Shown here one piece after another: positions 1-64,000 of a stretch of 64,000 nt of DNA. A program made the position numbers and the translations under genes. The notes beneath the pieces are model-generated. The model did not search any database. It was not told the origin of the DNA and saw nothing but the letters and a program-made list of their open reading frames with translations. Numbering within the stretch: the first letter of the stretch is position 1; each line of letters starts with the position of its first letter. Origin of the DNA: Candidatus Eremiobacterota bacterium (GTDB taxonomy: Bacteria; Vulcanimicrobiota; CADAWZ01; Ess09-12); contig JAVHLM010000012.1 in NCBI GenBank assembly GCA_031082125.1, positions 1 through 64,000 on the forward strand. Reading direction: 5' to 3'.

Positions 1-277
1 CATATCGGTCATAGAAACTCTGCCGGGGAGGTTGGCCTTCTCATCTTATCTAAATTATCGTGTTTAGTAATAATACAGAATATATGGCTTTGATGTGAAA
101 TTTCCAAGACTGTTGCAGAGGGAGCTCTCTCCCGGCACAGGACTGTAAATATCTGGTCTGTCCCTTTTTTTCACTGAAGGGAATCAGCAAGAAAAAAATA
201 ATATTAGATGGTCAGGCGGAAAGGAATTCTCCATAGACCCGGCAAGGCATTATAGCAGGCTCACATGAGGAGGAACA

Positions 278-2035
278 ATGGCAAAACACATTTTCTTTGC
301 GCTGCTGGCAGTCTCGCTGGCACTCCAGGGCTGCGGCGGCAGCGGTGAAAGCGCCGTCTCCGTGAACCCCCCGGCTCAGGGAAGCACTACCCGCTACACC
401 GCCGATGCGGGGTTCATTGAGCTTGCACCGGTCTCCTTCTCCTTCCAGAAGACGGGGACAAAGCTGGATTTTACCTCGTCAAGGGCGCGGATGTTCTATG
501 ATTTTCATCCTGCCGATGAAGCCCCTGAAGGCAAGCCCCTCTTTGTCTTCTACAACGGGGGGCCCGGCAGCGCCACGGCGTCAGATCTCCTCTCGTACAA
601 CACTGCCCCCATGACACTGGACTCCGCAGTGACGGGCAGTGCAGGCATAGCGGCGTGCCCCACGAGCTGGACGCGCCTCGGGAACCTCCTCCACATAGAT
701 GCGCGGATGACAGGATTCTCCTACGACCTGATTGCCGATCCCTCTAGCGAAGCAGCGCGCCAGAGCGAGTTTGACGCGCAGAACTTCAACTGCTATTTCG
801 ACGGCGCCGACTTCATAAGGGTCATCCTGCGGTTCCTCTCATCGCATCCTGAGATCCAGAAGAACCCCGTGGTCCTCGTGGGGGAGAGCTACGGGGGAGT
901 CCGTACCTGCGTGGTGCTTCATATCCTTCTCAATTACAGGGATTACGGGAACGGCAAGGAGATTTACCAGGATCCGGGGCTTGTCGATGAGATCCAGGCT
1001 CATTACAACAAGGTATTCCCCTCTTTGAGCGGCCAGCAGGTGCCCCCCTCGACGATAGCCCAGCAGTTCGGCCGCCAGGTGCTGATAGAGCCCCTCATCA
1101 CGTCCTACCAGTTCGATGTGTCCGGCGAATACTTCCAGATGCCCGATTCCATCATGTACCAGCTCGCCACCTGGACCGGCACCACCTTTGTGCCCGTTTC
1201 CTCGCAGAATCCCGGTGATGCCTTCAACAACGGGATCAGCTTTATTGACGGGACGGCGCAGCGCGATATGTACATCTACACCAAGGAAAGGGACTGGCTC
1301 AGAAACAGGCAGTTAAGCGCGGAGGACAGGTTCCTTTATGTCGATGTCCTCTCCACGCTGACAGGCATTGATGCAAGGTCGATAACGGGCCTCTACGCCT
1401 CCGACAGGGCACAGGCCTTCAAGGTCATCTCTGTCCAGGACCAGCAGAAATCTTCCCTTGACGGGGGACTCCTCACGGCGGACTATCTTCCCGAGAAGAC
1501 AAGGCTCAGGCAGAATACCCTTTCCCGGATAAATGCGAGGTGGACCTCACGGGCAGCGGGTGACATGGAAAGCGTCTTCGGGAGCCTCACCGCCTGGGAC
1601 CGCTATTTCATAAGCCTCAACAACCAGATCAACAGCGCATTTTACCAGAACCAGGCAACGGCGGCAGGCTTCGATATAGATCCCGAAGAGCCGCGCTGGG
1701 GAAGGATGTTCCTCAAGAACGCGGCAGTGGTGAAATCCTTTGTCACCGATGCCGCCCTCGACGTGATAATATACAGCGACGCCACCCCTAAGGCACTGGG
1801 GATGTACCCCGAGATCATCACGAGCTCAGTCTATGACAACACCCCGAAGACCGGCGTAGAAAGGCCGGGGTGGATTATCCTCACTTACAGGGCGGGCGTT
1901 TTCGCCGAGTTTCCCGATCTCACCACGCGGACCATAAGGTTCCCCCCTTATTCGCAGAGCTGCCATAGCGTGCCGGTGACCCAGCCGTCCGAAATCCTGA
2001 GCGACGTGACAAAATGGCTCACTTCTGATGAGTAA
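278..2035 (+). CDS. Lipoprotein serine carboxypeptidase (S10 family)
   Basis: Predicted exported serine peptidase of the S10 carboxypeptidase family, which removes C-terminal residues from peptides. Residues 1-19 form a lipoprotein signal peptide with lipobox LQGC (Cys19). Visible S10 landmarks are the oxyanion segment NGGPGS at 93-98, the nucleophile motif GESYGG with Ser204, a candidate acid Asp501 in YSDATPK, and His563 in CHSVPVTQP near the C terminus, in the expected order and spacing. The ATG follows GAGGAGG with good spacing. The chain is somewhat longer than typical, with a divergent middle section. The stop codon is the first base triplet of a tandem duplication. The family is well supported; the substrate is unknown. 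Confidence 0.85.
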   Translation: MAKHIFFALLAVSLALQGCGGSGESAVSVNPPAQGSTTRYTADAGFIELAPVSFSFQKTGTKLDFTSSRARMFYDFHPADEAPEGKPLFVFYNGGPGSATASDLLSYNTAPMTLDSAVTGSAGIAACPTSWTRLGNLLHIDARMTGFSYDLIADPSSEAARQSEFDAQNFNCYFDGADFIRVILRFLSSHPEIQKNPVVLVGESYGGVRTCVVLHILLNYRDYGNGKEIYQDPGLVDEIQAHYNKVFPSLSGQQVPPSTIAQQFGRQVLIEPLITSYQFDVSGEYFQMPDSIMYQLATWTGTTFVPVSSQNPGDAFNNGISFIDGTAQRDMYIYTKERDWLRNRQLSAEDRFLYVDVLSTLTGIDARSITGLYASDRAQAFKVISVQDQQKSSLDGGLLTADYLPEKTRLRQNTLSRINARWTSRAAGDMESVFGSLTAWDRYFISLNNQINSAFYQNQATAAGFDIDPEEPRWGRMFLKNAAVVKSFVTDAALDVIIYSDATPKALGMYPEIITSSVYDNTPKTGVERPGWIILTYRAGVFAEFPDLTTRTIRFPPYSQSCHSVPVTQPSEILSDVTKWLTSDE

Positions 2036-2198
2036 CCACTGACATCCTTGGGACACTGCTCCCTGGTAAAATGAATATGAAAATGCCCGGAGGCCGGGTG
2101 CCTGGAGATGAATTGTAACCACTGACATCCATGTGTCACTGCTCCCTGGTAAAATAAAAATGAAGAGGCCCAGAGGCCAGGTACCGGGGAAGGATGGT
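2033..2198. repeat. 83-base imperfect tandem duplication
   Basis: Two copies, 2033-2115 and 2116-2198, each begin TAACCACTGACATCC and share CACTGCTCCCTGGTAAAAT plus a GGCC-rich end. The first copy begins exactly at the stop codon of the S10 peptidase gene. Copies differ by scattered substitutions, so the duplication is not recent. No open reading frame of note crosses both copies. Confidence 0.85.
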
Positions 2199-2203
2199 GA
2201 CCC

Positions 2204-3229
2204 ATGAAAGGAAACCTCATCGGAAAACTCATCAAGACAGCCCTTGCATGCACTTCATTTAAGGAGTTCAAAGACGGGCTCGCCGCCATGAGAGACTGCA
2301 AAAAGGCTGAGAGCCTTATCACCGGGGAGTTCTTCTCCCTCGAGGAGTTTTACCAGTGGACCAGGAACCTGGTCCCGCCCTCAGAAGATCGCCGGGAGCA
2401 GGGAAGCAGCTCCTCAAAGGCCATGGATATCCATCCCGATGTGGTGATTCTCAGGGAGGAATGCGACACACTGCGGTCCCGCCTCGAGGAGCTGATAGTG
2501 GAGATCAACGAGCTTGTTCACGGAGTCATACCGAATCTCAGGGCACTCTATGAGCTGAAAATCGGAAGCGCCGAGTACGAGCTCTTTTCCCTGCAGTGCC
2601 GGAATGCCTGGCGAAGGAGAAAGCTTTCCCTTATCCAGGCATGCCTCAACAGGGGGGAAGAGCCTGAACTGAAGACCCTTGAGGCATCACTTGAAAAAGA
2701 GTTTTCAGAATGGGAAGAGCGCCTTGAACAGAAGCTCGAGGAGATCGAAAAGGCACGGGAGCATATGAAAAGCCTCTGGAGCGAAAAAGAAGCGAGAGAC
2801 TTCAAGGCCCTTTATCGGAAGCTCGTGAGGCTCCTCCACCCCGACGTGAACCCCGGCCAGGGTGAAAAGGAGAAACTGCTCTGGCACAGGATGCAGACAG
2901 CCTATGAAAGGGGCGATCTTGAAGAGATGAGGCTTGTGGAGGTCCTGCTGGACAGGGACTCACCGATCTGCCTCCTCCCCGAGAAGTCAGGGCTTGACAC
3001 CTGGAAAGCCATGAGGGAGAGGCTTGCGGCACAGTGCGCCCGGGCTTCCGGCGAGATCAGGCGCCAGAGAAGCTCATGGCCCTGCACCATAGAAAAAGAG
3101 CTTTTCAGCGAAAAGTGGGTACGGGAAAAAAATGCCGCCCTCAGGGAGCAGATAAGAAAAGAAAAGGAATATGGGAGGACCCTCGACAGGCTCCTCTCGC
3201 AATGGTGCGAGGCGGAATGCCATGAGTAA
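2204..3229 (+). CDS. Coiled-coil protein with C-terminal J domain
   Basis: A 341-residue soluble protein. Residues about 75-195 are charged and heptad-like, predicted coiled coil. Residues about 195-250 resemble a J domain: KALYRKLVRLLHPDVNPG carries the HPD tripeptide (212-214) that stimulates Hsp70 ATPase, followed by a helix with AYERGD. Canonical DnaJ has the J domain at the N terminus, and no G/F or zinc-finger region is present here. The ATG 2204 directly follows the tandem duplication. The next gene overlaps the stop by eight bases, so translational coupling with the HIRAN protein is likely. The function is probably as an Hsp70 co-chaperone or adaptor; the partner is unknown. Confidence 0.7.
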   Translation: MKGNLIGKLIKTALACTSFKEFKDGLAAMRDCKKAESLITGEFFSLEEFYQWTRNLVPPSEDRREQGSSSSKAMDIHPDVVILREECDTLRSRLEELIVEINELVHGVIPNLRALYELKIGSAEYELFSLQCRNAWRRRKLSLIQACLNRGEEPELKTLEASLEKEFSEWEERLEQKLEEIEKAREHMKSLWSEKEARDFKALYRKLVRLLHPDVNPGQGEKEKLLWHRMQTAYERGDLEEMRLVEVLLDRDSPICLLPEKSGLDTWKAMRERLAAQCARASGEIRRQRSSWPCTIEKELFSEKWVREKNAALREQIRKEKEYGRTLDRLLSQWCEAECHE

Positions 3230-3626
3230 CGACATTGCCCCCTTTGCTGCCAGTGCCTGGATGCTCGCCAGGAGATCCTTTGAGGGAGGCGTGGTCCCTC
3301 TTCCCTTCATGAGAGACATCAAGCTGCTGGAATGCCATGTCGCAGGCACGTCCTTCGTGGAGAACATCCTTGACCTTGAAGGGGAGCTCATGCCCTCCGA
3401 AGGGCTCATCCTCATGAGAGAGCCCCGGAACTGCCACGACAGCCTGGCCATCCTTGTGATGGACAGGAAAGGAAACAAGCTGGGCTATATTCCCCGGGAA
3501 AAGAACGAGGTGCCTGCCCGCCTGATGGATGCAGGGAAGCACCTCTTCGGAAGGCTTGAGAGCGTTGCATGGTGGAATGAAAGCTATCTCCGGATTGAAA
3601 TCACGGTTTTCATGCGGGATATCTAG
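3222..3626 (+). CDS. HIRAN-domain protein
   Basis: A 134-residue protein resembling the HIRAN domain, known in Rad5/HLTF helicases for binding DNA 3' ends and also found alone in bacteria. Features include the early segment LLECHVAGTSF, the central LMREPRNCHDSLAILVM, and GNKLGYIPREKNEVPARLMDAG, a typical HIRAN pattern. An in-frame upstream start at 3171 lies inside the J-domain gene, but ATG 3222 has GAGGCGG eight bases upstream and puts the conserved region near the N terminus. It overlaps the stop of the J-domain gene, so the two are probably co-translated. No helicase or nuclease domain is attached. Confidence 0.7.
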   Translation: MSNDIAPFAASAWMLARRSFEGGVVPLPFMRDIKLLECHVAGTSFVENILDLEGELMPSEGLILMREPRNCHDSLAILVMDRKGNKLGYIPREKNEVPARLMDAGKHLFGRLESVAWWNESYLRIEITVFMRDI

Positions 3627-3849
3627 AGATCCTCAATATGCTCGCGGTCCACAGTCTTTCATTTTGTTGATCCTTTGCCGGGAATCGAATATTCCCTTCA
3701 TCTCTCAGGGAAATCAAAATTGATATTTCTGGATTCCCTGGGAGCACCCTTTCTCTTGCGACACTTATCTCCCAAAAGAGGGCAATTTCCATGGTTACCG
3801 AAGAATAATACTTGCTTCAGGCACTAAACTGAAACCCGGGGGGATATCC

Positions 3850-6800
3850 ATGCTTGAATCGGTTCGCGTGCCCGCAGAGTTCGAGCCCGTTTTCTCCAAG
3901 GCCCAGGAGTATGTGAAGACCTATTTTGCCGCCATGCAGCAAAAACCACAGGAAGGGACCATTGAATTTTCCGGCGAGCGCTATATTCTCGTGAGAGCCG
4001 CCTCGCTTTCCGTGGAGTTTTTTGACACCGTGAAAACCCTTTACAGGGATGTAGGCGAAGAGCAGGCCATCATGGTGGCCCAGAGCCTCCTTTATGACAT
4101 TGCCCACGCCATCGGCAAGTCCGACGCCAGGAACTTCCACAGCAAGATGAACCTCTCGAATCCCGTGGAAAAGCTCTCGGCAGGGCCTGTGCACTTTGCC
4201 TACACAGGATGGGCCTTTGTGGACATCCATGGCGATTCCGTCGCGACGCCCGACGAGCACTTCTGCCTCATCTATGATCACCCCTTCTCCTTTGAGTCAG
4301 ATTCATGGAAAAAGACTTCCCGCACGAGCCTTTTTCCCGTGTGCATCATGAACTCCGGCTATTCATCGGGATGGTGCGAAGAGAGCTTCGGCATCCCCCT
4401 CGTGGCCGTCGAGATTCTCTGCACCGCCAGGGGCGATTCCACCTGCCGTTTCGTGATGGCCCAGCCCTCCTGCGTGGAAAAATGCGCCGGGAAGTACCTC
4501 GAGAAGTTCGAGGGACAGCAAGGCAGGGTCACCTCGTACGAAATGCCGGAATTCCTGAAAAGAAAACGCATGGAAGAAGCCCTGAGGGAGTCGGGCAGGC
4601 AGGTGGCCGACATTCATGAGAGCATAAGCGACGGCCTCTTCACCCTTGACGAGAACCTTGTGCTGCTGCAGTACAACAGCGCCGCGGAGAGGCTGCTGGG
4701 AAGAAAGAGGGAGGAGGTCCTCAACAGGCCTCTCTTTGACGCCTTTCCCGAGGCGAGGGGCTCAATTTTTGAAGAGAAATACCGTCTCGCCCTCAAGGAG
4801 AAGACCGCCCTTGCCTTCGAGGTAGATTTCGGCGTGAGCCCCCTCGAAAACTGGTACAACGTGCGGGTCTATCCCCACAAGAAAGGCATCACCGTCTATT
4901 TCCAGGTGGTCACCGAGCAGAAGAAGGCGGAGATGAGCCTCCGCGAGAGCGAGGAGAAATTCCAGCTCATCACGAGGGCAGCCTACGATGCCATAATCAT
5001 GATGGATCCCGAGGGGCGGGTCACCTACTGGAACCCTGCCGCCGAGAAGATATTCGGCTACTCCAAGGAGGAGATACTGGGTCAGCATCTCCATTACACC
5101 CTGGCGCCCGCCCACTATTTTGAAGCCTATAACACGGCCTTTGAGCACTGGAAGAAGACCGGTGAAGGCGCCGCCATTGGGAGGATTGTTGAGCTTGAGG
5201 CCCGCCACAAGAATGGCACCATTTTCCCCATAGAGCTCTCCCTCTCTTCGGCGAAGACAGGCAGCAGGTGGCATGCAATAGGAATTGTGAGGGACATCAC
5301 GGATCGCAAGAACGTGGAAAGGCAGCTCCGCCTTGCCAAGGAAGCCGCCGATGCTGCCAATATCGCCAAAAGCGAGTTCCTGGCAACCATGAGCCATGAG
5401 ATCCGTACCCCCATGAATGGCCTCCTTGGCATGACAGGGCTCCTCATTGACACGGAGCTTTCACCGCAGCAGAAGGAGTACGTCGAACTGATCCGCAAGA
5501 GCGGTGATCAGCTCCTCTCAATCATCAACGAGATCCTGGACTTCTCGAAAATCGAGGCCGGCAAGCTCGAGCTGGAGATCGTGGATTTCAACCTGCGCGA
5601 CACCCTGGAGGACACCAACGAGCTCCTCGCCATCAAAGCAGGCGAGAAGGATCTGGAGTTTTCCAGCATTGTGGACCACGAGGTCCCCTCCCTGCTGAGG
5701 GGAGATCCCGTGAGGCTCCGGCAGATCCTTCTCAACCTCGGGGGCAATGCCGTGAAATTCACCAATCGCGGTGAAGTGACGATACATGTGACGCTGGAGC
5801 GTGAATCGCCCTCCGAGGCCACCATAAAGTTCACCGTCTCCGACACGGGGATAGGCATCCCGCCTGACAGAATTGACAGGCTCTTCAAGTCCTTTTCCCA
5901 GGTTGACGCCTCTACGACGCGGCGCTTCGGAGGCACCGGCCTGGGGCTTGCCATATCCAAGAGGCTCTGTGACATGATGGGTGGCGAGATCGCCGTAAAA
6001 AGCACCGAGGGAAAAGGCTCGGAATTCTCTTTCAAGCTCACTTTCATCAGGCAGCAGCACATGGTGGAGTATTCGCAGACGCTTCCCGACTCCATCAGGA
6101 GCCGGCCGATGCTCATCGTCGATGACAACGAAATGAACCGGAGGGTGCTGAGGGAGCTGCTGGGCAAATGGCAGTGCACTTTCGACGAGGCGCCTGACGC
6201 AAGGGCCGCCCTCCGCAAGCTCAACGAAGCCGCGGCACTGGGAAAGCCCTTCCATATCGCCATCATAGACCACATGATGCCCGAGATGGACGGCGAAGCC
6301 CTGGGGAGGGTGATAAAAAGCGACAGGATGATAAAAGGCACCAAAATGGTGCTCCTCACCTCGGCAGGCACGAGAGGGAGAATCTCCCATTTCCAGGAGA
6401 TCGGGTTCTCCTATTTCCTCACCAAGCCTCTGAAAAGGGCCAGGCTCTACGAGTGCCTCTTTACCCTCGGCGGGGAGCTGAGGTCGCCTGCCGTGCCGGC
6501 GAGCAGGCTGGAATCCTCCGGCGCCGAAAGGCTCAAAAAGGGAAGAGTGCTGGTCGTGGAGGACAACATCATCAACCAGAAAGTCATCCTGAATGTCCTG
6601 GAAAAGGCGGGCTACCGGGCCGATACTGCCAGTAACGGCATTGAAGCCATCAAGGCCTTCACCATGGCTCCCTATGACCTCGTGTTCATGGATGTGCAGA
6701 TGCCGGAAATGGACGGTTTTGACGCCACTTCAGCCATCAGGCAGGAAGAGGAGAAGAAGGGAGGCCATGTCCCCATAGTGGCAATGACTGCCTATGCAAT

Positions 6801-7281
6801 GAAAGGTGACAAGGAGCGCTGCATAGAGGCAGGCATGGATGATTACCTCTCCAAGCCCGTTCATCGCGGCGAAATGCTTGCCCTGGTGGAAAAATATCTT
6901 GCACAGGCCGCCGGCAAGGATGACTCTGAAAAGAGCATTGATACGGAAAAATTCAACGAAGGGATCCTGCTGAAGCTCCTTGACGGCGACAGGTCGCTGC
7001 TGAAAGAGATTTTAGACACCTTTCTTGACACCACGCCGCCGGAGCTTGAAAAAATGGCACAGGCCTTCAATGAAGAGAATTTCGCTGCCCTGAGCAAGAT
7101 CGCCCACTCATTGAAAGGTGCCGCCTTAAATATCGGGGCCCGCGCCATGGGAGCAGCGGCAGAGTCCATGGAGCATCACGCCGCAGAAGGTGACGGGGAA
7201 AAGATCAAAAAGCTCTACAGGAGCCTTATGGATGAATATGACAGCCTTGCCCTCATTCTTAAAGGCATCGTCAGGCAGTAA
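3850..7281 (+). CDS. Hybrid sensor histidine kinase (V4R-PAS-PAS-HK-REC-REC-HPt)
   Basis: A 1143-residue cytoplasmic phosphorelay protein with no transmembrane segment. Residues about 1-215 look like an XylR-N/V4R small-ligand domain (late segment WCEESFGIPLVAVEILC). Two PAS domains follow at about 235-355 and 365-480, then a HisKA domain with SHEIRTPMNG (phospho-acceptor His516), an HATPase domain with DTGIGIP and GGTGLGL boxes, a first receiver (Asp807 in IDHMMPEMDG), a second receiver (Asp948 in MDVQMPEMDG) and an HPt domain (His1086 in IAHSLKG). A GGGGGGA ribosome site precedes the ATG. V4R domains bind small hydrophobic or phenolic ligands in known cases, so an aromatic signal is a plausible inference. 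No dedicated output regulator is adjacent. Confidence 0.9.
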   Translation: MLESVRVPAEFEPVFSKAQEYVKTYFAAMQQKPQEGTIEFSGERYILVRAASLSVEFFDTVKTLYRDVGEEQAIMVAQSLLYDIAHAIGKSDARNFHSKMNLSNPVEKLSAGPVHFAYTGWAFVDIHGDSVATPDEHFCLIYDHPFSFESDSWKKTSRTSLFPVCIMNSGYSSGWCEESFGIPLVAVEILCTARGDSTCRFVMAQPSCVEKCAGKYLEKFEGQQGRVTSYEMPEFLKRKRMEEALRESGRQVADIHESISDGLFTLDENLVLLQYNSAAERLLGRKREEVLNRPLFDAFPEARGSIFEEKYRLALKEKTALAFEVDFGVSPLENWYNVRVYPHKKGITVYFQVVTEQKKAEMSLRESEEKFQLITRAAYDAIIMMDPEGRVTYWNPAAEKIFGYSKEEILGQHLHYTLAPAHYFEAYNTAFEHWKKTGEGAAIGRIVELEARHKNGTIFPIELSLSSAKTGSRWHAIGIVRDITDRKNVERQLRLAKEAADAANIAKSEFLATMSHEIRTPMNGLLGMTGLLIDTELSPQQKEYVELIRKSGDQLLSIINEILDFSKIEAGKLELEIVDFNLRDTLEDTNELLAIKAGEKDLEFSSIVDHEVPSLLRGDPVRLRQILLNLGGNAVKFTNRGEVTIHVTLERESPSEATIKFTVSDTGIGIPPDRIDRLFKSFSQVDASTTRRFGGTGLGLAISKRLCDMMGGEIAVKSTEGKGSEFSFKLTFIRQQHMVEYSQTLPDSIRSRPMLIVDDNEMNRRVLRELLGKWQCTFDEAPDARAALRKLNEAAALGKPFHIAIIDHMMPEMDGEALGRVIKSDRMIKGTKMVLLTSAGTRGRISHFQEIGFSYFLTKPLKRARLYECLFTLGGELRSPAVPASRLESSGAERLKKGRVLVVEDNIINQKVILNVLEKAGYRADTASNGIEAIKAFTMAPYDLVFMDVQMPEMDGFDATSAIRQEEEKKGGHVPIVAMTAYAMKGDKERCIEAGMDDYLSKPVHRGEMLALVEKYLAQAAGKDDSEKSIDTEKFNEGILLKLLDGDRSLLKEILDTFLDTTPPELEKMAQAFNEENFAALSKIAHSLKGAALNIGARAMGAAAESMEHHAAEGDGEKIKKLYRSLMDEYDSLALILKGIVRQ

Positions 7282-7292
7282 GGCCGCGAACG

Positions 7293-8021
7293 TCAGAAAT
7301 TCACCACAATCGCCTCATCAAAGGTAATCTGCCTGGGCAGGGCAGGAAAAGAGATGAGGCGGTTGAATTCCACGATGACGCCCACCTGGTAGCGGGTCAG
7401 GTAAAACTCGCATCCCCAGTACCCGTAAGGATGCTGCTGGAGAGGAACGCCCTCGAGAGTGAAGCCGCCGTTCAGCTGCGCCTTGTAAGTGGTGGTGCCG
7501 GCGGCGCTCTTCACCGAATAGCCTTCGGGCAGCTTCCTGTAAGTGACGGATCCCCTCTTCCCCGAAACGGTCACCTCATCGATGGAAGTGGAATAGGTAA
7601 TCACATCACCGGGCACCTCGACGGTCATTTTCTGGGGGCCCTCAATTTTTACCGAGTACCGCTGCCCGCCGCAGGTGACTGTCCCCCCGTCGGCCTGTTC
7701 TTCTATTCTCATCTCCCCTCCCGGGTAGGTCACGGCCAGCACATTCAGGGAAGGACGGTACACCTTCACTGTCCCCGCGCCTGACTCCACGAGGGCTTCA
7801 TCAAAGCCTGTCTTGACTTTGGCTGCGCCCATCCGCTCCGGCATGAAAACCACGGAGCCCCAGAACTGGTCCATGAGCACTGTCTGGCGCTGGCCGTTGA
7901 CAATATAGGAGCCTCTCTGGCGGTAATCGAGCTGGGCATCAAAGTTGTCGTACCCGAACTGGGCCGAAGCGGCACCTGGCAATAACAGGGAAAAAAGAAA
8001 GGATAACAGGATTCTTTTCAT
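7293..8021 (-). CDS. Secreted protein of unknown function
   Basis: A 242-residue protein with a clear Sec signal peptide (LLSFLFSLLLPGAASAQ, cleavage after about residue 20). The mature part is rich in beta-strand-forming residues and glycine, lacks cysteine clusters and matches no family I recognise. The start has AAGGAGG at ideal spacing. It is convergent with the hybrid kinase, 11 bases away, and stands alone. It probably acts in the periplasm or outside the cell. Confidence 0.65.
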   Translation of the reverse strand: MKRILLSFLFSLLLPGAASAQFGYDNFDAQLDYRQRGSYIVNGQRQTVLMDQFWGSVVFMPERMGAAKVKTGFDEALVESGAGTVKVYRPSLNVLAVTYPGGEMRIEEQADGGTVTCGGQRYSVKIEGPQKMTVEVPGDVITYSTSIDEVTVSGKRGSVTYRKLPEGYSVKSAAGTTTYKAQLNGGFTLEGVPLQQHPYGYWGCEFYLTRYQVGVIVEFNRLISFPALPRQITFDEAIVVNF

Positions 8022-8256
8022 CGTGGGCCTCCTTAAAGGGAATTTCCGGTGATTCTGCCGCCGAAGCAGCCCTCAGTTTCCAGGCAGGCCTTCATAGCTG
8101 CCTTGATAAGATATTCTTAAAAGACTGCTCTCTCACCTTTTCGGAGAAGGCGGCTATCCCCTGGACCGGCCTTTTACCGGGGAAGGAAAAGCGCTCTTGA
8201 AAAGAAAAGTTTACCCCGAAAAGTACCCTATTCATGGAAATGAGGAGCTCCCCTGC

Positions 8257-8757
8257 ATGACACGCATAGTCAGCTTTCCCCCCGTCTGCGGACCTCGTGC
8301 AAGGACTCTTATCCTCGGCACCATGCCGGGCGAGGCATCGCTGAGAATCAGAGAATACTACGGGCACCCCCGGAATCAGTTCTGGCAGATCATCGGCTCC
8401 ATCGCGGGCTTCGATTACCGCATCCCTTACGAGGAGAGGCTCAAGGCCCTGGTGAGGGAGCATCTGGCACTCTGGGACGTGGTGGCTGAATGCAGACGCG
8501 AAGGGAGCCTCGATTCGGCCATCAAAGATGAGCAGCCCAACGGGATCAGGGATTTCCTGGCTGAACGCCCCTTGATAAAGAAGATCCTCTTTAACGGCGG
8601 CCCTGCCCAGAGGCTCTTCCGGAGGCATTTTAACGATATCCTCTGCAGCGAGGACTATTGCTCCGTGGTGATGCCTTCCACGAGCCCTGCCTGTGCGCGG
8701 TACACCTTTGAAGAAAAGCTTGAAAGATGGCGCAGGGCCCTCCTGCCTCTTCCTTGA
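8257..8757 (+). CDS. DNA-deoxyinosine glycosylase-like (UDG superfamily)
   Basis: A 166-residue protein resembling the hypoxanthine-DNA glycosylase (family 6) branch of the uracil-DNA glycosylase superfamily, which excises deaminated adenine. The diagnostic N-terminal block is LILGTMPGEASLR followed by YYGHPRNQFW, and the C-terminal block is MPSTSPACAR. A longer in-frame start (TTG 8197) exists, but ATG 8257 has GAGGAG upstream and gives the usual family length, with the conserved block about 15 residues in. The gene is monocistronic. Substrate preference cannot be proven from sequence. Confidence 0.8.
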   Translation: MTRIVSFPPVCGPRARTLILGTMPGEASLRIREYYGHPRNQFWQIIGSIAGFDYRIPYEERLKALVREHLALWDVVAECRREGSLDSAIKDEQPNGIRDFLAERPLIKKILFNGGPAQRLFRRHFNDILCSEDYCSVVMPSTSPACARYTFEEKLERWRRALLPLP

Positions 8758-8800
8758 TGAAACCTGGTGCATCAGCCGGAGCGACCTCCGACGGAAGTAT

Positions 8801-9820
8801 TCACTTCACGGCAATCCGCCACAGCCTCTCCGACGCTTTCAGCACCGTGGCGTGAACCTTTTTCCTCGCCTCCAGGGGCGTGTTCATCGAGCTTGTCTCA
8901 AGGACGATCACGCTTTTCGCCGAGGGGCCGGGGGCACTGGCGCCTTTGAGAAAAATTCTCCCGGCGCCGAGGAGCTCGTCAATCGAGCCGTCCTTCACAT
9001 CGGCGATAATGCCTTCCCTTATCACCTCGCCGAACCTTGTCTCATCTTTCATCTTGAGGGGGAAGTGATTGACCTGGAATATTCTCACAATCTCCCTTGC
9101 CACGGGGTCATCGGCACCTTTCTTCCCCTGGGAATAGAGATAGCCCTTTTCAAGCTCATTGTCCTCGTGATAATCCATGGTGAGCACCGGGGGATAGTCG
9201 CGGGCGAGCTCCAGGACTTTTGCCGTCAGGGCGGCGCACTGCGGGGAGAGGGGACCGCTGCGGCGGGGCTTTCCCTTCTCGTCAAGCAGCAGGTGATCGC
9301 TGTCGCCCACGCTTCTGCCGGGGTTCTCGTCGGAATATTTTTCCGCGTCGGGATAGCGCCAGTTTCTGCAGTATCCCAGGGGGTTCAGGAGAGGCATGAG
9401 CACCACGGGGATACCCTTATCGCCCAGGGCGGCAATGGTCCTGACATTCTCTGCAATGGCGTTGGGTCCCGCAGGCTCCTCGCCATGAATGCCCGAGAGT
9501 ATCCAGAGGGCAGGCCCCTTCTTCCTGGTCTTAAGGCAGTTCATGGGAAGGACGAGAGGCTCATCTCCCCCGGGAGCATAGCTCTCACGGTAGATCTCTT
9601 CAAGTATCCATCCATGGGCCTTCACGAGGTCCGCCTGGGCCTGGTAAAGAACCATCACGTTCTTTCTCCCGTCCTTCTGATAGGTGATGGCTTTCTCTCT
9701 CATGCGCCTTGCCGGTTCCCCTCCCTCTTTAAGGATCGTGATAAGGTCCCCTCCCGATGATGCCGGGCAAAAGCCCGTGCATGCGAGCAGCACAAGGATG
9801 AACAGGATCCTATGCTTCAT
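8801..9820 (-). CDS. Exported M14/AstE-like zinc carboxypeptidase
   Basis: A 339-residue protein with an N-terminal hydrophobic signal; FILVLLAC could be a weak lipobox (Cys13). The fold appears to be the M14/succinylglutamate-desuccinylase type of zinc hydrolase. GIHGEEPAG supplies the HxxE metal ligands (His112, Glu115), MDYHEDN supplies the third ligand (His218), and LETSS near the C terminus may hold the catalytic Glu. The start was set at the ATG after AAGGAGG; a 13-residue upstream extension is unlikely. It is divergent from the M20 hydrolase. It probably trims cell-wall or dietary peptides in the envelope; the substrate is unknown. Confidence 0.75.
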   Translation of the reverse strand: MKHRILFILVLLACTGFCPASSGGDLITILKEGGEPARRMREKAITYQKDGRKNVMVLYQAQADLVKAHGWILEEIYRESYAPGGDEPLVLPMNCLKTRKKGPALWILSGIHGEEPAGPNAIAENVRTIAALGDKGIPVVLMPLLNPLGYCRNWRYPDAEKYSDENPGRSVGDSDHLLLDEKGKPRRSGPLSPQCAALTAKVLELARDYPPVLTMDYHEDNELEKGYLYSQGKKGADDPVAREIVRIFQVNHFPLKMKDETRFGEVIREGIIADVKDGSIDELLGAGRIFLKGASAPGPSAKSVIVLETSSMNTPLEARKKVHATVLKASERLWRIAVK

Positions 9821-10030
9821 AGTGAGCGCCTCCTTGCCCATCTCTTCCCTGGAAAGCAATTCTCTTATCTACGCCTTTGTTGACCGTTATTCCACCTGGT
9901 GCCTCTTTATCCCTCCATGCCAGGACGCTTTCAGCCCATCCCCGGTGACGGCTCCGAAAGGTTTTCCCCCGGCGAGAGAGAAGATCAGGGCAGGTGGCAG
10001 CACCGCTTAAAAAGGAAGGAGATCGGCGCA

Positions 10031-11218
10031 ATGACAATGGCAGAAACGGTGGAGCACTTTCTCAGGAACAACGAGACCTCAATGCTGGATTTTCTCAGGC
10101 GCATGATTGCGATAAAAAGCCCTTCAGCCCAGGAGAAAGAGATGGCAGAGTGCGTCTTTGCGGAGATGAAAAAGCTTGGTTACCAGCATGTGCGTATTGA
10201 CGGCACCGGGAACGTCATCGGCGAGCTGGGCCAGGGAGAGGGCTCCATGCTCCTCTCAGCCCACATGGATACGGCCGGTGTGGCAGATCCCTCGCAGTGG
10301 AGCCATCCTCCCTACGAGGGGAAAATTGACGGGGGCAGGATTTATGGCCGCGGGGCCGGCGACAACAAGGGAGCCCTGGCGGCAATGGTTTACGGGGCAA
10401 AACTCTGGAGCGAGATCCATGGCATGCCGGGACACAGGGTCCTGGTGGGAGCCACGGTGCTTGAAGAGGATGCTGACGGCTATGGCATGCAGGCCCTCCT
10501 TGACGAGCTGCCGCGCAAGCCTGCTCTTGTGATGGTAGGGAAGCCGACAAACGGGTCATTATTCAGGGGCCACAGAGGCAGGATGGAGGTCCGGATTGAC
10601 ATCAGGGGAAAAGGCTGCCATGCGAGCACGCCCGAGAAGGGGGATAATGCGCTCTACACTGCTGCCCGTGTTCTTGCGGCGCTTGAAGATCTGGCAGGAA
10701 AGCTTCCTGATGACCCCTTCCTGGGGAAAGCCTCCCTTGCCGCCACAGTCCTCGAGGTGAGCCCTGGAAAATTCAACATGGTCCCTGATGAGGTGATGAT
10801 CTGCGTGGACAGGAGGCTCACGGCCGGCGAGACCATCGATTCCGCGCTTGAAGGGATAAGGGGCGCCATGCCTTTCCCCGGTGTCAAGGTGAGCTGTCAT
10901 CTTTACCAGAACAAGGCATGGACTGGAAAAAGCATAGAGCTGGAAAAATATTTCCCTTCATGGGTCCTCCCCGAGGAGCATCCCGCCGTGAAAGCGGCCA
11001 TTGAGGCCGGCTCGTCATCCCTGGGAAGGCCCCTCAGTGTGGGAAAATGGACGGTCTCGACAGACGGCGTGGGGAGCATGGGGCGCCACGGGATTCCCAC
11101 GGTAGGCTATGGGCCGGGCGAGCGAAGGGTGATCGATGATCACCAGGAAATCGGAGCCCTTCTCGATGCGGTAAAGTACTACGGCGCCTTCTGCAGCGCC
11201 GCGGGAAAGCTGCTCTAA
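10031..11218 (+). CDS. M20 family metallohydrolase (YgeY-like)
   Basis: A 395-residue cytoplasmic di-zinc amidohydrolase of the ArgE/DapE/M20 family. Metal and catalytic motifs include SAHMDT (His78, Asp80), GRGAGDNKG with bridging Asp111, LEEDADG with the catalytic Glu pair, and a lid-domain HRGRMEVRIDIRGKGCHAS. Overall it resembles the YgeY group, often linked to selenium or purine catabolism loci, but none of those partners is nearby. The ATG lies after AAGGAAGGAG; upstream in-frame codons have no ribosome site. It likely deacylates or hydrolyses an amino-acid derivative. Confidence 0.8.
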   Translation: MTMAETVEHFLRNNETSMLDFLRRMIAIKSPSAQEKEMAECVFAEMKKLGYQHVRIDGTGNVIGELGQGEGSMLLSAHMDTAGVADPSQWSHPPYEGKIDGGRIYGRGAGDNKGALAAMVYGAKLWSEIHGMPGHRVLVGATVLEEDADGYGMQALLDELPRKPALVMVGKPTNGSLFRGHRGRMEVRIDIRGKGCHASTPEKGDNALYTAARVLAALEDLAGKLPDDPFLGKASLAATVLEVSPGKFNMVPDEVMICVDRRLTAGETIDSALEGIRGAMPFPGVKVSCHLYQNKAWTGKSIELEKYFPSWVLPEEHPAVKAAIEAGSSSLGRPLSVGKWTVSTDGVGSMGRHGIPTVGYGPGERRVIDDHQEIGALLDAVKYYGAFCSAAGKLL

Positions 11219-11231
11219 CAGGTCCGCAGGG

Positions 11232-12425
11232 CTACCTTTTCATGCCTGCCACCTCATAGACTTTCACGGGCTGCGACTTTCCCTTGAGCAGGGCCTCGCC
11301 GAGATACCTGGCCACCACGTGGACTGCGACCTTCTGGTACGTTGACTCGCTGATGATCAGCTTCGTGGAGTAGTCTTTGTTCAGCTTCTCAAGCCTCGCC
11401 GCCGTGTTGGTCGTATCGCCGATGACGGAGTACTCCCTGTGCTTTGAAAAGCCCACGTCCCCCACGAGGGCCTCCCCCGTGTTGACGCCAATGCCTATGT
11501 CAAAGACTGGCTTCCCTTCGGCCGCCCATTTCTGCCTGAGTTCCGCCATCCTTCCATGAATAGTCAGCGATGCCCTCACGGCTCTCAGCGCATCATCAGG
11601 CCGCGATATGGGGGCGCCGAAAACCGACATCATGGCATCGCCGAGGTACGTGATGAGCGTGCCTTCCTCTCGGAAGATGATCTCGCCGATCTCCTCCCAG
11701 AAATCATTGAGATGGGCCACGAGGTGCTGGGGGTCAAAGGATTCGGAGAGGCTCGTGAAGCCCCTGATGTCCAGGAACATCACCGAAACGATTCTCTTCT
11801 CGCCAAGGAGGCCGGCATCGCCGGAGCGGGAGAGGAGCTCCTCGACGACGCGGGGGCTCACGCGGCTCTCGAAAAGCCTCCGGAGCCTCTTGGTGTCTGA
11901 GGCCAGTATGGCGTTCTCGATGGCCGTTGCCGCCTGGTGCGAGAAAATCACGGCGAAGTCCAGGTCCTCCTTGGCAAAAGCGCCGAACCTGAGCCTGTTG
12001 TCAATGTAAATGACGCCCACAAGTCTCTCCTTGATCATCATGGGAACGCATATTATGGCCCTGAGGCTGAATTTCTGGATGCTCGGGGAGTCCTTGAACC
12101 TCACGTCGTCGGCAGCGTTGTAGCATAAGAGCGGCGTCTTCGTCCTGGCCACCTCCAGCACGACGCTCCTGCTGATCTCGAACTCGGGGCTGTTCAGGTT
12201 CTGCTGATCCATACCCCGTGCGATTCTAAAGACCAGGTCGCCCGTGTCCTCCTCGAAGAGCATGATGAATCCCCGCTCGGCATTGAAAAGGCTGATGACG
12301 CTGTCCATGGTAATCTCGAGGATCCTGTCGATGTCAAGCAGGGAGTTGATGGTCCTGCTGATATCGGTAATGGCAGCCATCCTTTTTTCATGGGTGTTCC
12401 CTGGTGGTGCACTATTTTCCGCCAT
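11232..12425 (-). CDS. GAF-domain class III adenylate/guanylate cyclase
   Basis: A 397-residue soluble signalling enzyme. Residues about 15-175 form a GAF domain (LLDIDRILEITMDSVISLF to FSHQAATAIENA). Residues about 205-385 form a class III cyclase domain with metal-binding Asp in FLDIRGFTS and in YLGDAMMSVFG, and IGDTTNTAARLE with the ribose Asn and transition-state Arg. The position that is normally Asp in mammalian and IIIa enzymes is Ser, pointing to the IIIb-type group. The usual substrate-specifying Lys three residues before GDA is Thr, so nucleotide choice is uncertain. AAAGGAG precedes the ATG. It is convergent with the M20 gene. Confidence 0.85.
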   Translation of the reverse strand: MAENSAPPGNTHEKRMAAITDISRTINSLLDIDRILEITMDSVISLFNAERGFIMLFEEDTGDLVFRIARGMDQQNLNSPEFEISRSVVLEVARTKTPLLCYNAADDVRFKDSPSIQKFSLRAIICVPMMIKERLVGVIYIDNRLRFGAFAKEDLDFAVIFSHQAATAIENAILASDTKRLRRLFESRVSPRVVEELLSRSGDAGLLGEKRIVSVMFLDIRGFTSLSESFDPQHLVAHLNDFWEEIGEIIFREEGTLITYLGDAMMSVFGAPISRPDDALRAVRASLTIHGRMAELRQKWAAEGKPVFDIGIGVNTGEALVGDVGFSKHREYSVIGDTTNTAARLEKLNKDYSTKLIISESTYQKVAVHVVARYLGEALLKGKSQPVKVYEVAGMKR

Positions 12426-13090
12426 GGGGGGATCGCTCCTTTACTCTTTGATCTTTACTGTGCTGCTCTTGAAGATATTGGGTGTCCACAGCCTTTGAGG
12501 GCCCTGGAGAAACCATGAATCCCTGGAGCCCGGGATTTTTCAATGCCTGTCCTGACAATTATGCTCATGAATCTTGTTCTTGAGAAAGCCGCAAAATCCT
12601 TTAGACTTCACAGGCTCAGCAACTGCCGTCGCATAAACAGGGATCGGTCGCGGTATTTTCCCTCTCTTATTCTGCAAAGTACCTCAGTGACTCTATGATC
12701 CTTACGGCTTTCCCGGGGGGGACGTGACCGTCAAAGGCCCTCACCAGGATCCTCCCCACGCGCATCACCTTCCAGGGCGAGGTGCCTTAGCGCTCCATAC
12801 AGGCCCCTCACGCTGAAATGCCGGAGCGATCCTCAGCTCCGCTTCTCGGCCAGCCTAAAGCAGAGCAAATGTAACTTCTTCCGGAAAATTATTCTTATAA
12901 ATGAAATTAGTGCCATCGTTCGCCGACCCTGCCTCTAAAATGGCCGTGAGGGGCCTAGAAGACTCTATGATTGCTCTACAATGGCCTTTGGGGTCATTTT
13001 TGACCTTTTTACCTCTTTCATGGCCATGGGATATCATTTGGCGATGGCCTTCAAAGCCTGCTGCAATAGGATTTTTTTGGGGTATGTCAT
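12426..13090. other. Long intergenic region with possible gene remnants
   Basis: About 700 bases between the cyclase and HNH genes hold no intact gene. Codon periodicity is poor. On the minus strand two short peptides that look alike can be read: one ends in PPGKAVRIIESLRYFAE (about 12667-12786), and the other includes PKGHCRAIIESSRP (about 12920-12990). They share the DNA word GACTCTATGAT, which suggests decayed copies of one sequence. The right end carries the HNH gene promoter. Confidence 0.4.
12667..12786 (-). pseudogene. Possible C-terminal gene remnant
   Basis: The minus strand encodes about 40 residues ending MRVGRILVRAFDGHVPP-GKAVRIIESLRYFAE before a stop. An upstream stretch in another frame (SLRHFSVRGLYGALRHLALEG) could be its continuation after a frameshift. 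No family is recognised and there is no start signal, so this is a tentative call. Confidence 0.2.
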
Positions 13091-13119
13091 TTGCTGCTCG
13101 CCATCCAATATGCTATACT
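13091..13119 (+). promoter_or_regulatory. Extended -10 promoter, leaderless
   Basis: TTGCTG (13091-13096), a 17-base spacer and TATACT (13114-13119) preceded by TGC. Only six bases separate the -10 box from the ATG at 13126, so the transcript would start at or next to the start codon. No Shine-Dalgarno sequence is present. Confidence 0.65.
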
Positions 13120-13125
13120 ATAACT

Positions 13126-15468
13126 ATGGATACATTAGGACTCTGTTTTAATCATTCTGTGCATCTCCCCGATGAAGAAGAGCTTCTTCACCTCGGTGAT
13201 CCTTTTTCTTCCCGGGATTACGAGGATATGCTCCTTCTCCCGGAGCCTTATGAACTTCCTTCGGAGACCCCCTGCAGGCCGGAGCACCTTGTCAAGATCA
13301 CCAGGGAGGGCCTCATCCCCGAAGCGGAAAGGCTCACCGAGGACATCACCTTCGGCTCAATCGACAGGGATGAGCGGGCATCACGGATCGATTTCACCCT
13401 CTGTGAGGCAGTCCGCGGCCGCCAGGCGCTGGACATTGTGCTTGGGGGCCTTCTTGTCACTCTTAAAACGAAAGGGGTTGATCAGTTAGGATACCGCTCC
13501 ATGGGAGTCTTCGCCACGGAGCATCTCTCGTTCTCGGGGCGCACCGCGTCGGAGCTGATGCACAACTATGAGCTCCTCAAGGCGCTCCCCCTCACCCGGG
13601 AGGCCTATCTGCAGGGCAGGATCGCAAAAAGCGCTCTGAGATTTCTCTCGAGGGTCATCACGCCTGAGAACGAGTCCTGGTGGCTCGCCGTTGCAGAGGA
13701 GCGCTCCCTCTGCGACCTCGAGGGGGAAGTGAAAAGGGCCCTCGCGGGAGAAAATGCCGGATCGGCTCCCGTTTCCGCAGGTGCTCCCGAAGCCGGAGAC
13801 GAGGGCACGATGCTATATTTCAGCGTGCCCCCCTCACTTGCCCTCACCTGGGACTTCGCCCTCTCCCTCTTCCGGGACAGGGAGCACTATGACGGGCCCC
13901 TCGCCAGATTTGTCGAGGCCCTCCTTGCCAACTTCCTGGCCTCTGGAAACTCTGATCCGCAGCTTCCGGCCCTTGATGCCGAGGGAAACCGCCCCATATT
14001 CTCCCGGCTACCTCACCTCCGGAGGCGGATGAGAAACCTGCGCATAAGCGATCCCGATGAGGTCACCGGGCAGGGCGGCGAGAGAGAGGCCGGTGAGACT
14101 CCGTGGTCATCAATCTGGAGCATCTTCTTCCCGTCGTGGCTGGAAGAGTGCCGGCCGGCCGGAGAAGCCGGCGCCCTCTCCGCCAGAGCGCTCGCGGGCC
14201 GCCTCATCAGGGCCGCTTCTCTCCGCCAGAGGCTCGACGTGGCCGCGGGAATGCTCCTTCGGGCGATGGATGAGAGGCAGCTTCACCGCCTTCTCGGCTT
14301 TGAGTTCATCGAGGATTACGCAGGGGAGCGCTGCGGCTTCTCAATGGCGCAGACCCGCCAGTTCATAAGGCTCGCCGAGGGATTCCGGCGCCACTCCCTC
14401 ACCGAAGACGCCTTCAGGAAGGGCGTCATCACCAGGGAGCAGGCGCGCCTCATCCTCCCCTTCGTGGACCCTAAAAATGAGTCACAGTGGATTGCCTACG
14501 CCGCGAGCGTGCCCACGGCGGACCTTCGGGAAGAGGCGGGGCGTGTCGCCCGGATCCTGGAGTATGACTGCCTGGTCCCCCACACTTACACGCTCCTTCC
14601 CGGCTTCCGCTACGTCACCGACGAGAGGTTCCACGAGCTCCCTTCGGAGGTGCAGGACTGCATACGCGATGGCTCGTGGTACAAGGGGCCCTCTCTCACC
14701 ACTTCGTGGCCTCTCGCTTCAGATGACGAGGAGCTCATATCGAGCCGCGACAGGCGCTTTGATGCGCCCTGGAGGTATTTCAGCGATGTCGATGAGCTGC
14801 GCGCCGCCGAGGCCTCTATTAAAATTGAGAAAAACTCAACCCTGTGTGCGGTGCAAGAAGCCAGGCAGATCTGCACCATCCCCCGGGGCGAGAGCCCCGA
14901 AGAGACCTTCCTGGTGGACATCCTCTCGGCAGGAAACTCCTCGCAGATGGCAGGGAGCTCCATGATGATAAAATTCTTTCTCCCCCGGGAGCTTTATCAG
15001 GTCTGGAACGTGGCGGCCCGGGCTTTTCTCAGTCATATCGCTCAGGCGGAAGGCGCCGAAAACCCTGTGCCCCCGGAAGAGAGATTCCTTGCCGCGCTGC
15101 TGGCAGACTACCTCACGACAGAAGGAAAATTCCACAAGGCGGCCCATCACCACAAAATCCTGAAGCGCGACCGGTTCCGCTGCCAGGCCCCCGGCTGCAG
15201 CTGCCGCCGTAACCTCCATGTGCACCATATCATCAGGCGCTCCCAGGGAGGCACCGATGACCCCTGGAACCTCATTGTGCTCTGCGAGGCCTGCCATCTT
15301 CACCTTCTGCACGGCCTGAGAACCCTCACTGTAAGAGGTAAGGCACCCTACGGCCTCACCTTCATCTTCGGCTCCGTCTCAGACAGCGAGGCTTTCCTGG
15401 TCTATGAAAAGGGCGTCAAGGGCGAGGCGCCTGGCAGAGAGGCATTCATCTGCAATCCTCACAAATGA
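13126..15468 (+). CDS. Large HNH endonuclease-domain protein with internal duplication
   Basis: A 780-residue protein ending in an HNH domain: RDRFRCQAPGCSCRR, HVHHIIRRSQGG, and DPWNLIVLCEACHLHLLHG (residues about 685-735) give the two Cys pairs, the catalytic His pair and Asn. The rest consists of two related helical blocks. Block one is about residues 75-210, with ITPENESWWLA; block two is about 360-490, with VDPKNESQWIA. Each is followed by a similar W-containing domain. The arrangement recalls DUF222/13E12-type HNH proteins of mobile or phage-exclusion context. The start was set at the ATG because the upstream frame extension is rich in A/T third positions and lies across the promoter. 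No partner methylase is adjacent. Confidence 0.75.
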   Translation: MDTLGLCFNHSVHLPDEEELLHLGDPFSSRDYEDMLLLPEPYELPSETPCRPEHLVKITREGLIPEAERLTEDITFGSIDRDERASRIDFTLCEAVRGRQALDIVLGGLLVTLKTKGVDQLGYRSMGVFATEHLSFSGRTASELMHNYELLKALPLTREAYLQGRIAKSALRFLSRVITPENESWWLAVAEERSLCDLEGEVKRALAGENAGSAPVSAGAPEAGDEGTMLYFSVPPSLALTWDFALSLFRDREHYDGPLARFVEALLANFLASGNSDPQLPALDAEGNRPIFSRLPHLRRRMRNLRISDPDEVTGQGGEREAGETPWSSIWSIFFPSWLEECRPAGEAGALSARALAGRLIRAASLRQRLDVAAGMLLRAMDERQLHRLLGFEFIEDYAGERCGFSMAQTRQFIRLAEGFRRHSLTEDAFRKGVITREQARLILPFVDPKNESQWIAYAASVPTADLREEAGRVARILEYDCLVPHTYTLLPGFRYVTDERFHELPSEVQDCIRDGSWYKGPSLTTSWPLASDDEELISSRDRRFDAPWRYFSDVDELRAAEASIKIEKNSTLCAVQEARQICTIPRGESPEETFLVDILSAGNSSQMAGSSMMIKFFLPRELYQVWNVAARAFLSHIAQAEGAENPVPPEERFLAALLADYLTTEGKFHKAAHHHKILKRDRFRCQAPGCSCRRNLHVHHIIRRSQGGTDDPWNLIVLCEACHLHLLHGLRTLTVRGKAPYGLTFIFGSVSDSEAFLVYEKGVKGEAPGREAFICNPHK

Positions 15469-15497
15469 TAATGACTTCGATCTCCTGGAGCCTGTCG

Positions 15498-15526
15498 TTG
15501 AAAAACTCCCCTCACCATGTTATAAT
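15498..15526 (+). promoter_or_regulatory. Sigma70-type promoter of truncated prepilin
   Basis: TTGAAA (15498-15503), a 17-base spacer and TATAAT (15521-15526) preceded by TGT, a near-consensus extended -10 promoter. The predicted start is near 15533, just before AGGAGGTGGGG and the ATG at 15550. Confidence 0.75.
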
Positions 15527-15549
15527 CTTACTCAGGAGGTGGGGACCCC

Positions 15550-15786
15550 ATGAGATGCGCCTCTTCCCCACTAAAACTGCATAAAAAGAATCGTTCCGGC
15601 TTTGCCCTTGCCTCGGTGCTCATTATCGTGGGCATTGTGCTCATCATATGTCTTTCGGCGGCGAGCGTCTCGGTATTTCAGCTCAATGTGGCCCAGAGCA
15701 CCTATAACGCCTCCCTGGCAAGGATGGCCGCACGGCAAGGGCAAGAAGGAACAGCGGTGAGCTGGCAATCTTATAGCCCCCGATGA
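15550..15786 (+). pseudogene. Truncated prepilin-like gene (PilX-type N terminus)
   Basis: Residues about 1-58 are a plausible PilX-like prepilin start: a basic leader KKNRSG, then FALASVLIIVGIVLIICLSAASV and a polar helix ending SLARMAA. From about base 15733 the frame runs into the antisense strand of the PilC-like fragment and stops at residue 78 after nonsense sequence. A strong promoter and AGGAGG ribosome site remain. The gene therefore lost everything after its N-terminal helix; the break point is the shared junction with the minus-strand gene. Confidence 0.65.
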
Positions 15787-17008
15787 GAAGCCCGGTAAAC
15801 CAGGGGAGCTTCACTTTCCCGGTGGTGAGTATGGGAAGCACGTTGACCATGAGCACTTTTCCCATAATCGCGACAAAAATCACTATGGCGGCAAAGACCA
15901 CAAGAGGATACGTCGCCGCCTGGCTGAGCTGACGCGCGAGCTTTATCTCCTTTTCCTTGAGGGCCGCCGCTTTGAAGAGCATGTTCTCAAGCTGGCCCGA
16001 TGCCTCTCCGGAGTGGAGCAGCGTGATGCACGTCTTTGAGAATATTTCCTGATAGCCGCACAGGGCTGCCGTGAAGGAGCTCCCCTGCTCAACCTTCCTT
16101 TGTACAGCCTCTATTATCTCCCTGAAATAGTCGTGGCCGATCTGCTGGGCCATGAGGGTGAGGCCCCGCGCGAGAGGGATCCCTGTCTTGTAAAGAAAGG
16201 CCATCTGGGTGAAAAAGGTGAGGAATTCCTGGGAGGGAATGGGAAAGAGCCTGGAAAGGGAAAAAGCTCCGCCCTCTTTTGACGGAGGACGCGCCTCGGT
16301 GACTGCGGCCCTTTCTTTCCGGTGAGCCTGATGTGCCGCAGGCCGCAGCGTAACCGGGCCTATGACCTCGCCCGGGGAACTCCTGGGTAAAGTCTTCTGC
16401 TGAACAGGCCCTGCCTCCGGGGCCGGCGGCGCTTTTCCGGGAGTGCCGGGCTTTGTTTCAATGCGCAGAGGAGGTGCTTCGGCATGGGGATCATGCTTTA
16501 TCGCCATGCGCAGAGGAGGTGCTTCGGCATGGGGATCATGCTTTATCGCCATGCGCAGAGGAGGTGCTTCGGCGGGGGCATCAGGCTTCAAGGCGATACG
16601 CATGGGCGGCGCTTTAACGGGAGCTGGAGCGGGAGAAGCCTCCTCCTCTATAAGCATTCTCACTCTCATGCCTCGTCCCTCAAGGAGCTTCAGAGCCTCG
16701 TGCTTATCCTCCGCCCTGATGAAGCCCCTTGTCTCCACAAGGGAGACTGTCCTTGTGAGCTTGCATTCTTTCGCCCCGATGACAAGCGACTGGTCAATGT
16801 CGGTAGTGGGAAGGCCCGAAGGTGAAGGCGGCGAGGCCTCGGTCTCCTCCACCAGGCCCTGACCATAGAGCGTTGCCGCCTGTATCTGTCTTGCATGGAC
16901 AAGGGCTTTATGGCTCTGAGAGATGGCGACTGCAGCAAAGACCACCGTAATGGTCACGAGTCCCAGAGCCACAAGGATCTCAACAAGGGTAAATCCCTGC
17001 TCTTTCAC
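15683..17008 (-). pseudogene. Prepilin-PilC/GspF chimera, 3' truncated
   Basis: A 441-codon frame starting at GTG after GGAGGGGG. Residues 1-95 are a PilV/GspI-like prepilin with leader MKEQG, cleavage before FTLVE, and a hydrophobic helix. At about residue 95 (LTRTVSLVETRGFIRAEDKHE) it passes in frame into the N terminus of a PilC/GspF inner-membrane platform protein. A proline-rich linker with 15-residue repeats follows, then one T2SSF domain (about 265-400, FFTQMAFLYKTGIPLARGL). PilC normally has two such domains; the second is missing, and the last about 20 residues are antisense to the neighbouring truncated prepilin. A functional product is doubtful. It looks like the scar of a pilus or secretion operon rearrangement. 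Confidence 0.65.
16461..16595 (-). repeat. 45-base tandem repeats in PilC-like linker
   Basis: Two identical 45-base units (16461-16505, 16506-16550) and a diverged third encode, on the minus strand, the 15-residue unit APPLRMAIKHDPHAE. A more degenerate fourth unit extends towards 16620. Confidence 0.9.
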
Positions 17009-17346
17009 TGTTCCCCCTCCGGGAGATCTCTCCTCTTGCTGAACCGCTTTATGACACTCAATATACGAGAGAAAGAGTTCCTGGTGTTACCCTCCTGAAG
17101 GCACTTTTGTTTATCATGGATCCGTCTTATGGAGATGTGCTTCCAAAAATTCTGCGAAGAGAATTGTATCAGGCAAAGAATGGGTAGCGATATTTATACG
17201 GTTCTCCATAGAAATTCAATCAGAAGAGCAAAGTTCCTCTTCCCGGGGAAAACCGCCTTCCGCCACCACGGGGCAGGGCGTGCCATAAAGGACTTTCCCT
17301 CCCGCTCTTGAAAATTTCCTGAAGATTACTTTTGAGGGTACCGGTT
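17009..17346. other. Divergent intergenic region
   Basis: About 340 bases between the minus-strand prepilin-PilC chimera and the plus-strand PilZ gene. The stretch is A/T-richer than the genes. TATATT-like and TATTTA-like words occur, but no convincing -35/-10 pair, gene or repeat was found. Confidence 0.5.
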
Positions 17347-18090
17347 ATGGAAAAGCCCGTTGGACATCAGAGTGACCCCGGGGAGCAGCAGCACGAAAGG
17401 CGGCAGATCCGCCGAAAGCTCATCAAGGTAAGAAAGACCGTGCTTGCGGAAATCTTCCAGGCTCAGGATGAAGAAAGGAAAAAATGCTATATCTATATCA
17501 ATGACGTAAGTGAAGGAGGGCTCAGAATCACATGCGACGTCTTCATCCCTGAAAACACCGTGATAAAGCTTCTTATCACCCTCGAAAAGCAGGTGGCGCT
17601 CGAGGGGAAAGTGGTATGGGCAAAGGAGTTCGGAAGCGGCAATTACACCATGGGACTTGAACTCTCACAAGACCGCGATGATTACAGGGAAAACGTCGAT
17701 TTCCTCTTTGACTGGGCTTCGCCCATGGAGGTGAAGCGCTCATTCCGCCCCCGCGCCACGAAGCATTTTGAGCTTCACACTGAAGAGCAGGTCACGAAAT
17801 TTTATGCCCATCTGCTGATCATAAGCCCCGGGGGGATGGAGCTGATCTTCAGAAAGCCTCTCCCTGAAGACCGGGATTTCTCCCTCACTTTTGCCCTTTT
17901 TGAAAAGGGAAAGCCCATCACGACAAGAGCAAGGGTGATCTTCCAGAGGGAGCTTGTCCCCCTGTGCCCGCTTGACTATCTTGAGAAAACCTACAAGATA
18001 TGGATTGAGTTTTTCGATACCGAGGCGGTCTTTGCCCATCTCGAAGAGGCGGTGAGCAGGGGGGCGCTCGAGGAGCACTTGCCGCTTTAA
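17347..18090 (+). CDS. PilZ-domain protein (tandem, second domain degenerate)
   Basis: A 247-residue cytoplasmic protein. The first PilZ domain (about 15-120) has the c-di-GMP-binding signature: ERRQIRRKLIKVRK, then NDVSEGGLRI matching (D/N)xSxxG about 45 residues later. The second half (about 125-235) has the same strand pattern but only ISPGGMEL where the motif should be, so it probably does not bind ligand. The ATG 17347 has GAGGGT upstream; a TTG five codons earlier is less likely. The MscS channel gene follows 42 bases downstream on the same strand. Role inferred as a c-di-GMP receptor; the target is unknown. Confidence 0.75.
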   Translation: MEKPVGHQSDPGEQQHERRQIRRKLIKVRKTVLAEIFQAQDEERKKCYIYINDVSEGGLRITCDVFIPENTVIKLLITLEKQVALEGKVVWAKEFGSGNYTMGLELSQDRDDYRENVDFLFDWASPMEVKRSFRPRATKHFELHTEEQVTKFYAHLLIISPGGMELIFRKPLPEDRDFSLTFALFEKGKPITTRARVIFQRELVPLCPLDYLEKTYKIWIEFFDTEAVFAHLEEAVSRGALEEHLPL

Positions 18091-18132
18091 GACTTCCTCA
18101 TTGAATGGCCGGGGCTCATTAAGGAGAGGACA

Positions 18133-19815
18133 ATGACAAAAACTCGAAATCCGGGAGCGCTTTTAAAGATTCTCTTCCTTTTTCTCTGCCTGCTCTTCCT
18201 TGCTTGTGCGCTCATACCGCCTCACTCAGAGGCCCTCCCGGGGCTGCCGTCACCTCACCATCAGCCTCCCGCCGTGCCGCCTGAGCCTTCCCAGGCACAG
18301 GCGGCAGGCTCGGCTTCTTCTTCCGCCACAACGCCCCCTTCACCTGCACCGCCTTCTCCCGCGAGCACCCTGGAGGCGCCTCCCGACGAGGCCCCCGTGA
18401 TGCTCAATAACAGGGCGCTCATCACGGTGAGAGGTGACTCGGGGCACCGCGCCGCTGAAAGGGCAGGAATCATAGAGAGAAGAATCGAGGAGGTCCTTAA
18501 AAGAGCGAAATCGGCGCCTTCCATTGATATCGACACTGTCGATGAGACGCCTGTCATCAAGAGCGGCGGCCTCTACCTGATCTCGGTCACAAACAGCGAC
18601 GCCGCGCCTCTTGGAATCTCGGTGAGCGACTTGGCCGCATCGTGGCGGGACGAACTGGAAAAGGGCATCAGGAGAACCTGGCACGAGCGGAGCGAGGGGT
18701 ACACCGAGGAAGCTCTCATCCGCTCACTGTATATAATTCTCATAGGGATTGCGCTCACCATCATAGGGATTTTTGTATTCCAGCGTTTTCTCAAACTGCC
18801 GGGATTTCTTTTTATCCTGATCATCTGGCTCTCGGTCATCTCGGCAGTGCTGTGGCTCTTTCCCGACAGCCGCCCATGGAGCAGAAACCTGGTGCAGGGC
18901 GTGCTCATCCCGATACTGACGTTTCTCATCACCTTCATCGTCGTGATGCTTCTCTTCAAGCCCACTGACGCTTTCGTCATGCGCTTTTTCGATATCTTTG
19001 AAAAGATCAGGGACAGTGATCTTGATCAGAGAGGCCGGGGCCTGCACCGCCTCGCCATGCTCCGCGTCGTGGGCAAGGTCATTGCAAAAACGGTCCTTAT
19101 CCTGATAGCGGGCCTCCTTTATCTGAACTCTCTCCATGTCGATCTCACCGCCGCCCTTGCTGGGGCGGGGATAATCGGCGTGGGCCTCGGTATCGCCTCC
19201 CAGGATCTCCTGAAGGACTACATGGCGGGATTTTTCTTTGTCTTCGAGGACCAGTTCGCCGTGGGAGACAATATAAGGGCGGGGGCCTACGAGGGAACCG
19301 TTGAGGACTTCACGCTCCGCATCACGCGCCTGCGCGACATGGAAGGGCGCCTGATCTCGATACCCAACTCCGTCATAAGGACCGTCGAGAACCAGTCAAG
19401 CGGCTGGAGCCAGGTGGACTTCACCGTCCATGTGGCATACCGCAACAACCTGGCGAAGGCCATGGCCCTCCTCATTGAAACAGCCAGGGAGCTTCGCGCC
19501 GATTGGAAGGAGATCATCATCGCCGATCCGGAGATGCTTGGCGTCGAAGGCATTGATGAATCCGGGGTGAAGCTGAGGATGGTAATGAAAACAAAGCCGT
19601 TGAGCCAGTGGAAGGTCAGAAGGGAGCTGCTGAAGCGCATCAAGTCCCGCTTTGACATGGAGGGCATCGAGATCCCCTTCCCGCAGCGTTCCGTGTGGCT
19701 CCGTGACGACAAGGACAAGGTGCTTGACAGCCATGAGCCTCAGGAGACGCCGGCCCCTCAAGGGGAGGCCGGGAGCAATAAGCCTGAGGCACCTGAAAAC
19801 CGTCAAGATTCCTGA
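18133..19815 (+). CDS. MscS-family mechanosensitive channel
   Basis: A 560-residue membrane protein. Residues about 10-32 form a signal or anchor segment, followed by a Pro/Ala/Ser-rich stretch (about 35-90) and a small periplasmic region. Membrane helices lie at about 198-222, 225-246, 252-277 and 315-335. The pore-lining helix region ALAGAGIIGVGLGIASQDLLKDYMAG is typical of MscS TM3, followed by the beta domain with FVFEDQFAVGDNI and SIPNSVI. It is longer than E. coli MscS, like the YnaI/YbdG-type large channels. AAGGAGAGG precedes the ATG. The exported adenylate kinase gene begins 13 bases after the stop, so the two are probably cotranscribed. Confidence 0.85.
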   Translation: MTKTRNPGALLKILFLFLCLLFLACALIPPHSEALPGLPSPHHQPPAVPPEPSQAQAAGSASSSATTPPSPAPPSPASTLEAPPDEAPVMLNNRALITVRGDSGHRAAERAGIIERRIEEVLKRAKSAPSIDIDTVDETPVIKSGGLYLISVTNSDAAPLGISVSDLAASWRDELEKGIRRTWHERSEGYTEEALIRSLYIILIGIALTIIGIFVFQRFLKLPGFLFILIIWLSVISAVLWLFPDSRPWSRNLVQGVLIPILTFLITFIVVMLLFKPTDAFVMRFFDIFEKIRDSDLDQRGRGLHRLAMLRVVGKVIAKTVLILIAGLLYLNSLHVDLTAALAGAGIIGVGLGIASQDLLKDYMAGFFFVFEDQFAVGDNIRAGAYEGTVEDFTLRITRLRDMEGRLISIPNSVIRTVENQSSGWSQVDFTVHVAYRNNLAKAMALLIETARELRADWKEIIIADPEMLGVEGIDESGVKLRMVMKTKPLSQWKVRRELLKRIKSRFDMEGIEIPFPQRSVWLRDDKDKVLDSHEPQETPAPQGEAGSNKPEAPENRQDS

Positions 19816-19828
19816 ACAGGAGGATCCT

Positions 19829-20602
19829 ATGAAACGCTGCCCGTTACCGCATCTTGTTTTCCTTGTCGCCGCCGCCCTGGCGCTCTTCGTGGCTCATGGC
19901 GGGGCATTCTCTGCAGAAACACAGGCCAGACCCTCAACAGCAGTAAAGCACCTCTACCTTTCGCTCTCGGGGCCTCCCGGCGCCGGCAAGACCACCTACG
20001 GCAAGATGATCGCCGAGCGCTACGGCATCCCCCATATCTCCGTGGGCAAAATCCTGAGAAAAGAGATCGCGGACAGGACGCCCCTGGGTCTCAAAGTGGC
20101 GCCCTACGTGGAAAAAGGCGAGCTCGCCCCGTCAGAGCTCATCATGGCCGTCGTGAAAAGCCGCCTCGCCCAGGATGACTGCAAAAAGGGCTTCGTCCTT
20201 GACGGGTTCCCCCGGAAGATGTCCGACACCGAGGGCTTTGAAGCCATCCAGAAGGAATTGAAACTCACCGGATTCAGGATGATCGGCCTTGAGGTGAGCC
20301 CCGAGACCCTCATCGAGAGAATGAAGAACAGGAGAGTCTGCAGCAAGGGGCATGAATACGATATCGTGAACAAGCCCCCGAAGAGAGAGGGCGTCTGCGA
20401 CATAGACGGTCTGGCCCTCGAGGCGAGAAGCGACGACACGCCGGAAATCATAAGGAACCGCTTTGAGGTGTACCAGGAGGAGACGCTGCCTGTCGTGAAA
20501 TATTACAAGGAAAAGGGATGGTATGTCGCAATAGAGGAAAAGGGCACCATTGACGAGGTGTTCCGCTCCATCGTGAACGTCATCGAGGGGGGCGGGAAAT
20601 AA
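19829..20602 (+). CDS. adk: Adenylate kinase with N-terminal signal peptide
   Basis: A 257-residue adenylate kinase (ATP + AMP = 2 ADP). Catalytic elements are intact: P-loop SGPPGAGKTT (Lys54), AMP-site ISVGKILRKEI, GFVLDGFPRKMSD, and a long LID with RRVCSKGHEYD, PPKREGVCDIDG, RSDDTPEIIRNRFEVY. Of the usual four LID metal ligands, two Cys and an Asp are recognisable and one Cys is missing. Unusually, residues 1-30 (PHLVFLVAAALALFVAHGGAFSAE) look like a Sec signal peptide, and CAGGAGG sets this ATG. Without it the enzyme would begin near residue 38. If exported, it would act on periplasmic nucleotides. It follows MscS within 13 bases. Confidence 0.85.
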   Translation: MKRCPLPHLVFLVAAALALFVAHGGAFSAETQARPSTAVKHLYLSLSGPPGAGKTTYGKMIAERYGIPHISVGKILRKEIADRTPLGLKVAPYVEKGELAPSELIMAVVKSRLAQDDCKKGFVLDGFPRKMSDTEGFEAIQKELKLTGFRMIGLEVSPETLIERMKNRRVCSKGHEYDIVNKPPKREGVCDIDGLALEARSDDTPEIIRNRFEVYQEETLPVVKYYKEKGWYVAIEEKGTIDEVFRSIVNVIEGGGK

Positions 20603-20627
20603 GGAGGCACCCCCTACCAGAAGGGCA

Positions 20628-20657
20628 GGGCCATGGCAAGTGCCCCCGCCATGGCCC
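20628..20657. other. Strong hairpin between adk and lipoprotein genes
   Basis: A perfect 10-base inverted repeat, GGGCCATGGC and GCCATGGCCC, with a 10-base loop. A second smaller hairpin (GGAGG...CCTCC) follows at about 20673-20692. There is no T-run, so this is not a standard terminator; RNA processing or attenuation is possible. Confidence 0.55.
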
Positions 20658-20751
20658 GACGGATATGCCTGTGGAGGAGTAATACCGCCTCCGGCAGAAT
20701 GATTTAAAGGAGCGGCCCTGTGCTCTTTCACGATGAAAGGTGGTGGTTTCG

Positions 20752-21024
20752 ATGATAAGAAACACGCTGGTGCTCCTCTGCCTCGTGATCTTTCCGCTTT
20801 TTCTGGGGGGGTGCGGCGACATGCTGCACCAGAACGAAATAAGGCAGCTCGAAATAACCCTGGCGGAGAAAAAGATTGAGTACGAGAAGATGAAAGACAA
20901 GGTGAAGCTGCTGCCAGGCGTCGTGATGAAGAAGAAAAAGCTCACCGATGAGAGGGAGGCCCTGGAGAAAGAGAAAGCCCTTCTCCTGAAAAAGCTCGCG
21001 GAGCGGAAAGGAGGGCAGCCATGA
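20752..21024 (+). CDS. Small coiled-coil lipoprotein
   Basis: A 90-residue protein. The signal peptide ends in the lipobox FLGGC (LVLLCLVIFPLFLGGC), and the mature part is a charged heptad-patterned coiled coil (about 25-85). No family is recognised. ATG 20752 was chosen with AAAGGTGG upstream; a GTG four codons earlier is possible. Its stop overlaps the next start as ATGA, so it is translationally coupled to a second lipoprotein of similar design. The pair may form an envelope coiled-coil complex. Confidence 0.6.
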   Translation: MIRNTLVLLCLVIFPLFLGGCGDMLHQNEIRQLEITLAEKKIEYEKMKDKVKLLPGVVMKKKKLTDEREALEKEKALLLKKLAERKGGQP

Positions 21025-21344
21025 GGAGCCCCGGCGGCACAAGCCATTTTCTTATCGCCATCGCTCTGACCCTCTGCCTTCTTGCCATCTCGGCAGGGGG
21101 ATGCGACCTCTTCGGGTCAAAGAGAGCGGATGACCTGAGGGACCGCATCACGAAGGTGGAGATGGACATCATGTCACTGAAGGTGCAGCTTCCCCTAATA
21201 GACAAGGTGATAAAGGAGAATGAAGCTCTTGAAAAAGAGGTCATCGCTCTCAGGGCGGAAGTCAATACCCTTCGAAACAAGGCCGGCGTCCTTGAGTCGC
21301 CTCTCTCGCCGCCCGCCGGCACAAAAAAGAAAGGCGGCCGCTGA
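21021..21344 (+). CDS. Small coiled-coil lipoprotein, paired
   Basis: A 107-residue protein with a signal peptide ending in the lipobox SAGGC (about residue 28), then coiled coil (about 35-92) and a basic Gly/Lys tail. GGAAAGGAGGG precedes the ATG that overlaps the stop of the previous lipoprotein. No homologous family is recognised. Similar size, topology and coupling suggest the two lipoproteins work together. Confidence 0.6.
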   Translation: MRSPGGTSHFLIAIALTLCLLAISAGGCDLFGSKRADDLRDRITKVEMDIMSLKVQLPLIDKVIKENEALEKEVIALRAEVNTLRNKAGVLESPLSPPAGTKKKGGR

Positions 21345-21360
21345 GACACAAGGAGAAGTG

Positions 21361-23037
21361 ATGCGCTTCATCGGCAGAGTCCTGGTCTCCCTCTTCCTTG
21401 GCGCCCTTCTTTTGCTGGGCACCGCCTTCACGGCTATGATCATCAAAGACAGCGCTCCGGCCATAAGAGCCCTTTACTGGCAAAAGACCCCCTGCCGCGT
21501 CACCTTCTCGTCCATCACGCCTGATCCGAAAGGCTACCGGCTTCTGGTGGAATATACCTACCGCTGCGGCAGCAAAGAATACCGCTCAAGGGAATATCCA
21601 TATCATCCCACCTTTGATTACCAGAAGTTGAAAAAATTCCGGGAGCGCTGCGAATCTGGCGCCGTGAGCACCTGTTTCATAAATCCCGGCAGCCCTGCCG
21701 ATTCCAGGCTCCGCCGCTCCTTCCCCTTCCAGATATTCTATGTCCTCATCCCCCTCTTCTTTGCCGTTCTCGGCGCCAAAGGGCTTCTTTCATCATGGGG
21801 CTGGGGGAAGCGTTCCGGGCCAAAAGCCCTCTCGGACCTTGACAGCTCCTTCAGCAGGAAAGGGGCTTCCCGTCCTGCATGGAACGCTACCGGTCACTCG
21901 CTTTCCAGTCTCTCATCCTTGAAGCTCGCACTCTACCTGGTCCTTTTCGCCGGTGGAGTCACAGCCCTCTGGTACGCTTACACGAAGCCTTTTTTCGAGA
22001 TAATGGACGCATGGCGTTGGGAAAAGGTGCCCTGCACCATCCTGGAGAGCGAAGTGGTGGCCCATGAGGACAGCGAGGGCAGCACCACCTATTCACTCGA
22101 GATGCTCTATTGCTACCGGTACAGGGGCATGGAGTACCTGTCAAAACGCGTGGCTCTCGAGGGTGCCGGGCCTCGAAAATACCGGGGAAAAAGGGCCTTT
22201 ATCGAAGCCCACCCCATGGGGAGCGAGGCCACCTGCCATGTAAACCCTGCAAAGCCCTGGCAGGCCGCCCTCCTTACCGACGGCTCGCCACTGTGGCTCC
22301 TTTCTCTGGTAATAGCCGCCTTCTGCGGGGGTATGATCTTCGCCCTGACCAACGAGCTGAAAAACCGAGCAAGGATTTATCACCTGATGGATGAGAGGCC
22401 CTCCCCGCGGGCGCTCCTCACCGGGACCTCATTTCCTGCCATTCAAATCGCGGGATGGGCCCTTCTGTGCCTGCTCTGGAACTACCCCCTTGCCTGGTTC
22501 CTCTTCCAGGCCTTCTTCAAAGCAGCAACGCTCCGCACCGTTGAATTTCCCTCCCTGTTCTTTACCTTTTTCTATCACTTCGCGACAGGCATCTTCATCG
22601 CAGCCTTGGGCTTCCGGGCCTTTGCAGCACTGAGAGCCCCCCATGTGACCCTTGAGATCGCGCCTTACCCTTTTCACCCCGGGAAGCCTGCCATGGTAAA
22701 GTGGCGAACCTGCGGCGCCACGGAAAAAATTGGAAAGCTCTCTCTCTTCATTGAAGGGAGAGAAGAAGCCGATTATGTGCAGGGCACCACGAGTCTCACC
22801 GACAGGGAGACCTTCAGGACCTTTTTTCTCGCGGGGATTGACAAGAGGGAGGACTTCGCAGGGGGGGAGGTTGTCCACACCTTCCCCCACCTCTCGATGC
22901 ACACGTTCAGGAGTGATCATAACCGCGTCCGCTGGATCCTGAAGGCCGAGGCAGAAGGCGCTGAAAAACCGCTCTTCACCGAGGAGTTTGAAATTCTCGT
23001 GCTGCCGGAGAAAGGGGCGGTTTCCAGGAAATGCTGA
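21361..23037 (+). CDS. DUF3592-like multi-pass membrane protein (duplicated)
   Basis: A 558-residue membrane protein. It starts with a membrane helix (about 8-28), followed by a soluble domain with WQKTPCRVTFSS and EYTYRCGSKEYRS, and CFINPGSP just before the next helix. This is the DUF3592 pattern. The whole unit repeats at about 195-340 with WEKVPCTILESEVV, YCYRYRGMEYLS and CHVNPAKP. Two more helices (about 355-430) precede a C-terminal beta-rich region resembling the next protein. ATG 21361 has AAGGAGA at good spacing; the longer frame overlaps the lipoprotein gene. It overlaps the following gene by seven bases. Function unknown. Confidence 0.7.
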   Translation: MRFIGRVLVSLFLGALLLLGTAFTAMIIKDSAPAIRALYWQKTPCRVTFSSITPDPKGYRLLVEYTYRCGSKEYRSREYPYHPTFDYQKLKKFRERCESGAVSTCFINPGSPADSRLRRSFPFQIFYVLIPLFFAVLGAKGLLSSWGWGKRSGPKALSDLDSSFSRKGASRPAWNATGHSLSSLSSLKLALYLVLFAGGVTALWYAYTKPFFEIMDAWRWEKVPCTILESEVVAHEDSEGSTTYSLEMLYCYRYRGMEYLSKRVALEGAGPRKYRGKRAFIEAHPMGSEATCHVNPAKPWQAALLTDGSPLWLLSLVIAAFCGGMIFALTNELKNRARIYHLMDERPSPRALLTGTSFPAIQIAGWALLCLLWNYPLAWFLFQAFFKAATLRTVEFPSLFFTFFYHFATGIFIAALGFRAFAALRAPHVTLEIAPYPFHPGKPAMVKWRTCGATEKIGKLSLFIEGREEADYVQGTTSLTDRETFRTFFLAGIDKREDFAGGEVVHTFPHLSMHTFRSDHNRVRWILKAEAEGAEKPLFTEEFEILVLPEKGAVSRKC

Positions 23038-23465
23038 CCATAGTGCTTTCCCACGACAAAAAAAACTGCAGGCCCGGAGAGAAAATCGAAGGGACACTCC
23101 AGTGGGATCTCCCCGGGACGCCGGGAACCCTGGAGCTGAGGCTCTGCTGGCACACGGCGGGGAAGGGCACCGTTGACACCAGGAGAGTGGATACCTTCGA
23201 ATGGAAGGAAAACAGCCCGAAAGGGTCGCGCAGCTTCTCCTTTCCGCTGCCCCTTATGCCTTACAGCTTCTCGGGAAAGCTCGTGAGCCTCCGGTGGTTC
23301 CTGGAGTTCCTGGCACCCCGCGTGGATGACGCAAAAACCGGCCTCCACTATTTCGTGCTCTCACCCGCGGGGAAGGAACTCACTCTTGCCGGAGAGGCCC
23401 ATGAAGATGCCTATGAGGAGATCGTGGAGGTATGGGATGAGGAGGAGCCCCGTGAGAGCCCGTGA
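23031..23465 (+). CDS. Arrestin-like beta-sandwich protein
   Basis: A 144-residue protein with an arrestin/Vps26-like pattern: CRPGEKIEGTLQW, alternating strands, then GSRSFSFPLPLMPYSFSGKLVSLRWFLEF, where the P-Y-S-F-G-K-W arrangement is typical. The C terminus is acidic. Its start overlaps the DUF3592-like gene, and the ATPase gene starts inside its 3' end, so three genes are coupled. It may be a soluble partner of the membrane protein. The fold is inferred from pattern only. Confidence 0.5.
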   Translation: MLTIVLSHDKKNCRPGEKIEGTLQWDLPGTPGTLELRLCWHTAGKGTVDTRRVDTFEWKENSPKGSRSFSFPLPLMPYSFSGKLVSLRWFLEFLAPRVDDAKTGLHYFVLSPAGKELTLAGEAHEDAYEEIVEVWDEEEPRESP

Positions 23466-24015
23466 CAACCCCTTCGCAAGCCACAGGACCGGCGCGATTC
23501 CTTTCATATTCCAGGAAGGGTCCCTCGAAGCCGTCATTGAGGCCATCAAAGCTCGGGGATTCAGGGCGGGAATCGGGGGGCCCCACGGGAGCGGAAAGAG
23601 CACCCTTCTGAGGGAGGTGAGGAAGCGCCTCGCCGAAGAAGGCTTCCCCGTGCACTTCATTTTCCTTTCCGCCTCAAGAAAGCTCATTTCAACCGGTGAT
23701 CTCATATGCGCATTGAGAACGGGGGCTTCAGGCGGGATCGTGCTTATTGACGGTGCCGAGCAGCTCCCGCGGGCACTGTGGCATCCCGTCAGGATTCTCT
23801 GCCCGCGGCTTGTGGTCACGACCCACACCGAGTGCCTCCTCCCCTTCATCTACTGCTGCCGGCCTTCAAGCAAGGTGCTCCACGGCTTAATCGACAGGCT
23901 TCTGGGCGGCGAGGCCGAGAGGGAGCGACGCCGCGCCGATGAGCTCTATGCCCTTCAAGGGGGAAACATCAGGGAAGTGTTCCGGAGCTTTTACGATTAT
24001 TACGCCGGAAGATGA
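23437..24015 (+). CDS. Small P-loop ATPase
   Basis: About 192 residues with Walker A GGPHGSGKST and Walker B GGIVLIDGAEQ, and a compact RecA-like core as in ExeA/GspA-type or ORC-like AAA ATPases, truncated before any lid domain. Both ATG 23437 and GTG 23452 have GGAGG-type sites; the first is used here. It overlaps the arrestin-like gene by 29 bases. The role is unknown; context suggests a third component of the DUF3592/arrestin-like set. It is convergent with the hybrid kinase. Confidence 0.55.
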   Translation: MRRSPVRARDNPFASHRTGAIPFIFQEGSLEAVIEAIKARGFRAGIGGPHGSGKSTLLREVRKRLAEEGFPVHFIFLSASRKLISTGDLICALRTGASGGIVLIDGAEQLPRALWHPVRILCPRLVVTTHTECLLPFIYCCRPSSKVLHGLIDRLLGGEAERERRRADELYALQGGNIREVFRSFYDYYAGR

Positions 24016-24033
24016 GGATGCCAGGGCGGGCCG

Positions 24034-27000
24034 CTATGGACTTCTGTCCAGCAGCTCCCGCATCTTGGCAGCCAGGGCCTCTACACTGAAGGGTTTCTGC
24101 AGGAAAGAGGATCTCCCCTTATCTTCTTCTATATCGAGGGTGATCTCGCCCATATACCCTGACACGAAAAGCGCCCTGATGCCGGGCCTCGCCGCCCTCA
24201 TTTTTTCCACGAGCACTTTCCCGTTCATAAGGGGCATTATCATATCGGTGACCACCGCGTCAATCTCCCCTTCGCAGCCCTTGCTCATCTCCAGGGCGTT
24301 CACGCCGTTTTCCGCCTCAAGCACTGAATAGCCCATCGATGTGAGGGCCCTCGCAATAAAGGAGCGGACTTCCTTCGCATCCTCCACGACCATTACAGTC
24401 CCCGTTCCTTGAGGTTCCGGCGGAGCTTTCTCTTCTGTCCTCTGCTCTGACTCTTCCTGGGTAACAAGCGGAAAGGTCAGAGTGAAAGCGGTTCCACTGC
24501 CGGCAGCGCTTGCCACCGATATCTCCCCCCGGTGCTGCTTTACAATGCCGTAGACGGTGGCCAGCCCAAGGCCGGTGCCTTTGCCTGTCTCCTTCGTGGT
24601 AAAAAAGGGCTCAAAAAGGTGCTCCTTGACTTTATCCGTCATTCCTGCGCCCGTATCGGCAACTTCAAGAATCACGGCCCGGGACCCTGGCATTTCATAG
24701 CTCTGCCAATCACTTATGGCCAGCCTTATCGTGATCACCCCTTCCCGCTCAATGGCGTCCTGGGCGTTCACCACAAGGTTGACGATGAGCTGCTCATACA
24801 TCCCGGGGTCAATTGATACCAGGGCCCTGCCTTCCGCAGGAATGATATCAATGTCAATCTCCTCCCTTACAAGACGGCGGAGCATTCTGTGCATGGCAAG
24901 AGTTATGGCGCTGATATCGACTATTATGGGAGATGCTTTCTGAAGCCGCGAAAAAGCGAGAAGCTGCCTGGTAAGCTCAGCTGCGCTCCCTGCGGTGCTG
25001 AGCACCAGGTCAAGGTCCTCTCTCCTGCCGTCTTCCATGGCGAGGGAATCCCGTACAAGAGAGGTAAATCCTATGATTGCCGTGAGCAGGTTATTGAAGT
25101 CGTGGGCCACTCCCCCCGCCATGCGGCCGATTCCATCGATTTTCTGGGCGTGGAGAAACTTGGTGTTTGCTTTCTCAAGCTCTTCCGTGCGCTCCCTCAC
25201 AAGGTCCTCAAGGTGCTCCCTGTGCTTCTGAAGCTCCTCTTCCACCTGCTTTCTGAAAGCGACCTCGGTATTGAGGCTCATATTGGCGGTGTATAAAGCC
25301 GTCGTGCGCATCTCAACCATGTCCTCAAGGAGAGCCTTCTGCTCCTCCAGCTCCCTCTCCGCCTTTTTCCTCCGGACGATCTCCCAGGTCCTCGCTATAA
25401 GGTTACTGAGCATATCGCAGTCGGCCTTGCCGTAGTCATCGCGCTTGTTCGCCACGGCTGCGACGGCGACTATGGCATCGCCGTCGAAGACAGGGACGGC
25501 CAGAAAGCGGCGAATGGGCACGTGCCCTTCAGGACAGCCTCTCGCGCCCGGGATGTCTTTTCCGTAGCTGTTGATAATGCAGGGCTCCCGGCGGCGCACG
25601 CAGTCGCCCCATAGTCCCGCCCCGGCCATAGAGAAGCAGAGGGGGCTGTTCTCGATGGCGCACCGGGCCATTGCCCCCTGTGACCACCGGTGGATGGTCA
25701 TTGTTGACTCGTTTCTGTTCATGAACCCGAAAAAGGAGAACTCGCTCGCCGTGAGATCGAGGGAAGCTTCGATGACAAAGTCAAAAATCTTTTCCTGCGG
25801 GGCATCCATCATCCGGTGGAGCTCAAGCTGCGCCTCAAGCGACTTCCGGCTCTTCTGCAAAATCTCTTCCGCCTGCACGCGCCTTGTGATATCGCGGAGG
25901 AATCCCTCGGTGCCCTGGACCCCGCCCTTTCCGTCATGGTAGAACTGGGCGTTCATGGAAACCCAGAGGCTTGTGCCATCCTTTTTCCTCATCTCGACGA
26001 TACAGTCCTGAAAGCTGCCCTGGGCACGGAGTATTTCTACCAGCCGATCTCTTTCCGCGGGGCTCCCGTAAACATTACAGGCCGGCATGCCTATCAATTC
26101 TTCGATTGAGCCGTAACCGAATAAATGAACAGCGGAAGGGCTCGCCATGATAATTTTTCCATTCCTGTCGGTGCGGAAATAGGCATCCTGGATATTGTCC
26201 AGAATGTCACTGAGCTGCCTCTCCTTATTCCTCAGAGCACTCTTTGCTTCTATTATCTCTGTGATATCGGTGAATATTGAATAGATCTGATAGGGCGAGC
26301 TCTCACCTTTAAGGAACTGCGGTACTGCGCTCAAGATGAGCCAGAGGGCTCTCTCTTTTTCAGGATTCACCAGGCCGATGAGCTGCTCCGTCAATGCCCT
26401 GCCTGTGCGCAGAGCCGCATTGACCGGCATGTGCTCTGGAGCCAGGGTGCCTCCCTCTTCAGTGATGAATACCCACCCATGGTCCTGAAGGGCAGTGCCG
26501 GGCATCTCTTGACGGGGTATGCCAAGGATAAGGCCGGCAGCAGGATTCGCTGAGACAATCAGGCCTCGTGAATCATAAAAGATCACTCCTCCTGACATTT
26601 TCTCAAAAAGGAGACGGTATTTTTCTTCGCTTTCTTTCATCCTGCGGTGGGCCTCATAGAGCTCAAAGGCTTTTTCCACGGAGGAGACTATGACATGCTT
26701 TCCAGAAGTCTTTATCACGTAGCCGTAATGGGGAATATCCCTTCCCCCTCTGAGGATCTCCTCCTCCGAGTGGGAAGTAAGAAACACGACAGGAAGGGCC
26801 TTGAAGTCCAGGATCGCCCTCGCAGTCTCATAGCCGTCCATTCCCATGCCGAGATTGATATCAAGGAGCGCAAGGTTTACCTGTGGATCAGACTTTACGA
26901 TGTCAAGAGCCTCTTCGCCTGTGCCGGCATGCACCACGTCGAAGCCATGCTCCTCCAGGACACTTTTGAAAAGAATTGCGAAGACACGCTCATCGTCAAC

Positions 27001-27036
27001 AAAGAGTATTTTCTTCCGATTCATATTTCCCGCCAC
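24034..27036 (-). CDS. Hybrid histidine kinase (REC-PAS-PAS-GAF-HK-REC)
   Basis: A 1000-residue soluble kinase. It starts with a receiver domain (about 8-125, [12 protein letters not shown]), followed by PAS domains (about 140-265 and 290-400), a GAF domain (about 415-565), a coiled-coil linker, a HisKA domain with [11 protein letters not shown] (phospho-acceptor His645), an HATPase domain ([17 protein letters not shown]) and a C-terminal receiver ([12 protein letters not shown]). The N-terminal receiver lets another kinase act upstream. GTG 27036 has GGGGAGG upstream; ATG 27024 is an alternative. There is no membrane segment, so it senses an intracellular cue. Confidence 0.9.
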
Positions 27037-27151
27037 TTCCCCACCTCCCCGGTTTATATCAGGACAGGAAACTTCTCATGAAAGCTCTCCACAGGGGGCT
27101 TTCTTCCTTCTTATACGGCAGTAAACCCTGGTAAGGCGGGGTTCCCCGCTC

Positions 27152-27607
27152 TCATTGTTCCTTTGAGGTGACAAACTGGTCAGAAAGAGCGGCGAAAGCC
27201 GCCTGGTTTACAATGAGCCAGTGATAGAAAGGATACAGTGCCTCAAAGGCGCCCGAAGTGAGACGCTTCTTCAGGATTTCCACGCAGTTGTCGAGAAGAG
27301 CTGGCCAGTAGGCAAGGCGGAATCCATGGGAGCGGTAGGCGCGGAAGACCCAGAGGACCGTTTCAACGAGCACCTGGGCGTGATAGCTCCTGAACACCGA
27401 CTCCATGAAGCGGACGTGGTTGCGGTGATTGTCCTCCATCATGGCAGTGTTCCCCTCGCCGATAAGCATTGCAAGGTCGGGGCGCGCCTTCATAACCCCC
27501 GTAATCTCTTCGGCAAAAGAGTCCCTCTGTGCTGCGAATTCTTCCGCCGCCGCGAGAGGCGGCTGTGTGAGAGCCCGGGCCGATTCAAGCAGCATGTTCC
27601 TGTCCAT
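27152..27607 (-). CDS. All-helical protein of unknown function
   Basis: A 151-residue protein predicted to be entirely alpha-helical, with many aromatic and His residues (EDNHRNHVRFMESVFRSYHAQ, FEALYPFYHW). It could be a globin-like or four-helix sensor domain, but no family is assigned. GAGGAGG precedes the ATG. It lies 115 bases upstream of the hybrid kinase on the same strand and is divergent from the B12-sensor operon across 177 bases, so it may be functionally tied to either. Confidence 0.55.
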   Translation of the reverse strand: MDRNMLLESARALTQPPLAAAEEFAAQRDSFAEEITGVMKARPDLAMLIGEGNTAMMEDNHRNHVRFMESVFRSYHAQVLVETVLWVFRAYRSHGFRLAYWPALLDNCVEILKKRLTSGAFEALYPFYHWLIVNQAAFAALSDQFVTSKEQ

Positions 27608-27743
27608 GAAACCTCCTCGTCACTTCCTCATTGAACTCAGGCACAGTGCGCCCTCTACAGCTCTTTTGTCGGCGCATCACCTGGCCCTGTGCAGGCAGGA
27701 TCATGCCTTCACCGTCAATGGAGGTTCTCCCTTTTCCTTAAAG

Positions 27744-27769
27744 GGGAATATATTCCCACGGCGTAGAAT
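27744..27769 (+). promoter_or_regulatory. Palindrome and -10 upstream of B12-sensor operon
   Basis: A perfect 14-base palindrome GGGAATATATTCCC (27744-27757) lies just upstream of TAGAAT (27764-27769), a plausible -10 box 16 bases before the ATG. No good -35 is seen, which would fit an activator-dependent or repressor-overlapped promoter. Confidence 0.45.
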
Positions 27770-27784
27770 AGGAGAGAGAACTAT

Positions 27785-28438
27785 ATGAAAGGTGATGCCG
27801 CGATGGATGAAGCCCTTTACCGCAGGTATCTTGCAGCCCTCATCAAGGGCGACCGCCCGACATGCAGGTCGATAGTGACCGATCTTCTGGAAAAGGATGT
27901 GGAGGTGAAGACCATCTACACGGATCTCTTCCAGCACTCGCTCTACGAGGTCGGCGATCTCTGGGAGAGGCACAAAATATCGGTAGCCACCGAGCACCTT
28001 GCGACAGCCATCACCGAGAGCCTCCTCACGCTGGTCTATCCCCGTATTTTCTCCCTCGAGCACACCGGCAAATCAGCCCTCATCTCGTGTGTGGCGAACG
28101 AATTTCACCAGATTGGCGGCAGGATGGTGGCCGACATCTTTGAGCTGAACGGCTGGCATGGTTACTTCCTGGGCTCCAATACCCCTATAACGGCCCTTCT
28201 CTCAATGATTGGAGAGAAAAAGCCTGATATCGTGGGCCTCTCCCTGGCCGTCCATTTCAACATGCCTTCTCTTCTGGAAGTCATAAAAAAGATCCGCGAA
28301 AGCTTCCCCGCCCTCTCACTGATGGTGGGAGGGCAGGCCTTCCGGTGGGGAGGCATCGAGGTGGTCACTCGCTACGAGCGGGTCTCCTATATTGCCTCGC
28401 TCCATGACCTGGAAACCCTGATAAGAAGGTACTCATGA
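27785..28438 (+). CDS. Cobalamin-binding photoreceptor-like protein
   Basis: A 217-residue stand-alone B12-binding module. Residues about 10-90 form the helical cap. Its segment WERHKISVATEH (Trp60, Glu70, His71) fits the W-x9-EH motif known from CarH-type AdoCbl photoreceptors. Residues about 95-217 form the Rossmann-like B12 domain with EFHQIGG, matching (D/E)xHxxG, so His108 is the expected lower axial ligand. There is no MerR DNA-binding domain, so output must go through a partner. The stop overlaps the histidine kinase start (ATGA). ATG 27785 has AGGAGAG upstream; ATG 27803 is an alternative. Light or B12 sensing is inferred. Confidence 0.8.
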   Translation: MKGDAAMDEALYRRYLAALIKGDRPTCRSIVTDLLEKDVEVKTIYTDLFQHSLYEVGDLWERHKISVATEHLATAITESLLTLVYPRIFSLEHTGKSALISCVANEFHQIGGRMVADIFELNGWHGYFLGSNTPITALLSMIGEKKPDIVGLSLAVHFNMPSLLEVIKKIRESFPALSLMVGGQAFRWGGIEVVTRYERVSYIASLHDLETLIRRYS

Positions 28439-29655
28439 AAGACAGACAGGCACTGCATGCAGAGATTGCCTATAAGTATATTCTCAATGATGCATCTCTT
28501 CTCTTGCTCTTTTTCGATGATCGCGGTACCGTGACAGCCGTGAACGCCTTTACCCGGGCGCTGCTTGGCGAAGAGCCGGAACAGCGGTCCTTCCGCGACG
28601 TATTTGTTGATTTCCAGAAGAGGTTTTCCCTGGAATCACTTGCAGATGATCCCTCCACGACCACCATGATGGAGGTCTCGACTGCCCGGAGGATGCCCCG
28701 GACCTTCCTCACGCGCTTTTTCAGATGCGGCGATGAGTTCATGGCAATCGGCAGAGAGGATACCGAGAGCCAGGAAATCCTCTCTCATGAGATTATATCC
28801 CTCAACACCGAGCTTTCCAGCCTTGCAAGGGAGCTTCAGAAAAGCAACGCCGAGCTCGAGAAGCTCAACAGGCTCAAGAACCTGTTCCTGGGAATGGCAG
28901 CCCATGATCTCAGGAATCCCATTGGGAATATCATCATGTGCAGCGACTTCCTCATGGAAGATGCCTTCAAGCTTCTGAGCAGCAATGATCAGGAACTCCT
29001 TACCGCCATCAAATCGCAATCACAGTTCATGAAACAGATAGTAGACGATTTCCTCAATCTTGCCGTAATGGAATCGGGACAGCTGAGCCTCAATCTCACG
29101 GCCTCTTCGCTCCACGAGACGACGACGAAGGCTGTCAATGATATGAAATTCGCGGCAGGGAAAAAAAACATCCCCCTCTTGCTGAATGATGAATCAGACC
29201 TTCCCCCGGTGCTTCTTGACTCCTCAAAGATGCAGCAGGCTTTGATGAACTTCATGAAAAATGCCATAGAGCATTCACCGCCCGGCTCAGCAGTGCAGGT
29301 TTCCATAGGCCGCGACAGCGACAATGCCTTTGTCTCCATCAGGGATGAGGGCATGGGAATGAGCAGGGAAGAGCAGAACAAGCTGTTCAGGCCCTTCCAG
29401 GGCGGCCTGAGCAAAAAGACCGCCGGCGAGAAGAGCGTGGGCCTAGGGCTTGTCATATCCAGCAAGATAATTGAAGCCCATGGCGGAAAGATTATCGTGG
29501 AAAGCGCTCCCCAGAAGGGCACCACCTTCAAGGCAGTGCTCCCCCTCTCGCGCCTGCTGCCGGAATCGCCGGAAGACCACTCTTCCCTTCCAGGCACCGG
29601 CGATACAGGGCACGGCCTTGTGCCCCATATTCCCGGTCCCGGAGAGATTGCCTGA
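28435..29655 (+). CDS. PAS histidine kinase paired with B12 sensor
   Basis: A 406-residue soluble kinase. Residues about 15-120 form a PAS-like domain, then a coiled coil (about 125-150), HisKA with AAHDLRNPIGN (phospho-acceptor His157), and HATPase with NFMKNAIEH, RDEGMGM and VGLGLVISSKI. No receiver follows. Its ATG overlaps the stop of the B12-binding gene, and its stop overlaps the start of the Ser/Thr kinase (TGATG), so the three are translationally coupled. It probably receives the state of the B12 sensor by direct contact. The cognate response regulator is not in the operon. Confidence 0.85.
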   Translation: MKDRQALHAEIAYKYILNDASLLLLFFDDRGTVTAVNAFTRALLGEEPEQRSFRDVFVDFQKRFSLESLADDPSTTTMMEVSTARRMPRTFLTRFFRCGDEFMAIGREDTESQEILSHEIISLNTELSSLARELQKSNAELEKLNRLKNLFLGMAAHDLRNPIGNIIMCSDFLMEDAFKLLSSNDQELLTAIKSQSQFMKQIVDDFLNLAVMESGQLSLNLTASSLHETTTKAVNDMKFAAGKKNIPLLLNDESDLPPVLLDSSKMQQALMNFMKNAIEHSPPGSAVQVSIGRDSDNAFVSIRDEGMGMSREEQNKLFRPFQGGLSKKTAGEKSVGLGLVISSKIIEAHGGKIIVESAPQKGTTFKAVLPLSRLLPESPEDHSSLPGTGDTGHGLVPHIPGPGEIA

Positions 29656-31265
29656 TGCGATGCACCCGCTGCGGAATGGAAAACCTCAGTGACGCCCGCT
29701 TCTGCGAGAAGTGCGGCGCTGCTCTCTCATCAGGAGCGGCAGGATCCCTCCAGGCTGCCGCCCAGGCAGGAAAGACGCTCCTGGGGCGCTACCGGATAGA
29801 ATCCCGTCTGGGAGGGGGCTCCATGGGAGCCGTCTACAGGGCATGGGACATAAGGCTGGAAAAATTCTGGGCTCTCAAGGAGGTCACCATCACTTCCGGC
29901 ACGCCGGAGGAAAAAGATGAGATACTCTCGCGCTTCAAGCGTGAGGCCAAGATTCTCTCGAAGCTCGACCATCACAATCTTCCCACTGTCGTGGACTATT
30001 TCTCCGAGGGGGGAAATCATTACCTCGTGATGGATCTCGTGGAAGGTGAGGACCTGGAGACCTGGGCGGAAAAGCCGGGTAAACCGGGGCTTCCTGCCGC
30101 GGAAGTCATTGATGTCGCCCTGGTGATTCTGGATGTCCTTGACTATCTGCACCGCCAGGCCCCTCCGGTCCTTTACCGGGACCTCAAGCCCTCAAACATC
30201 ATGCGCCAGGCCTCGGACGGGACTCTCTTCCTCGTGGACTTCGGCATTGCAAAAACCATCCAGGCTCAGGAGAAAAGAACCGGGACGGCCATCGGCACAG
30301 AAGGTTACGCTCCGCCCGAGCAATATGAGGGAAAATGCGATCCCCGCTCGGACCTTTATGCCCTGGGCGCCACAATGCACCACCTCCTTACGGGGCAGTA
30401 TCCCCTGGTGCCCTTCCAGTTTGCCCCTGTTCCGGGCATACCGGCAGACCTCCAGGCCCTGCTTGACAGGGTCCTTTCCAGGAACGCCCCTGACCGTTAC
30501 AGCTCAGCAGCGGAAATGAAAAAGGCCCTCCTCCAGGTGGGAGCTTCCAAGGGAGTCAACGGTGCTCCCCCGCCAGTCCAGGCGCCTCGCCAGATCCAGG
30601 CGCTCCCACCGGCCCAGGCGCCTCCTCAAGCCCAGGCGCCTCCCCTCCAGGCACCTTCCGCCTCTCTGAAAAGCCCTCCCTCCCCGCAGAAGCCAGGGAG
30701 CCAGGGAACAAGGCCATCTCTGGGAAAAGGGCTCTTAATGAGTATTGCAGCAGTGATTCTCCTTTGCGCCATCGTTGCCTTCGGCTTCGCCTTTGTGAAA
30801 CAGGCGGGACCGAAACTGGCAGTGCTTCTCAAACTGAAGCTGCCTCCCTCATCGCCGCCGGGGATCTCGGTCAGCATGCCACGATGGGAAAAGGAAGTGA
30901 AGGATACCGTCACGGGCGCCATGGATTCAATGGAAAAGAGAGACCTCGAGGGACATATGAGCTTCTATGCTGACAGGCTTGATACCTATTTCAGCAGGAA
31001 GGACTGCTCCTGGGATTTTGTAAGAAGCGACAAGGAGAGGGCCATTCAGCACTACCACTCCATAAAGATAACGATTTCAAACCTCACGATCCACAGGGTC
31101 AATGACACCACTGCCAAGGCCCTTTTCGACAAGGAGTGGGACTGCAGGAACGGCAAGGCCTTCTCGGGCAAGGAGAAGCAGCGCCTCATATTCAGGAAAA
31201 TCGACGGGAGCTGGAAGATAACGAGCGAAGAGGAGCTTGAGGTTTACTGGGTGAACCACGGGTAA
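29655..31265 (+). CDS. Zinc-ribbon Ser/Thr protein kinase with TM and SnoaL-like domain
   Basis: A 536-residue Hanks-type kinase. The N terminus is a zinc ribbon (Cys3, Cys6, Cys17, Cys20). The kinase domain spans about 48-300: glycine loop LGGGSMGAVYRA, Lys in FWALKEV, catalytic YRDLKPSN and DFGIAK. A Pro/Gln/Ala linker (about 305-355) leads to a membrane helix (about 362-386). The outer C-terminal domain (about 410-536, MEKRDLEGHMSFYADRLD to DGSWKI) looks like an NTF2/SnoaL-like ligand pocket. Third gene of the B12-sensor operon, overlapping its predecessor as TGATG. Confidence 0.9.
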   Translation: MRCTRCGMENLSDARFCEKCGAALSSGAAGSLQAAAQAGKTLLGRYRIESRLGGGSMGAVYRAWDIRLEKFWALKEVTITSGTPEEKDEILSRFKREAKILSKLDHHNLPTVVDYFSEGGNHYLVMDLVEGEDLETWAEKPGKPGLPAAEVIDVALVILDVLDYLHRQAPPVLYRDLKPSNIMRQASDGTLFLVDFGIAKTIQAQEKRTGTAIGTEGYAPPEQYEGKCDPRSDLYALGATMHHLLTGQYPLVPFQFAPVPGIPADLQALLDRVLSRNAPDRYSSAAEMKKALLQVGASKGVNGAPPPVQAPRQIQALPPAQAPPQAQAPPLQAPSASLKSPPSPQKPGSQGTRPSLGKGLLMSIAAVILLCAIVAFGFAFVKQAGPKLAVLLKLKLPPSSPPGISVSMPRWEKEVKDTVTGAMDSMEKRDLEGHMSFYADRLDTYFSRKDCSWDFVRSDKERAIQHYHSIKITISNLTIHRVNDTTAKALFDKEWDCRNGKAFSGKEKQRLIFRKIDGSWKITSEEELEVYWVNHG

Positions 31266-31290
31266 CCCTCAAGCGGCCTCCCGGGGGTAA

Positions 31291-31569
31291 ATAAGGGCCC
31301 GCTACAGGAAAGGTTTTGACAGGGAAGTGCCCCTTACGCCCGGTGCCGTCGAGAAATACACCATCAACCTCCACCACTTCGGCCACACGTTTCTGAAGGG
31401 CCACCGGCTCCGTGTCGATGTCACGAGCAGCGCCTCTCCTTTCTGCAATCCCAACCAGAACACGGGCAACCCCGTGGCTACCGACACCGGGTGGAAAAAG
31501 GCACGGCAGACTGTCTGCCACTCATCGAAGTATCCCTCGCGCCTTGTGCTTCCTGTCCTGGAAAGATAA
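31291..31569 (+). pseudogene. C-terminal remnant of CocE/NonD family hydrolase
   Basis: About 92 codons read IRARYRKGFDREVPLTPG, then FLKGHRLRVDVTSSASPF, NPNQNTGNP and a final PSRLVLPVLER. This matches the C-terminal jelly-roll domain of CocE/NonD (Xaa-Pro dipeptidyl-peptidase-like) hydrolases. A stop codon lies directly upstream, and there is no start signal or catalytic alpha/beta domain. It begins 26 bases after the kinase gene. It is a decayed leftover of a once larger gene. Confidence 0.75.
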
Positions 31570-31657
31570 GGAGGAACCGCTCCAGGCACCATGTTTTTTA
31601 ATACAGGATTTTACCACTATGAAAGAAGAAAAGATCCTGAACAGAGAGGAGACCCCC

Positions 31658-32296
31658 ATGGAAGGAAAATTTTCCGTCATAGCAGTCATATCGATTCTCT
31701 TTGCCGCAACACTCGCGATATCACCCCTTTTCTGTGCCGACATCGATTCAAAGACCCTGGCAAACATCCAGGAAGCTTATCACAAGGAGCTCAATGAGCG
31801 TGCCAGCTATCTCGCCTTCGCCCGGAAGGCCGATCAGGAAGGCTACACCCAGGTGGCAAGCCTTTTCAGGGCCGCCGCCCGCTCCGAAGAGCGCCATGCA
31901 AGAAACTTCACCGAGCTCATAAGGGGCATCATGGAAAACCCGAATTTCGAGCCTCAGGCCGATATCAGGAAGCCTGACGTGAAGTCCACGAGGGAGAACC
32001 TCGAGGCAGCCCTCAAGGGGGAGTCATCCGAGCGCGACACTATTTACCCCGACTTCACCAGGCAGGCCAGGGAGGAAAACAGGATCTACTCCGCCAGGGC
32101 CTTCGAAGTCACCATAAGGGCCGAGACGGAGCACGCAAGACTTTTCAGCGAAGCACTCAAAAATATGAAGGCATGGAAGGGCGGCAAGAAGAACTTCCTG
32201 GTCTGCTCAGTCTGCGGTTACACCACACCGGACATGACCATCAAGAAATGCCCCGTGTGCTCTGTGCCGAGAAACAAGATAGAAACAGTGAACTAG
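31658..32296 (+). CDS. Exported rubrerythrin
   Basis: A 212-residue rubrerythrin: a ferritin-like diiron domain with HKELNERASYL, SEERHARN, EENRIYSARA and RAETEHARLF supplying the Glu/His ligands, followed by a rubredoxin-like centre (CSVCGYTT, CPVCSVP). The family reduces hydrogen peroxide in anaerobes. Residues 1-27 (FSVIAVISILFAATLAISPLFCA) look like a Sec signal peptide, unusual for this normally cytoplasmic family. The ATG follows AGAGGAG. The longer frame upstream overlaps the CocE remnant. The ferric-reductase-like gene follows and could supply electrons. Confidence 0.85.
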   Translation: MEGKFSVIAVISILFAATLAISPLFCADIDSKTLANIQEAYHKELNERASYLAFARKADQEGYTQVASLFRAAARSEERHARNFTELIRGIMENPNFEPQADIRKPDVKSTRENLEAALKGESSERDTIYPDFTRQAREENRIYSARAFEVTIRAETEHARLFSEALKNMKAWKGGKKNFLVCSVCGYTTPDMTIKKCPVCSVPRNKIETVN

Positions 32297-32359
32297 GCCC
32301 TCTGCCGCCGCCTGCTTCACCGGCAGGTGGCGGCATCATTGCAGCAGAAAGGAAACGCC

Positions 32360-33697
32360 ATGAAATCGTGGAGAGCGCCGGCCGCTATTTTTCTTCTCAT
32401 AGTCTTCATCGCGGCTCCCCTCATCATGATCTTCCTCTGGCATGGCAACCTTGCGCCAAGGATTGAGAATGATCAGACCAACGCGCTCATGGAGCTGGGA
32501 AGGCTTGCAGCTCTCATGGGCGTTTACCTTCTGATGGTGCAGCTTCTCCTCATCGGCAGGGTCTGGTGGATTGAGCGGGTCTTCGGGCTTGACCACCTGG
32601 CCCAGGTCCATCACCTCAACGGGCTCCTCATTATCCCCCTCCTCTGCGCCCACCCGCTGCTGCTGGCCTTCGGCTACGCCACGAGGGACGGGAGAGGCTT
32701 CATAGACCAGTACAAGGATTTTCTCACATGGGATTCGGTCATCCCCGCGGGGATAGGCCTCGGGCTTCTCTTCCTTTCAGTGTTTTTTTCACTCGGCGTG
32801 CTGAGAAAAAAGCTGAAATATGAAACCTGGCTCGCCTTTCACCTGCTCGCCTACGTGGCCCTTGCCCTGGCCTTTCTCCACCAGGTGAGAACGGGCAATG
32901 ACCTCATTGACAGCACCGCCCTCCTCGCTTTCTGGTACGGCCTCTATGGCTTCTGCCTGGGGAATCTCGTGCTCTTCCGCTTCATAAAGCCTGTTTTCTC
33001 AATGGCGCGCTTCGGCTTCACCGTGGACAGGATCGAGCATGAGAGCAGCGATGTGGCTTCCGTTTATATCAAGGGAAAAAACCTCGATAAATTCCATTAT
33101 TCCGCCGGGCAGTTCGCCATCGTGCGCTTTCTCGGCGGCTCATTCATCCTTGAGGCCCATCCTTTCTCGCTTTCAAGCACCCCGGGGAGCCCTTTCATCA
33201 GGTTCAGCATAAAGAGCTCCGGCGATTTTACCGCGCGGGTCCCCTCTCTTCCCCCCGGCATGAAAGTCTGCATAGACGGCCCCCACGGCGTCTTTACCGC
33301 CGACACCCTGATTACCTCAAAGGTCCTTCTTGTGGCGGGGGGAATAGGGATCACTCCCCTCAGGGGGCTTGCCGAAGCCTTCCTCAGAGAGGGGAAGGAA
33401 GTGACGCTCCTCTACAGCACGAGGGCAAAAAACGGGATTGTCTTCAAAGAGGAGCTCGATGAGCTCGCAAAAGCCCACAGGACCTTCTCACTCCACTACA
33501 TAGTAAGTGACGATCCTTCATGGGAAGGGGAAAAAGGGAGAATTGACAGCGAGAAGATAAAGAGGCTTGTGAAGGATCCCCCGGAGCATGACGCTTACGT
33601 ATGTGGTCCGCCCCCCATGATGAAAGGCCTGGTGAAGCTTCTTGAATCGGAAGGAATCCGGAAGAGCGCCATTCACTATGAGCGCTTCGCTCTGTGA
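32360..33697 (+). CDS. Ferric reductase-like transmembrane flavoprotein
   Basis: A 445-residue membrane oxidoreductase. Five to six helices (about 8-210) with paired His on helices (HHLNGLL, HPLLL, FHLLAY, LHQVR) form a ferric-reductase/NOX-type haem domain. The C-terminal half (about 215-445) is an FNR-type FAD/NAD module with YSAGQFAIV, AHPFSLSS, VAGGIGITPLRG and YVCGPPPMM. It moves electrons from NAD(P)H across the membrane. AAAGGA precedes ATG 32360. Its place after exported rubrerythrin suggests it feeds a periplasmic acceptor. It is convergent with the HAD gene. Confidence 0.8.
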   Translation: MKSWRAPAAIFLLIVFIAAPLIMIFLWHGNLAPRIENDQTNALMELGRLAALMGVYLLMVQLLLIGRVWWIERVFGLDHLAQVHHLNGLLIIPLLCAHPLLLAFGYATRDGRGFIDQYKDFLTWDSVIPAGIGLGLLFLSVFFSLGVLRKKLKYETWLAFHLLAYVALALAFLHQVRTGNDLIDSTALLAFWYGLYGFCLGNLVLFRFIKPVFSMARFGFTVDRIEHESSDVASVYIKGKNLDKFHYSAGQFAIVRFLGGSFILEAHPFSLSSTPGSPFIRFSIKSSGDFTARVPSLPPGMKVCIDGPHGVFTADTLITSKVLLVAGGIGITPLRGLAEAFLREGKEVTLLYSTRAKNGIVFKEELDELAKAHRTFSLHYIVSDDPSWEGEKGRIDSEKIKRLVKDPPEHDAYVCGPPPMMKGLVKLLESEGIRKSAIHYERFAL

Positions 33698-33708
33698 ACC
33701 CCTCGCTT

Positions 33709-34461
33709 TCAGAGGCGCGCCGCCTTCACACCGCTTTCAAAAAGCCCGGTGAGCTCGTCAAGCCCGTTTATCCTGTAAAACCTGTCGCTCTCAGGCATGG
33801 CATCGCTGCTTTCCTCGTGCTGCCATGTGGTGTGGAAAGGGACATGGATGCCAAAGCCACCCAGCCTCAACACGGGCTCTATGTCACTCTTCATTGAATT
33901 CCCCACCATGGCGAAGTGGCAAGGCTCAATGTCCAGGTGCCCAAGGAGGCTCCTGTAGTTGCCTTCCTTCTTGTCGCTCATTATCTCGATGTGGTGAAAG
34001 TAAGGAGAGAGCCCCGAGCGGGTGAGCTTCCGCTCCTGGTCCAGCAGGTCCCCTTTCGTGGCAATGATGAGCCTGAAGCGGCCCTGAAGCGCCTTCAGCA
34101 CGGCCTCCACCCCCTCGATAAGCTCAATGGGCTGATCGATAAGGCTTTTGCCCATCTGGATTATCCGCTCCACGACGGGAAGAGGCACTTTCATCGCCGT
34201 CACCCTGAGGGCCGTCTCTATCATGGAGAGGGTAAAGCCTTTCACACCGTATCCGTAAAGGGAGAGGTTTGCCATCTCGGTGGCAAAGAGCTCGGCCTGA
34301 GCATTTTCTTCGGGGAGAAACTCCGAGAGAAGGGCGCAGAACTGGCGCTCCCTCTCGCGGTAGAAGGGCTCGTTCACCCAGAGGGTGTCGTCGGCATCAA
34401 AGCCAATCACCTTGACATCTTTCAATGCCCGCTCATGTCTGGTGGCTTCCGGCTCCTGCAT
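33709..34461 (-). CDS. HAD-family hydrolase
   Basis: A 250-residue cytoplasmic HAD phosphatase. Motif I is GFDADDTLW (nucleophile and acid Asp), motif II is IIATKGD, motif III has Lys in LTRSGLSPYF and SDKKEG, and motif IV is MVGNSMKSDI. A helical cap lies between motifs I and II (C1 type), as in phosphoglycolate-phosphatase-like enzymes. AAGGAGTG precedes the ATG, overlapping the end of the C39-like protease gene four bases upstream, so the two are probably cotranscribed. The substrate is unknown. Confidence 0.85.
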   Translation of the reverse strand: MQEPEATRHERALKDVKVIGFDADDTLWVNEPFYRERERQFCALLSEFLPEENAQAELFATEMANLSLYGYGVKGFTLSMIETALRVTAMKVPLPVVERIIQMGKSLIDQPIELIEGVEAVLKALQGRFRLIIATKGDLLDQERKLTRSGLSPYFHHIEIMSDKKEGNYRSLLGHLDIEPCHFAMVGNSMKSDIEPVLRLGGFGIHVPFHTTWQHEESSDAMPESDRFYRINGLDELTGLFESGVKAARL

Positions 34462-34465
34462 GCAC

Positions 34466-35317
34466 TCACTCCTTCTTCAGCTTGAAGATGATGACAAAGT
34501 CGAGGGCGGCGAAGGCCGCTTTCTCGCTGGTGTAAGGAAGTCCCGGGCCCTCCATTTTATAATACCCGTCGAGCTCCAGCTCTTCCACGCCGTTTGCTTT
34601 TGCCTCGGCCACGGTGTTGTCGTCGATAAGGGCCATGGTCACCGAGGTCTCGGTCTTCTGCTCATCAGATTCAAGAGCCGGGTTGTGGACCTGGAGCTCC
34701 GAGTCTTTGGGGCCTGCGCCGACGGCAATGACGAAATGGCCGCCTTTCCTCGTATAGCCGCCGCCCCCGGCATCGCGGTACCACCCGTTATTCAGGATCA
34801 CCACGGTATCGGGATCCTCTACGGCGCTGCGTATCCACTTCATGTCGGGCTTCTTTGAGACAAGGTACTTCTCGTGGTCATCGTTGAGATTCCGCCAGCC
34901 GGCCACCTCCAGGCGGGCAAAGGAGTAGCCTTTCGAATCCAGGTAGCTCTCAAGGCCGTCTATTATCTTGCTGGGATTGGTACCGATGTCGGGGTCCGTA
35001 TCCATCTCGTCGGCAAGCTTCTTGATAAGGGCTATCTGGGCCTTGTGATCGGTGCCGTCCACCAGGTCTTTCAAGCCCCTGGCGGTGGCCAGGTAAATGA
35101 GCCCGTTTGCGATGGAAGTGGGAGCGCAGTAATTGCTGCCCTCATTTTCAAAGCCGGCGCCGGGATCCATCTGGCAGAAGGTCCCGGTCTTCTCGTTCTT
35201 GCCGGGGGAGCCGGCGGGGACGGCCTGGCAGAGTATCAGGAGGAGTATGAGCAGGAACACCGGGATGGGGCCTGCGGCGAAGGGCTTTTTAAGGGACCTG
35301 GTCAGGATTTTCATCAT
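34466..35317 (-). CDS. Secreted C39-like cysteine peptidase
   Basis: A 283-residue exported protein. A signal peptide or anchor spans about residues 15-35. The papain-like C39 triad is visible: Cys64 in NYCAPTSIANG, His194 in KGGHFVIAVG and Asn212 in VHNPA. AAGGAG precedes the ATG. A near-consensus promoter lies 60 bases upstream. It could process or degrade extracytoplasmic peptides. The HAD gene follows in the same transcript. Confidence 0.75.
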   Translation of the reverse strand: MMKILTRSLKKPFAAGPIPVFLLILLLILCQAVPAGSPGKNEKTGTFCQMDPGAGFENEGSNYCAPTSIANGLIYLATARGLKDLVDGTDHKAQIALIKKLADEMDTDPDIGTNPSKIIDGLESYLDSKGYSFARLEVAGWRNLNDDHEKYLVSKKPDMKWIRSAVEDPDTVVILNNGWYRDAGGGGYTRKGGHFVIAVGAGPKDSELQVHNPALESDEQKTETSVTMALIDDNTVAEAKANGVEELELDGYYKMEGPGLPYTSEKAAFAALDFVIIFKLKKE

Positions 35318-35375
35318 AGGTGAGGCTCCTTTTCATTGCGCACTATCCGGTGAAGTTCTCTATACGCTTCATATT

Positions 35376-35404
35376 ATTATACCATGGGCAGAGGGGCAGT
35401 TCAA
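35376..35404 (-). promoter_or_regulatory. Sigma70-type promoter of C39/HAD operon
   Basis: On the minus strand TTGAAC (35404-35399), a 17-base spacer, then TATAAT (35381-35376) preceded by TGG, an extended -10. It drives the C39-like peptidase and HAD genes. Confidence 0.75.
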
Positions 35405-35469
35405 CAAAGGGACCTGACCCGCTGCGGCTACCACCGGAAAAACTCAATAGCTGTCCCTGGTTTTAAATA

Positions 35470-35498
35470 TTGGAGTCTGTCCCAATTTCTGCTATAAT
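35470..35498 (+). promoter_or_regulatory. Extended -10 promoter of Ser/Thr kinase
   Basis: TTGGAG (35470-35475), a 17-base spacer and TATAAT (35493-35498) preceded by TGC. The predicted start is near 35505, giving a short leader that includes an AAAAAGGGGGGG ribosome site before ATG 35529. The spacer contains the recurrent word GAGTCTGTCCC. Confidence 0.75.
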
Positions 35499-35528
35499 TA
35501 GGTATATCTGAAAAAGGGGGGGCTTTGC

Positions 35529-37418
35529 ATGGGATTCAGGGTGCCTGCGCCTGACGGGAGGAAGAGGGAGAATCTCCCGGTGCTCGTTCTTCCCGAGGGC
35601 ACGCTCCTCAAGGGCTGCTACAAGATTAGCTACCTCACCATGGGGGGCATGTCTGTCGTGTACAAGGCAGTGAAAGGCACGATGACCTATCTTATCAAGG
35701 AGGTGGAAGCCTCCGACTCACAGGGCGTCATCTCCCTCTCCCAGGAAAAGAGCACCCTCGAGCGCCTGGACCACCCGGGAATCGTCAAGGTCTTTGACTT
35801 CTTCGGCGAGGAGGGCTTCTACTACCTTGTCGTCGAGTACATTGACGGCGAAAGCCTCGACAAGCTTGTCTCGCCCATCAGGGACGTGTTTCTCCAGGAA
35901 AAGGTGGTCCTTGAATGGGCGATGCAGCTTTATGACATCTTCGAGTACCTCCACAGGCAGAAGCCGCCCATCATCTACCGGGACCTCAAGCCCCAGAACA
36001 TCATCAAGGACCGCCAGGGGAAGGTCCACCTCGCCGACTTCGGCATCGCCCGCGTGCTCAAGGACGCCAAGACCTCCGACACCTCCCCGATGGGAACGGC
36101 CATCACGGCTTCGCCGGAGCACTACGGCGGCAGGCAGACCGACGCGCGCTCCGACATCTTCACCATCGGCGCCACGCTCCATTTCCTGCTCACGAACGGG
36201 AAGCACACGGGAACGCTCTTCGAGTTCCCCCCCCTGAGGACAATCAACCCCAAGGTGTCGGAGAACCTGGAGCAGGTGATAAGGAAAGCTACTGAATTAG
36301 AGCCTGAGAAGCGGTACCAGTCCATCGGCGAGATGCGCCAGGCCCACCTGAACACCAGGGAGGCGCCCCTCCCCGTGATAGAGCCTTTCGGAAAGGAAAA
36401 GGCACCGGATGAGGAGCGCGGAAAAGGGAAGCCATGGGGAGAGCCTCTTGCCAGGCCACCGGAAAAAACAAGCAGTGCCAATCTCACCATTTTTGCAGTG
36501 ACAGCAGCCTGCTTTGCCCTGATCGCGGGGGCACTGATGATAGCACAGAATCTTTTTCCCAAGAAGCCTGCCGATATCCAGGCGCCGCCTGCCACGGTAG
36601 CCATGGAAGCGACCACTCCCCTGCCTGAGCCTTCACCGCAGGAATCGGCCAGAAAGCAGAATATCGTGATAAAACCTTCCTCCCTCAGGACCAAGGCGGT
36701 GAATGTCATAAAAGCTCAAGGCAAAAAAGGCCCCCTCGCAGAGAAGCTCCGTCAGGCCCTGCCTGCAAAGGATCCCCAGACGGCAGCACCGCCCCCTCTC
36801 TCGGATCCCGGCAGCTATCCTGTGGCCAATCCCGGCATTTACGCTCCCAGGACAAGGCGCACTCCTCCCCCCCTTCCCGGCACCACAGGCGACAGCCCGG
36901 GGAGAGATCCTCAGCTCACCGGTGCTTCACAGGGCCATCGGACCGAAGGTGTATGGGCACTGAAAACGAGGGATGACGGAAGCACTGCGGCATTTTCAAA
37001 AGAGGGCGGCTTTTCCATCATCTTCCCACCTGAAACCATCGAGATTCCTGATATGCCCACCTTCACCGATAAGGGGATCGCCCGCGGGAACCGCAGCTTT
37101 TTCTGCAAGGCCGATTTCTATCCTCTTCCCCAGGGCATCAAGGTAGGTGAGCTGAAAAAATACCATCACAAGGCATTGCAGAATTGTTATCCACGCTTGA
37201 AAATCCTCGGCATCGTCGAGGAGCCCGGCGGGATGGTGATAGCCGATTACCTTATAAATCGGCCCGACGGCGATTCCATGCGGGTGGAGGAGATCGTCAG
37301 GAGCGCCCTCCGCACCGGGAATATCGCCGTGCTCTCCTTCGGGGCCGTGGAGAAGAGCTTTAACTCCACCGAAATGGAGGCCAGGAAGAGTGTCTTTTTC
37401 AAATCATTCACCGACTAG
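35529..37418 (+). CDS. Membrane Ser/Thr protein kinase
   Basis: A 629-residue Hanks-type kinase without a zinc ribbon. The kinase domain is about 25-275: loop LTMGGMSVVYKA (a variant glycine loop), Lys in YLIKEVEA, catalytic YRDLKPQNI and ADFGIARV. A membrane helix lies at about 318-338, followed by a long Pro-rich outer region (about 345-470) and a C-terminal globular domain (about 475-629) with no recognised family. It has its own promoter. The peptide/oxidoreductase operon starts 48 bases downstream from a separate promoter. Confidence 0.85.
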   Translation: MGFRVPAPDGRKRENLPVLVLPEGTLLKGCYKISYLTMGGMSVVYKAVKGTMTYLIKEVEASDSQGVISLSQEKSTLERLDHPGIVKVFDFFGEEGFYYLVVEYIDGESLDKLVSPIRDVFLQEKVVLEWAMQLYDIFEYLHRQKPPIIYRDLKPQNIIKDRQGKVHLADFGIARVLKDAKTSDTSPMGTAITASPEHYGGRQTDARSDIFTIGATLHFLLTNGKHTGTLFEFPPLRTINPKVSENLEQVIRKATELEPEKRYQSIGEMRQAHLNTREAPLPVIEPFGKEKAPDEERGKGKPWGEPLARPPEKTSSANLTIFAVTAACFALIAGALMIAQNLFPKKPADIQAPPATVAMEATTPLPEPSPQESARKQNIVIKPSSLRTKAVNVIKAQGKKGPLAEKLRQALPAKDPQTAAPPPLSDPGSYPVANPGIYAPRTRRTPPPLPGTTGDSPGRDPQLTGASQGHRTEGVWALKTRDDGSTAAFSKEGGFSIIFPPETIEIPDMPTFTDKGIARGNRSFFCKADFYPLPQGIKVGELKKYHHKALQNCYPRLKILGIVEEPGGMVIADYLINRPDGDSMRVEEIVRSALRTGNIAVLSFGAVEKSFNSTEMEARKSVFFKSFTD

Positions 37419-37431
37419 GCCAGCCCGCGCC

Positions 37432-37460
37432 TTGACGCCTTCCCCCCTCTCTGCTATAGT
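37432..37460 (+). promoter_or_regulatory. Promoter of the peptide/oxidoreductase operon, leaderless
   Basis: TTGACG (37432-37437), a 17-base spacer and TATAGT (37455-37460) preceded by TGC. Six bases separate the -10 box from ATG 37467, so the first gene would be translated from a leaderless or nearly leaderless transcript. No ribosome site is visible. Confidence 0.7.
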
Positions 37461-37466
37461 AAATCC

Positions 37467-37955
37467 ATGAAACGCCACGGCAGGCTTATCATCACCGTCC
37501 TGGCCCTTCTCATCGCCTGCGCCCTCCTCTTCGCCGAGAGGGCCCACTGGCAGATAGAGGACGCCTGCCGGAAGATACCCATGGAATATGATCTCACGAG
37601 GGCATACCTCAGGGAGCACCATACCACGGGGACCTTTTACTTCGCCAATACCCTTCCCGCCACTATTCATGCCAACTGCCCCGGGAACCGCAATGACACC
37701 ACCAGGGCATGGAACGACATCGTGAAACCGGTGAAGCTCTATGGGACGCGCTTCACAAGGAGGCTTCATGTGAACCTCAACGAGGACGGCACCGTGAGAT
37801 GCTCTTACACCGAAAAAGAGGGCATCACCATTCCCCGTCAAGGCGACGCCCCCCTTGAAGTGGAGCTCCACAACAGGATCGGCGAGAAGCGCCGGTTCCT
37901 GATAAGCCGAGATGGCAGCCTGCAGCAGGGCGGAGGCTCCAGAAGAGCTCCATGA
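37467..37955 (+). CDS. Small anchored protein heading the operon
   Basis: A 162-residue protein with an N-terminal membrane anchor or signal (LIITVLALLIACALLF, about residues 7-22). The rest is a soluble region with one Cys pair (Cys34, Cys67 approximately) and a basic, glycine-rich C terminus. No family is recognised. Its stop overlaps the start of the B12 radical SAM gene (ATGA), which ties it to the following biosynthetic genes. It could be an accessory or a substrate of the system; nothing in the sequence decides this. Confidence 0.55.
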   Translation: MKRHGRLIITVLALLIACALLFAERAHWQIEDACRKIPMEYDLTRAYLREHHTTGTFYFANTLPATIHANCPGNRNDTTRAWNDIVKPVKLYGTRFTRRLHVNLNEDGTVRCSYTEKEGITIPRQGDAPLEVELHNRIGEKRRFLISRDGSLQQGGGSRRAP

Positions 37956-39577
37956 AGACCGGCCTCGTGTATATTACTTATGAATCTGACGAATATGAAA
38001 GGCAGGGAGAGCTCCTGCAGGTCCCCCACCTGGGCCTGGGCTCCATTGCGTCATACATTGAAGGTCAAGGCTTCCCCTGCGAATTAATAAGCTTCAGGCT
38101 CAGCGGCGGTGAAAACGAAAAAGCCATAGGTGATTTTGCCCTTGAGAGCTTCGATGTGCTGGGATTTTCCCTCTATACCCAGAACTACCGGCCCACTATT
38201 GCCCTCGCCAAGGCACTGAAAATAAGGAAGCCCGGCCTTAAGATCATCCTGGGTGGGCCCCATGCGACTTGGACCCATGAGGACCTCATAAGAAACCATG
38301 AGGAAATAAGCGCCGTATGCCGCCACGAGGGGGAAAAGAGCTTTCTTGAGCTCTTGCAGGCAATCAAGGCGGGAGAATCCTTCCACGGAATTTCCGGCGT
38401 CACATTCCGAGATAATGGCGCGGTCCGTGCCGAGGCGCCAGGCCCTCCCCTCGATGAGCTGGACTCCCTTCCCTTTCCCAGGCGCACTTTTACCGGAGCC
38501 TCGCGCTCCTGGCAGGAGCGCTTCAACAGGAGCACTTTCAGGACCGAAAGAGGGGCCGTCATCATCACGAGCAGGGGGTGCCCCTTCCTGTGCGCCTTCT
38601 GCGCCATCACGGCAGGAGGGAAAAACCACTGGTCAGCAAGAAGCTCCCGGTCTGTGGAAGAAGAGGCCCGGAAGGTAAAGGCCCTTACAGGAGCCACCCA
38701 TTTTTACGCGCTGGACGCCAACTTCCTGGTGGATCCCCTGAGGGCTCTTGCCATAGGGAGGGCCTTCAAGGGGCTCTGCTGTACCTTCTCCTTCGCCGCG
38801 AGAGCCGACCAGGTGGCCGAAAATGGGAAGCTCATGGGGAAGCTCAGGGAGCTGGGCTGCTCCATGATTGAAGTAGGCATAGAGAGCGGCAGCCAGGCAG
38901 TGCTTGACCGGTACCGCAAGGGAACGAAAGTGGCGCAGAATGAGAGGGCCATCGCGGTGCTGAGGGAGCATGGAATAAGGCTGGGATTCGACTTTCTGAT
39001 GTTTATGCCCACCCTTACCTTCGATGAGCTCTGCGAGAGCTTTGCCTTCATAAGAAGAAACGGTCTTTACGGCACCGAGCCCTTTGAGACCCTCGCCAAG
39101 CGCGTGGAGCTTTACCCCGGCACGGCGCTCCGCGGGGAATGGGAGCGCCTCAACGGGCCTTCCGACCCCCATTCACTGCCGCGCTATCACTTCGGCGACG
39201 GGCGCATTGAAGCCCTTTATCAAGGTATCAGGGAATTCATGGACCGTTACTATTTCAGGGCCAGGGAGCGCGCCGCACTGTTAAGAAAGGCTCTTTTTCC
39301 CCTCGAGGCCCTGATTGCCGGGAATCCCGGGCTGCTTGAAAGGCCTTCCAGGAGATTCATCGGGAAATGCCTCATTGAATGCGACATTCAGAACCGAATC
39401 GCTTTCAGGTTCTTCGAGGAGGCGCTCTCACGGTGCGCTTCAGGGAAAGGGGCGGCCCCTGACGAGGTGCTGTCCGCGCCCCACCGGGAGAGGATTGAAG
39501 GGTTTCTTAGTGAGTTTCCCAGGGTGATGGAGGCAATCATGGAGCTGCAGGTGAAATACGGCAGCCATCTTGAATAG
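37952..39577 (+). CDS. B12-binding radical SAM enzyme
   Basis: A 541-residue class B-type radical SAM protein. Residues about 10-165 resemble a cobalamin-binding Rossmann domain (GLGSIASYIEGQGFPCEL, LGGPHATW), without the DxHxxG ligand motif, as is common in this class. The radical SAM core (about 195-400) carries SRGCPFLCAFCAI, the CxxxCxxC iron-sulfur ligands. A helical C-terminal region follows. Family members often methylate unactivated carbons. It is the second gene of the operon with the ATP-grasp, SPASM, peptide and oxidoreductase genes, so a peptide or small-molecule substrate made there is likely. Confidence 0.8.
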   Translation: MKTGLVYITYESDEYERQGELLQVPHLGLGSIASYIEGQGFPCELISFRLSGGENEKAIGDFALESFDVLGFSLYTQNYRPTIALAKALKIRKPGLKIILGGPHATWTHEDLIRNHEEISAVCRHEGEKSFLELLQAIKAGESFHGISGVTFRDNGAVRAEAPGPPLDELDSLPFPRRTFTGASRSWQERFNRSTFRTERGAVIITSRGCPFLCAFCAITAGGKNHWSARSSRSVEEEARKVKALTGATHFYALDANFLVDPLRALAIGRAFKGLCCTFSFAARADQVAENGKLMGKLRELGCSMIEVGIESGSQAVLDRYRKGTKVAQNERAIAVLREHGIRLGFDFLMFMPTLTFDELCESFAFIRRNGLYGTEPFETLAKRVELYPGTALRGEWERLNGPSDPHSLPRYHFGDGRIEALYQGIREFMDRYYFRARERAALLRKALFPLEALIAGNPGLLERPSRRFIGKCLIECDIQNRIAFRFFEEALSRCASGKGAAPDEVLSAPHRERIEGFLSEFPRVMEAIMELQVKYGSHLE

Positions 39578-39607
39578 AAAAGGGACTACAAGACCGGCAG
39601 GGAGCTT

Positions 39608-40513
39608 ATGGCACCAGGGAGAAGGATTCTCGCCAGGGACGGGCGACTCCAGGAAGCTCTTGATTTTTATGCTTCCAGGGGGTATCAGATTTCCCTGTAT
39701 CACCATGAAGACGCCCTTCCAGGCTTCATAAAGGAGCGCGCTTTCGATTATTTCCTCCTCTCCCACCCGGGGGAGATCCCCTTCTGCGAATCCCTGGAAG
39801 CCAGGGGGGCGCACCTTGTGGGGGCAGGTTTTCTCAGGCCTTCCGCTTCCCTTGATAAAATCAGGCAGAAGGAGAAAACAAAGGCTCTCGGGCTCTCCAC
39901 CCCTCCCTCGGTAGTCATCCGGCGCCATGAAAAGGATTCATTTCTCTTGACGGTGCGCACCCTTGAAATGAAGCCGCCCTACATCATCAAGAACCCTGCA
40001 GCTCACGGGAGCAGGGGCGTTACATTACTCGCCACATCGGAAGAAATGGAAAGCAGGGTGCCGGATCTCCTCAGTGACAGCGATGTCCTCATAATGGAGC
40101 ATTTCATCGAGGCAAGGGAGCTGGCCCTGTGCCTCATGGGAGAGGACGAGGCCCTCCTTCTTCCCCCCGTGGAGATATTTCATGGAGGGCGCCTCTTCTC
40201 CAGGGAGGCGAAACTGCAGGGCTTTACCATAAGCATTCCTGCCGCGCTCACAAAAAGAGAGCGCGGCAGGCTCTCAGAGCTTGCCATGAGGGCTTACAGG
40301 GCTTTTGAGTGCCACGGCATGGTCCGCCTTGACATGCTCCTTGGCAGGGACGGGACTCCCTATCTGCTGGAGATAATGTCCTTCGGAGAGGGAATGAGCT
40401 CGCACCATCTGAGCACCAGGAGCGCCGCCTGCCTGGGCATCGGCTTCTTTCGGCTCCTCCTTCTTCACCTTGACTGGGCCCATTCACGGGCCGGGAGGAG
40501 AGGGCATGGATAG
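39608..40513 (+). CDS. ATP-grasp ligase
   Basis: A 301-residue protein with the ATP-grasp fold of the D-Ala-D-Ala ligase/RimK type, which joins a carboxylate to an amine via acyl phosphate. Seen are IIKNPAAHGSRGVT (ATP-binding Lys and glycine-rich loop), VLIMEHFIEARELAL, and the metal-binding end MVRLDMLLGRDGTPYLLEIMSFGEGMS, aligned with the Ddl metal site; a typical Asn there is replaced by Met. AGGGAG precedes the ATG. It overlaps the SPASM gene by eight bases. In this operon a peptide or amino-acid ligation is the natural inference. Confidence 0.75.
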   Translation: MAPGRRILARDGRLQEALDFYASRGYQISLYHHEDALPGFIKERAFDYFLLSHPGEIPFCESLEARGAHLVGAGFLRPSASLDKIRQKEKTKALGLSTPPSVVIRRHEKDSFLLTVRTLEMKPPYIIKNPAAHGSRGVTLLATSEEMESRVPDLLSDSDVLIMEHFIEARELALCLMGEDEALLLPPVEIFHGGRLFSREAKLQGFTISIPAALTKRERGRLSELAMRAYRAFECHGMVRLDMLLGRDGTPYLLEIMSFGEGMSSHHLSTRSAACLGIGFFRLLLLHLDWAHSRAGRRGHG

Positions 40514-41936
40514 CAGGCTCACTTTTCCCCACGGCGTGGAATTCAAGATCTTCAGGGCAGGGCGCCGCAGCCTCATCTACGACGTCGAGGGCGCCGGCCT
40601 TTTCTTTGCCGAGGAGCCGGCCCTCTCGCTCCTCAGGCTGGGCAGGACCATGGAAAAGAAAGCCCTGATGAGAGTTCTGGAGCCCCGCTTCGGCCGCCGC
40701 CAGATCCGGGAGAGCCTGGAACAGATGGCGGAGCTCAGAGCCCGGGGATTTCTGCTAGAGCGCGGCGAAGTAAAGCGGCTCGGCCCGTCAGGCGAGGGGA
40801 GCCGCCTCCAGTATCTCGTGCTCCTTGTCACCTCCCGCTGTAACCTTGCCTGCCGTTACTGCTTCACCAGGGAGCGCCGCGGGGAGCCGCCGGACATGGC
40901 GCCTGCGACGGCAAAAAAGGCCGTCGATCTCCTTGTCGGCAGGCTCAGGAGAGACAATACGCCCGGCGGCACCATCTGCTTTTTCGGCGGCGAGCCTCTT
41001 CTCAACTTTTCCTGCATCAGGGAGACGGCGTCATATGCCCGCGAAAAGGGAAAGGACCTTTCCCTCACCCTCTCGCTGGTCACCAACGGCACCCTTCTCA
41101 CACCCTCGATAATAGCATTCCTGAAAGAGCATGCCATTGAGACAAGAATCGGCATTGACGGGCCCCGGGACGTGGAGGATTCAATCAGGCCAGGGGCTTG
41201 CGGTGAAAAGGCCTTCCCGATGGTCACCAGGCATCTTCCCCTCCTGATCAGCACCCTTGGTGACAGCCTTTCCGCCAGGGCCACCTGCACCACGGAAAAC
41301 AACAACCCCTGGGAAGTGTACCGCTCCCTCAAGGCCCTGGGCTTCCCGAGAGTGGACCTCGGCCCCTGCCTTTTCTCGCCAGACAAAGACCTCGCCCTGA
41401 GGGAAAAAGCTCACCTGAGGACCTATGTGAAGGGGATGGTCGCGCTCAAAAGGGAAGAGATAAAGGAAGGGGCCTATCAGGGAGGCACCTCTGATTTTTT
41501 CAGGAGGGTGCTGCTGAGAAAAAAAAGGCTTTATGCCTGCGGGTACGGGCGGTCCACCGTGACCGTGGAGCCCTCGGGCGCCATCATACCCTGTTATCGC
41601 TTCAGCGGCATGCATCACTTCACCATGGGCGACCTCTGGAAGGGATTCTCAAGGGGCGCTGAGAAAGAATATGGGAAGACCGTCAATGACCTTCCCCGCT
41701 GCAGGGTCTGCTGGGCTCGCTACTACTGCGGGGGAGGGTGTCCCGGCGATCGCTACGATCTCAACGGGAGCCTGGAAAAGCCGGTGCATGAGTTCTGCTC
41801 TTACCTGAAGCAGTCATTCTCTGCAATGCTCAGGCTCTTCATTGAGCTCCCCGACCCGGTGAGGGAAGGGCTCATCAATGCCATGACAGGCCCCATGGAG
41901 AGAAGGAAAGACCATGAAAGAGAAGAAAAAGGGTGA
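40506..41936 (+). CDS. SPASM radical SAM peptide maturase-like enzyme
   Basis: A 476-residue radical SAM enzyme. Residues about 1-95 are a small PqqD/RRE-like domain. The core has TSRCNLACRYCFTRE (Cys112, Cys116, Cys119) and GGTICFFGGEPLLNF. The C-terminal SPASM domain is complete: Cys before GYGRST, SGAIIPC, CRVCWARYYCGGGC and a last Cys in HEFC, giving two auxiliary clusters. SPASM enzymes usually modify ribosomal peptides. GGAGGAGAGG sets ATG 40506. It overlaps the 57-residue peptide gene by 23 bases, and an aldehyde oxidoreductase follows, the setting described for tungsten-oxidoreductase-associated maturases. Confidence 0.85.
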   Translation: MDSRLTFPHGVEFKIFRAGRRSLIYDVEGAGLFFAEEPALSLLRLGRTMEKKALMRVLEPRFGRRQIRESLEQMAELRARGFLLERGEVKRLGPSGEGSRLQYLVLLVTSRCNLACRYCFTRERRGEPPDMAPATAKKAVDLLVGRLRRDNTPGGTICFFGGEPLLNFSCIRETASYAREKGKDLSLTLSLVTNGTLLTPSIIAFLKEHAIETRIGIDGPRDVEDSIRPGACGEKAFPMVTRHLPLLISTLGDSLSARATCTTENNNPWEVYRSLKALGFPRVDLGPCLFSPDKDLALREKAHLRTYVKGMVALKREEIKEGAYQGGTSDFFRRVLLRKKRLYACGYGRSTVTVEPSGAIIPCYRFSGMHHFTMGDLWKGFSRGAEKEYGKTVNDLPRCRVCWARYYCGGGCPGDRYDLNGSLEKPVHEFCSYLKQSFSAMLRLFIELPDPVREGLINAMTGPMERRKDHEREEKG

Positions 41937-42087
41937 AAAGCCTCAGGACAGCAAGGACAAGAAGCCCGGGGGGAAAAAGAAATACCTCATCCCTCTCGTG
42001 ACGGCCATTATGCTCACTGAAACCACCGAGGAGGTAATGGCAAAATGCAAGTGCGAGCCTGCCGATGATCCCTGGATTTACGGATAG
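41914..42087 (+). CDS. Candidate RiPP precursor peptide (57 aa)
   Basis: A short gene with AAGGA six bases before its ATG, starting inside the end of the SPASM gene. The 57-residue product has a Lys-rich start (MKEKKKGEKPQDSKDKK), a hydrophobic middle YLIPLVTAIML, an acidic stretch TETTEE and the tail VMAKCKCEPADDPWIYG with Cys45 and Cys47. Position, size, coupling to a SPASM maturase and a Cys-containing C terminus fit a modified-peptide precursor. No GG cleavage site precedes the tail. Which residues are modified is unknown. It could alternatively be a small membrane-associated subunit of the oxidoreductase. Confidence 0.75.
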   Translation: MKEKKKGEKPQDSKDKKPGGKKKYLIPLVTAIMLTETTEEVMAKCKCEPADDPWIYG

Positions 42088-42130
42088 GTTAAGGCGCCTG
42101 CAGGGGTATGACTGAGAAGGGAGCTGAGCA

Positions 42131-44359
42131 ATGATGGCCTGGTATGGATACCGGGGAAAAATACTGGACATCGATCTTTCGTCAAGGACCGCGAAGGCCC
42201 TTGAGCTTGATGCCATAGAGGCGCAGAACTTCATCGGAGGAGCAGGCCTCAATGCCTGGCTCCTCTACAAGTCCTTCAGGCCTGATATAACGCCCCTCTC
42301 GCCTGAAAATCCCCTTATTTTCGGTGCGGGCCCCCTCACGGCCACCTCCTACCCTGCCTCGTCGCGCTCGACGTTCACAGCCCTCTCGCCCCTCACGGGA
42401 ATCTTCGGTGACGCCAACGGCGGGGGCTATTTTGCCACGATGGTGCGGCAGGCCGGCTATGACCACCTTATCGTGCGGGGAGCAAGCGACAGGCCCTGCT
42501 ATATTCTCATAGGAAGAAAAGGGGAGTGCACCATTGAAGAGGCCGGGGATCTCTGGGGAATGGACGTGCCTGAAACTGACAGGGTGCTTGGAGAGAGACA
42601 CAAGGGAAGCATGGCGGCGTCAATAGGAACGGCCGGTGAAAAGCTGGTGAGCTATGCAAACATTCTCACGAGAGGCGGCGGAAACTCCTGGTCCAGGACA
42701 GGGATGGGCGCCGTCATGGGCTCAAAGAGACTGAAGGCAATTGTGGCCAACGGCCGTGAAAAAATCATGCTCCACGACGAGGAAGGCTTCAAGAGCCTTT
42801 CTGAAAAAATCAAGCACCTCTCCCAGACCGATACGCGGTCCATGGTCTTTTCGCGGTGGGGCACCGTGATGCAGATCAGCCTTTTCGCGGCAATGGGCCT
42901 CCTTTACGGGAACAACCTCAGCCACCGCCTCTCCCTCAAAGAGGCCGGCAGGATCGGCATCACCCCCTTTTCCAGGGAAACTGATTTTACGGTCCAGGGC
43001 TGCTACCGGTGCCCCCTCAAATGCGAAAAGCGCTATACTCTCAAGAACAATCCTCATAAAGGGGAAGAAGGCCACAAATATGAGCTCGGCTATGCCTGCT
43101 CGCTGGGATTCAACGTGGGAATAAACAACGTCAACGAGGTGCTCCACCTCGCCGACGTATGCAACACCCTCGGGCTTGACATGGTGGAATTCAGCTCTTC
43201 AGCGGCAACGGCCATTGAGCTCTTCAGGGAGGGTATCCTGAAGCACGCCGATACCGACGGCATCGAGCTTGACTGGAACAGGCCTGCGGCCGTGGAAGCC
43301 CTCGCAAGGAAGGTGGCCAAACGCGAAGGCATCGGCGATCTCCTCGCGGGGGGCGTGCGGAAGATGGCCGAGACGCTTGGCGGGGATGCGCACAAGTTTG
43401 CCATCCATTTCAAGGGACTGAGCGAGCCGGCCCACGACTCGCCGCCATTTCTCCTCAGTTTCTCGGTGGCAACAAGAGGTGGCGATCATCTGAAGGGCAT
43501 GCCCATCCTGCTGCTGGATGGCGAAAACCGGGAGCTTGCGGCCACGCTTTTTGGCGCCACCAAGGAGACAATGGACCTGTACTCCAACGGGGACAAAGGC
43601 CGCGCCATCTGGTGGCATGAGAACTACAAGACCATGATTGACTCTCTCGGCATATGCTTCTTTCTTGCCACGGTGCTGCTGCCGGCGGGGAACCTCACAG
43701 CGGCGCAGTGCGCGGAGGCTTATCGCGCCGCCACGGGGTATCAGAAGGGAGGCCGGGATCTTTTCCTCGCGGGAGAGAGAGCCTACCTCGTGGAGAAAGC
43801 CATCAATGCCCGCCTTGGCGTGGACAGGTCCCGGGACTGCATGAAGGCCCGCCAGGAAGCCGGCTCGTGGGGCAGCAGCGCCAACCTGGACCACCCGGGA
43901 ATGCTTGATGAATACTACCATTACCGGGGATGCTCCCAGGAAGGCCTCCTGCTCGGGGAACGGCTGAAGGAGGCGGGGCTTACAGCGGTGGCAAAAGACC
44001 TGGAGCGCGAGGGGAAGCTTGGCAAAGAGCCTGTTTACTCGGTGTACAGGTCCCTTGCCCTTGCCTACCGTGAGCCGCCGGCAGCGCCGGGGAAAAAAGC
44101 CGGAGAGTCGCTCAAGGAGAAGGTCACTTCCAATAAGAAGCTGATGGAGACTCTCACGGGCGACGGCGTGGTGAATACCGCCATAAAGAGCGTGGAGATA
44201 AAGCGCTCCCTCAGGAAGTTCTCGGAAAAATACGGAACGTCGCTCCTTGTAGGCGCAGGGACCGCCGCTGCAGCTTACGGGATATGGCACCTCTTTTCCC
44301 GCGACAAGGAGAAGACGGGGGAAAAGGCGGCCAGGAGGCTGAAAGAGGATTCCCTCTAG
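42131..44359 (+). CDS. Tungsten-type aldehyde:ferredoxin oxidoreductase with C-terminal tail
   Basis: A 742-residue member of the AOR family, which oxidises aldehydes or reduces acids using a tungsten bis-pyranopterin and a [4Fe-4S] cluster. It has the N-terminal GYRGKILDIDLSS and FIGGAGLNAWLL, cofactor-binding segments, cluster ligands CYRCPLKC (Cys291, Cys294, Cys298) and the distant Cys509 in SLGICFF. Standard AORs end near residue 650. Here about 90 extra residues follow, with a Lys-rich helix and a hydrophobic stretch SLLVGAGTAAAAYGIWHLF that could anchor it to the membrane or a partner. It is the last gene of the peptide/radical SAM operon and is convergent with the NAD-kinase-like gene, one base apart. 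Confidence 0.85.
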   Translation: MMAWYGYRGKILDIDLSSRTAKALELDAIEAQNFIGGAGLNAWLLYKSFRPDITPLSPENPLIFGAGPLTATSYPASSRSTFTALSPLTGIFGDANGGGYFATMVRQAGYDHLIVRGASDRPCYILIGRKGECTIEEAGDLWGMDVPETDRVLGERHKGSMAASIGTAGEKLVSYANILTRGGGNSWSRTGMGAVMGSKRLKAIVANGREKIMLHDEEGFKSLSEKIKHLSQTDTRSMVFSRWGTVMQISLFAAMGLLYGNNLSHRLSLKEAGRIGITPFSRETDFTVQGCYRCPLKCEKRYTLKNNPHKGEEGHKYELGYACSLGFNVGINNVNEVLHLADVCNTLGLDMVEFSSSAATAIELFREGILKHADTDGIELDWNRPAAVEALARKVAKREGIGDLLAGGVRKMAETLGGDAHKFAIHFKGLSEPAHDSPPFLLSFSVATRGGDHLKGMPILLLDGENRELAATLFGATKETMDLYSNGDKGRAIWWHENYKTMIDSLGICFFLATVLLPAGNLTAAQCAEAYRAATGYQKGGRDLFLAGERAYLVEKAINARLGVDRSRDCMKARQEAGSWGSSANLDHPGMLDEYYHYRGCSQEGLLLGERLKEAGLTAVAKDLEREGKLGKEPVYSVYRSLALAYREPPAAPGKKAGESLKEKVTSNKKLMETLTGDGVVNTAIKSVEIKRSLRKFSEKYGTSLLVGAGTAAAAYGIWHLFSRDKEKTGEKAARRLKEDSL

Positions 44360-44360
44360 A

Positions 44361-45299
44361 TCAGCGGCCTGCCTCCCTTGCTGCGAGGCAGGCGCTCTGC
44401 TCCGCCGCCTTCACTCTCACGAGGGCCCCGGCATTGAAGGCCAGGTAGTCAGCCTCTATTCCGTCACTGAAAATCACTCCCCCCGAAGGCATCAGGGATT
44501 CAAGCTCGAGCACCTCTGCGCGCTCCAGTATACCTGCCACAGTATCAGCCTTTGAATGCCTGCTCACAAAGGGCTCCCTCACCACGAAAATGAGCCTTTC
44601 CTCATCCCAGGTCATGGTAATCCCGCCGGGGCTTTCCCCCCCAAGAAATGCGGCGATGCCCCTGGTCATCGTAAAGAGTGACGAGAGCCACCCCGTCGAG
44701 CCGGCACCGGTCGAGACTATGACCCCGCTCGAGGAATGGGGCTCCTTCTTCCCCCGCCACCTGATATGGTATCTGGCGGAGACATGGCTTGACGCCCCTA
44801 TAAAGAGGTCATTGAAGGCGAGAAGCCTCTGGCCGTCGTTGAGCTGAGCCTCGGCAAGCGTCACTTTCCTGAGGTGCGCCCTGCCTTTGAGGATTCGCTC
44901 GATTTCACCGCGGGCATCCTGAGGCCTGAAGGGCAGGAGCACGCCGTCAATGCGCCCGGGATCAGGATTCACCGCCACGATGGGCTGCCCCGCCACGTAC
45001 TTGGCCGTGTTTGCCACGAGGCCGTCCTGCCCGATGGTCACCACTATGTCCCTGCTGGCGAAAAGATAGGTGGGTACAAGCCCGCGGTCAATGACCTGGA
45101 GCTTGAGGACCATGTCAAGGGCGCGGAGGACCTGCTCCCTGGACCTCATATAGGTGTCATGCTCCTCCCTGTATTCAGAGAAATCGCCCCCCGCGTGCTC
45201 TATGTAAAACTTGGCCTGGGCCGCGGTGACAAAGCGCTCCATGAGCCCCTCGAGCCTCGTTTTCCTCGTCACGACGACAATCTTGTCAAATCCTTCCAC
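44361..45299 (-). CDS. NAD kinase-like protein
   Basis: A 312-residue protein of the NAD kinase/diacylglycerol-kinase fold. TIGQDGLVANTAKYV stands where NAD kinases have GGDGTxL, AFNDLFIGASSHVS matches the substrate NE/D motif, and SSGVIVSTGAGSTGWLSS matches the conserved STGSTAY-like loop. The altered GQDG box suggests a changed phosphate donor or substrate. It starts three bases after the SPFH gene, so the two form an operon. Whether it phosphorylates NAD or a lipid/sugar is open. Confidence 0.7.
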   Translation of the reverse strand: MEGFDKIVVVTRKTRLEGLMERFVTAAQAKFYIEHAGGDFSEYREEHDTYMRSREQVLRALDMVLKLQVIDRGLVPTYLFASRDIVVTIGQDGLVANTAKYVAGQPIVAVNPDPGRIDGVLLPFRPQDARGEIERILKGRAHLRKVTLAEAQLNDGQRLLAFNDLFIGASSHVSARYHIRWRGKKEPHSSSGVIVSTGAGSTGWLSSLFTMTRGIAAFLGGESPGGITMTWDEERLIFVVREPFVSRHSKADTVAGILERAEVLELESLMPSGGVIFSDGIEADYLAFNAGALVRVKAAEQSACLAAREAGR

Positions 45300-45302
45300 A
45301 GG

Positions 45303-46262
45303 TCACTTCCCCTTTCCCAGAAGAGTCTTGAGAAGATCGGGGCTCACGTTCAGCTCTCCTATCTTGCCGGCATTCTCGGCAAGCTCCCTGAAGGCCATGG
45401 CAATCATGACACCCGGGTCGCTGCTGCCTGCCCCGAAAGCCATGAGAGTCCTCCAGTCAACATCCTTTACCGGCTTGAGGGTCGCCTCCAGGGCATAGGC
45501 ACGGGCATCGGCCTCAGAACGGTCATTTTCCACACGCCTGGAAATGAGCTGGGAGCGCTGCTCCTCAACGGCAATGTCTGCTGCCATCTGCGACTCGCGG
45601 ATCTGGCGGCGCTTTTCCTCGACAGCAAGCTCGGTGGCAAGCTCACTTTCCTTGATGCGCCTCTCCTGGAGCACGGCGGCATTCCTTCTTTCATAAATGG
45701 CCTCATCGGCTTTCCCCTGGAGGGCTTCCCTCGCTTCAGCCTCCAGGGCTCTTGCCATCTCCGGCGAAGGCCTTGCCGAGGTGATTGAAAAGCTCATTAT
45801 CTCCGTGCCAAGGAGGGCCACCTGCTCAGACTCCTTGAGGGTTTTTATCACCTCTGCCGAGATCTTCTCGACACTTACCAGGGCCTCCCTGAGCATCATT
45901 CCCTGGATCAACGACCGGGCCGCTATCTGGGTGTAATCGACGAGCCGTTTCTCCAGCAGGGTGGGATCGTCAGAGAGGTAGGTCCCGTCGGGGTATATGC
46001 TGTAATCCAGCAGGGCCGAAAGTCGGCCTGCATCGAGCACTCTGTATGAGATCTGCCCCTGGACAGTGAGGGCCTGGAAATCCCGCGTCACTTCCTGGAA
46101 GACAAAAGGGAGGTCATGGCTTGCCAGGGGCACCGAGACTATGACGGAAGCAGGGGCGTAATAGAAAAAGGAGAGGCCGGGGCCCTGGCGCCTGAGGCGC
46201 CCCCCCCCATAATGAAAGATATAAGTCGTGGGTGCAGATTTGAGATACTTGATTCCAAACAT
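45303..46262 (-). CDS. SPFH/band 7 domain protein
   Basis: A 319-residue prohibitin/flotillin-like protein. The SPFH domain spans about 5-190 (TRDFQALTVQGQISYRV, LLEKRLVDYTQIAARSLIQGM). A long charged coiled coil (about 185-270) and a short C-terminal domain follow. There is no obvious N-terminal membrane helix, only a weakly hydrophobic start, so membrane attachment may be peripheral. GGGAGGGA precedes the ATG. A consensus promoter lies 55 bases upstream. It is cotranscribed with the NAD-kinase-like gene. Such proteins build membrane microdomain scaffolds. Confidence 0.8.
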   Translation of the reverse strand: MFGIKYLKSAPTTYIFHYGGGRLRRQGPGLSFFYYAPASVIVSVPLASHDLPFVFQEVTRDFQALTVQGQISYRVLDAGRLSALLDYSIYPDGTYLSDDPTLLEKRLVDYTQIAARSLIQGMMLREALVSVEKISAEVIKTLKESEQVALLGTEIMSFSITSARPSPEMARALEAEAREALQGKADEAIYERRNAAVLQERRIKESELATELAVEEKRRQIRESQMAADIAVEEQRSQLISRRVENDRSEADARAYALEATLKPVKDVDWRTLMAFGAGSSDPGVMIAMAFRELAENAGKIGELNVSPDLLKTLLGKGK

Positions 46263-46280
46263 ATGGCGTCCCTCCCTGCG

Positions 46281-46321
46281 TATAATTTAGTGTTATTATT
46301 ACACTTTCTATCTAAATTATA
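46281..46321. promoter_or_regulatory. Inverted repeat overlapping the SPFH promoter
   Basis: Ten-base arms TATAATTTAG (46281-46290) and CTAAATTATA (46312-46321) are perfectly complementary, and an inner GTGT/ACAC pair lies between them. The right arm contains the -10 box of the SPFH operon, so a repressor binding here would block transcription. Confidence 0.5.
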
Positions 46322-46344
46322 AAGCATTTTCCATTATTTGTCAA
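46316..46344 (-). promoter_or_regulatory. Consensus sigma70 promoter of SPFH operon
   Basis: On the minus strand TTGACA (46344-46339), a 17-base spacer and TATAAT (46321-46316): both hexamers are perfect consensus. The predicted start is near 46309, giving a leader of about 45 bases. Confidence 0.85.
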
Positions 46345-46432
46345 TGGCCTGGATCTGAATTAAAAATCAGATGGCGACAAGCAGGCAGTGCCCGGGGATC
46401 AGAATGCCTCTTGCGCGGGGTGAGGGCGCCTG

Positions 46433-46885
46433 TCACTCGGAAGGCATGATGCCTATCGAATTGTTGTAATAGGGCTCATCGGCGCCGTACCCATAGGAGG
46501 CATGGTTAGTCCCCTTGCAGCTTATGGTGAAAGCGCGGAAATCGTCGGAGATCTCGTAGCCGGCCGTGTAGGTATCGGTGCTCGTGGCGTTGCACGAGGG
46601 AATAATCTTTATGTAAGTGGGCGTCACCTTGCTGAGCGTCGCCGGGTAATTCTGATCGTAGTCATTACCATAAAGAGTTACAGCCGTGGCAAGGTTCTTG
46701 AGGTTTGCCTTGCATGAGACTGCCTGCGTCTTCCATAGGGCTCGCCTCACATTGGGGACCATGATGGCGGCAAGGGTGGCGATTATGAAGAGCACTGTAA
46801 GAAGCTCCAACAGAGTGAACCCTCTTGAAGGGCGGCGGTAGAGCTTCCCCTTCGCCAGCCGGCCATTGGTTCTGAGAGCTCCCAT
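46433..46885 (-). CDS. Type II pseudopilin/prepilin-like protein
   Basis: A 150-residue prepilin. A 22-residue basic leader ends RRPSRG, cut before FTLLELLTVLFIIATLAAIMVPNV (Glu at +5), the classic type IV prepilin N terminus. The globular part has paired cysteines and resembles GspG-like pseudopilins (NLATAVTLYGNDYDQNYP). No secretion or pilus assembly genes adjoin it. Together with the broken pilus genes near 16 kb it shows that such a system exists or existed in this genome. Confidence 0.8.
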   Translation of the reverse strand: MGALRTNGRLAKGKLYRRPSRGFTLLELLTVLFIIATLAAIMVPNVRRALWKTQAVSCKANLKNLATAVTLYGNDYDQNYPATLSKVTPTYIKIIPSCNATSTDTYTAGYEISDDFRAFTISCKGTNHASYGYGADEPYYNNSIGIMPSE

Positions 46886-47269
46886 GGTGCATGCCCCCCT
46901 CAGCGGTTAATTCTCACCTGACAGGCTATCAGGCCAAACCGAGAAAATACTCCCTGTTCTGCAGATTACTTCTCACATAAGAGTATTATTTACTCTCTCA
47001 TGATACCATATTTCATGGTAAAATTACACATTCTTAAAAAATATCCTCTTCACAACGGACTTTAATTTACTATAGCCTGCGAGAGCAATGAAAAGAAATT
47101 TCCCGGCACAAATATGCTTATGAGTAATTATTCCTCTTATATATAAGCAACTGCCATTCTGAGTATAATTTCATCGCCTTATTTGATGTGGCCATTTTTT
47201 CATCGCAGGGGATCAGCCCTGGCACCGAGAAAAGTCTGGAAAGCACCAGGCACTCCCGAGGCTCACTCT
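46886..47269. other. A/T-rich intergenic region
   Basis: About 380 bases, markedly richer in A/T than the surrounding genes. It contains a small inverted repeat ACCAT/ATGGT (47005-47019) and a TATAAT box (47164-47169) with no matching -35, probably part of the SGNH gene promoter. No gene was found. The in-frame stretch before ATG 47270 lacks the G/C third-position bias of coding sequence. Confidence 0.5.
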
Positions 47270-48415
47270 ATGAAAAACAACCGCGCGGCGCTCTTTAAGG
47301 CCCTCACCTTCATTGTGCTGGCCTGCTTTTTCCTTATGGTGTTCTCGCTTTATTACACCGTGAAGGCCTACGATTTCTACCGCAGGAACAGGCAGGATTA
47401 CCACGGAGACTCATTCATCAGGGAAGACGCCCTTATCGGCTTCTCACAGAAGGGCGGCATCTTCATGGAGCATATCACGGCGCCGGCTTACAGGGTCTAT
47501 ACCGACTCAAGGGGCGCCCGGGTAAGTGAAAGCCGGAAAGGGAGCGCTGCTCCGGGACACGTTGATATACTTGCCACGGGATGCTCCTTCACATGGGGCC
47601 ATGGAGTCGATGACTGCGACACTTTCTGCAGGCAGATCGAGAAAAAGACAGGCCTCTCGGTCTATAACGTGGGCCTCGCAAGCTACGGGACCACTGCCGC
47701 CCTGCTTTCAATAGACAGGTTCAGCGACCTGAAGCCGGGGATTGTGCTCTATACCTTCATCAATGACCAGGTGCAGCGCTCGATGCTCCCCGGTGCGCCT
47801 TGCCTCTCGCCTTACTGCAGGCCTGTTGCCTTTGTTGACTTTGACAGTGACGGCAATCCCTTCATCGCAAAGCCCCTCTCTGCGTCGGACGATTATTTCC
47901 GCTACATGGAGGAGGTGATGCTCGACCATTCCTTCGGGCTCAAGGATATTTACTGGGCGGTGAAAAGAGATATGCTGTTCCTCGCAAAAAAAGACAGGGC
48001 AACTCTTGAGAAAAAATACATGGAGAAAGCCGGCGACGAAACCTGCAGGAGAAGGGCCATGGAATTCCTTATGGACAGGATGGTCGCGCGATGCAGGGAC
48101 ATGCATGCCCGCCTTGTGGTGTGCTATGTTCCCTATATGGGCGACGATCCCTCCGTACCGGGTGTGGACGGCCCCGACAAGGCCTTCCTGTCGGCCATCA
48201 AAAAGCACAGGGAGGCCCGTTCACTTTACTTTGCTGACACTACGGGAGATTTTGAAAAATATATCAGGGAAAAGGGGAAGAAACCTCTCATGGCAGGCGG
48301 AGTTGACGGCCATCCCAGTCCTGAGGGACACCGCATCATAGCAGAAGCCCTCATCCCTCTCATCAGAAATATAAGGGAAAAGGGAGCCATACAGGATAGT
48401 CACCGGGGACCGTAG
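47270..48415 (+). CDS. Membrane-anchored SGNH hydrolase
   Basis: A 381-residue protein with one N-terminal membrane helix (FKALTFIVLACFFLMVFSLYYTV, about 8-30) and an outer SGNH/GDSL hydrolase domain. ATGCSFTWG carries the nucleophile Ser, GLASYG and FINDQ are the Gly and Asn blocks, and GGVDGHPSPEGH supplies the catalytic Asp-His pair near the C terminus. Such proteins are esterases or acetyltransferase-type enzymes acting on polysaccharides. The start at ATG 47270 was chosen over ATG 47186 because the extra stretch does not look coding. The glgA gene follows 42 bases downstream. Confidence 0.75.
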   Translation: MKNNRAALFKALTFIVLACFFLMVFSLYYTVKAYDFYRRNRQDYHGDSFIREDALIGFSQKGGIFMEHITAPAYRVYTDSRGARVSESRKGSAAPGHVDILATGCSFTWGHGVDDCDTFCRQIEKKTGLSVYNVGLASYGTTAALLSIDRFSDLKPGIVLYTFINDQVQRSMLPGAPCLSPYCRPVAFVDFDSDGNPFIAKPLSASDDYFRYMEEVMLDHSFGLKDIYWAVKRDMLFLAKKDRATLEKKYMEKAGDETCRRRAMEFLMDRMVARCRDMHARLVVCYVPYMGDDPSVPGVDGPDKAFLSAIKKHREARSLYFADTTGDFEKYIREKGKKPLMAGGVDGHPSPEGHRIIAEALIPLIRNIREKGAIQDSHRGP

Positions 48416-48457
48416 TAATTATTGACAAGGACATTCTCCATAGAAAAGAGGTAGACA

Positions 48458-49912
48458 ATGAACGTCTTAATGATCTCTTCAGAAATGACCCCCTACATCA
48501 AGACGGGAGGACTTGCCGACGTGGTGGGGGCGCTCCCCGTGGCGCTCCAGCGGAGAGGCAACCAGGTGGCCGTCGTGCTTCCCTTGTACGGTGATATTGA
48601 TACAGGCCGTTTTCCCATGGAGTTTTTCCATGGCCCCATGGGAGTATGGATGGGAGGAGGCCAGGAATGGTGTGCCGTGCACCGATCCTTCAAGGATGGC
48701 GTCCCCGTGTATTTCATAGAACATAACGAGTTCTTCGGCCGCCATGGCCTTTACAATGACCGCGCAATGAGGGATTACAAGGATAATCCACTCCGGTTCT
48801 CCTTCCTCGCGAGGGCGGCCCTTCAGCTCTGCCTTGACAAGGGCTTCAGGCCTGACGTGGTCCATGCCCATGACTGGCAGACTGCCCTCGCGCCCGCTTA
48901 CCTGCGCACATGGAACTGGCACAACTCGGTGCTTGACAATGTGCGCTCCCTCCTCACTATTCACAACCTCGCCTACCAGGGCCTCTATCACAAGAGTAAC
49001 TACCCCTACTTCGGCATAGGCTGGGATCATTTCACCTTCAACAAGTTTGAGCATGATGACGCCATCAATCTCCTCAAGGGAGGCATCTATTTCGCCGACG
49101 TCGTGAATACGGTAAGCCCCACTTACGCCCATGAGATCACCTCGCCGCAGAGGGGCTACGGCCTCGACGGGAATCTCCGCATGAAAGGGGACCATTTCGG
49201 AGGGATACTGAACGGCGCCGATTATGACGTGTGGTCACCCGAGCATGACCACTATCTGCCCCACCACTACGATATTGACAACCGCCATGGGAAATGGCTG
49301 AACCGGCGCCTGCTCCAGCAGCACTTCGGCCTTCACCAGGATGACAACGTGCCCATATTCGGCGTGGTGGGCCGCTTTGCGGCCCAGAAGGGTTACGGCC
49401 TTCTCGCGAGCGTGCTGGAGCCGATGCTCAACAATATGTATATGCAGTTCGTGATCCTGGGCACCGGCGAAAAGGACCTTGAGGTCTTTTACAACCACAT
49501 GGCCCATAAATACGGCGACATGGTGGGGGCCCACATCGGATTCTCCGAAGATCTTGCTCACCTCATTGAGGCGGGAAGCGACTTCTTCATCATGCCGAGC
49601 CTCTTTGAGCCATGCGGCCTCAACCAGATGTACTCGCTCCGCTACGGCACCCTCCCCATCGTGAGGGCCACCGGCGGCCTCAACGACACCGTGGAGAACT
49701 ATGACCAGAACACCGGGGGCGGCACAGGCTTCAAGTTCTACGACTTCTCCGCCCATGCCCTTTATCATACCGTCGAGTGGGCAGTGGCCACCTATTTTGA
49801 CAGGAAACATCACATGGAGAGTCTTATCAGGAATGCCATGTCCAGGCGGTTCACCTGGGACATGAGCGCAGAGCAGTATGAGCATGCTTACAGAGTAGCG
49901 TGCGGATGGTAA
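48458..49912 (+). CDS. glgA: Glycogen synthase
   Basis: A 484-residue GT5 glycogen/starch synthase that adds glucose from ADP-glucose to alpha-1,4-glucan. The N-terminal KTGGLADVVGALP (residues about 15-27) binds ADP-glucose, VVHAHDWQTALAP and TIHNLAYQG are family blocks, and the C-terminal FEPCGLNQMYSLRYG with TGGLNDTV is the nucleotide-binding signature. Length and order are standard. AAAGAGGT precedes the ATG. No other glycogen genes are next to it. Confidence 0.95.
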   Translation: MNVLMISSEMTPYIKTGGLADVVGALPVALQRRGNQVAVVLPLYGDIDTGRFPMEFFHGPMGVWMGGGQEWCAVHRSFKDGVPVYFIEHNEFFGRHGLYNDRAMRDYKDNPLRFSFLARAALQLCLDKGFRPDVVHAHDWQTALAPAYLRTWNWHNSVLDNVRSLLTIHNLAYQGLYHKSNYPYFGIGWDHFTFNKFEHDDAINLLKGGIYFADVVNTVSPTYAHEITSPQRGYGLDGNLRMKGDHFGGILNGADYDVWSPEHDHYLPHHYDIDNRHGKWLNRRLLQQHFGLHQDDNVPIFGVVGRFAAQKGYGLLASVLEPMLNNMYMQFVILGTGEKDLEVFYNHMAHKYGDMVGAHIGFSEDLAHLIEAGSDFFIMPSLFEPCGLNQMYSLRYGTLPIVRATGGLNDTVENYDQNTGGGTGFKFYDFSAHALYHTVEWAVATYFDRKHHMESLIRNAMSRRFTWDMSAEQYEHAYRVACGW

Positions 49913-49926
49913 AGGAGGGGAGCTGA

Positions 49927-50472
49927 TTGGAAGAGAAGCAGGAGAAGGAAGAGAAAAAGCCCTTTAACTGGAAGCCGATAGCCATAGGCTGCGGAATAGT
50001 GCTGCTCCTCGCCGCCGGAGTGGTAGCCTACGCCCTTGTATGGCTCTTTTCGGGACCTGAAAGCGGCGTCAAGATGGCCAATGAGATGGATAAATATGCC
50101 ATTGACTACCTCGAGAGCCACAAGGTATTGAACGGCACCGAGAAACTGGTGGCATACTATGACGAGACGACAAAAATGGACGGATCAGAGGCAGCGATAC
50201 TCACCACTGAGAGGGTCCTCTACCACAAGCAGGGCGCGACGACGGCGCTCGCCATCAAGGATATCAGGAATGTGGAGCACCGCAAGGAGACCCTCACGGG
50301 GGACATTATCGAGGTAACGGCGGATAGCGGCGAGCGCCTCAAGATCGAGATAGCACCCTTCAATGGGGGAGAATCATTTTTCAAGGCCCTCATGGACCTC
50401 TGGAAGGGCGATTCCCGGGAGAAAGCCTCCCCCTCTCAGCCTGAGGAAAAACCTGAAAAAAGCGAAGAATAA
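49927..50472 (+). CDS. Membrane protein with PH-like domain
   Basis: A 181-residue protein starting at TTG behind GGAGGGGAG. Residues about 18-42 form one membrane helix (IAIGCGIVLLLAAGVVAYALVWLF). Residues about 60-160 resemble a bacterial PH domain (AAILTTERVLYHKQ, AIKDIRNVEHRKE). The C terminus is Lys/Glu-rich. It is 14 bases after glgA and probably cotranscribed. Function unknown. Confidence 0.6.
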   Translation: MEEKQEKEEKKPFNWKPIAIGCGIVLLLAAGVVAYALVWLFSGPESGVKMANEMDKYAIDYLESHKVLNGTEKLVAYYDETTKMDGSEAAILTTERVLYHKQGATTALAIKDIRNVEHRKETLTGDIIEVTADSGERLKIEIAPFNGGESFFKALMDLWKGDSREKASPSQPEEKPEKSEE

Positions 50473-50496
50473 CCTTGAGGCTCTTCCCCGGCCAGA

Positions 50497-51129
50497 TTAC
50501 TTCCCGGGCGGCGGGTCCTGCGGCGGTGCGCCTCCGCCGGCCCGGGCCTTCGCTTCCATGAGCTTCCTGAGATGCTGCGAGAGATTGTTCACCTTGGTCT
50601 GAAACTCCATCATGTAGGAAAGCTTTTCCTTAAGAGCCGTGATAAGTACCTTGGGATGGGCAGTCCCCCCCGTCGCCGAATCCGAAGCCTCGGGGAGCGG
50701 GTTGCTCGTCATTGAGGGCGGAACGGGAACCGACTGACCGGGTAATCCCACGCCTGGAGCGGCAGCGCCCCCCTGTGACGGCGGGGAGCCCTGGGGAGCA
50801 GGACCTGAAGACGCGCCTGATGAGGGCACCACGCCGGGGGGGGGCGGAGGCGGAGATCCCTGTGCCTGGGGTGGCGCTCCCTGCTCGGCAGACGCAGAGG
50901 CAGTCAGAAAGGATTTCAATGGCTTGTTTACCTTGAAGGTTGCTACTATACCTACGGAGTCCTGTGATACATTTCTTGTGAAGGTGAAGACCTTCTTGTA
51001 TTTTTTCGGATCCTGCGGGCCTGATGTCGGTTCCGGGGTATCTGATGTCGGTTCCGGGGTATCTGGTGTCAGTTCCGGGGTATCTGGTGTCGGCTCCGGG
51101 CTATCCGGTGCCTGATCGGTGCTGTCCAT
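50497..51129 (-). CDS. Proline-rich repeat protein
   Basis: A 210-residue soluble protein. The N terminus carries seven-residue repeats of the type PDTPEPT (about residues 8-40). A short folded stretch FTRNVSQDSVGIVATFKVNKP follows, then a Pro/Gly/Ser-rich disordered middle and a C-terminal helix (about 160-200). No family is recognised. AAAGGAA precedes the ATG and an extended -10 promoter lies upstream. Confidence 0.55.
   Translation of the reverse strand: MDSTDQAPDSPEPTPDTPELTPDTPEPTSDTPEPTSGPQDPKKYKKVFTFTRNVSQDSVGIVATFKVNKPLKSFLTASASAEQGAPPQAQGSPPPPPPGVVPSSGASSGPAPQGSPPSQGGAAAPGVGLPGQSVPVPPSMTSNPLPEASDSATGGTAHPKVLITALKEKLSYMMEFQTKVNNLSQHLRKLMEAKARAGGGAPPQDPPPGK
51021..51104 (-). repeat. 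Four 21-base tandem repeats
   Basis: Units begin at 51021, 51042, 51063 and 51084 (CTGATGTCGGTTCCGGGGTA and close variants). The first two are identical. They encode the PDTPEPT-type repeats of the proline-rich protein. Confidence 0.9.
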
Positions 51130-51197
51130 TTTTCCATTCCTTTGGAAGCGCTTGATTGGTGTTCACTGCGCGGGAAGCTTCTCTTGCCTGCCTCCCT

Positions 51198-51228
51198 ATT
51201 ATAGCATAAAAGCCCCCCCGGGACACAA
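51198..51228 (-). promoter_or_regulatory. Extended -10 promoter of proline-rich protein
   Basis: On the minus strand TATAAT (51203-51198) is preceded by TGC; TTGTGT (51228-51223) is a possible -35 with a 19-base spacer. The extended -10 makes this a likely promoter despite the spacing. Confidence 0.55.
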
Positions 51229-51233
51229 GGGCA

Positions 51234-52088
51234 TCACTTGTCAGCCACCACTTCCCTCGCCTTTTTCATGGCGCCCTGTGCTGCGCTTTCATGGGCCAGG
51301 GGAAAAAAGAACTTCACCATATCCGGGAACCGTCTTCCCCAGGCATGCTCATCGTGGAGGCCTTCAGGATCCTCGGTGTACATCAGGGTCTTCTTCAGCT
51401 TGAAGCCTTTCGATAAAAGGAGGTTGCAGAGAACCCTGCAGAAATTGACGGGATTGTAAATCTCCTTGAGAATATCATCAAGAAGCAGGGAGCCTGGACC
51501 TTCCTTCATGCCTATGTCCACCCAGAGCTTGATAGTGCCGGGACGGGGAGTCCAGGCCCTTACCTTCTCGAGCATCACGCCGAAATCCCACCACATTGAA
51601 GGTGATACCACGGCGAACCTGCTGAAGACGTCGCTGCTGCTTATGGCAGCCTGGAGCGTAATGATGCCGCCCAGCGATGAGCCGCCGATGGCAGTGTGCT
51701 CCCTGTCTCCCTTGACACGGTAGCGATCCTCAATGAGAGGCTTCAGCTCCTCTGCCAGAAACCGGAGGTAGTGAAGGGAGCCGCCCCCTGAGTTCACCAG
51801 GGCGTCAAAGGTGGGGGTGAACTCGTACTCCCTTTTGTTGAGATGGGTGACGCCGACAATAATCATCTTATTGGCGGCCCCGTCACGGTAAAGCTTCTCC
51901 ATCTCATGGTCGATATTCCACTTTTTAAACCAGTTTCCATGGGTGGAAAATATGTTCTGCCCGTCATGCATGTAAAAGACGGGGTATGAGGCTTTCTCTT
52001 CGTGGTAGCCCGGGGGAAGGAGTACAAAGATGTCCCTTTCATTATCCAGAATGGCGGATTTTATCCTTAAAGTGTCAATCATGCTCAT
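51234..52088 (-). CDS. Esterase (Esterase D/enterochelin esterase-like)
   Basis: A 284-residue alpha/beta hydrolase without a signal peptide. FYMHDGQNIFS is the strand with the oxyanion region, HTAIGGSSLGG carries the nucleophile Ser (about 139), and GLHDEHAW supplies the catalytic His (about 255). The pattern matches the putative-esterase family (enterochelin esterase, esterase D, feruloyl esterase). The ribosome site is weak. The carboxylic ester substrate is unknown. Confidence 0.8.
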   Translation of the reverse strand: MSMIDTLRIKSAILDNERDIFVLLPPGYHEEKASYPVFYMHDGQNIFSTHGNWFKKWNIDHEMEKLYRDGAANKMIIVGVTHLNKREYEFTPTFDALVNSGGGSLHYLRFLAEELKPLIEDRYRVKGDREHTAIGGSSLGGIITLQAAISSSDVFSRFAVVSPSMWWDFGVMLEKVRAWTPRPGTIKLWVDIGMKEGPGSLLLDDILKEIYNPVNFCRVLCNLLLSKGFKLKKTLMYTEDPEGLHDEHAWGRRFPDMVKFFFPLAHESAAQGAMKKAREVVADK

Positions 52089-52154
52089 GGCAATGTACCT
52101 GCTGGAAATATAGTCTTTTTATGCTCCTTCTTCCTCGATACTGCAAACTCCTCT

Positions 52155-53450
52155 TCACTGGCTGAAAGTGAACTTCCTCCAGGTTCCGCCCGGGGGCGAA
52201 GATGAGAGCTGCTCAAAGGAGAGGGCCTTGAGCACCACGTAACTGGCGGAAAAGACACGGCTTTCCCCGATGGCTGCCGCGAAGTCGCGGCGGGCTTCAG
52301 CGACGGAAGGGCCCTGCGGGTATGCAAGAAGCGTCTGGCTCAAAAGACGAAGTGCATGGCCCGCCTTATCGGCACCTGCCGCCCCGGAGGATGAGCCGTA
52401 GGTGCCCATCGGCAGGAGGGTTCTCATCCCCTCTTCGTTGAAGCTGTCGGGAAAGGAGAAGGAACTGCGCGCTGCCGAAAAGCCCCTTGTGCTGACCGGC
52501 GCACCGTAGTAATAATGGCGGGCTGTTCTCTCGACAAGAACGGACTCCCGCGGGTCCACCAGAAGATAAGAGCCCCTTCCCGCGTGCAGAAGGGTCCGGC
52601 GTCCCGTCTTTTTCCTGTAAAGAGCCGTGCCTTCAGAGATAACCTTTGCAGATTCCGACGGGCCGTCACAGAAAAGGGCGCAGTAAAGATTCGCCACGGC
52701 AGGGGGAACGCCGCAGTCCATCTCTTTTCTTTTCCCTGCCGGTATGGAGCCCCCAAGGGGGAGGTAGCCGCAGATAAACTCATGCTCATTCATAATGAAA
52801 TCACTCCCTGCCCACCCTGCAGGGACTGTGGTGATGAAGCGGCGGGAGCAGGCCTCGGCGGGAACCACCCGAAGGGTAACTTCCTTCAGTGACGGGCACC
52901 AGGAGAGATCGCGGGAAAATCCTGCCAGGGTATCTTGAGAAAAGGTGCGGGAGGCATCAAGAGTCCATAGAAGGCCCCGGGAGGGATCATCTGCCCGGGG
53001 AGGGGCACCCCACGCCCTTCCTGAAGCAGAGCCATGCCACCCGTCATAGGTGAAGAGCTCGCGGGAGCAGGTGAGAAAGAGAATCTTCTCCCTGTCGGGG
53101 AGCTCAGCATAAAAGGGTGATTCTGCCAGCACGCTTCCCGCGCCCATGGCTATCCCGTCTATAAAGCGCGCCTCCTGAGGAAAAAAAGCCTCTATGTGAA
53201 GCCGGAATCTCCCAAGGCAGGCCCTGAGGTATTCGCTGCCGAAAGGCTTACTGGACCATTTCTCAAAAAGAGCGTCATAGTTTTCCCTTATGAGGGGGGC
53301 CGTTTGCCTCCCGTAGCTCATCCCCATGGCCATCCAGTCCCCCCTCAGGGTAACGAGGGGGGAGGCTTCGTCCCCCGCTGCTGAAGGGAAGAATGAGCAC
53401 AGCGCTGCTGCAATGATTACCGCGATGACAGTCAAAGCGTTCCTTTTCAT
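52155..53450 (-). CDS. Secreted C45-like Ntn hydrolase family protein
   Basis: A 431-residue exported protein (signal peptide TVIAVIIAAALCSFFPSAAG). LRGDWMAMGMSYGRQTAPLI resembles the start of C45 acyltransferase/phospholipase-B-like Ntn hydrolases, and GFIMNEHEF-like and LYCALFCDG segments follow. At the place where the nucleophile Cys is expected the sequence reads GWHGSASGRAWGAP, so Ser may replace Cys, or the activity may be lost. ATG 53450 follows AAAGAGGTG; the longer upstream frame overlaps a divergent gene. Substrate unknown. Confidence 0.5.
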   Translation of the reverse strand: MKRNALTVIAVIIAAALCSFFPSAAGDEASPLVTLRGDWMAMGMSYGRQTAPLIRENYDALFEKWSSKPFGSEYLRACLGRFRLHIEAFFPQEARFIDGIAMGAGSVLAESPFYAELPDREKILFLTCSRELFTYDGWHGSASGRAWGAPPRADDPSRGLLWTLDASRTFSQDTLAGFSRDLSWCPSLKEVTLRVVPAEACSRRFITTVPAGWAGSDFIMNEHEFICGYLPLGGSIPAGKRKEMDCGVPPAVANLYCALFCDGPSESAKVISEGTALYRKKTGRRTLLHAGRGSYLLVDPRESVLVERTARHYYYGAPVSTRGFSAARSSFSFPDSFNEEGMRTLLPMGTYGSSSGAAGADKAGHALRLLSQTLLAYPQGPSVAEARRDFAAAIGESRVFSASYVVLKALSFEQLSSSPPGGTWRKFTFSQ

Positions 53451-53593
53451 AGGCACCTCTTTGTCCTCGTTTCTGTGAAGCCTCCATCTGTTCCTTCCGC
53501 CCCCGCTTTTCTTTCCCTCCCCCCGGGGAGGAGAAGCCATGAAAAAGGAGAAGAGGAGTCCATACAATCCCCTACCAAGGAGAGGAAAGCCCG

Positions 53594-55033
53594 ATGGCCG
53601 AAGAAAAAGCTCCCGCAGCCCCACCTGCCCACCCCGCCGGAAACGTTGAGGCACCGCCGGCGGCAGAAGAAAAGCCGCCCTACCCGAGGCTCTTCCAGGA
53701 TAAGGTCCTCGGGTGGATATTCCTGAACGGCAATGTCTCAAAGGAAGAAGACCTCGTGAAGATGTGCCGCGAGCAGATCCAGAATCCCCGCCATTTCGAG
53801 CCTGCCATCAACGAGAGCAAGAAGGTGCTCCTTGTGACGGCGGCATTCCAGAAAGGCCACGAGCACCAGGACCGGCACCTCATCGAGATGTTCGAGCACG
53901 TCTCCATCGATGCGAGATGGGATAAAGACTTTCCCAGGAACATCCAGAACCTGTCGGTGTGGACCATGTTCAATACCTTCAAGGAGCGGGAGCACTGGCT
54001 TTACAGGAAATACACGGAAAAACAGGACCAGATCAAGGCCATCAAGCAGGATTACCTGGTAAAGAACAGCCATTACGTCGAAAGCGTCCACCAGATGGCG
54101 AAAGACCTGGGAAGGACCTATCCCAACCTCACCATATTTGACTTCTACCATATCGGCAGCTTCTCCGATGATCCCGACATGTTTGTGACCAATGTGGACA
54201 AAGAGGCGGCCACAAGAAAGCTCATGGACCTCAGAGGCCTTTCGGGAAGTCCATTTGACAGGGATCTCTGCAAGGAGATCAGGGCCCTGGTAGATCACCT
54301 GGTCTTCAAGGACCAGGAGATTTTTTCCATCTGCCAGTTCATCGAGGAGTATTTCCTTGAGGAGAGCGGCATCCAGCGCTCGCAGCTCTACCAGGAGCAG
54401 CGCAATGACCTCAAGGAGCGACTGCTCTCGAGCGCCACCATATTCATATTCGGCGGCAGGACTTATGTCCTCGTGAACAGGCTGCGCTTCTACCGGCTGA
54501 GCGAGTTTTTCAAGGAGGCCCTTTCCCTGGGTACCAACCTTTACGGCATCAGCGCCGGTACCATCTGCCAGATGGACAGGTTCTACCTGAACCTCGAGCG
54601 CTTCACTCCCGGCGGCTATCTGAGGGCCGCCGACAGGGGGATGGGACTCGTGGAAGGGCTCTGGGTCACCCCCCACGCCGAAGACTATGCCTATATCAGG
54701 GAAGCTCACCCTGACGCCCTTTCATTCTTCGCCCTGCGCCAGAAAAACGGCGTAATGGTGGGGCTGAGCGAAAAAGCCGTCCTTCTTTACGAGCGCTACC
54801 GTGATCCCCTTGACGGCACTATTTATAAGCGCTACACCTCCATCGGTGACGAGCCTGTGCTCATCTTCGGCATCAGGGGCATCAAGCACGAGATGGCCAG
54901 GAACTCACAGATCATCCTAGAGGGCACCAAGTTCTTTGAAGGAAAGGCCATGGTAGGAGATGAAAAGGACATTGACGACCTTGAGAAGGCATGGAGAGAG
55001 AAGAGAATGGCCGGCGCCGCCACGAAGGAATGA
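53594..55033 (+). CDS. S51 peptidase/cyanophycinase-like protein
   Basis: A 479-residue soluble protein. After a Pro/Ala-rich start and a long helical N-terminal part, residues about 285-420 resemble the peptidase E/cyanophycinase fold: FIFGGRTYVLVN, then LYGISAGTICQMD with a candidate nucleophile Ser320 (GxSAG), and WVTPHAED with a possible His. The N-terminal 280 residues match no family I know. AAGGAG precedes the ATG. It likely cleaves Asp-containing or isopeptide bonds if active. Confidence 0.55.
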   Translation: MAEEKAPAAPPAHPAGNVEAPPAAEEKPPYPRLFQDKVLGWIFLNGNVSKEEDLVKMCREQIQNPRHFEPAINESKKVLLVTAAFQKGHEHQDRHLIEMFEHVSIDARWDKDFPRNIQNLSVWTMFNTFKEREHWLYRKYTEKQDQIKAIKQDYLVKNSHYVESVHQMAKDLGRTYPNLTIFDFYHIGSFSDDPDMFVTNVDKEAATRKLMDLRGLSGSPFDRDLCKEIRALVDHLVFKDQEIFSICQFIEEYFLEESGIQRSQLYQEQRNDLKERLLSSATIFIFGGRTYVLVNRLRFYRLSEFFKEALSLGTNLYGISAGTICQMDRFYLNLERFTPGGYLRAADRGMGLVEGLWVTPHAEDYAYIREAHPDALSFFALRQKNGVMVGLSEKAVLLYERYRDPLDGTIYKRYTSIGDEPVLIFGIRGIKHEMARNSQIILEGTKFFEGKAMVGDEKDIDDLEKAWREKRMAGAATKE

Positions 55034-55083
55034 CAGGCCACGCCATTGAATAGAACGATGATTCACTTGAGAGGAGAGGTACC

Positions 55084-55608
55084 ATGAAAACATACTGTTG
55101 TCTTCTGTTCATCGGAGCGCTCTTCCTGATCCTCTCCCTTTCAGGGAGCGCAGCCTTCGCAGGGGAGGTGAATCCCCAGGGCACCGACTTTGCCATCACC
55201 AAGATCGTGCTCTCAGAGCCCGATGACCCACTCTGCAAGCCCCACAGCTTCTTCAGGACAGGGAAGAACATAAGGATAAACGTGCTCCAGGCTTTCGGCG
55301 CAGGGCTCCGCGGGCAGGACAGGGACCTCCTGCTCCATTTCTACAATACGGAAAACAGGGAGATATTAAAGGCTTCCAAGGTTGAGCGCTACATCTGGGG
55401 CCCCTATATCAACGACACATGGCTCTGCTTTCTCCCCGACGCGCTTGACAGCGGGCTTTACAAGATCCGCATCGTGGTCAAGGTGGGGATCAAGGAGTTC
55501 GAAAAATCCGTCACCTTCTCTCTGAAGAACTCCAAGGAAGACGAAGAAACGCCCATCACCGACGTGAAGCGCATCCAGGAGGGAACTCCCATCCCCTCGG
55601 ACAACTGA
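55084..55608 (+). CDS. Secreted beta-sandwich-like protein, unknown
   Basis: A 174-residue exported protein: signal peptide LLFIGALFLILSLSGSAAFAG, mature domain of about 120 residues with alternating strands (KNIRINVLQAFG, LLLHFYNTENREI, SGLYKIRIVVKVG) suggesting a single immunoglobulin-like domain, and an acidic tail. GAGAGGAGAGG precedes the ATG. No family is recognised. It lies 50 bases after the S51-like gene. Confidence 0.6.
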   Translation: MKTYCCLLFIGALFLILSLSGSAAFAGEVNPQGTDFAITKIVLSEPDDPLCKPHSFFRTGKNIRINVLQAFGAGLRGQDRDLLLHFYNTENREILKASKVERYIWGPYINDTWLCFLPDALDSGLYKIRIVVKVGIKEFEKSVTFSLKNSKEDEETPITDVKRIQEGTPIPSDN

Positions 55609-55617
55609 GAGGCCGTC

Positions 55618-55730
55618 GTGAGATTCTCGTGCTTTATAATTCAATGACCGGCAACACCGAAAAAATCGCGGAGAAGATTCATCATGTCGCCTCGGCCATG
55701 AGCCTGGACTCCGAGTTAATCAGGATGGCG
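55618..55730 (+). pseudogene. Broken flavodoxin gene
   Basis: The plus strand reads ILVLYNSMTGNTEKIAEKI followed by ASAMSLDSELIRMA, an exact flavodoxin FMN-phosphate signature at the N terminus. A GTG at 55618 after GAGAGG would start it if one A were restored (GTGAGATT in place of GTGAAGATT), so it appears frameshifted at codon 2. After about 38 residues it runs into the antisense of the radical SAM gene, losing the other two thirds. Confidence 0.7.
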
Positions 55731-57104
55731 CCCGGAACATGCCTGATAATCCCGCTCCAGCGTGCCCAGCCGCTTCAACAAATCTCCATAGGCTCTGAAA
55801 AGTGACGGCATTTCCCGGAGAGGATATTTACTCAGGAGCCTGAACTGGCTCTTCACCGACCTTGAGCGCTTGAAAAGCGTAACCACCTCTCTATAAAAGT
55901 CCTTTATCGGCAATCTTGTAGGCAGGAGCGAATGGAAGAAATCAAAAAAGTCGTAATCGGAGGTGATAAGGCTTTCCCTGACTTCGGTATAAAGGTCGGT
56001 TCCCGGCAGGGGAGTCAGCACTGAAAAGCCGATAAAATCAAGTTCCAGCTCAAGGCAGTAATCCCGTAGATTCGTGAAATCACTCCGGTCGAATTCGGGC
56101 TTCAGGATAAACGTGGGGAATATATCAATGCCCAGTCTTTTGAGTATCTTGACGGCCTTTCTGTTGTTTTCCACCGTCGAACCCTTGGAGATGGATTTCA
56201 TGTCATCGTCGCTGGAGAATTCCAGCCCCACGAAGACGCGCTCCAACCCTATCTTCTTCCACCGCTCGACAAGCTCGGGATGCTTCGCAATCGTGTCACT
56301 TCGCCCATACAGAAAATAGCGTTTTTTTATCCCGGCTTTCTCGATGAGATCGGCAAGTATCCCCATGCGTTTTACATCAATGAGTGACTCATCATCAGCA
56401 AAGAATACGCATTTCTCTTCTATAGTGCCCAGTTCTTCCACGATATGTTCCGGCTTCCTGGTAAGATAGCGACCGCCGGTCAATTTCCAGAGGGCGCAGA
56501 ATCTGCATCTGAAGAGACAGCCCTTCGATGTCCGGATTGAAGCCAGAGGCTTCATCCATTCGCTGAAATAGGTTTTCCTGTAACCTGCGGTGAGATCTCT
56601 TCTTGGGAAAGGGAGGTCGTCCAGATCGATGGCCTGATCCACAGGGTGTATGACTATGGCATGCTCTCCCGCGGGGACTGCCCCTGGGATTCCCGATAAA
56701 GCAATCTTTTTTTCCAGCCGCAGAATAATCTCCCTGAAAGGAAATACGCCTTCGCCAACCACCACTATATCTATATCAGGGAGACAAAAATCCCCGGGCA
56801 TGACCGTCGCGTGGTGTCCTCCAACTATTGTCACAATATCGGGATTGAATGTCTTGATCTGCCTGAAAAGCCTCTTCACCGTGTTCACGTGCACAGTATA
56901 GGAAGTGATGCCAGCAACATCAGGACGATAATCGCGAAGGACCGAATCGAGATCTCGCTCGATCCGCATATCGAGAATGCGGGTCTCATTACCATCTGGA
57001 ACACCTGCTGCAAGGTATTCAAGCGCCAGGGGCTCAAAAATAGAGAAATCCTCTCCTCCCAGCGCCTTTTCGGGCTTAGCGGGCTGAATAAGCAGTATCT
57101 TCAT
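55716..57104 (-). CDS. B12-binding radical SAM protein (HpnR-like)
   Basis: A 462-residue enzyme. Residues about 1-140 form a cobalamin-binding domain (FEPLALEYLAAGVPDG, VGGHHATVMPGDF). The radical SAM core has SKGCLFRCRFCALW (CxxxCxxC), and a helical C-terminal part follows. The N-terminal blocks resemble hopanoid C-3 methylase HpnR, but other class B methylases share them. Third-position G/C is visibly lower than in neighbouring genes, and its 3' end cuts the flavodoxin remnant, both suggesting acquisition. The ribosome site is poor. Confidence 0.7.
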   Translation of the reverse strand: MKILLIQPAKPEKALGGEDFSIFEPLALEYLAAGVPDGNETRILDMRIERDLDSVLRDYRPDVAGITSYTVHVNTVKRLFRQIKTFNPDIVTIVGGHHATVMPGDFCLPDIDIVVVGEGVFPFREIILRLEKKIALSGIPGAVPAGEHAIVIHPVDQAIDLDDLPFPRRDLTAGYRKTYFSEWMKPLASIRTSKGCLFRCRFCALWKLTGGRYLTRKPEHIVEELGTIEEKCVFFADDESLIDVKRMGILADLIEKAGIKKRYFLYGRSDTIAKHPELVERWKKIGLERVFVGLEFSSDDDMKSISKGSTVENNRKAVKILKRLGIDIFPTFILKPEFDRSDFTNLRDYCLELELDFIGFSVLTPLPGTDLYTEVRESLITSDYDFFDFFHSLLPTRLPIKDFYREVVTLFKRSRSVKSQFRLLSKYPLREMPSLFRAYGDLLKRLGTLERDYQACSGRHPD

Positions 57105-57296
57105 CGGTCACCAAATCCTCATGCACTCATGCCAGCCATTATTTGCGTAAGCGTCTTTGATAAACGATTCTTCTTTCCGAAGATCTCAGAAGAATCTTGG
57201 GTATAGGCAGCATATGAATCACTCCCTGCAGCAGCATCCTGTCCTGGTCGTGCGAAAAGCTGAAAAGCTCAATGTCTCGGAGCGAAGCGGGGAGCC

Positions 57297-58571
57297 TCAC
57301 CTCTTGAGGGCGAACCTGAAGAAGTCCGAGAAGACCAGGGACTGCGGGTCACCCAGATCATCCTGGGCGGCGCTGTCTTTCATGTAGAACCTGACCTTCA
57401 TCGTGAGATCCTTCTGGTCGAAAATATCAGTCCATATGGTCCTGTTGGGAATCGTCGGGTTTGCCATCCCTCTCTTTGGATTGTTCCAGCGTGCAAGGAC
57501 CGCCACCTGGTTGGCGAGGGCGTCATCAGGGCTGAACTGCTTTTTCCCTTTCAGGAGATCTGAAAGCTGGTTGTAGCGCATAAAGGTGTTGTCCAGCTCC
57601 AGTGGCCCGTACGAGGGGAATTCCTGGGGGTCGCTGAAGCGGTAGAGGGGATGATTGGTGAAGGGCTGAGGCTTCCCGCTGTTTTCAGTGAGCTCTACCC
57701 TCATATTCTTCGGATTTATCTCCACGACGAGGGATTTCCCTTCCCTGTCAGCGATCAGGAGATGGGCCGGCTCAAAGGTGAGAGAAAGCTTGTGATTCAG
57801 GACGGCAATCTTCGCCTCTTCCACTGTTCTGCAATTGTCGAGTATATACCTCACGACCTGTGTCGGGAAGATAAGACCCGAAATGTCGGGCTTCGGATCG
57901 GTGTTGATCATCGTATAGTTATCGGTATGGAGAGCTGCTATAAGGCCTTTCTCGTTCATACCCGACACCACGCTCAGCAGGTCGCCCGTTCCCACGCCGA
58001 TGGAGGCATAGCCCTTGTCGGGGTAAAGCTCCACTACGTAATTCCTGGTGAACATGGGAGGGCTGTCCTCCCCGTGTATTTTAAGAAGCTTTTTGATGGA
58101 GCACAGGGGATAGTCCATGTTGTGGGCCAGCATCCCGGCGCCTCCGGGGGTGTATGAAGGAGGATAATAGACGCTGGAGCATCCGTTCCATGGCCCCGCA
58201 TCGTAGGCAAGCTGGCTGAAAATTGACAATGATTGATCATACTTTGCATGGTAGGACCTTGCGACGCCCATGGCCCTCTCCCTGAGGGCCGGGTAATGGT
58301 TCTGAAGGTAGATGTCGATTGCTTTCCGGTACACCTCATCGGGGTATTTCGCCAGCGCCTTGACGCCATAGTCCTTCTGCGCTATGTCAGCGAGAGCCTT
58401 TCCTATCTCCTCGTTGTTACCCCTGATGACGATATGGCGCGCCTCCACATAAGAATCAGCGCCTTTCTGCAGCAGCACCTCGTTCTTCACGAAGGGTTCG
58501 GCACAGGCAATGGCCTGGAGAGAGAGACTGAAGAGCAGGATCAAAAGAGAGAGGGTGGATATTTTTTTCAC
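57297..58571 (-). CDS. Secreted C45/choloylglycine-hydrolase-like Ntn hydrolase
   Basis: A 424-residue exported protein (signal peptide STLSLLILLFSLSLQAIACA). Blocks typical of C45/linear amide hydrolases are present: the pre-nucleophile helix EEIGKALADIA, nucleophile Cys131 in WNGCSSVYYPP, AHNMDYP, GMNEKGLIAALHTDN and LLIADREGKSLVVE. GTG 58571 was chosen because GAGGAGG lies six bases upstream; a TTG start at 58586 would overlap that site. It probably hydrolyses an acyl amide in the envelope. Confidence 0.75.
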   Translation of the reverse strand: MKKISTLSLLILLFSLSLQAIACAEPFVKNEVLLQKGADSYVEARHIVIRGNNEEIGKALADIAQKDYGVKALAKYPDEVYRKAIDIYLQNHYPALRERAMGVARSYHAKYDQSLSIFSQLAYDAGPWNGCSSVYYPPSYTPGGAGMLAHNMDYPLCSIKKLLKIHGEDSPPMFTRNYVVELYPDKGYASIGVGTGDLLSVVSGMNEKGLIAALHTDNYTMINTDPKPDISGLIFPTQVVRYILDNCRTVEEAKIAVLNHKLSLTFEPAHLLIADREGKSLVVEINPKNMRVELTENSGKPQPFTNHPLYRFSDPQEFPSYGPLELDNTFMRYNQLSDLLKGKKQFSPDDALANQVAVLARWNNPKRGMANPTIPNRTIWTDIFDQKDLTMKVRFYMKDSAAQDDLGDPQSLVFSDFFRFALKR

Positions 58572-58677
58572 AAGAAACCTCCTCAATTAAGAATTTCTTA
58601 TTGCAGCAATCCCGGAGATCGCAATACGCGTAAGAATAAAGACAATTGCTGACAAAGGCAAATAAAAGAGTCTGTCC

Positions 58678-59550
58678 CTAATAATATACTATTCCGGCAT
58701 AGCCCACAAAGTCGTGGGCTTTTCTTCCCGGCATCATGTCAAGGCTTGTCGTGTATTCCACCAGGACCCCTTTCGTGGCGCCCAGGGAGAGCGCGGCACC
58801 GGCAGTGCCTGCCATTGCCCCCGCGCCGCAGGCATTATGATTGGCCCTGGCTTCAGGGTATATATCGTCGCCCTTCATCTCGAGGGCAAGCTTGATGATT
58901 GAAGCATCATTGACCTCTTTTGACCATTTTACCGCCTCATCACCTACCCCCTTGGGCGCAAAGCCATAAGACGGGCCGTAATGGGTGAGATCGGTTGTCC
59001 CTATCACTACTGCATTGGGACTCTCCTTCTTAAGAAATGCACCGAGCCTTTTTCCGATATCAAAGGCCGCCTTCCCCGGCGGGAGGGCAATGGGAAGAAT
59101 GGCGGCACCGGGAAAAAGGCGGGCAATGAAGGGAAGCTGCACCTCGATGGAGTGCTCCCCCTGATGGGCTCCCCTGTTGTCCGTAAAGAGGTCGCCAAGA
59201 GACTCCATCATTCTGCAGGCAAGCTCCTCGTTGACGTGAAGCGGGCCGAGAGGAGTCTCCCACGCGCCTTTCGAGTAAACCGAGGCGGCATCTCCCGCCC
59301 AGCGGTGCACTGCTCCCAGAAGAATAAAAGTGCGGTGCGGCACGTCCCTGTCAATCTGGGCAAAGACCTTCCCCGCCGTGGGGCCGGAGAATATCCACCC
59401 CGCATGGGGCACGATTCCTGCCACCACTTTTCCCAGGCCGGGAATCCTTTTTAAGTCCTTCATGATGGTGTCAATCATCTCACCGCAGGACTTCTCATCA
59501 TAAGGGTAAAACGAGCCTGATACGACGGCGCTGCGAACCTGAACATCCAT
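58678..59550 (-). CDS. amrB: MEMO1-family protein (AmmeMemoRadiSam system protein B)
   Basis: A 290-residue protein of the MEMO1/AmrB family, related to dioxygenases of the LigB fold. GSFYPYDEKSCGEMI, PHAGWIFSG (metal His), LGAVHRWAG, HSIEVQLPF (His/Glu) and GTTDLTHYG are the family blocks. In many prokaryotes it sits with AmrA and a radical SAM enzyme; neither partner is next to it here. The second ATG (59550) was chosen because AAAGGAG lies at correct spacing from it, only one base from the first. Confidence 0.85.
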   Translation of the reverse strand: MDVQVRSAVVSGSFYPYDEKSCGEMIDTIMKDLKRIPGLGKVVAGIVPHAGWIFSGPTAGKVFAQIDRDVPHRTFILLGAVHRWAGDAASVYSKGAWETPLGPLHVNEELACRMMESLGDLFTDNRGAHQGEHSIEVQLPFIARLFPGAAILPIALPPGKAAFDIGKRLGAFLKKESPNAVVIGTTDLTHYGPSYGFAPKGVGDEAVKWSKEVNDASIIKLALEMKGDDIYPEARANHNACGAGAMAGTAGAALSLGATKGVLVEYTTSLDMMPGRKAHDFVGYAGIVYY

Positions 59551-59651
59551 GGGCATGCTCCTTTCAAGATGAAGTATTTCGCAACAGTTCCGCAGTTTCT
59601 GGAGAATCCAAGAGCAGCCGGGTTATCACGAAGGTCTTTGTTTCTTTCTGC

Positions 59652-59675
59652 GGAATTGTTCCTGATAACAATTCC
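59652..59675. promoter_or_regulatory. lac-operator-like palindrome
   Basis: A perfect inverted repeat with nine-base arms GGAATTGTT and AACAATTCC around CCTGAT. The core AATTGTTCCTGATAACAATT closely resembles the LacI operator, with the same symmetric 20-base span. It lies between divergent genes, 39 bases before the methyltransferase/alpha-galactosidase pair. Probably a repressor site; no LacI-family gene is in the window. Confidence 0.5.
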
Positions 59676-59714
59676 ATGAAGCCTCACCTATTTCCTCCGA
59701 AAAGGAAACGCCCT

Positions 59715-60332
59715 ATGGAGAAAAAGACTGCCAAGGCCGCGAGGGAAGCCGGGGCCCTGATGAGGGAACTCGGCGTCACGGCCCCCCTGAGAATACTTGA
59801 CGCGGGCTGCGGATGCGGAGCTCACGCCATTTTCCTTGCCCTTGAGGGGCACGAGGTGGTGGGAGTGGACCTCTGCGAGGGATTTCTCTCGGCGGCCTGG
59901 GAAGAGGCCGGGAAAAGGGGCGTAGAGGTGAAGTTCATGAAGGGAGACATCAGGGAGATGGAATACGGCGGGACTTTTGACCTTATCCTGCTCATGGGCA
60001 CCCTCGTGAGTCTTTTTGATGACGAGGGAAAACAGAAAGCCATGGCAGGGCTTGCCGCCTCCCTTCGAAGCCATGGGCTCATGGCAGCCACTCTCATTGA
60101 GAGCGAAGCGACTTCAAAGAATATCCCCGTCAAAGGCATGCCTGGAAAAGGGATCGGGGCCCCCTCTGGCAAAACCATGGAGGGAAAGCCCCAGGGCCTC
60201 TCAGACCTGCTGAGGCTCATGGAGGGGCATGGCCTTGTGCCGATAAAGACAGTGAGAGACTGGAAGGGAGCGCCTTCTAAAGATGGCGCCGCCAGGACCC
60301 TCATAATCGCGAGGAAAGAACAGGAACTTTAA
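59715..60332 (+). CDS. Class I SAM-dependent methyltransferase
   Basis: A 205-residue methyltransferase. Motif I is ILDAGCGCGAHA with VVGVDLCEGF after it, motif II is FMKGDIREM, and motif IV region is FDLILLMGTLVSLF. The N terminus is short, beginning only about 28 residues before motif I. ATG 59715 has AAAAGGA upstream; ATG 59676 lacks a site. The alpha-galactosidase gene starts one base after its stop, so the two are cotranscribed. Substrate unknown. Confidence 0.75.
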   Translation: MEKKTAKAAREAGALMRELGVTAPLRILDAGCGCGAHAIFLALEGHEVVGVDLCEGFLSAAWEEAGKRGVEVKFMKGDIREMEYGGTFDLILLMGTLVSLFDDEGKQKAMAGLAASLRSHGLMAATLIESEATSKNIPVKGMPGKGIGAPSGKTMEGKPQGLSDLLRLMEGHGLVPIKTVRDWKGAPSKDGAARTLIIARKEQEL

Positions 60333-60333
60333 A

Positions 60334-62547
60334 GTGGCAAGAGAGCCTGAACGGTTCATCACCATGGAGACCACTGGTGAGAGCTTCCGTTTTGATTGCG
60401 AGAACGGGACCTTTGACCTCTTTGACACCAGCACCGGCTGGACAATAATCAGCCAGGCCACGGCATCGGTGAACAGCCTCTTTATGAAAGGAAGGCCTGT
60501 CACGGCGTCAAAAATCAGGGGTGGTTACCTTTTTTCCGCCCAATTCCCTGAAGAAAAGGTGCTCATGGAGCTTTCCGTGCAGCTCCACCAGCAGAAAAAG
60601 GTTTTCGTCCTGGAGGTTCACCTCACCAACATGGGAAATGATGCCATTCCTGTCGAAAGCCTCTCCCCCCTCACCATAAGGCACGATCTCGACGGCGAGC
60701 TCCTCATGGGAAATGCCGCATTCTACCAGCAGGGCTACCAGTCATGGGATGGAACGCAGGTAATCAGCCTCCCTGCAAAGGAACCGCACATTGAGGGCCA
60801 CTGGATGGCGGTGCTGGAAAGCCGGTCCGCCCCGAGCTTCGGACTTATGGCGGGATTCACCTCGTTCCGAAGCGCGCTCTCGAAGATAAGGGTCACCTAC
60901 CGGCGCTCCTTTGAAGCTTTTGAAGCCCTCACCCTCTGGGAAGGCATTCCCCTGGCACCGGGGAAGAAGATGACGGGAGAAAAATTCATACTCTCCATTG
61001 CCCCCTCGGGGCTTGAGGCCCTGGCGCTCTGGGCAGAATGCGCCGCCCTCGAGATGAAGTGCCGTCCCCGGGAGATCACCCCTGCGGGATGGTGCTCATG
61101 GTATGAGGCTTATGAGCATATCGACGAGGCACTGATCCTGGAAAATATTGAAAAGGCCGGGGAAATGGAGGGCCTCACCTACTTCCAGATAGATGACGGC
61201 TACCAGAAAAGCGAGGGAGACTGGCTTGAAGCCGGAGAAAAGTTTCCCAGTGGCATGCCCTTCCTGATGGAAAGAATACGGGAGAAGGGCCTCTCTCCCG
61301 GTATCTGGGTGGCGCCCTTCATGGTAGGGAGCAATTCCACCCTCTTTAAAAAGCACTCTGCATGGCTGATCAAAGATGACAAGGACAACCCTCTCCCCCT
61401 TATTGAATGGAGAACAGGCACCATGTACGGTCTTGATATCACGCACCCGGGAGCCCAGCAGTGGCTTGACCGCCTATTCAGGGTGATGAGCGGAGAGTGG
61501 GGCGTCGAGTTCTTCAAGGTGGACTTCCTGTATATTGCAGCCATGGCAGGAAAAAGGCACAGAAAAAACTGGACGGGCATCCAATGCCTGAGAAAAGGCC
61601 TGGAGCTGATAAGGGATGCCGTGGGAGAGAGGTTTATCACAGGCTGCGGCGCCCCCCTGGGGCCCTCGATGGGCCTGGTTGATGCCATGCGCATCAGCAG
61701 CGATGTGGGAGCCTCATGGTACGGAGAGTTTTCCCTTTCGAGGGCCCTCAAAAACACCTTTTCCCGCTCTCTGTTCCACAGGCACCTGTGGATTAACGAT
61801 CCTGACTGCCTGATAGTCCGCAACACCGAAACAGGCCTCACTGAAGAGGAGGTGAAAACACAGGTAAGCATTGTGGCACTCTCGGGCGGTATAGTATCTC
61901 TCAGCGACAGTCTCAAAGCCCTCTCACCGGACCGAAGGCTGCTCCTCTCAAAGGTGCTCCCCCCCTTCGGCGTGAGCGCCAGGCCGACTCGCCTCTTTTC
62001 CCAGAGACCCCTCGGGGTTTTTGACCTGCGCATCGAGCGTCCCTTCGGAGCCTGGCACGTCGTGGCCCTTGTCAACCACGATGATGCTCCCAGGGACCTC
62101 ACCTTTGATCTTGCCTTTACGGGGATGCGCCAGAAAGAGTACCTGGTCTATGACATCTGGAATGACCTGTTCCTGGGAGTGCTCAGGGGAAAGGTGAGCT
62201 TCCGCTCAGTGCCTCCCCATGGCACAAAGCTCATCGTGGTAAAAACGGCTCTTGCTCACCCCCAGCTTGTGGCCACGGACCTCCACCTCACCTCCGGCGG
62301 CTGTGAAGTCTCGCACTACCATTACAGCCCACGGACAAGGGAGCTCACGGTGGAGATCAAAGCCCCGGGACGCAGGGAATGCTCACTGATCTTCCACCTT
62401 CCATCCCGGTTCCGCCTGAAGGAGATCACAGGCACGGCGGAGACCCTTGACCGCGAGGACGGCCTCATCGAGGTCAAGTGCGCTTTCACGAGAGAGTTCT
62501 CCACCACGCTTTCCTTTGAGCGGGAGGAGTCCCGGGCTTCCAGGTGA
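60334..62547 (+). CDS. Alpha-galactosidase (GH36)
   Basis: A 737-residue glycoside hydrolase of family GH36. An N-terminal beta-supersandwich (about 1-250) precedes the catalytic barrel: PAGWCSWYEAYEHI, YFQIDDGYQ, WVAPFMVGSNS, nucleophile Asp397 in FFKVDFLY and acid/base Asp457 in MRISSDVGASW. A C-terminal beta domain ends the chain. There is no signal peptide, so it acts in the cytoplasm on imported alpha-galactosides. GTG 60334 immediately follows the methyltransferase stop; ATG 60364 is an alternative. Confidence 0.9.
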   Translation: MAREPERFITMETTGESFRFDCENGTFDLFDTSTGWTIISQATASVNSLFMKGRPVTASKIRGGYLFSAQFPEEKVLMELSVQLHQQKKVFVLEVHLTNMGNDAIPVESLSPLTIRHDLDGELLMGNAAFYQQGYQSWDGTQVISLPAKEPHIEGHWMAVLESRSAPSFGLMAGFTSFRSALSKIRVTYRRSFEAFEALTLWEGIPLAPGKKMTGEKFILSIAPSGLEALALWAECAALEMKCRPREITPAGWCSWYEAYEHIDEALILENIEKAGEMEGLTYFQIDDGYQKSEGDWLEAGEKFPSGMPFLMERIREKGLSPGIWVAPFMVGSNSTLFKKHSAWLIKDDKDNPLPLIEWRTGTMYGLDITHPGAQQWLDRLFRVMSGEWGVEFFKVDFLYIAAMAGKRHRKNWTGIQCLRKGLELIRDAVGERFITGCGAPLGPSMGLVDAMRISSDVGASWYGEFSLSRALKNTFSRSLFHRHLWINDPDCLIVRNTETGLTEEEVKTQVSIVALSGGIVSLSDSLKALSPDRRLLLSKVLPPFGVSARPTRLFSQRPLGVFDLRIERPFGAWHVVALVNHDDAPRDLTFDLAFTGMRQKEYLVYDIWNDLFLGVLRGKVSFRSVPPHGTKLIVVKTALAHPQLVATDLHLTSGGCEVSHYHYSPRTRELTVEIKAPGRRECSLIFHLPSRFRLKEITGTAETLDREDGLIEVKCAFTREFSTTLSFEREESRASR

Positions 62548-62568
62548 AAGCCCGGGAGCACCTTTTTC
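62531..62568 (+). terminator. Intrinsic terminator after GH36 gene
   Basis: A perfect nine-base stem CCCGGGCTT / AAGCCCGGG with an eight-base loop, followed within seven bases by TTTTT. It overlaps the last codons of the alpha-galactosidase gene and lies between convergent genes. Confidence 0.7.
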
Positions 62569-62596
62569 TACGATAGCGCCTTCATCTTTCCCGATC

Positions 62597-62866
62597 TCAG
62601 TGGCTCACGGGGACAAGGTCGGCTGTGTAACGGGCCGTAATCATGTCAAGCACCCGCCTGCGAAGCTCCGTGTCGGTGAAGAAATAGATATCCTCCCATG
62701 ACTCCCCCTTCTTGCGGGCAGGCATTGATATCCACAGATTCCCGTCGTTTCCCAGCAGGCGGATTCCCCTGAGGACCACCCCTTGATAATTGAGTGACGC
62801 TATTGCCTTGAGGTTTCCGAAGCCGGTGATTGGCTTCACGAAAAGATTGGTGATCTCGTTTTCCAT
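62597..62866 (-). CDS. spoVG: SpoVG family RNA/DNA-binding protein
   Basis: An 89-residue protein matching SpoVG: VKPITGFGNLKAIASLNYQG is the N-terminal strand pair, and RLLGNDGNLWISMPARKKG corresponds to the conserved GLFIAMPSKR block. The C-terminal helix SETR-like region reads FFTDTELRRRVLDMI. SpoVG binds nucleic acids and regulates gene expression in Firmicutes and spirochaetes. AAAGGAG precedes the ATG; a TATACT box lies about 65 bases upstream. Confidence 0.8.
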   Translation of the reverse strand: MENEITNLFVKPITGFGNLKAIASLNYQGVVLRGIRLLGNDGNLWISMPARKKGESWEDIYFFTDTELRRRVLDMITARYTADLVPVSH

Positions 62867-63070
62867 CAGCTTTCTCCTTTCATCTTGGTGACTGACGCGC
62901 AGCTTTCCCGGGATTCAGCGCCAAATCTTTCTTCCACCTAGAGTATACCCCAGAGAGATTGCCAGAATGTGTCACCGTTATTGCCATATCTCGTTTTTTG
63001 TTAATTTTCCGTGACGGCCTGAAAAACAGCCTGTAAGTCAAATGTTTACATTAATTTAAAGTCCTCTCCA

Positions 63071-63099
63071 TTGAACAGAGGGCAAAAGAGCGCTACACT
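63071..63099 (+). promoter_or_regulatory. Promoter of transporter gene
   Basis: TTGAAC (63071-63076), a 17-base spacer and TACACT (63094-63099), followed by a leader of about 28 bases with AGGGGGG before the GTG at 63134. Confidence 0.6.
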
Positions 63100-63133
63100 T
63101 CCCTTGTGGGAATAGAAGACAGGGGGGTCCGCG

Positions 63134-64000
63134 GTGAAAGACTTTCTCTGCAGGGCGCTGAAAATAGAGAGAACGGAGCTCAGGAAAACCATCCTGGTCT
63201 TTTTTCTGTATTTTTTTGTGATCTTCGCCTATTACCTCATCAAGCCCTCGAAGGACTCGCTCTTCATCCAGTACATGGGCGCCGAGTCAATGCCTCTGGC
63301 CTTCATCATCATTCCCCTCGTGACGCTCGTCTTTCTCTTCCTCTATGACTACCTGGTAAGGAAGCTCAGGAGGAGAAACTTTGCCGCCATACTGCTGATC
63401 TTCTTCATCACCAACCTTATCACCATATGGCTCATGTTCAGGGCGGGCCTCAAGAGCCAGGCTGCCTACACTCTCTATGTCTGGTCCGATATTTTTTCCG
63501 TGGCCACCGTCACCCTCTTCTGGTCCATCACCAACGACATATACACCTCCGACGGCGCAAGGCGCGTGTACGGGTTCCTGGGGATAGGCTCCCAGCTGGG
63601 CGGGTCCCTGGGGAGCCTAATCACCCGGAAGGCGGCATCATTCACCGAAACTGAAAACCTCCTCCCTGTCTCAGCCCTCTTTATCGTGGTGATAATCCTC
63701 TTTATCTTCCATATCGACGGCCTTGTCGAGGAGACAGAGGCTTCCCGTCACAGGGAGCTCAAGGATTCTCTCGATCTCTCCTCAAAGAAGACCTTCTCGG
63801 AGCTCTACAGCAACTTCCTCCTTGTGCTGCGCTCTCCTTATCTTCTTTATTTTGCCCTCCTGCTCTGCATGATGCTCATGTGCTCAAACCTGGTGAACTA
63901 CCAGATCGGGAGAGTCATGGAAAACGCCATTATCGGCAAGGAGAGCAAGACGGCCTACATGGCCTCGATCTATTTCTGGGCTAACACGTTCTCGCTGGTC
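63134..64000 (+). CDS. NTP/NDP exchange-like membrane transporter (5' part)
   Basis: The first 289 codons of a multi-pass membrane protein cut by the window end. GTG start after AGGGGGG. The early segment FAYYLIKPSKDSLFI and the later GSQLGGSLGSLI resemble the Tlc/NTT-type nucleotide transporter or related MFS family. At least seven membrane helices are visible (about 19-38, 53-72, 82-100, 110-130, 140-160, 178-196, 235-255). The substrate cannot be fixed; related bacterial proteins outside intracellular parasites are poorly characterised. Confidence 0.65.
   Translation, partial: MKDFLCRALKIERTELRKTILVFFLYFFVIFAYYLIKPSKDSLFIQYMGAESMPLAFIIIPLVTLVFLFLYDYLVRKLRRRNFAAILLIFFITNLITIWLMFRAGLKSQAAYTLYVWSDIFSVATVTLFWSITNDIYTSDGARRVYGFLGIGSQLGGSLGSLITRKAASFTETENLLPVSALFIVVIILFIFHIDGLVEETEASRHRELKDSLDLSSKKTFSELYSNFLLVLRSPYLLYFALLLCMMLMCSNLVNYQIGRVMENAIIGKESKTAYMASIYFWANTFSLV

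Follow-up and report, generated by a model that had tools for sequence, protein, structure and literature searches.

Six co-directional genes, all on the + strand, span positions 37467–44359 of the window, the whole 64,000-nucleotide stretch of DNA that was analysed. This arrangement, taken from the sequence and its ORF coordinates, is the one described by the initial annotation, and the gene families proposed there are confirmed by Pfam and NCBIfam matches. The features are as follows.

37432–37460, + strand: promoter-like site, TTGACG-17-TATAGT, with 10/12 consensus matches (a consensus match only)
37467–37955, + strand: 162-aa orphan protein; hydrophobic helix at the N-terminus, lipobox-like LIAC
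37952–39577, + strand: B12-binding/radical SAM protein, 541 aa, with CxxxCxxC at residues 210–217
39608–40513, + strand: Ddl-like ATP-grasp ligase, 301 aa (Pfam Dala_Dala_lig_C, 2.9e-22; DdlB alignment)
40506–41936, + strand: radical SAM/SPASM peptide maturase of the SCIFF/PapB/QhpD/Nif11 group, 476 aa, with a predicted RRE at residues ~12–79
41914–42087, + strand: 57-aa putative precursor peptide with a basic N-terminus, a YLIPLV segment, Cys45 and Cys47
42131–44359, + strand: tungsten-type aldehyde:ferredoxin oxidoreductase (WorL/AOR), 742 aa, with AFOR_N and AFOR_C

The six genes form a real operon. The first gene overlaps the B12 radical SAM gene by 4 bp, 30 bp separate the latter from the ATP-grasp gene, and the ATP-grasp and SPASM genes overlap by 8 bp. 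The peptide gene begins within the SPASM gene (23 bp overlap) and is followed, after a gap of 43 bp, by the AOR gene, which is the last of the operon. Because a convergent gene lies directly downstream (44361–45299, − strand) and the operon starts 48 bp after the end of a Ser/Thr kinase gene, it is a compact unit. Its codon usage scores well with a model trained on the remainder of the window, and nothing therefore points to an insert of foreign or chimeric origin. No exporter, protease or peptidase gene was found within the operon by inspection of its ORFs and Pfam matches. The region holds four promoter-like sites, compared with 1.9 expected from shuffles. As the TATAGT element ends 6 nt before the first ATG, which has no Shine-Dalgarno sequence, the message would be leaderless if this site is real. 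A layout similar to this possible leaderless start at 37467 occurs at 12901, and most other genes of the window differ.

The product of the first gene has no family match in Pfam or NCBIfam and no homologue among 149 genomes of the phylum. The helix at its N-terminus, which reaches a Kyte-Doolittle value of 2.49 across 19 aa, and the LIAC motif suggest a membrane-anchored or lipoprotein-like protein. A structure predicted from the one sequence has a pLDDT of 43.5 and is usable for the N-terminal helix only.

For the B12 radical SAM protein the nearest curated families are HpnJ, BchE and ApyD, all far under their cut-offs, and RiPP C-methyltransferases are also matched weakly in NCBIfam. Relatives at about 30% identity are common across the phylum, and membership of this family therefore says little about the substrate. 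A second B12 radical SAM gene of the window (55716–57104) is HpnR-like, with 250/650 bits, and adjoins neither a peptide nor an AOR gene. The ATP-grasp protein scores 103 bits against a Ddl cut-off of 243 and is not assigned as a true D-Ala-D-Ala ligase; where Ddl has EVN, an alignment with DdlB places EIM (EIMSFGEGM). The Asn of the Ddl EVN motif, a Mg ligand, is thus replaced in the window protein. Grasp-with-spasm RiPPs combine an ATP-grasp ligase, a SPASM enzyme and a small peptide. The window operon also carries these three components, but its ATP-grasp protein is of the D-Ala-D-Ala-ligase type, matching Dala_Dala_lig_C and Ddl families instead of the RimK/MvdD-type ligases of graspetides and grasp-with-spasm systems. 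No grasp-with-spasm model appears among the 25 best NCBIfam matches of either the ATP-grasp or the SPASM enzyme. Both the ATP-grasp and the B12 enzyme are only distant relatives of enzymes having many substrates, and neither has a close relative in the 149 phylum genomes.

The SPASM enzyme retains an intact radical SAM CxxxCxxC motif and a complete seven-Cys SPASM motif. Its best NCBIfam matches are the Nif11 maturase (224 bits), QhpD (197), PapB (194) and the SCIFF maturase (191), but it scores under the cut-off of every curated maturase family, and its chemistry is therefore not fixed by family membership. By sequence the nearest solved structure is CteB (5wgg; E 5e-44 over residues 22–431). 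In an AlphaFold2 model built from 22 sequences (pLDDT 82), residues 12–79 adopt the beta-beta-beta-alpha-alpha-alpha arrangement of an RRE, and a Foldseek search with this model again ranked CteB first (451 columns, TM 0.75/0.80). The two cysteine motifs, the predicted N-terminal RRE fold and the adjacent precursor gene are the features of a ranthipeptide-type maturase in the broad sense, and the enzyme is best regarded as a candidate of this type, with non-alpha thioether formation as its putative reaction. A predicted RRE implies that a leader-bearing peptide is probably bound as the expected substrate, and we consider it probable that the 57-aa peptide is that substrate. Narrower assignments do not apply. 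The SCIFF maturase family (TIGR03974) has a cut-off of 425 bits, and the neighbouring peptide has two Cys residues, not six; that of QhpD (TIGR03906) is 453 bits, and the operon has no QhpA, QhpB or QhpC genes; that of PapB (NF047865) is 340 bits.

The peptide has the sequence MKEKKKGEKPQDSKDKKPGGKKKYLIPLVTAIMLTETTEEVMAKCKCEPADDPWIYG. It had initially been described as ending in Cys-Lys-Cys; this motif in fact occupies residues 45–47 and is followed by ten further residues, EPADDPWIYG. The ORF is coding-like, as its codon usage score of 0.347 exceeds those of all 160 spurious ORFs of 45–75 aa found within large genes of the window (maximum 0.277), and a Shine-Dalgarno-like AGAAGGA lies upstream. 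Residues Cys47-Glu-Pro-Ala-Asp51 form the only CX3D motif of the peptide, a motif that is present in 13% of shuffles of the same 57 residues. No close relative was found in the 149 phylum genomes, and this orphan peptide consequently offers no homologues with which to compare its individual residues. Weak matches in 11 other genomes (E 0.04–0.75) were judged to be due to chance; five of the matched loci (L257, L259, L262, L264 and L265), each covering ~3 kb, contain no comparable small Cys peptide, SPASM gene or AOR gene.

The AOR carries AFOR_N (228 bits) and AFOR_C (263 bits) domains and aligns with the Pyrococcus furiosus enzyme (1aor) over residues 5–618. The Cys ligands of the [4Fe-4S] cluster are kept at positions 291, 294, 298 and 509, as are the residues aligned with Glu313 and His448 of P. 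furiosus AOR. Beyond the aligned part lies a C-terminal extension of ~120 aa that has no match in the four sister AORs of the same genome or in the best 80 of 583 AORs. A stretch at 705–723 reaches only a borderline Kyte-Doolittle value of 1.25 (19 residues), and we do not claim it as a membrane anchor. In a phylogenetic tree the end branch of the window AOR is 1.96, compared with a median of 0.55. No close relative was found in the 149 phylum genomes, and among the matches listed no AOR is more than ~38% identical over a long stretch, those from the plasmid collection being at about 30% only. The window AOR thus appears, among the matches listed, to be an orphan lineage on a long branch. Among the four sister AORs, three adjoin a ThiS-like protein and one a ferredoxin-like protein, in keeping with the WorX and small-subunit partners of a recent classification of tungsten oxidoreductases (WORs) (PMC13328260). 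The window operon has neither a ThiS-like (WorX) nor a ferredoxin-like partner gene.

The initial annotation had pointed to a described SPASM maturase group associated with tungsten oxidoreductases. Membership of the window enzyme in that group is not upheld, as it scores 34.8 bits on TIGR04317 (W_rSAM_matur, tungsten cofactor oxidoreductase maturase) against a cut-off of 380. Genuine members served as positive controls and lie directly beside other AORs (398 bits at locus L094 and 385 at L100), and a SPASM gene directly beside the AOR at L114 scores 350 bits. These loci resemble the window operon in that a SPASM gene adjoins an AOR gene. They differ in that the TIGR04317 proteins (345–352 aa) are shorter than the window enzyme and by their length have no room for an N-terminal RRE, and in that no Cys-containing small peptide adjoins the maturase at L094, L100 or L114; a ThiS-like gene follows the maturase gene at L094 and L114. 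Three other elements of the initial interpretation are supported: the SPASM enzyme looks like a peptide maturase with an RRE, a radical SAM core and a SPASM domain closest to those of CteB, the peptide gene is adjacent and coding-like, and the AOR gene belongs to the same operon.

A search for co-occurrence, suggested initially as a check, gave no second instance of the gene set in the phylum (149 genomes, or 58 for the SPASM enzyme) or beside the AORs examined. The SPASM enzyme has no close relative in the 58 phylum genomes, and a contig scan with this protein alone as query returned no relative. An AOR profile scan gave at least 583 confirmed loci, of which the best 80 were examined. Beside these there was no match to the ATP-grasp protein or the peptide and no relative of the peptide-type SPASM enzyme, and the only SPASM and B12 matches were distant ones from other families, the best-placed SPASM being TIGR04317. 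Complete lack of co-occurrence among the four enzymes had been named in advance as evidence against the proposal. Formally this is what the sample gives, but it weighs little given that the AOR is itself an orphan lineage, and for this reason the result neither supports nor cleanly refutes a link between peptide and AOR. Our literature search found nothing joining AOR, SPASM and tungsten.

Several characterized systems offer partial parallels. CteB and its precursor CteA, a SCIFF pair, share with the window a SPASM enzyme with an RRE, radical SAM core and auxiliary cluster motifs, encoded next to its precursor, and CteB is the top match by both sequence and fold. The window enzyme is nevertheless only 24% identical to CteB and falls well short on the SCIFF maturase model, its peptide has two Cys residues instead of six, and AOR, ATP-grasp and B12 enzymes are added. 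QhpD cross-links the leader-bearing QhpC, and its operon also encodes the metalloenzyme to which QhpC belongs as small subunit (PMC7876137). Here too a SPASM enzyme, a small polypeptide and a metalloenzyme are encoded together, and QhpD is the second-best NCBIfam match; however, the score is far under the cut-off, the operon has no QhpA or QhpB, protease, exporter or flavin monooxygenase, and the large subunit would be an AOR. PapB joins Cys to Asp in CX3D motifs (PMC9413430), and this thioether, formed in PapA (freyrasin), provides a model for Cys47-Asp51, although the window SPASM enzyme is under the PapB cut-off and its peptide has one CX3D motif, not six. Compared with WOR classes I–V, the window AOR corresponds to a WorL whose [4Fe-4S] and pterin motifs are intact, whereas the operon has no WorS, WorN or WorX (PMC13328260). 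Class V membrane WORs have a WorS with a Tat signal, and the operon encodes no WorS-like iron-sulphur protein. The main text of this classification, which covers 4,064 WORs, does not mention radical SAM partners (PMC13328260).

The explanation that we prefer, and hold only tentatively, is that the operon encodes both an AOR and a small peptide that is matured to serve this enzyme. The RRE domain of the SPASM enzyme would bind the N-terminal part of the 57-aa peptide, and the enzyme would then form one or two thioethers from Cys45 and Cys47 to nearby acidic or hydroxyl residues, the CX3D rule known from PapB making Cys47-Asp51 the likeliest cross-link. The cross-linked product would remain intracellular, since the operon has no exporter and no protease. 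There it may join the AOR, near the [4Fe-4S] cluster or the C-terminal extension, as a small subunit or as a redox or ligand module, taking the place of the ferredoxin-like and ThiS-like partners of other AORs. The model precedent is quinohemoprotein amine dehydrogenase, whose small subunit is QhpC after its cross-linking by QhpD. An additional amide or ester bond might be installed on the window peptide by the Ddl-like ATP-grasp enzyme, and another radical modification, for example a methylation, by the B12 radical SAM enzyme. Whether the peptide serves or touches the AOR at all appears to us evenly balanced, and action of all three enzymes on the peptide is doubtful; these estimates, like that for the substrate of the SPASM enzyme, are judgements and were not computed. 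It is unlikely that the full proposal holds, in which a ribosomal peptide carrying thioether, ATP-grasp and B12-dependent modifications is a dedicated cofactor or subunit, making this the first RiPP-dependent tungsten enzyme. The link between peptide and AOR is at present only their membership of one operon. Against the preferred explanation, the arrangement is a single instance in which no conserved co-occurrence ties the peptide to the AOR, and an operon can carry genes of unrelated pathways. The sub-threshold family scores of the SPASM enzyme, the frequency of CX3D in shuffles, the orphan state of the peptide and the distant kinship of the other two enzymes weigh in the same direction.

In a different reading, the AOR is an unrelated aldehyde-oxidising enzyme that just shares the transcript with an ordinary ranthipeptide or signal peptide. 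SCIFF ranthipeptides are listed as having a signalling role (PMC8326336), and such peptides therefore need not serve the adjoining enzyme; the association was also found in no second genome of the phylum or beside the best 80 of 583 AORs. We nevertheless regard this as rather unlikely, considering that a gap of 43 bp separates the peptide gene from the AOR gene, with which the operon ends, that there is no secretion gene, and that the AOR here lacks its usual partners. The AOR could instead be a tailoring enzyme of the peptide pathway. It would oxidise an aldehyde, or reduce a carboxylate, carried either by the peptide or by a building block that the ATP-grasp enzyme attaches, and the product would be a RiPP with a role of its own. 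RiPP pathways are usually arranged in this way, with a peptide gene and several enzyme genes in a single operon, and this very divergent AOR has a C-terminal extension, unique to it, to which a peptide could bind. Its active site is ordinary, though, genes for an exporter or a protease are missing from the operon, and we know of no case in which an AOR acts on a RiPP, all of which make this role distinctly unlikely.

That the SPASM enzyme matures the AOR or its tungstopterin, as the name of TIGR04317 implies, with the peptide as a minor structural protein, is very improbable. TIGR04317 SPASM genes do adjoin AORs, as the three loci above illustrate, but the window enzyme falls far below the family cut-off, has an N-terminal RRE for which those proteins are too short, and is nearest to CteB in sequence and fold. 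A variant of our preferred explanation is a real possibility: the ATP-grasp and B12 enzymes would not act on the peptide and would make a small molecule for the AOR or for another pathway. HpnJ and BchE, the best curated relatives of the B12 enzyme, act on hopanoids and tetrapyrroles, and the ATP-grasp enzyme is not a graspetide ligase. Weighing against the variant, both genes lie directly upstream of the SPASM gene in the operon, with overlap between the ATP-grasp and SPASM genes, and the B12 enzyme has weak matches to RiPP C-methyltransferases and ApyD.

What appears to be new here, in one instance, is putative ranthipeptide-type maturation encoded beside a WOR together with two extra enzymes. 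The roles of most tungsten oxidoreductases are given as unknown in the WOR classification (PMC13328260). Should the peptide act as a matured subunit or cofactor, the principle of QhpC, a small subunit cross-linked by a radical SAM enzyme, would extend to tungsten enzymes, and the SPASM genes found beside AORs would be of at least two kinds. Such a result would be important, and it reduces to a directly testable question about two genes, namely whether the SPASM enzyme cross-links the peptide and whether the AOR binds it.

The genome from which the window derives is rich in SPASM-type genes, with 25 matches to the window SPASM protein. Pairs or clusters of such genes on contigs C23, C41 and C8 (L273:4525-16565, L274:230-5217 and L276:4698-7593) resemble further peptide-modifying systems. 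Elsewhere in this genome (L074:6171-9387) a SCIFF-maturase-like SPASM gene adjoins a type II secretion/pilus F-type gene (T2SSF), and the same pairing recurs in three genomes of the same order and in genome G012 (L067, L069, L071 and L068). Two of these SPASM proteins were scored and reached 364–390 bits, just under the cut-off of 425. The ORF lists of these loci contain no six-Cys peptide, and pilin-like genes follow in several of them; the SPASM protein is possibly a pilin-modifying radical SAM enzyme, or a maturase that has lost its former peptide. In another genome of the phylum (L070:852-2324), a SCIFF-like pair consists of a 49-aa peptide with GGCMTCQSSCQTACKTSATVSNQ and a maturase scoring 409/425 bits.
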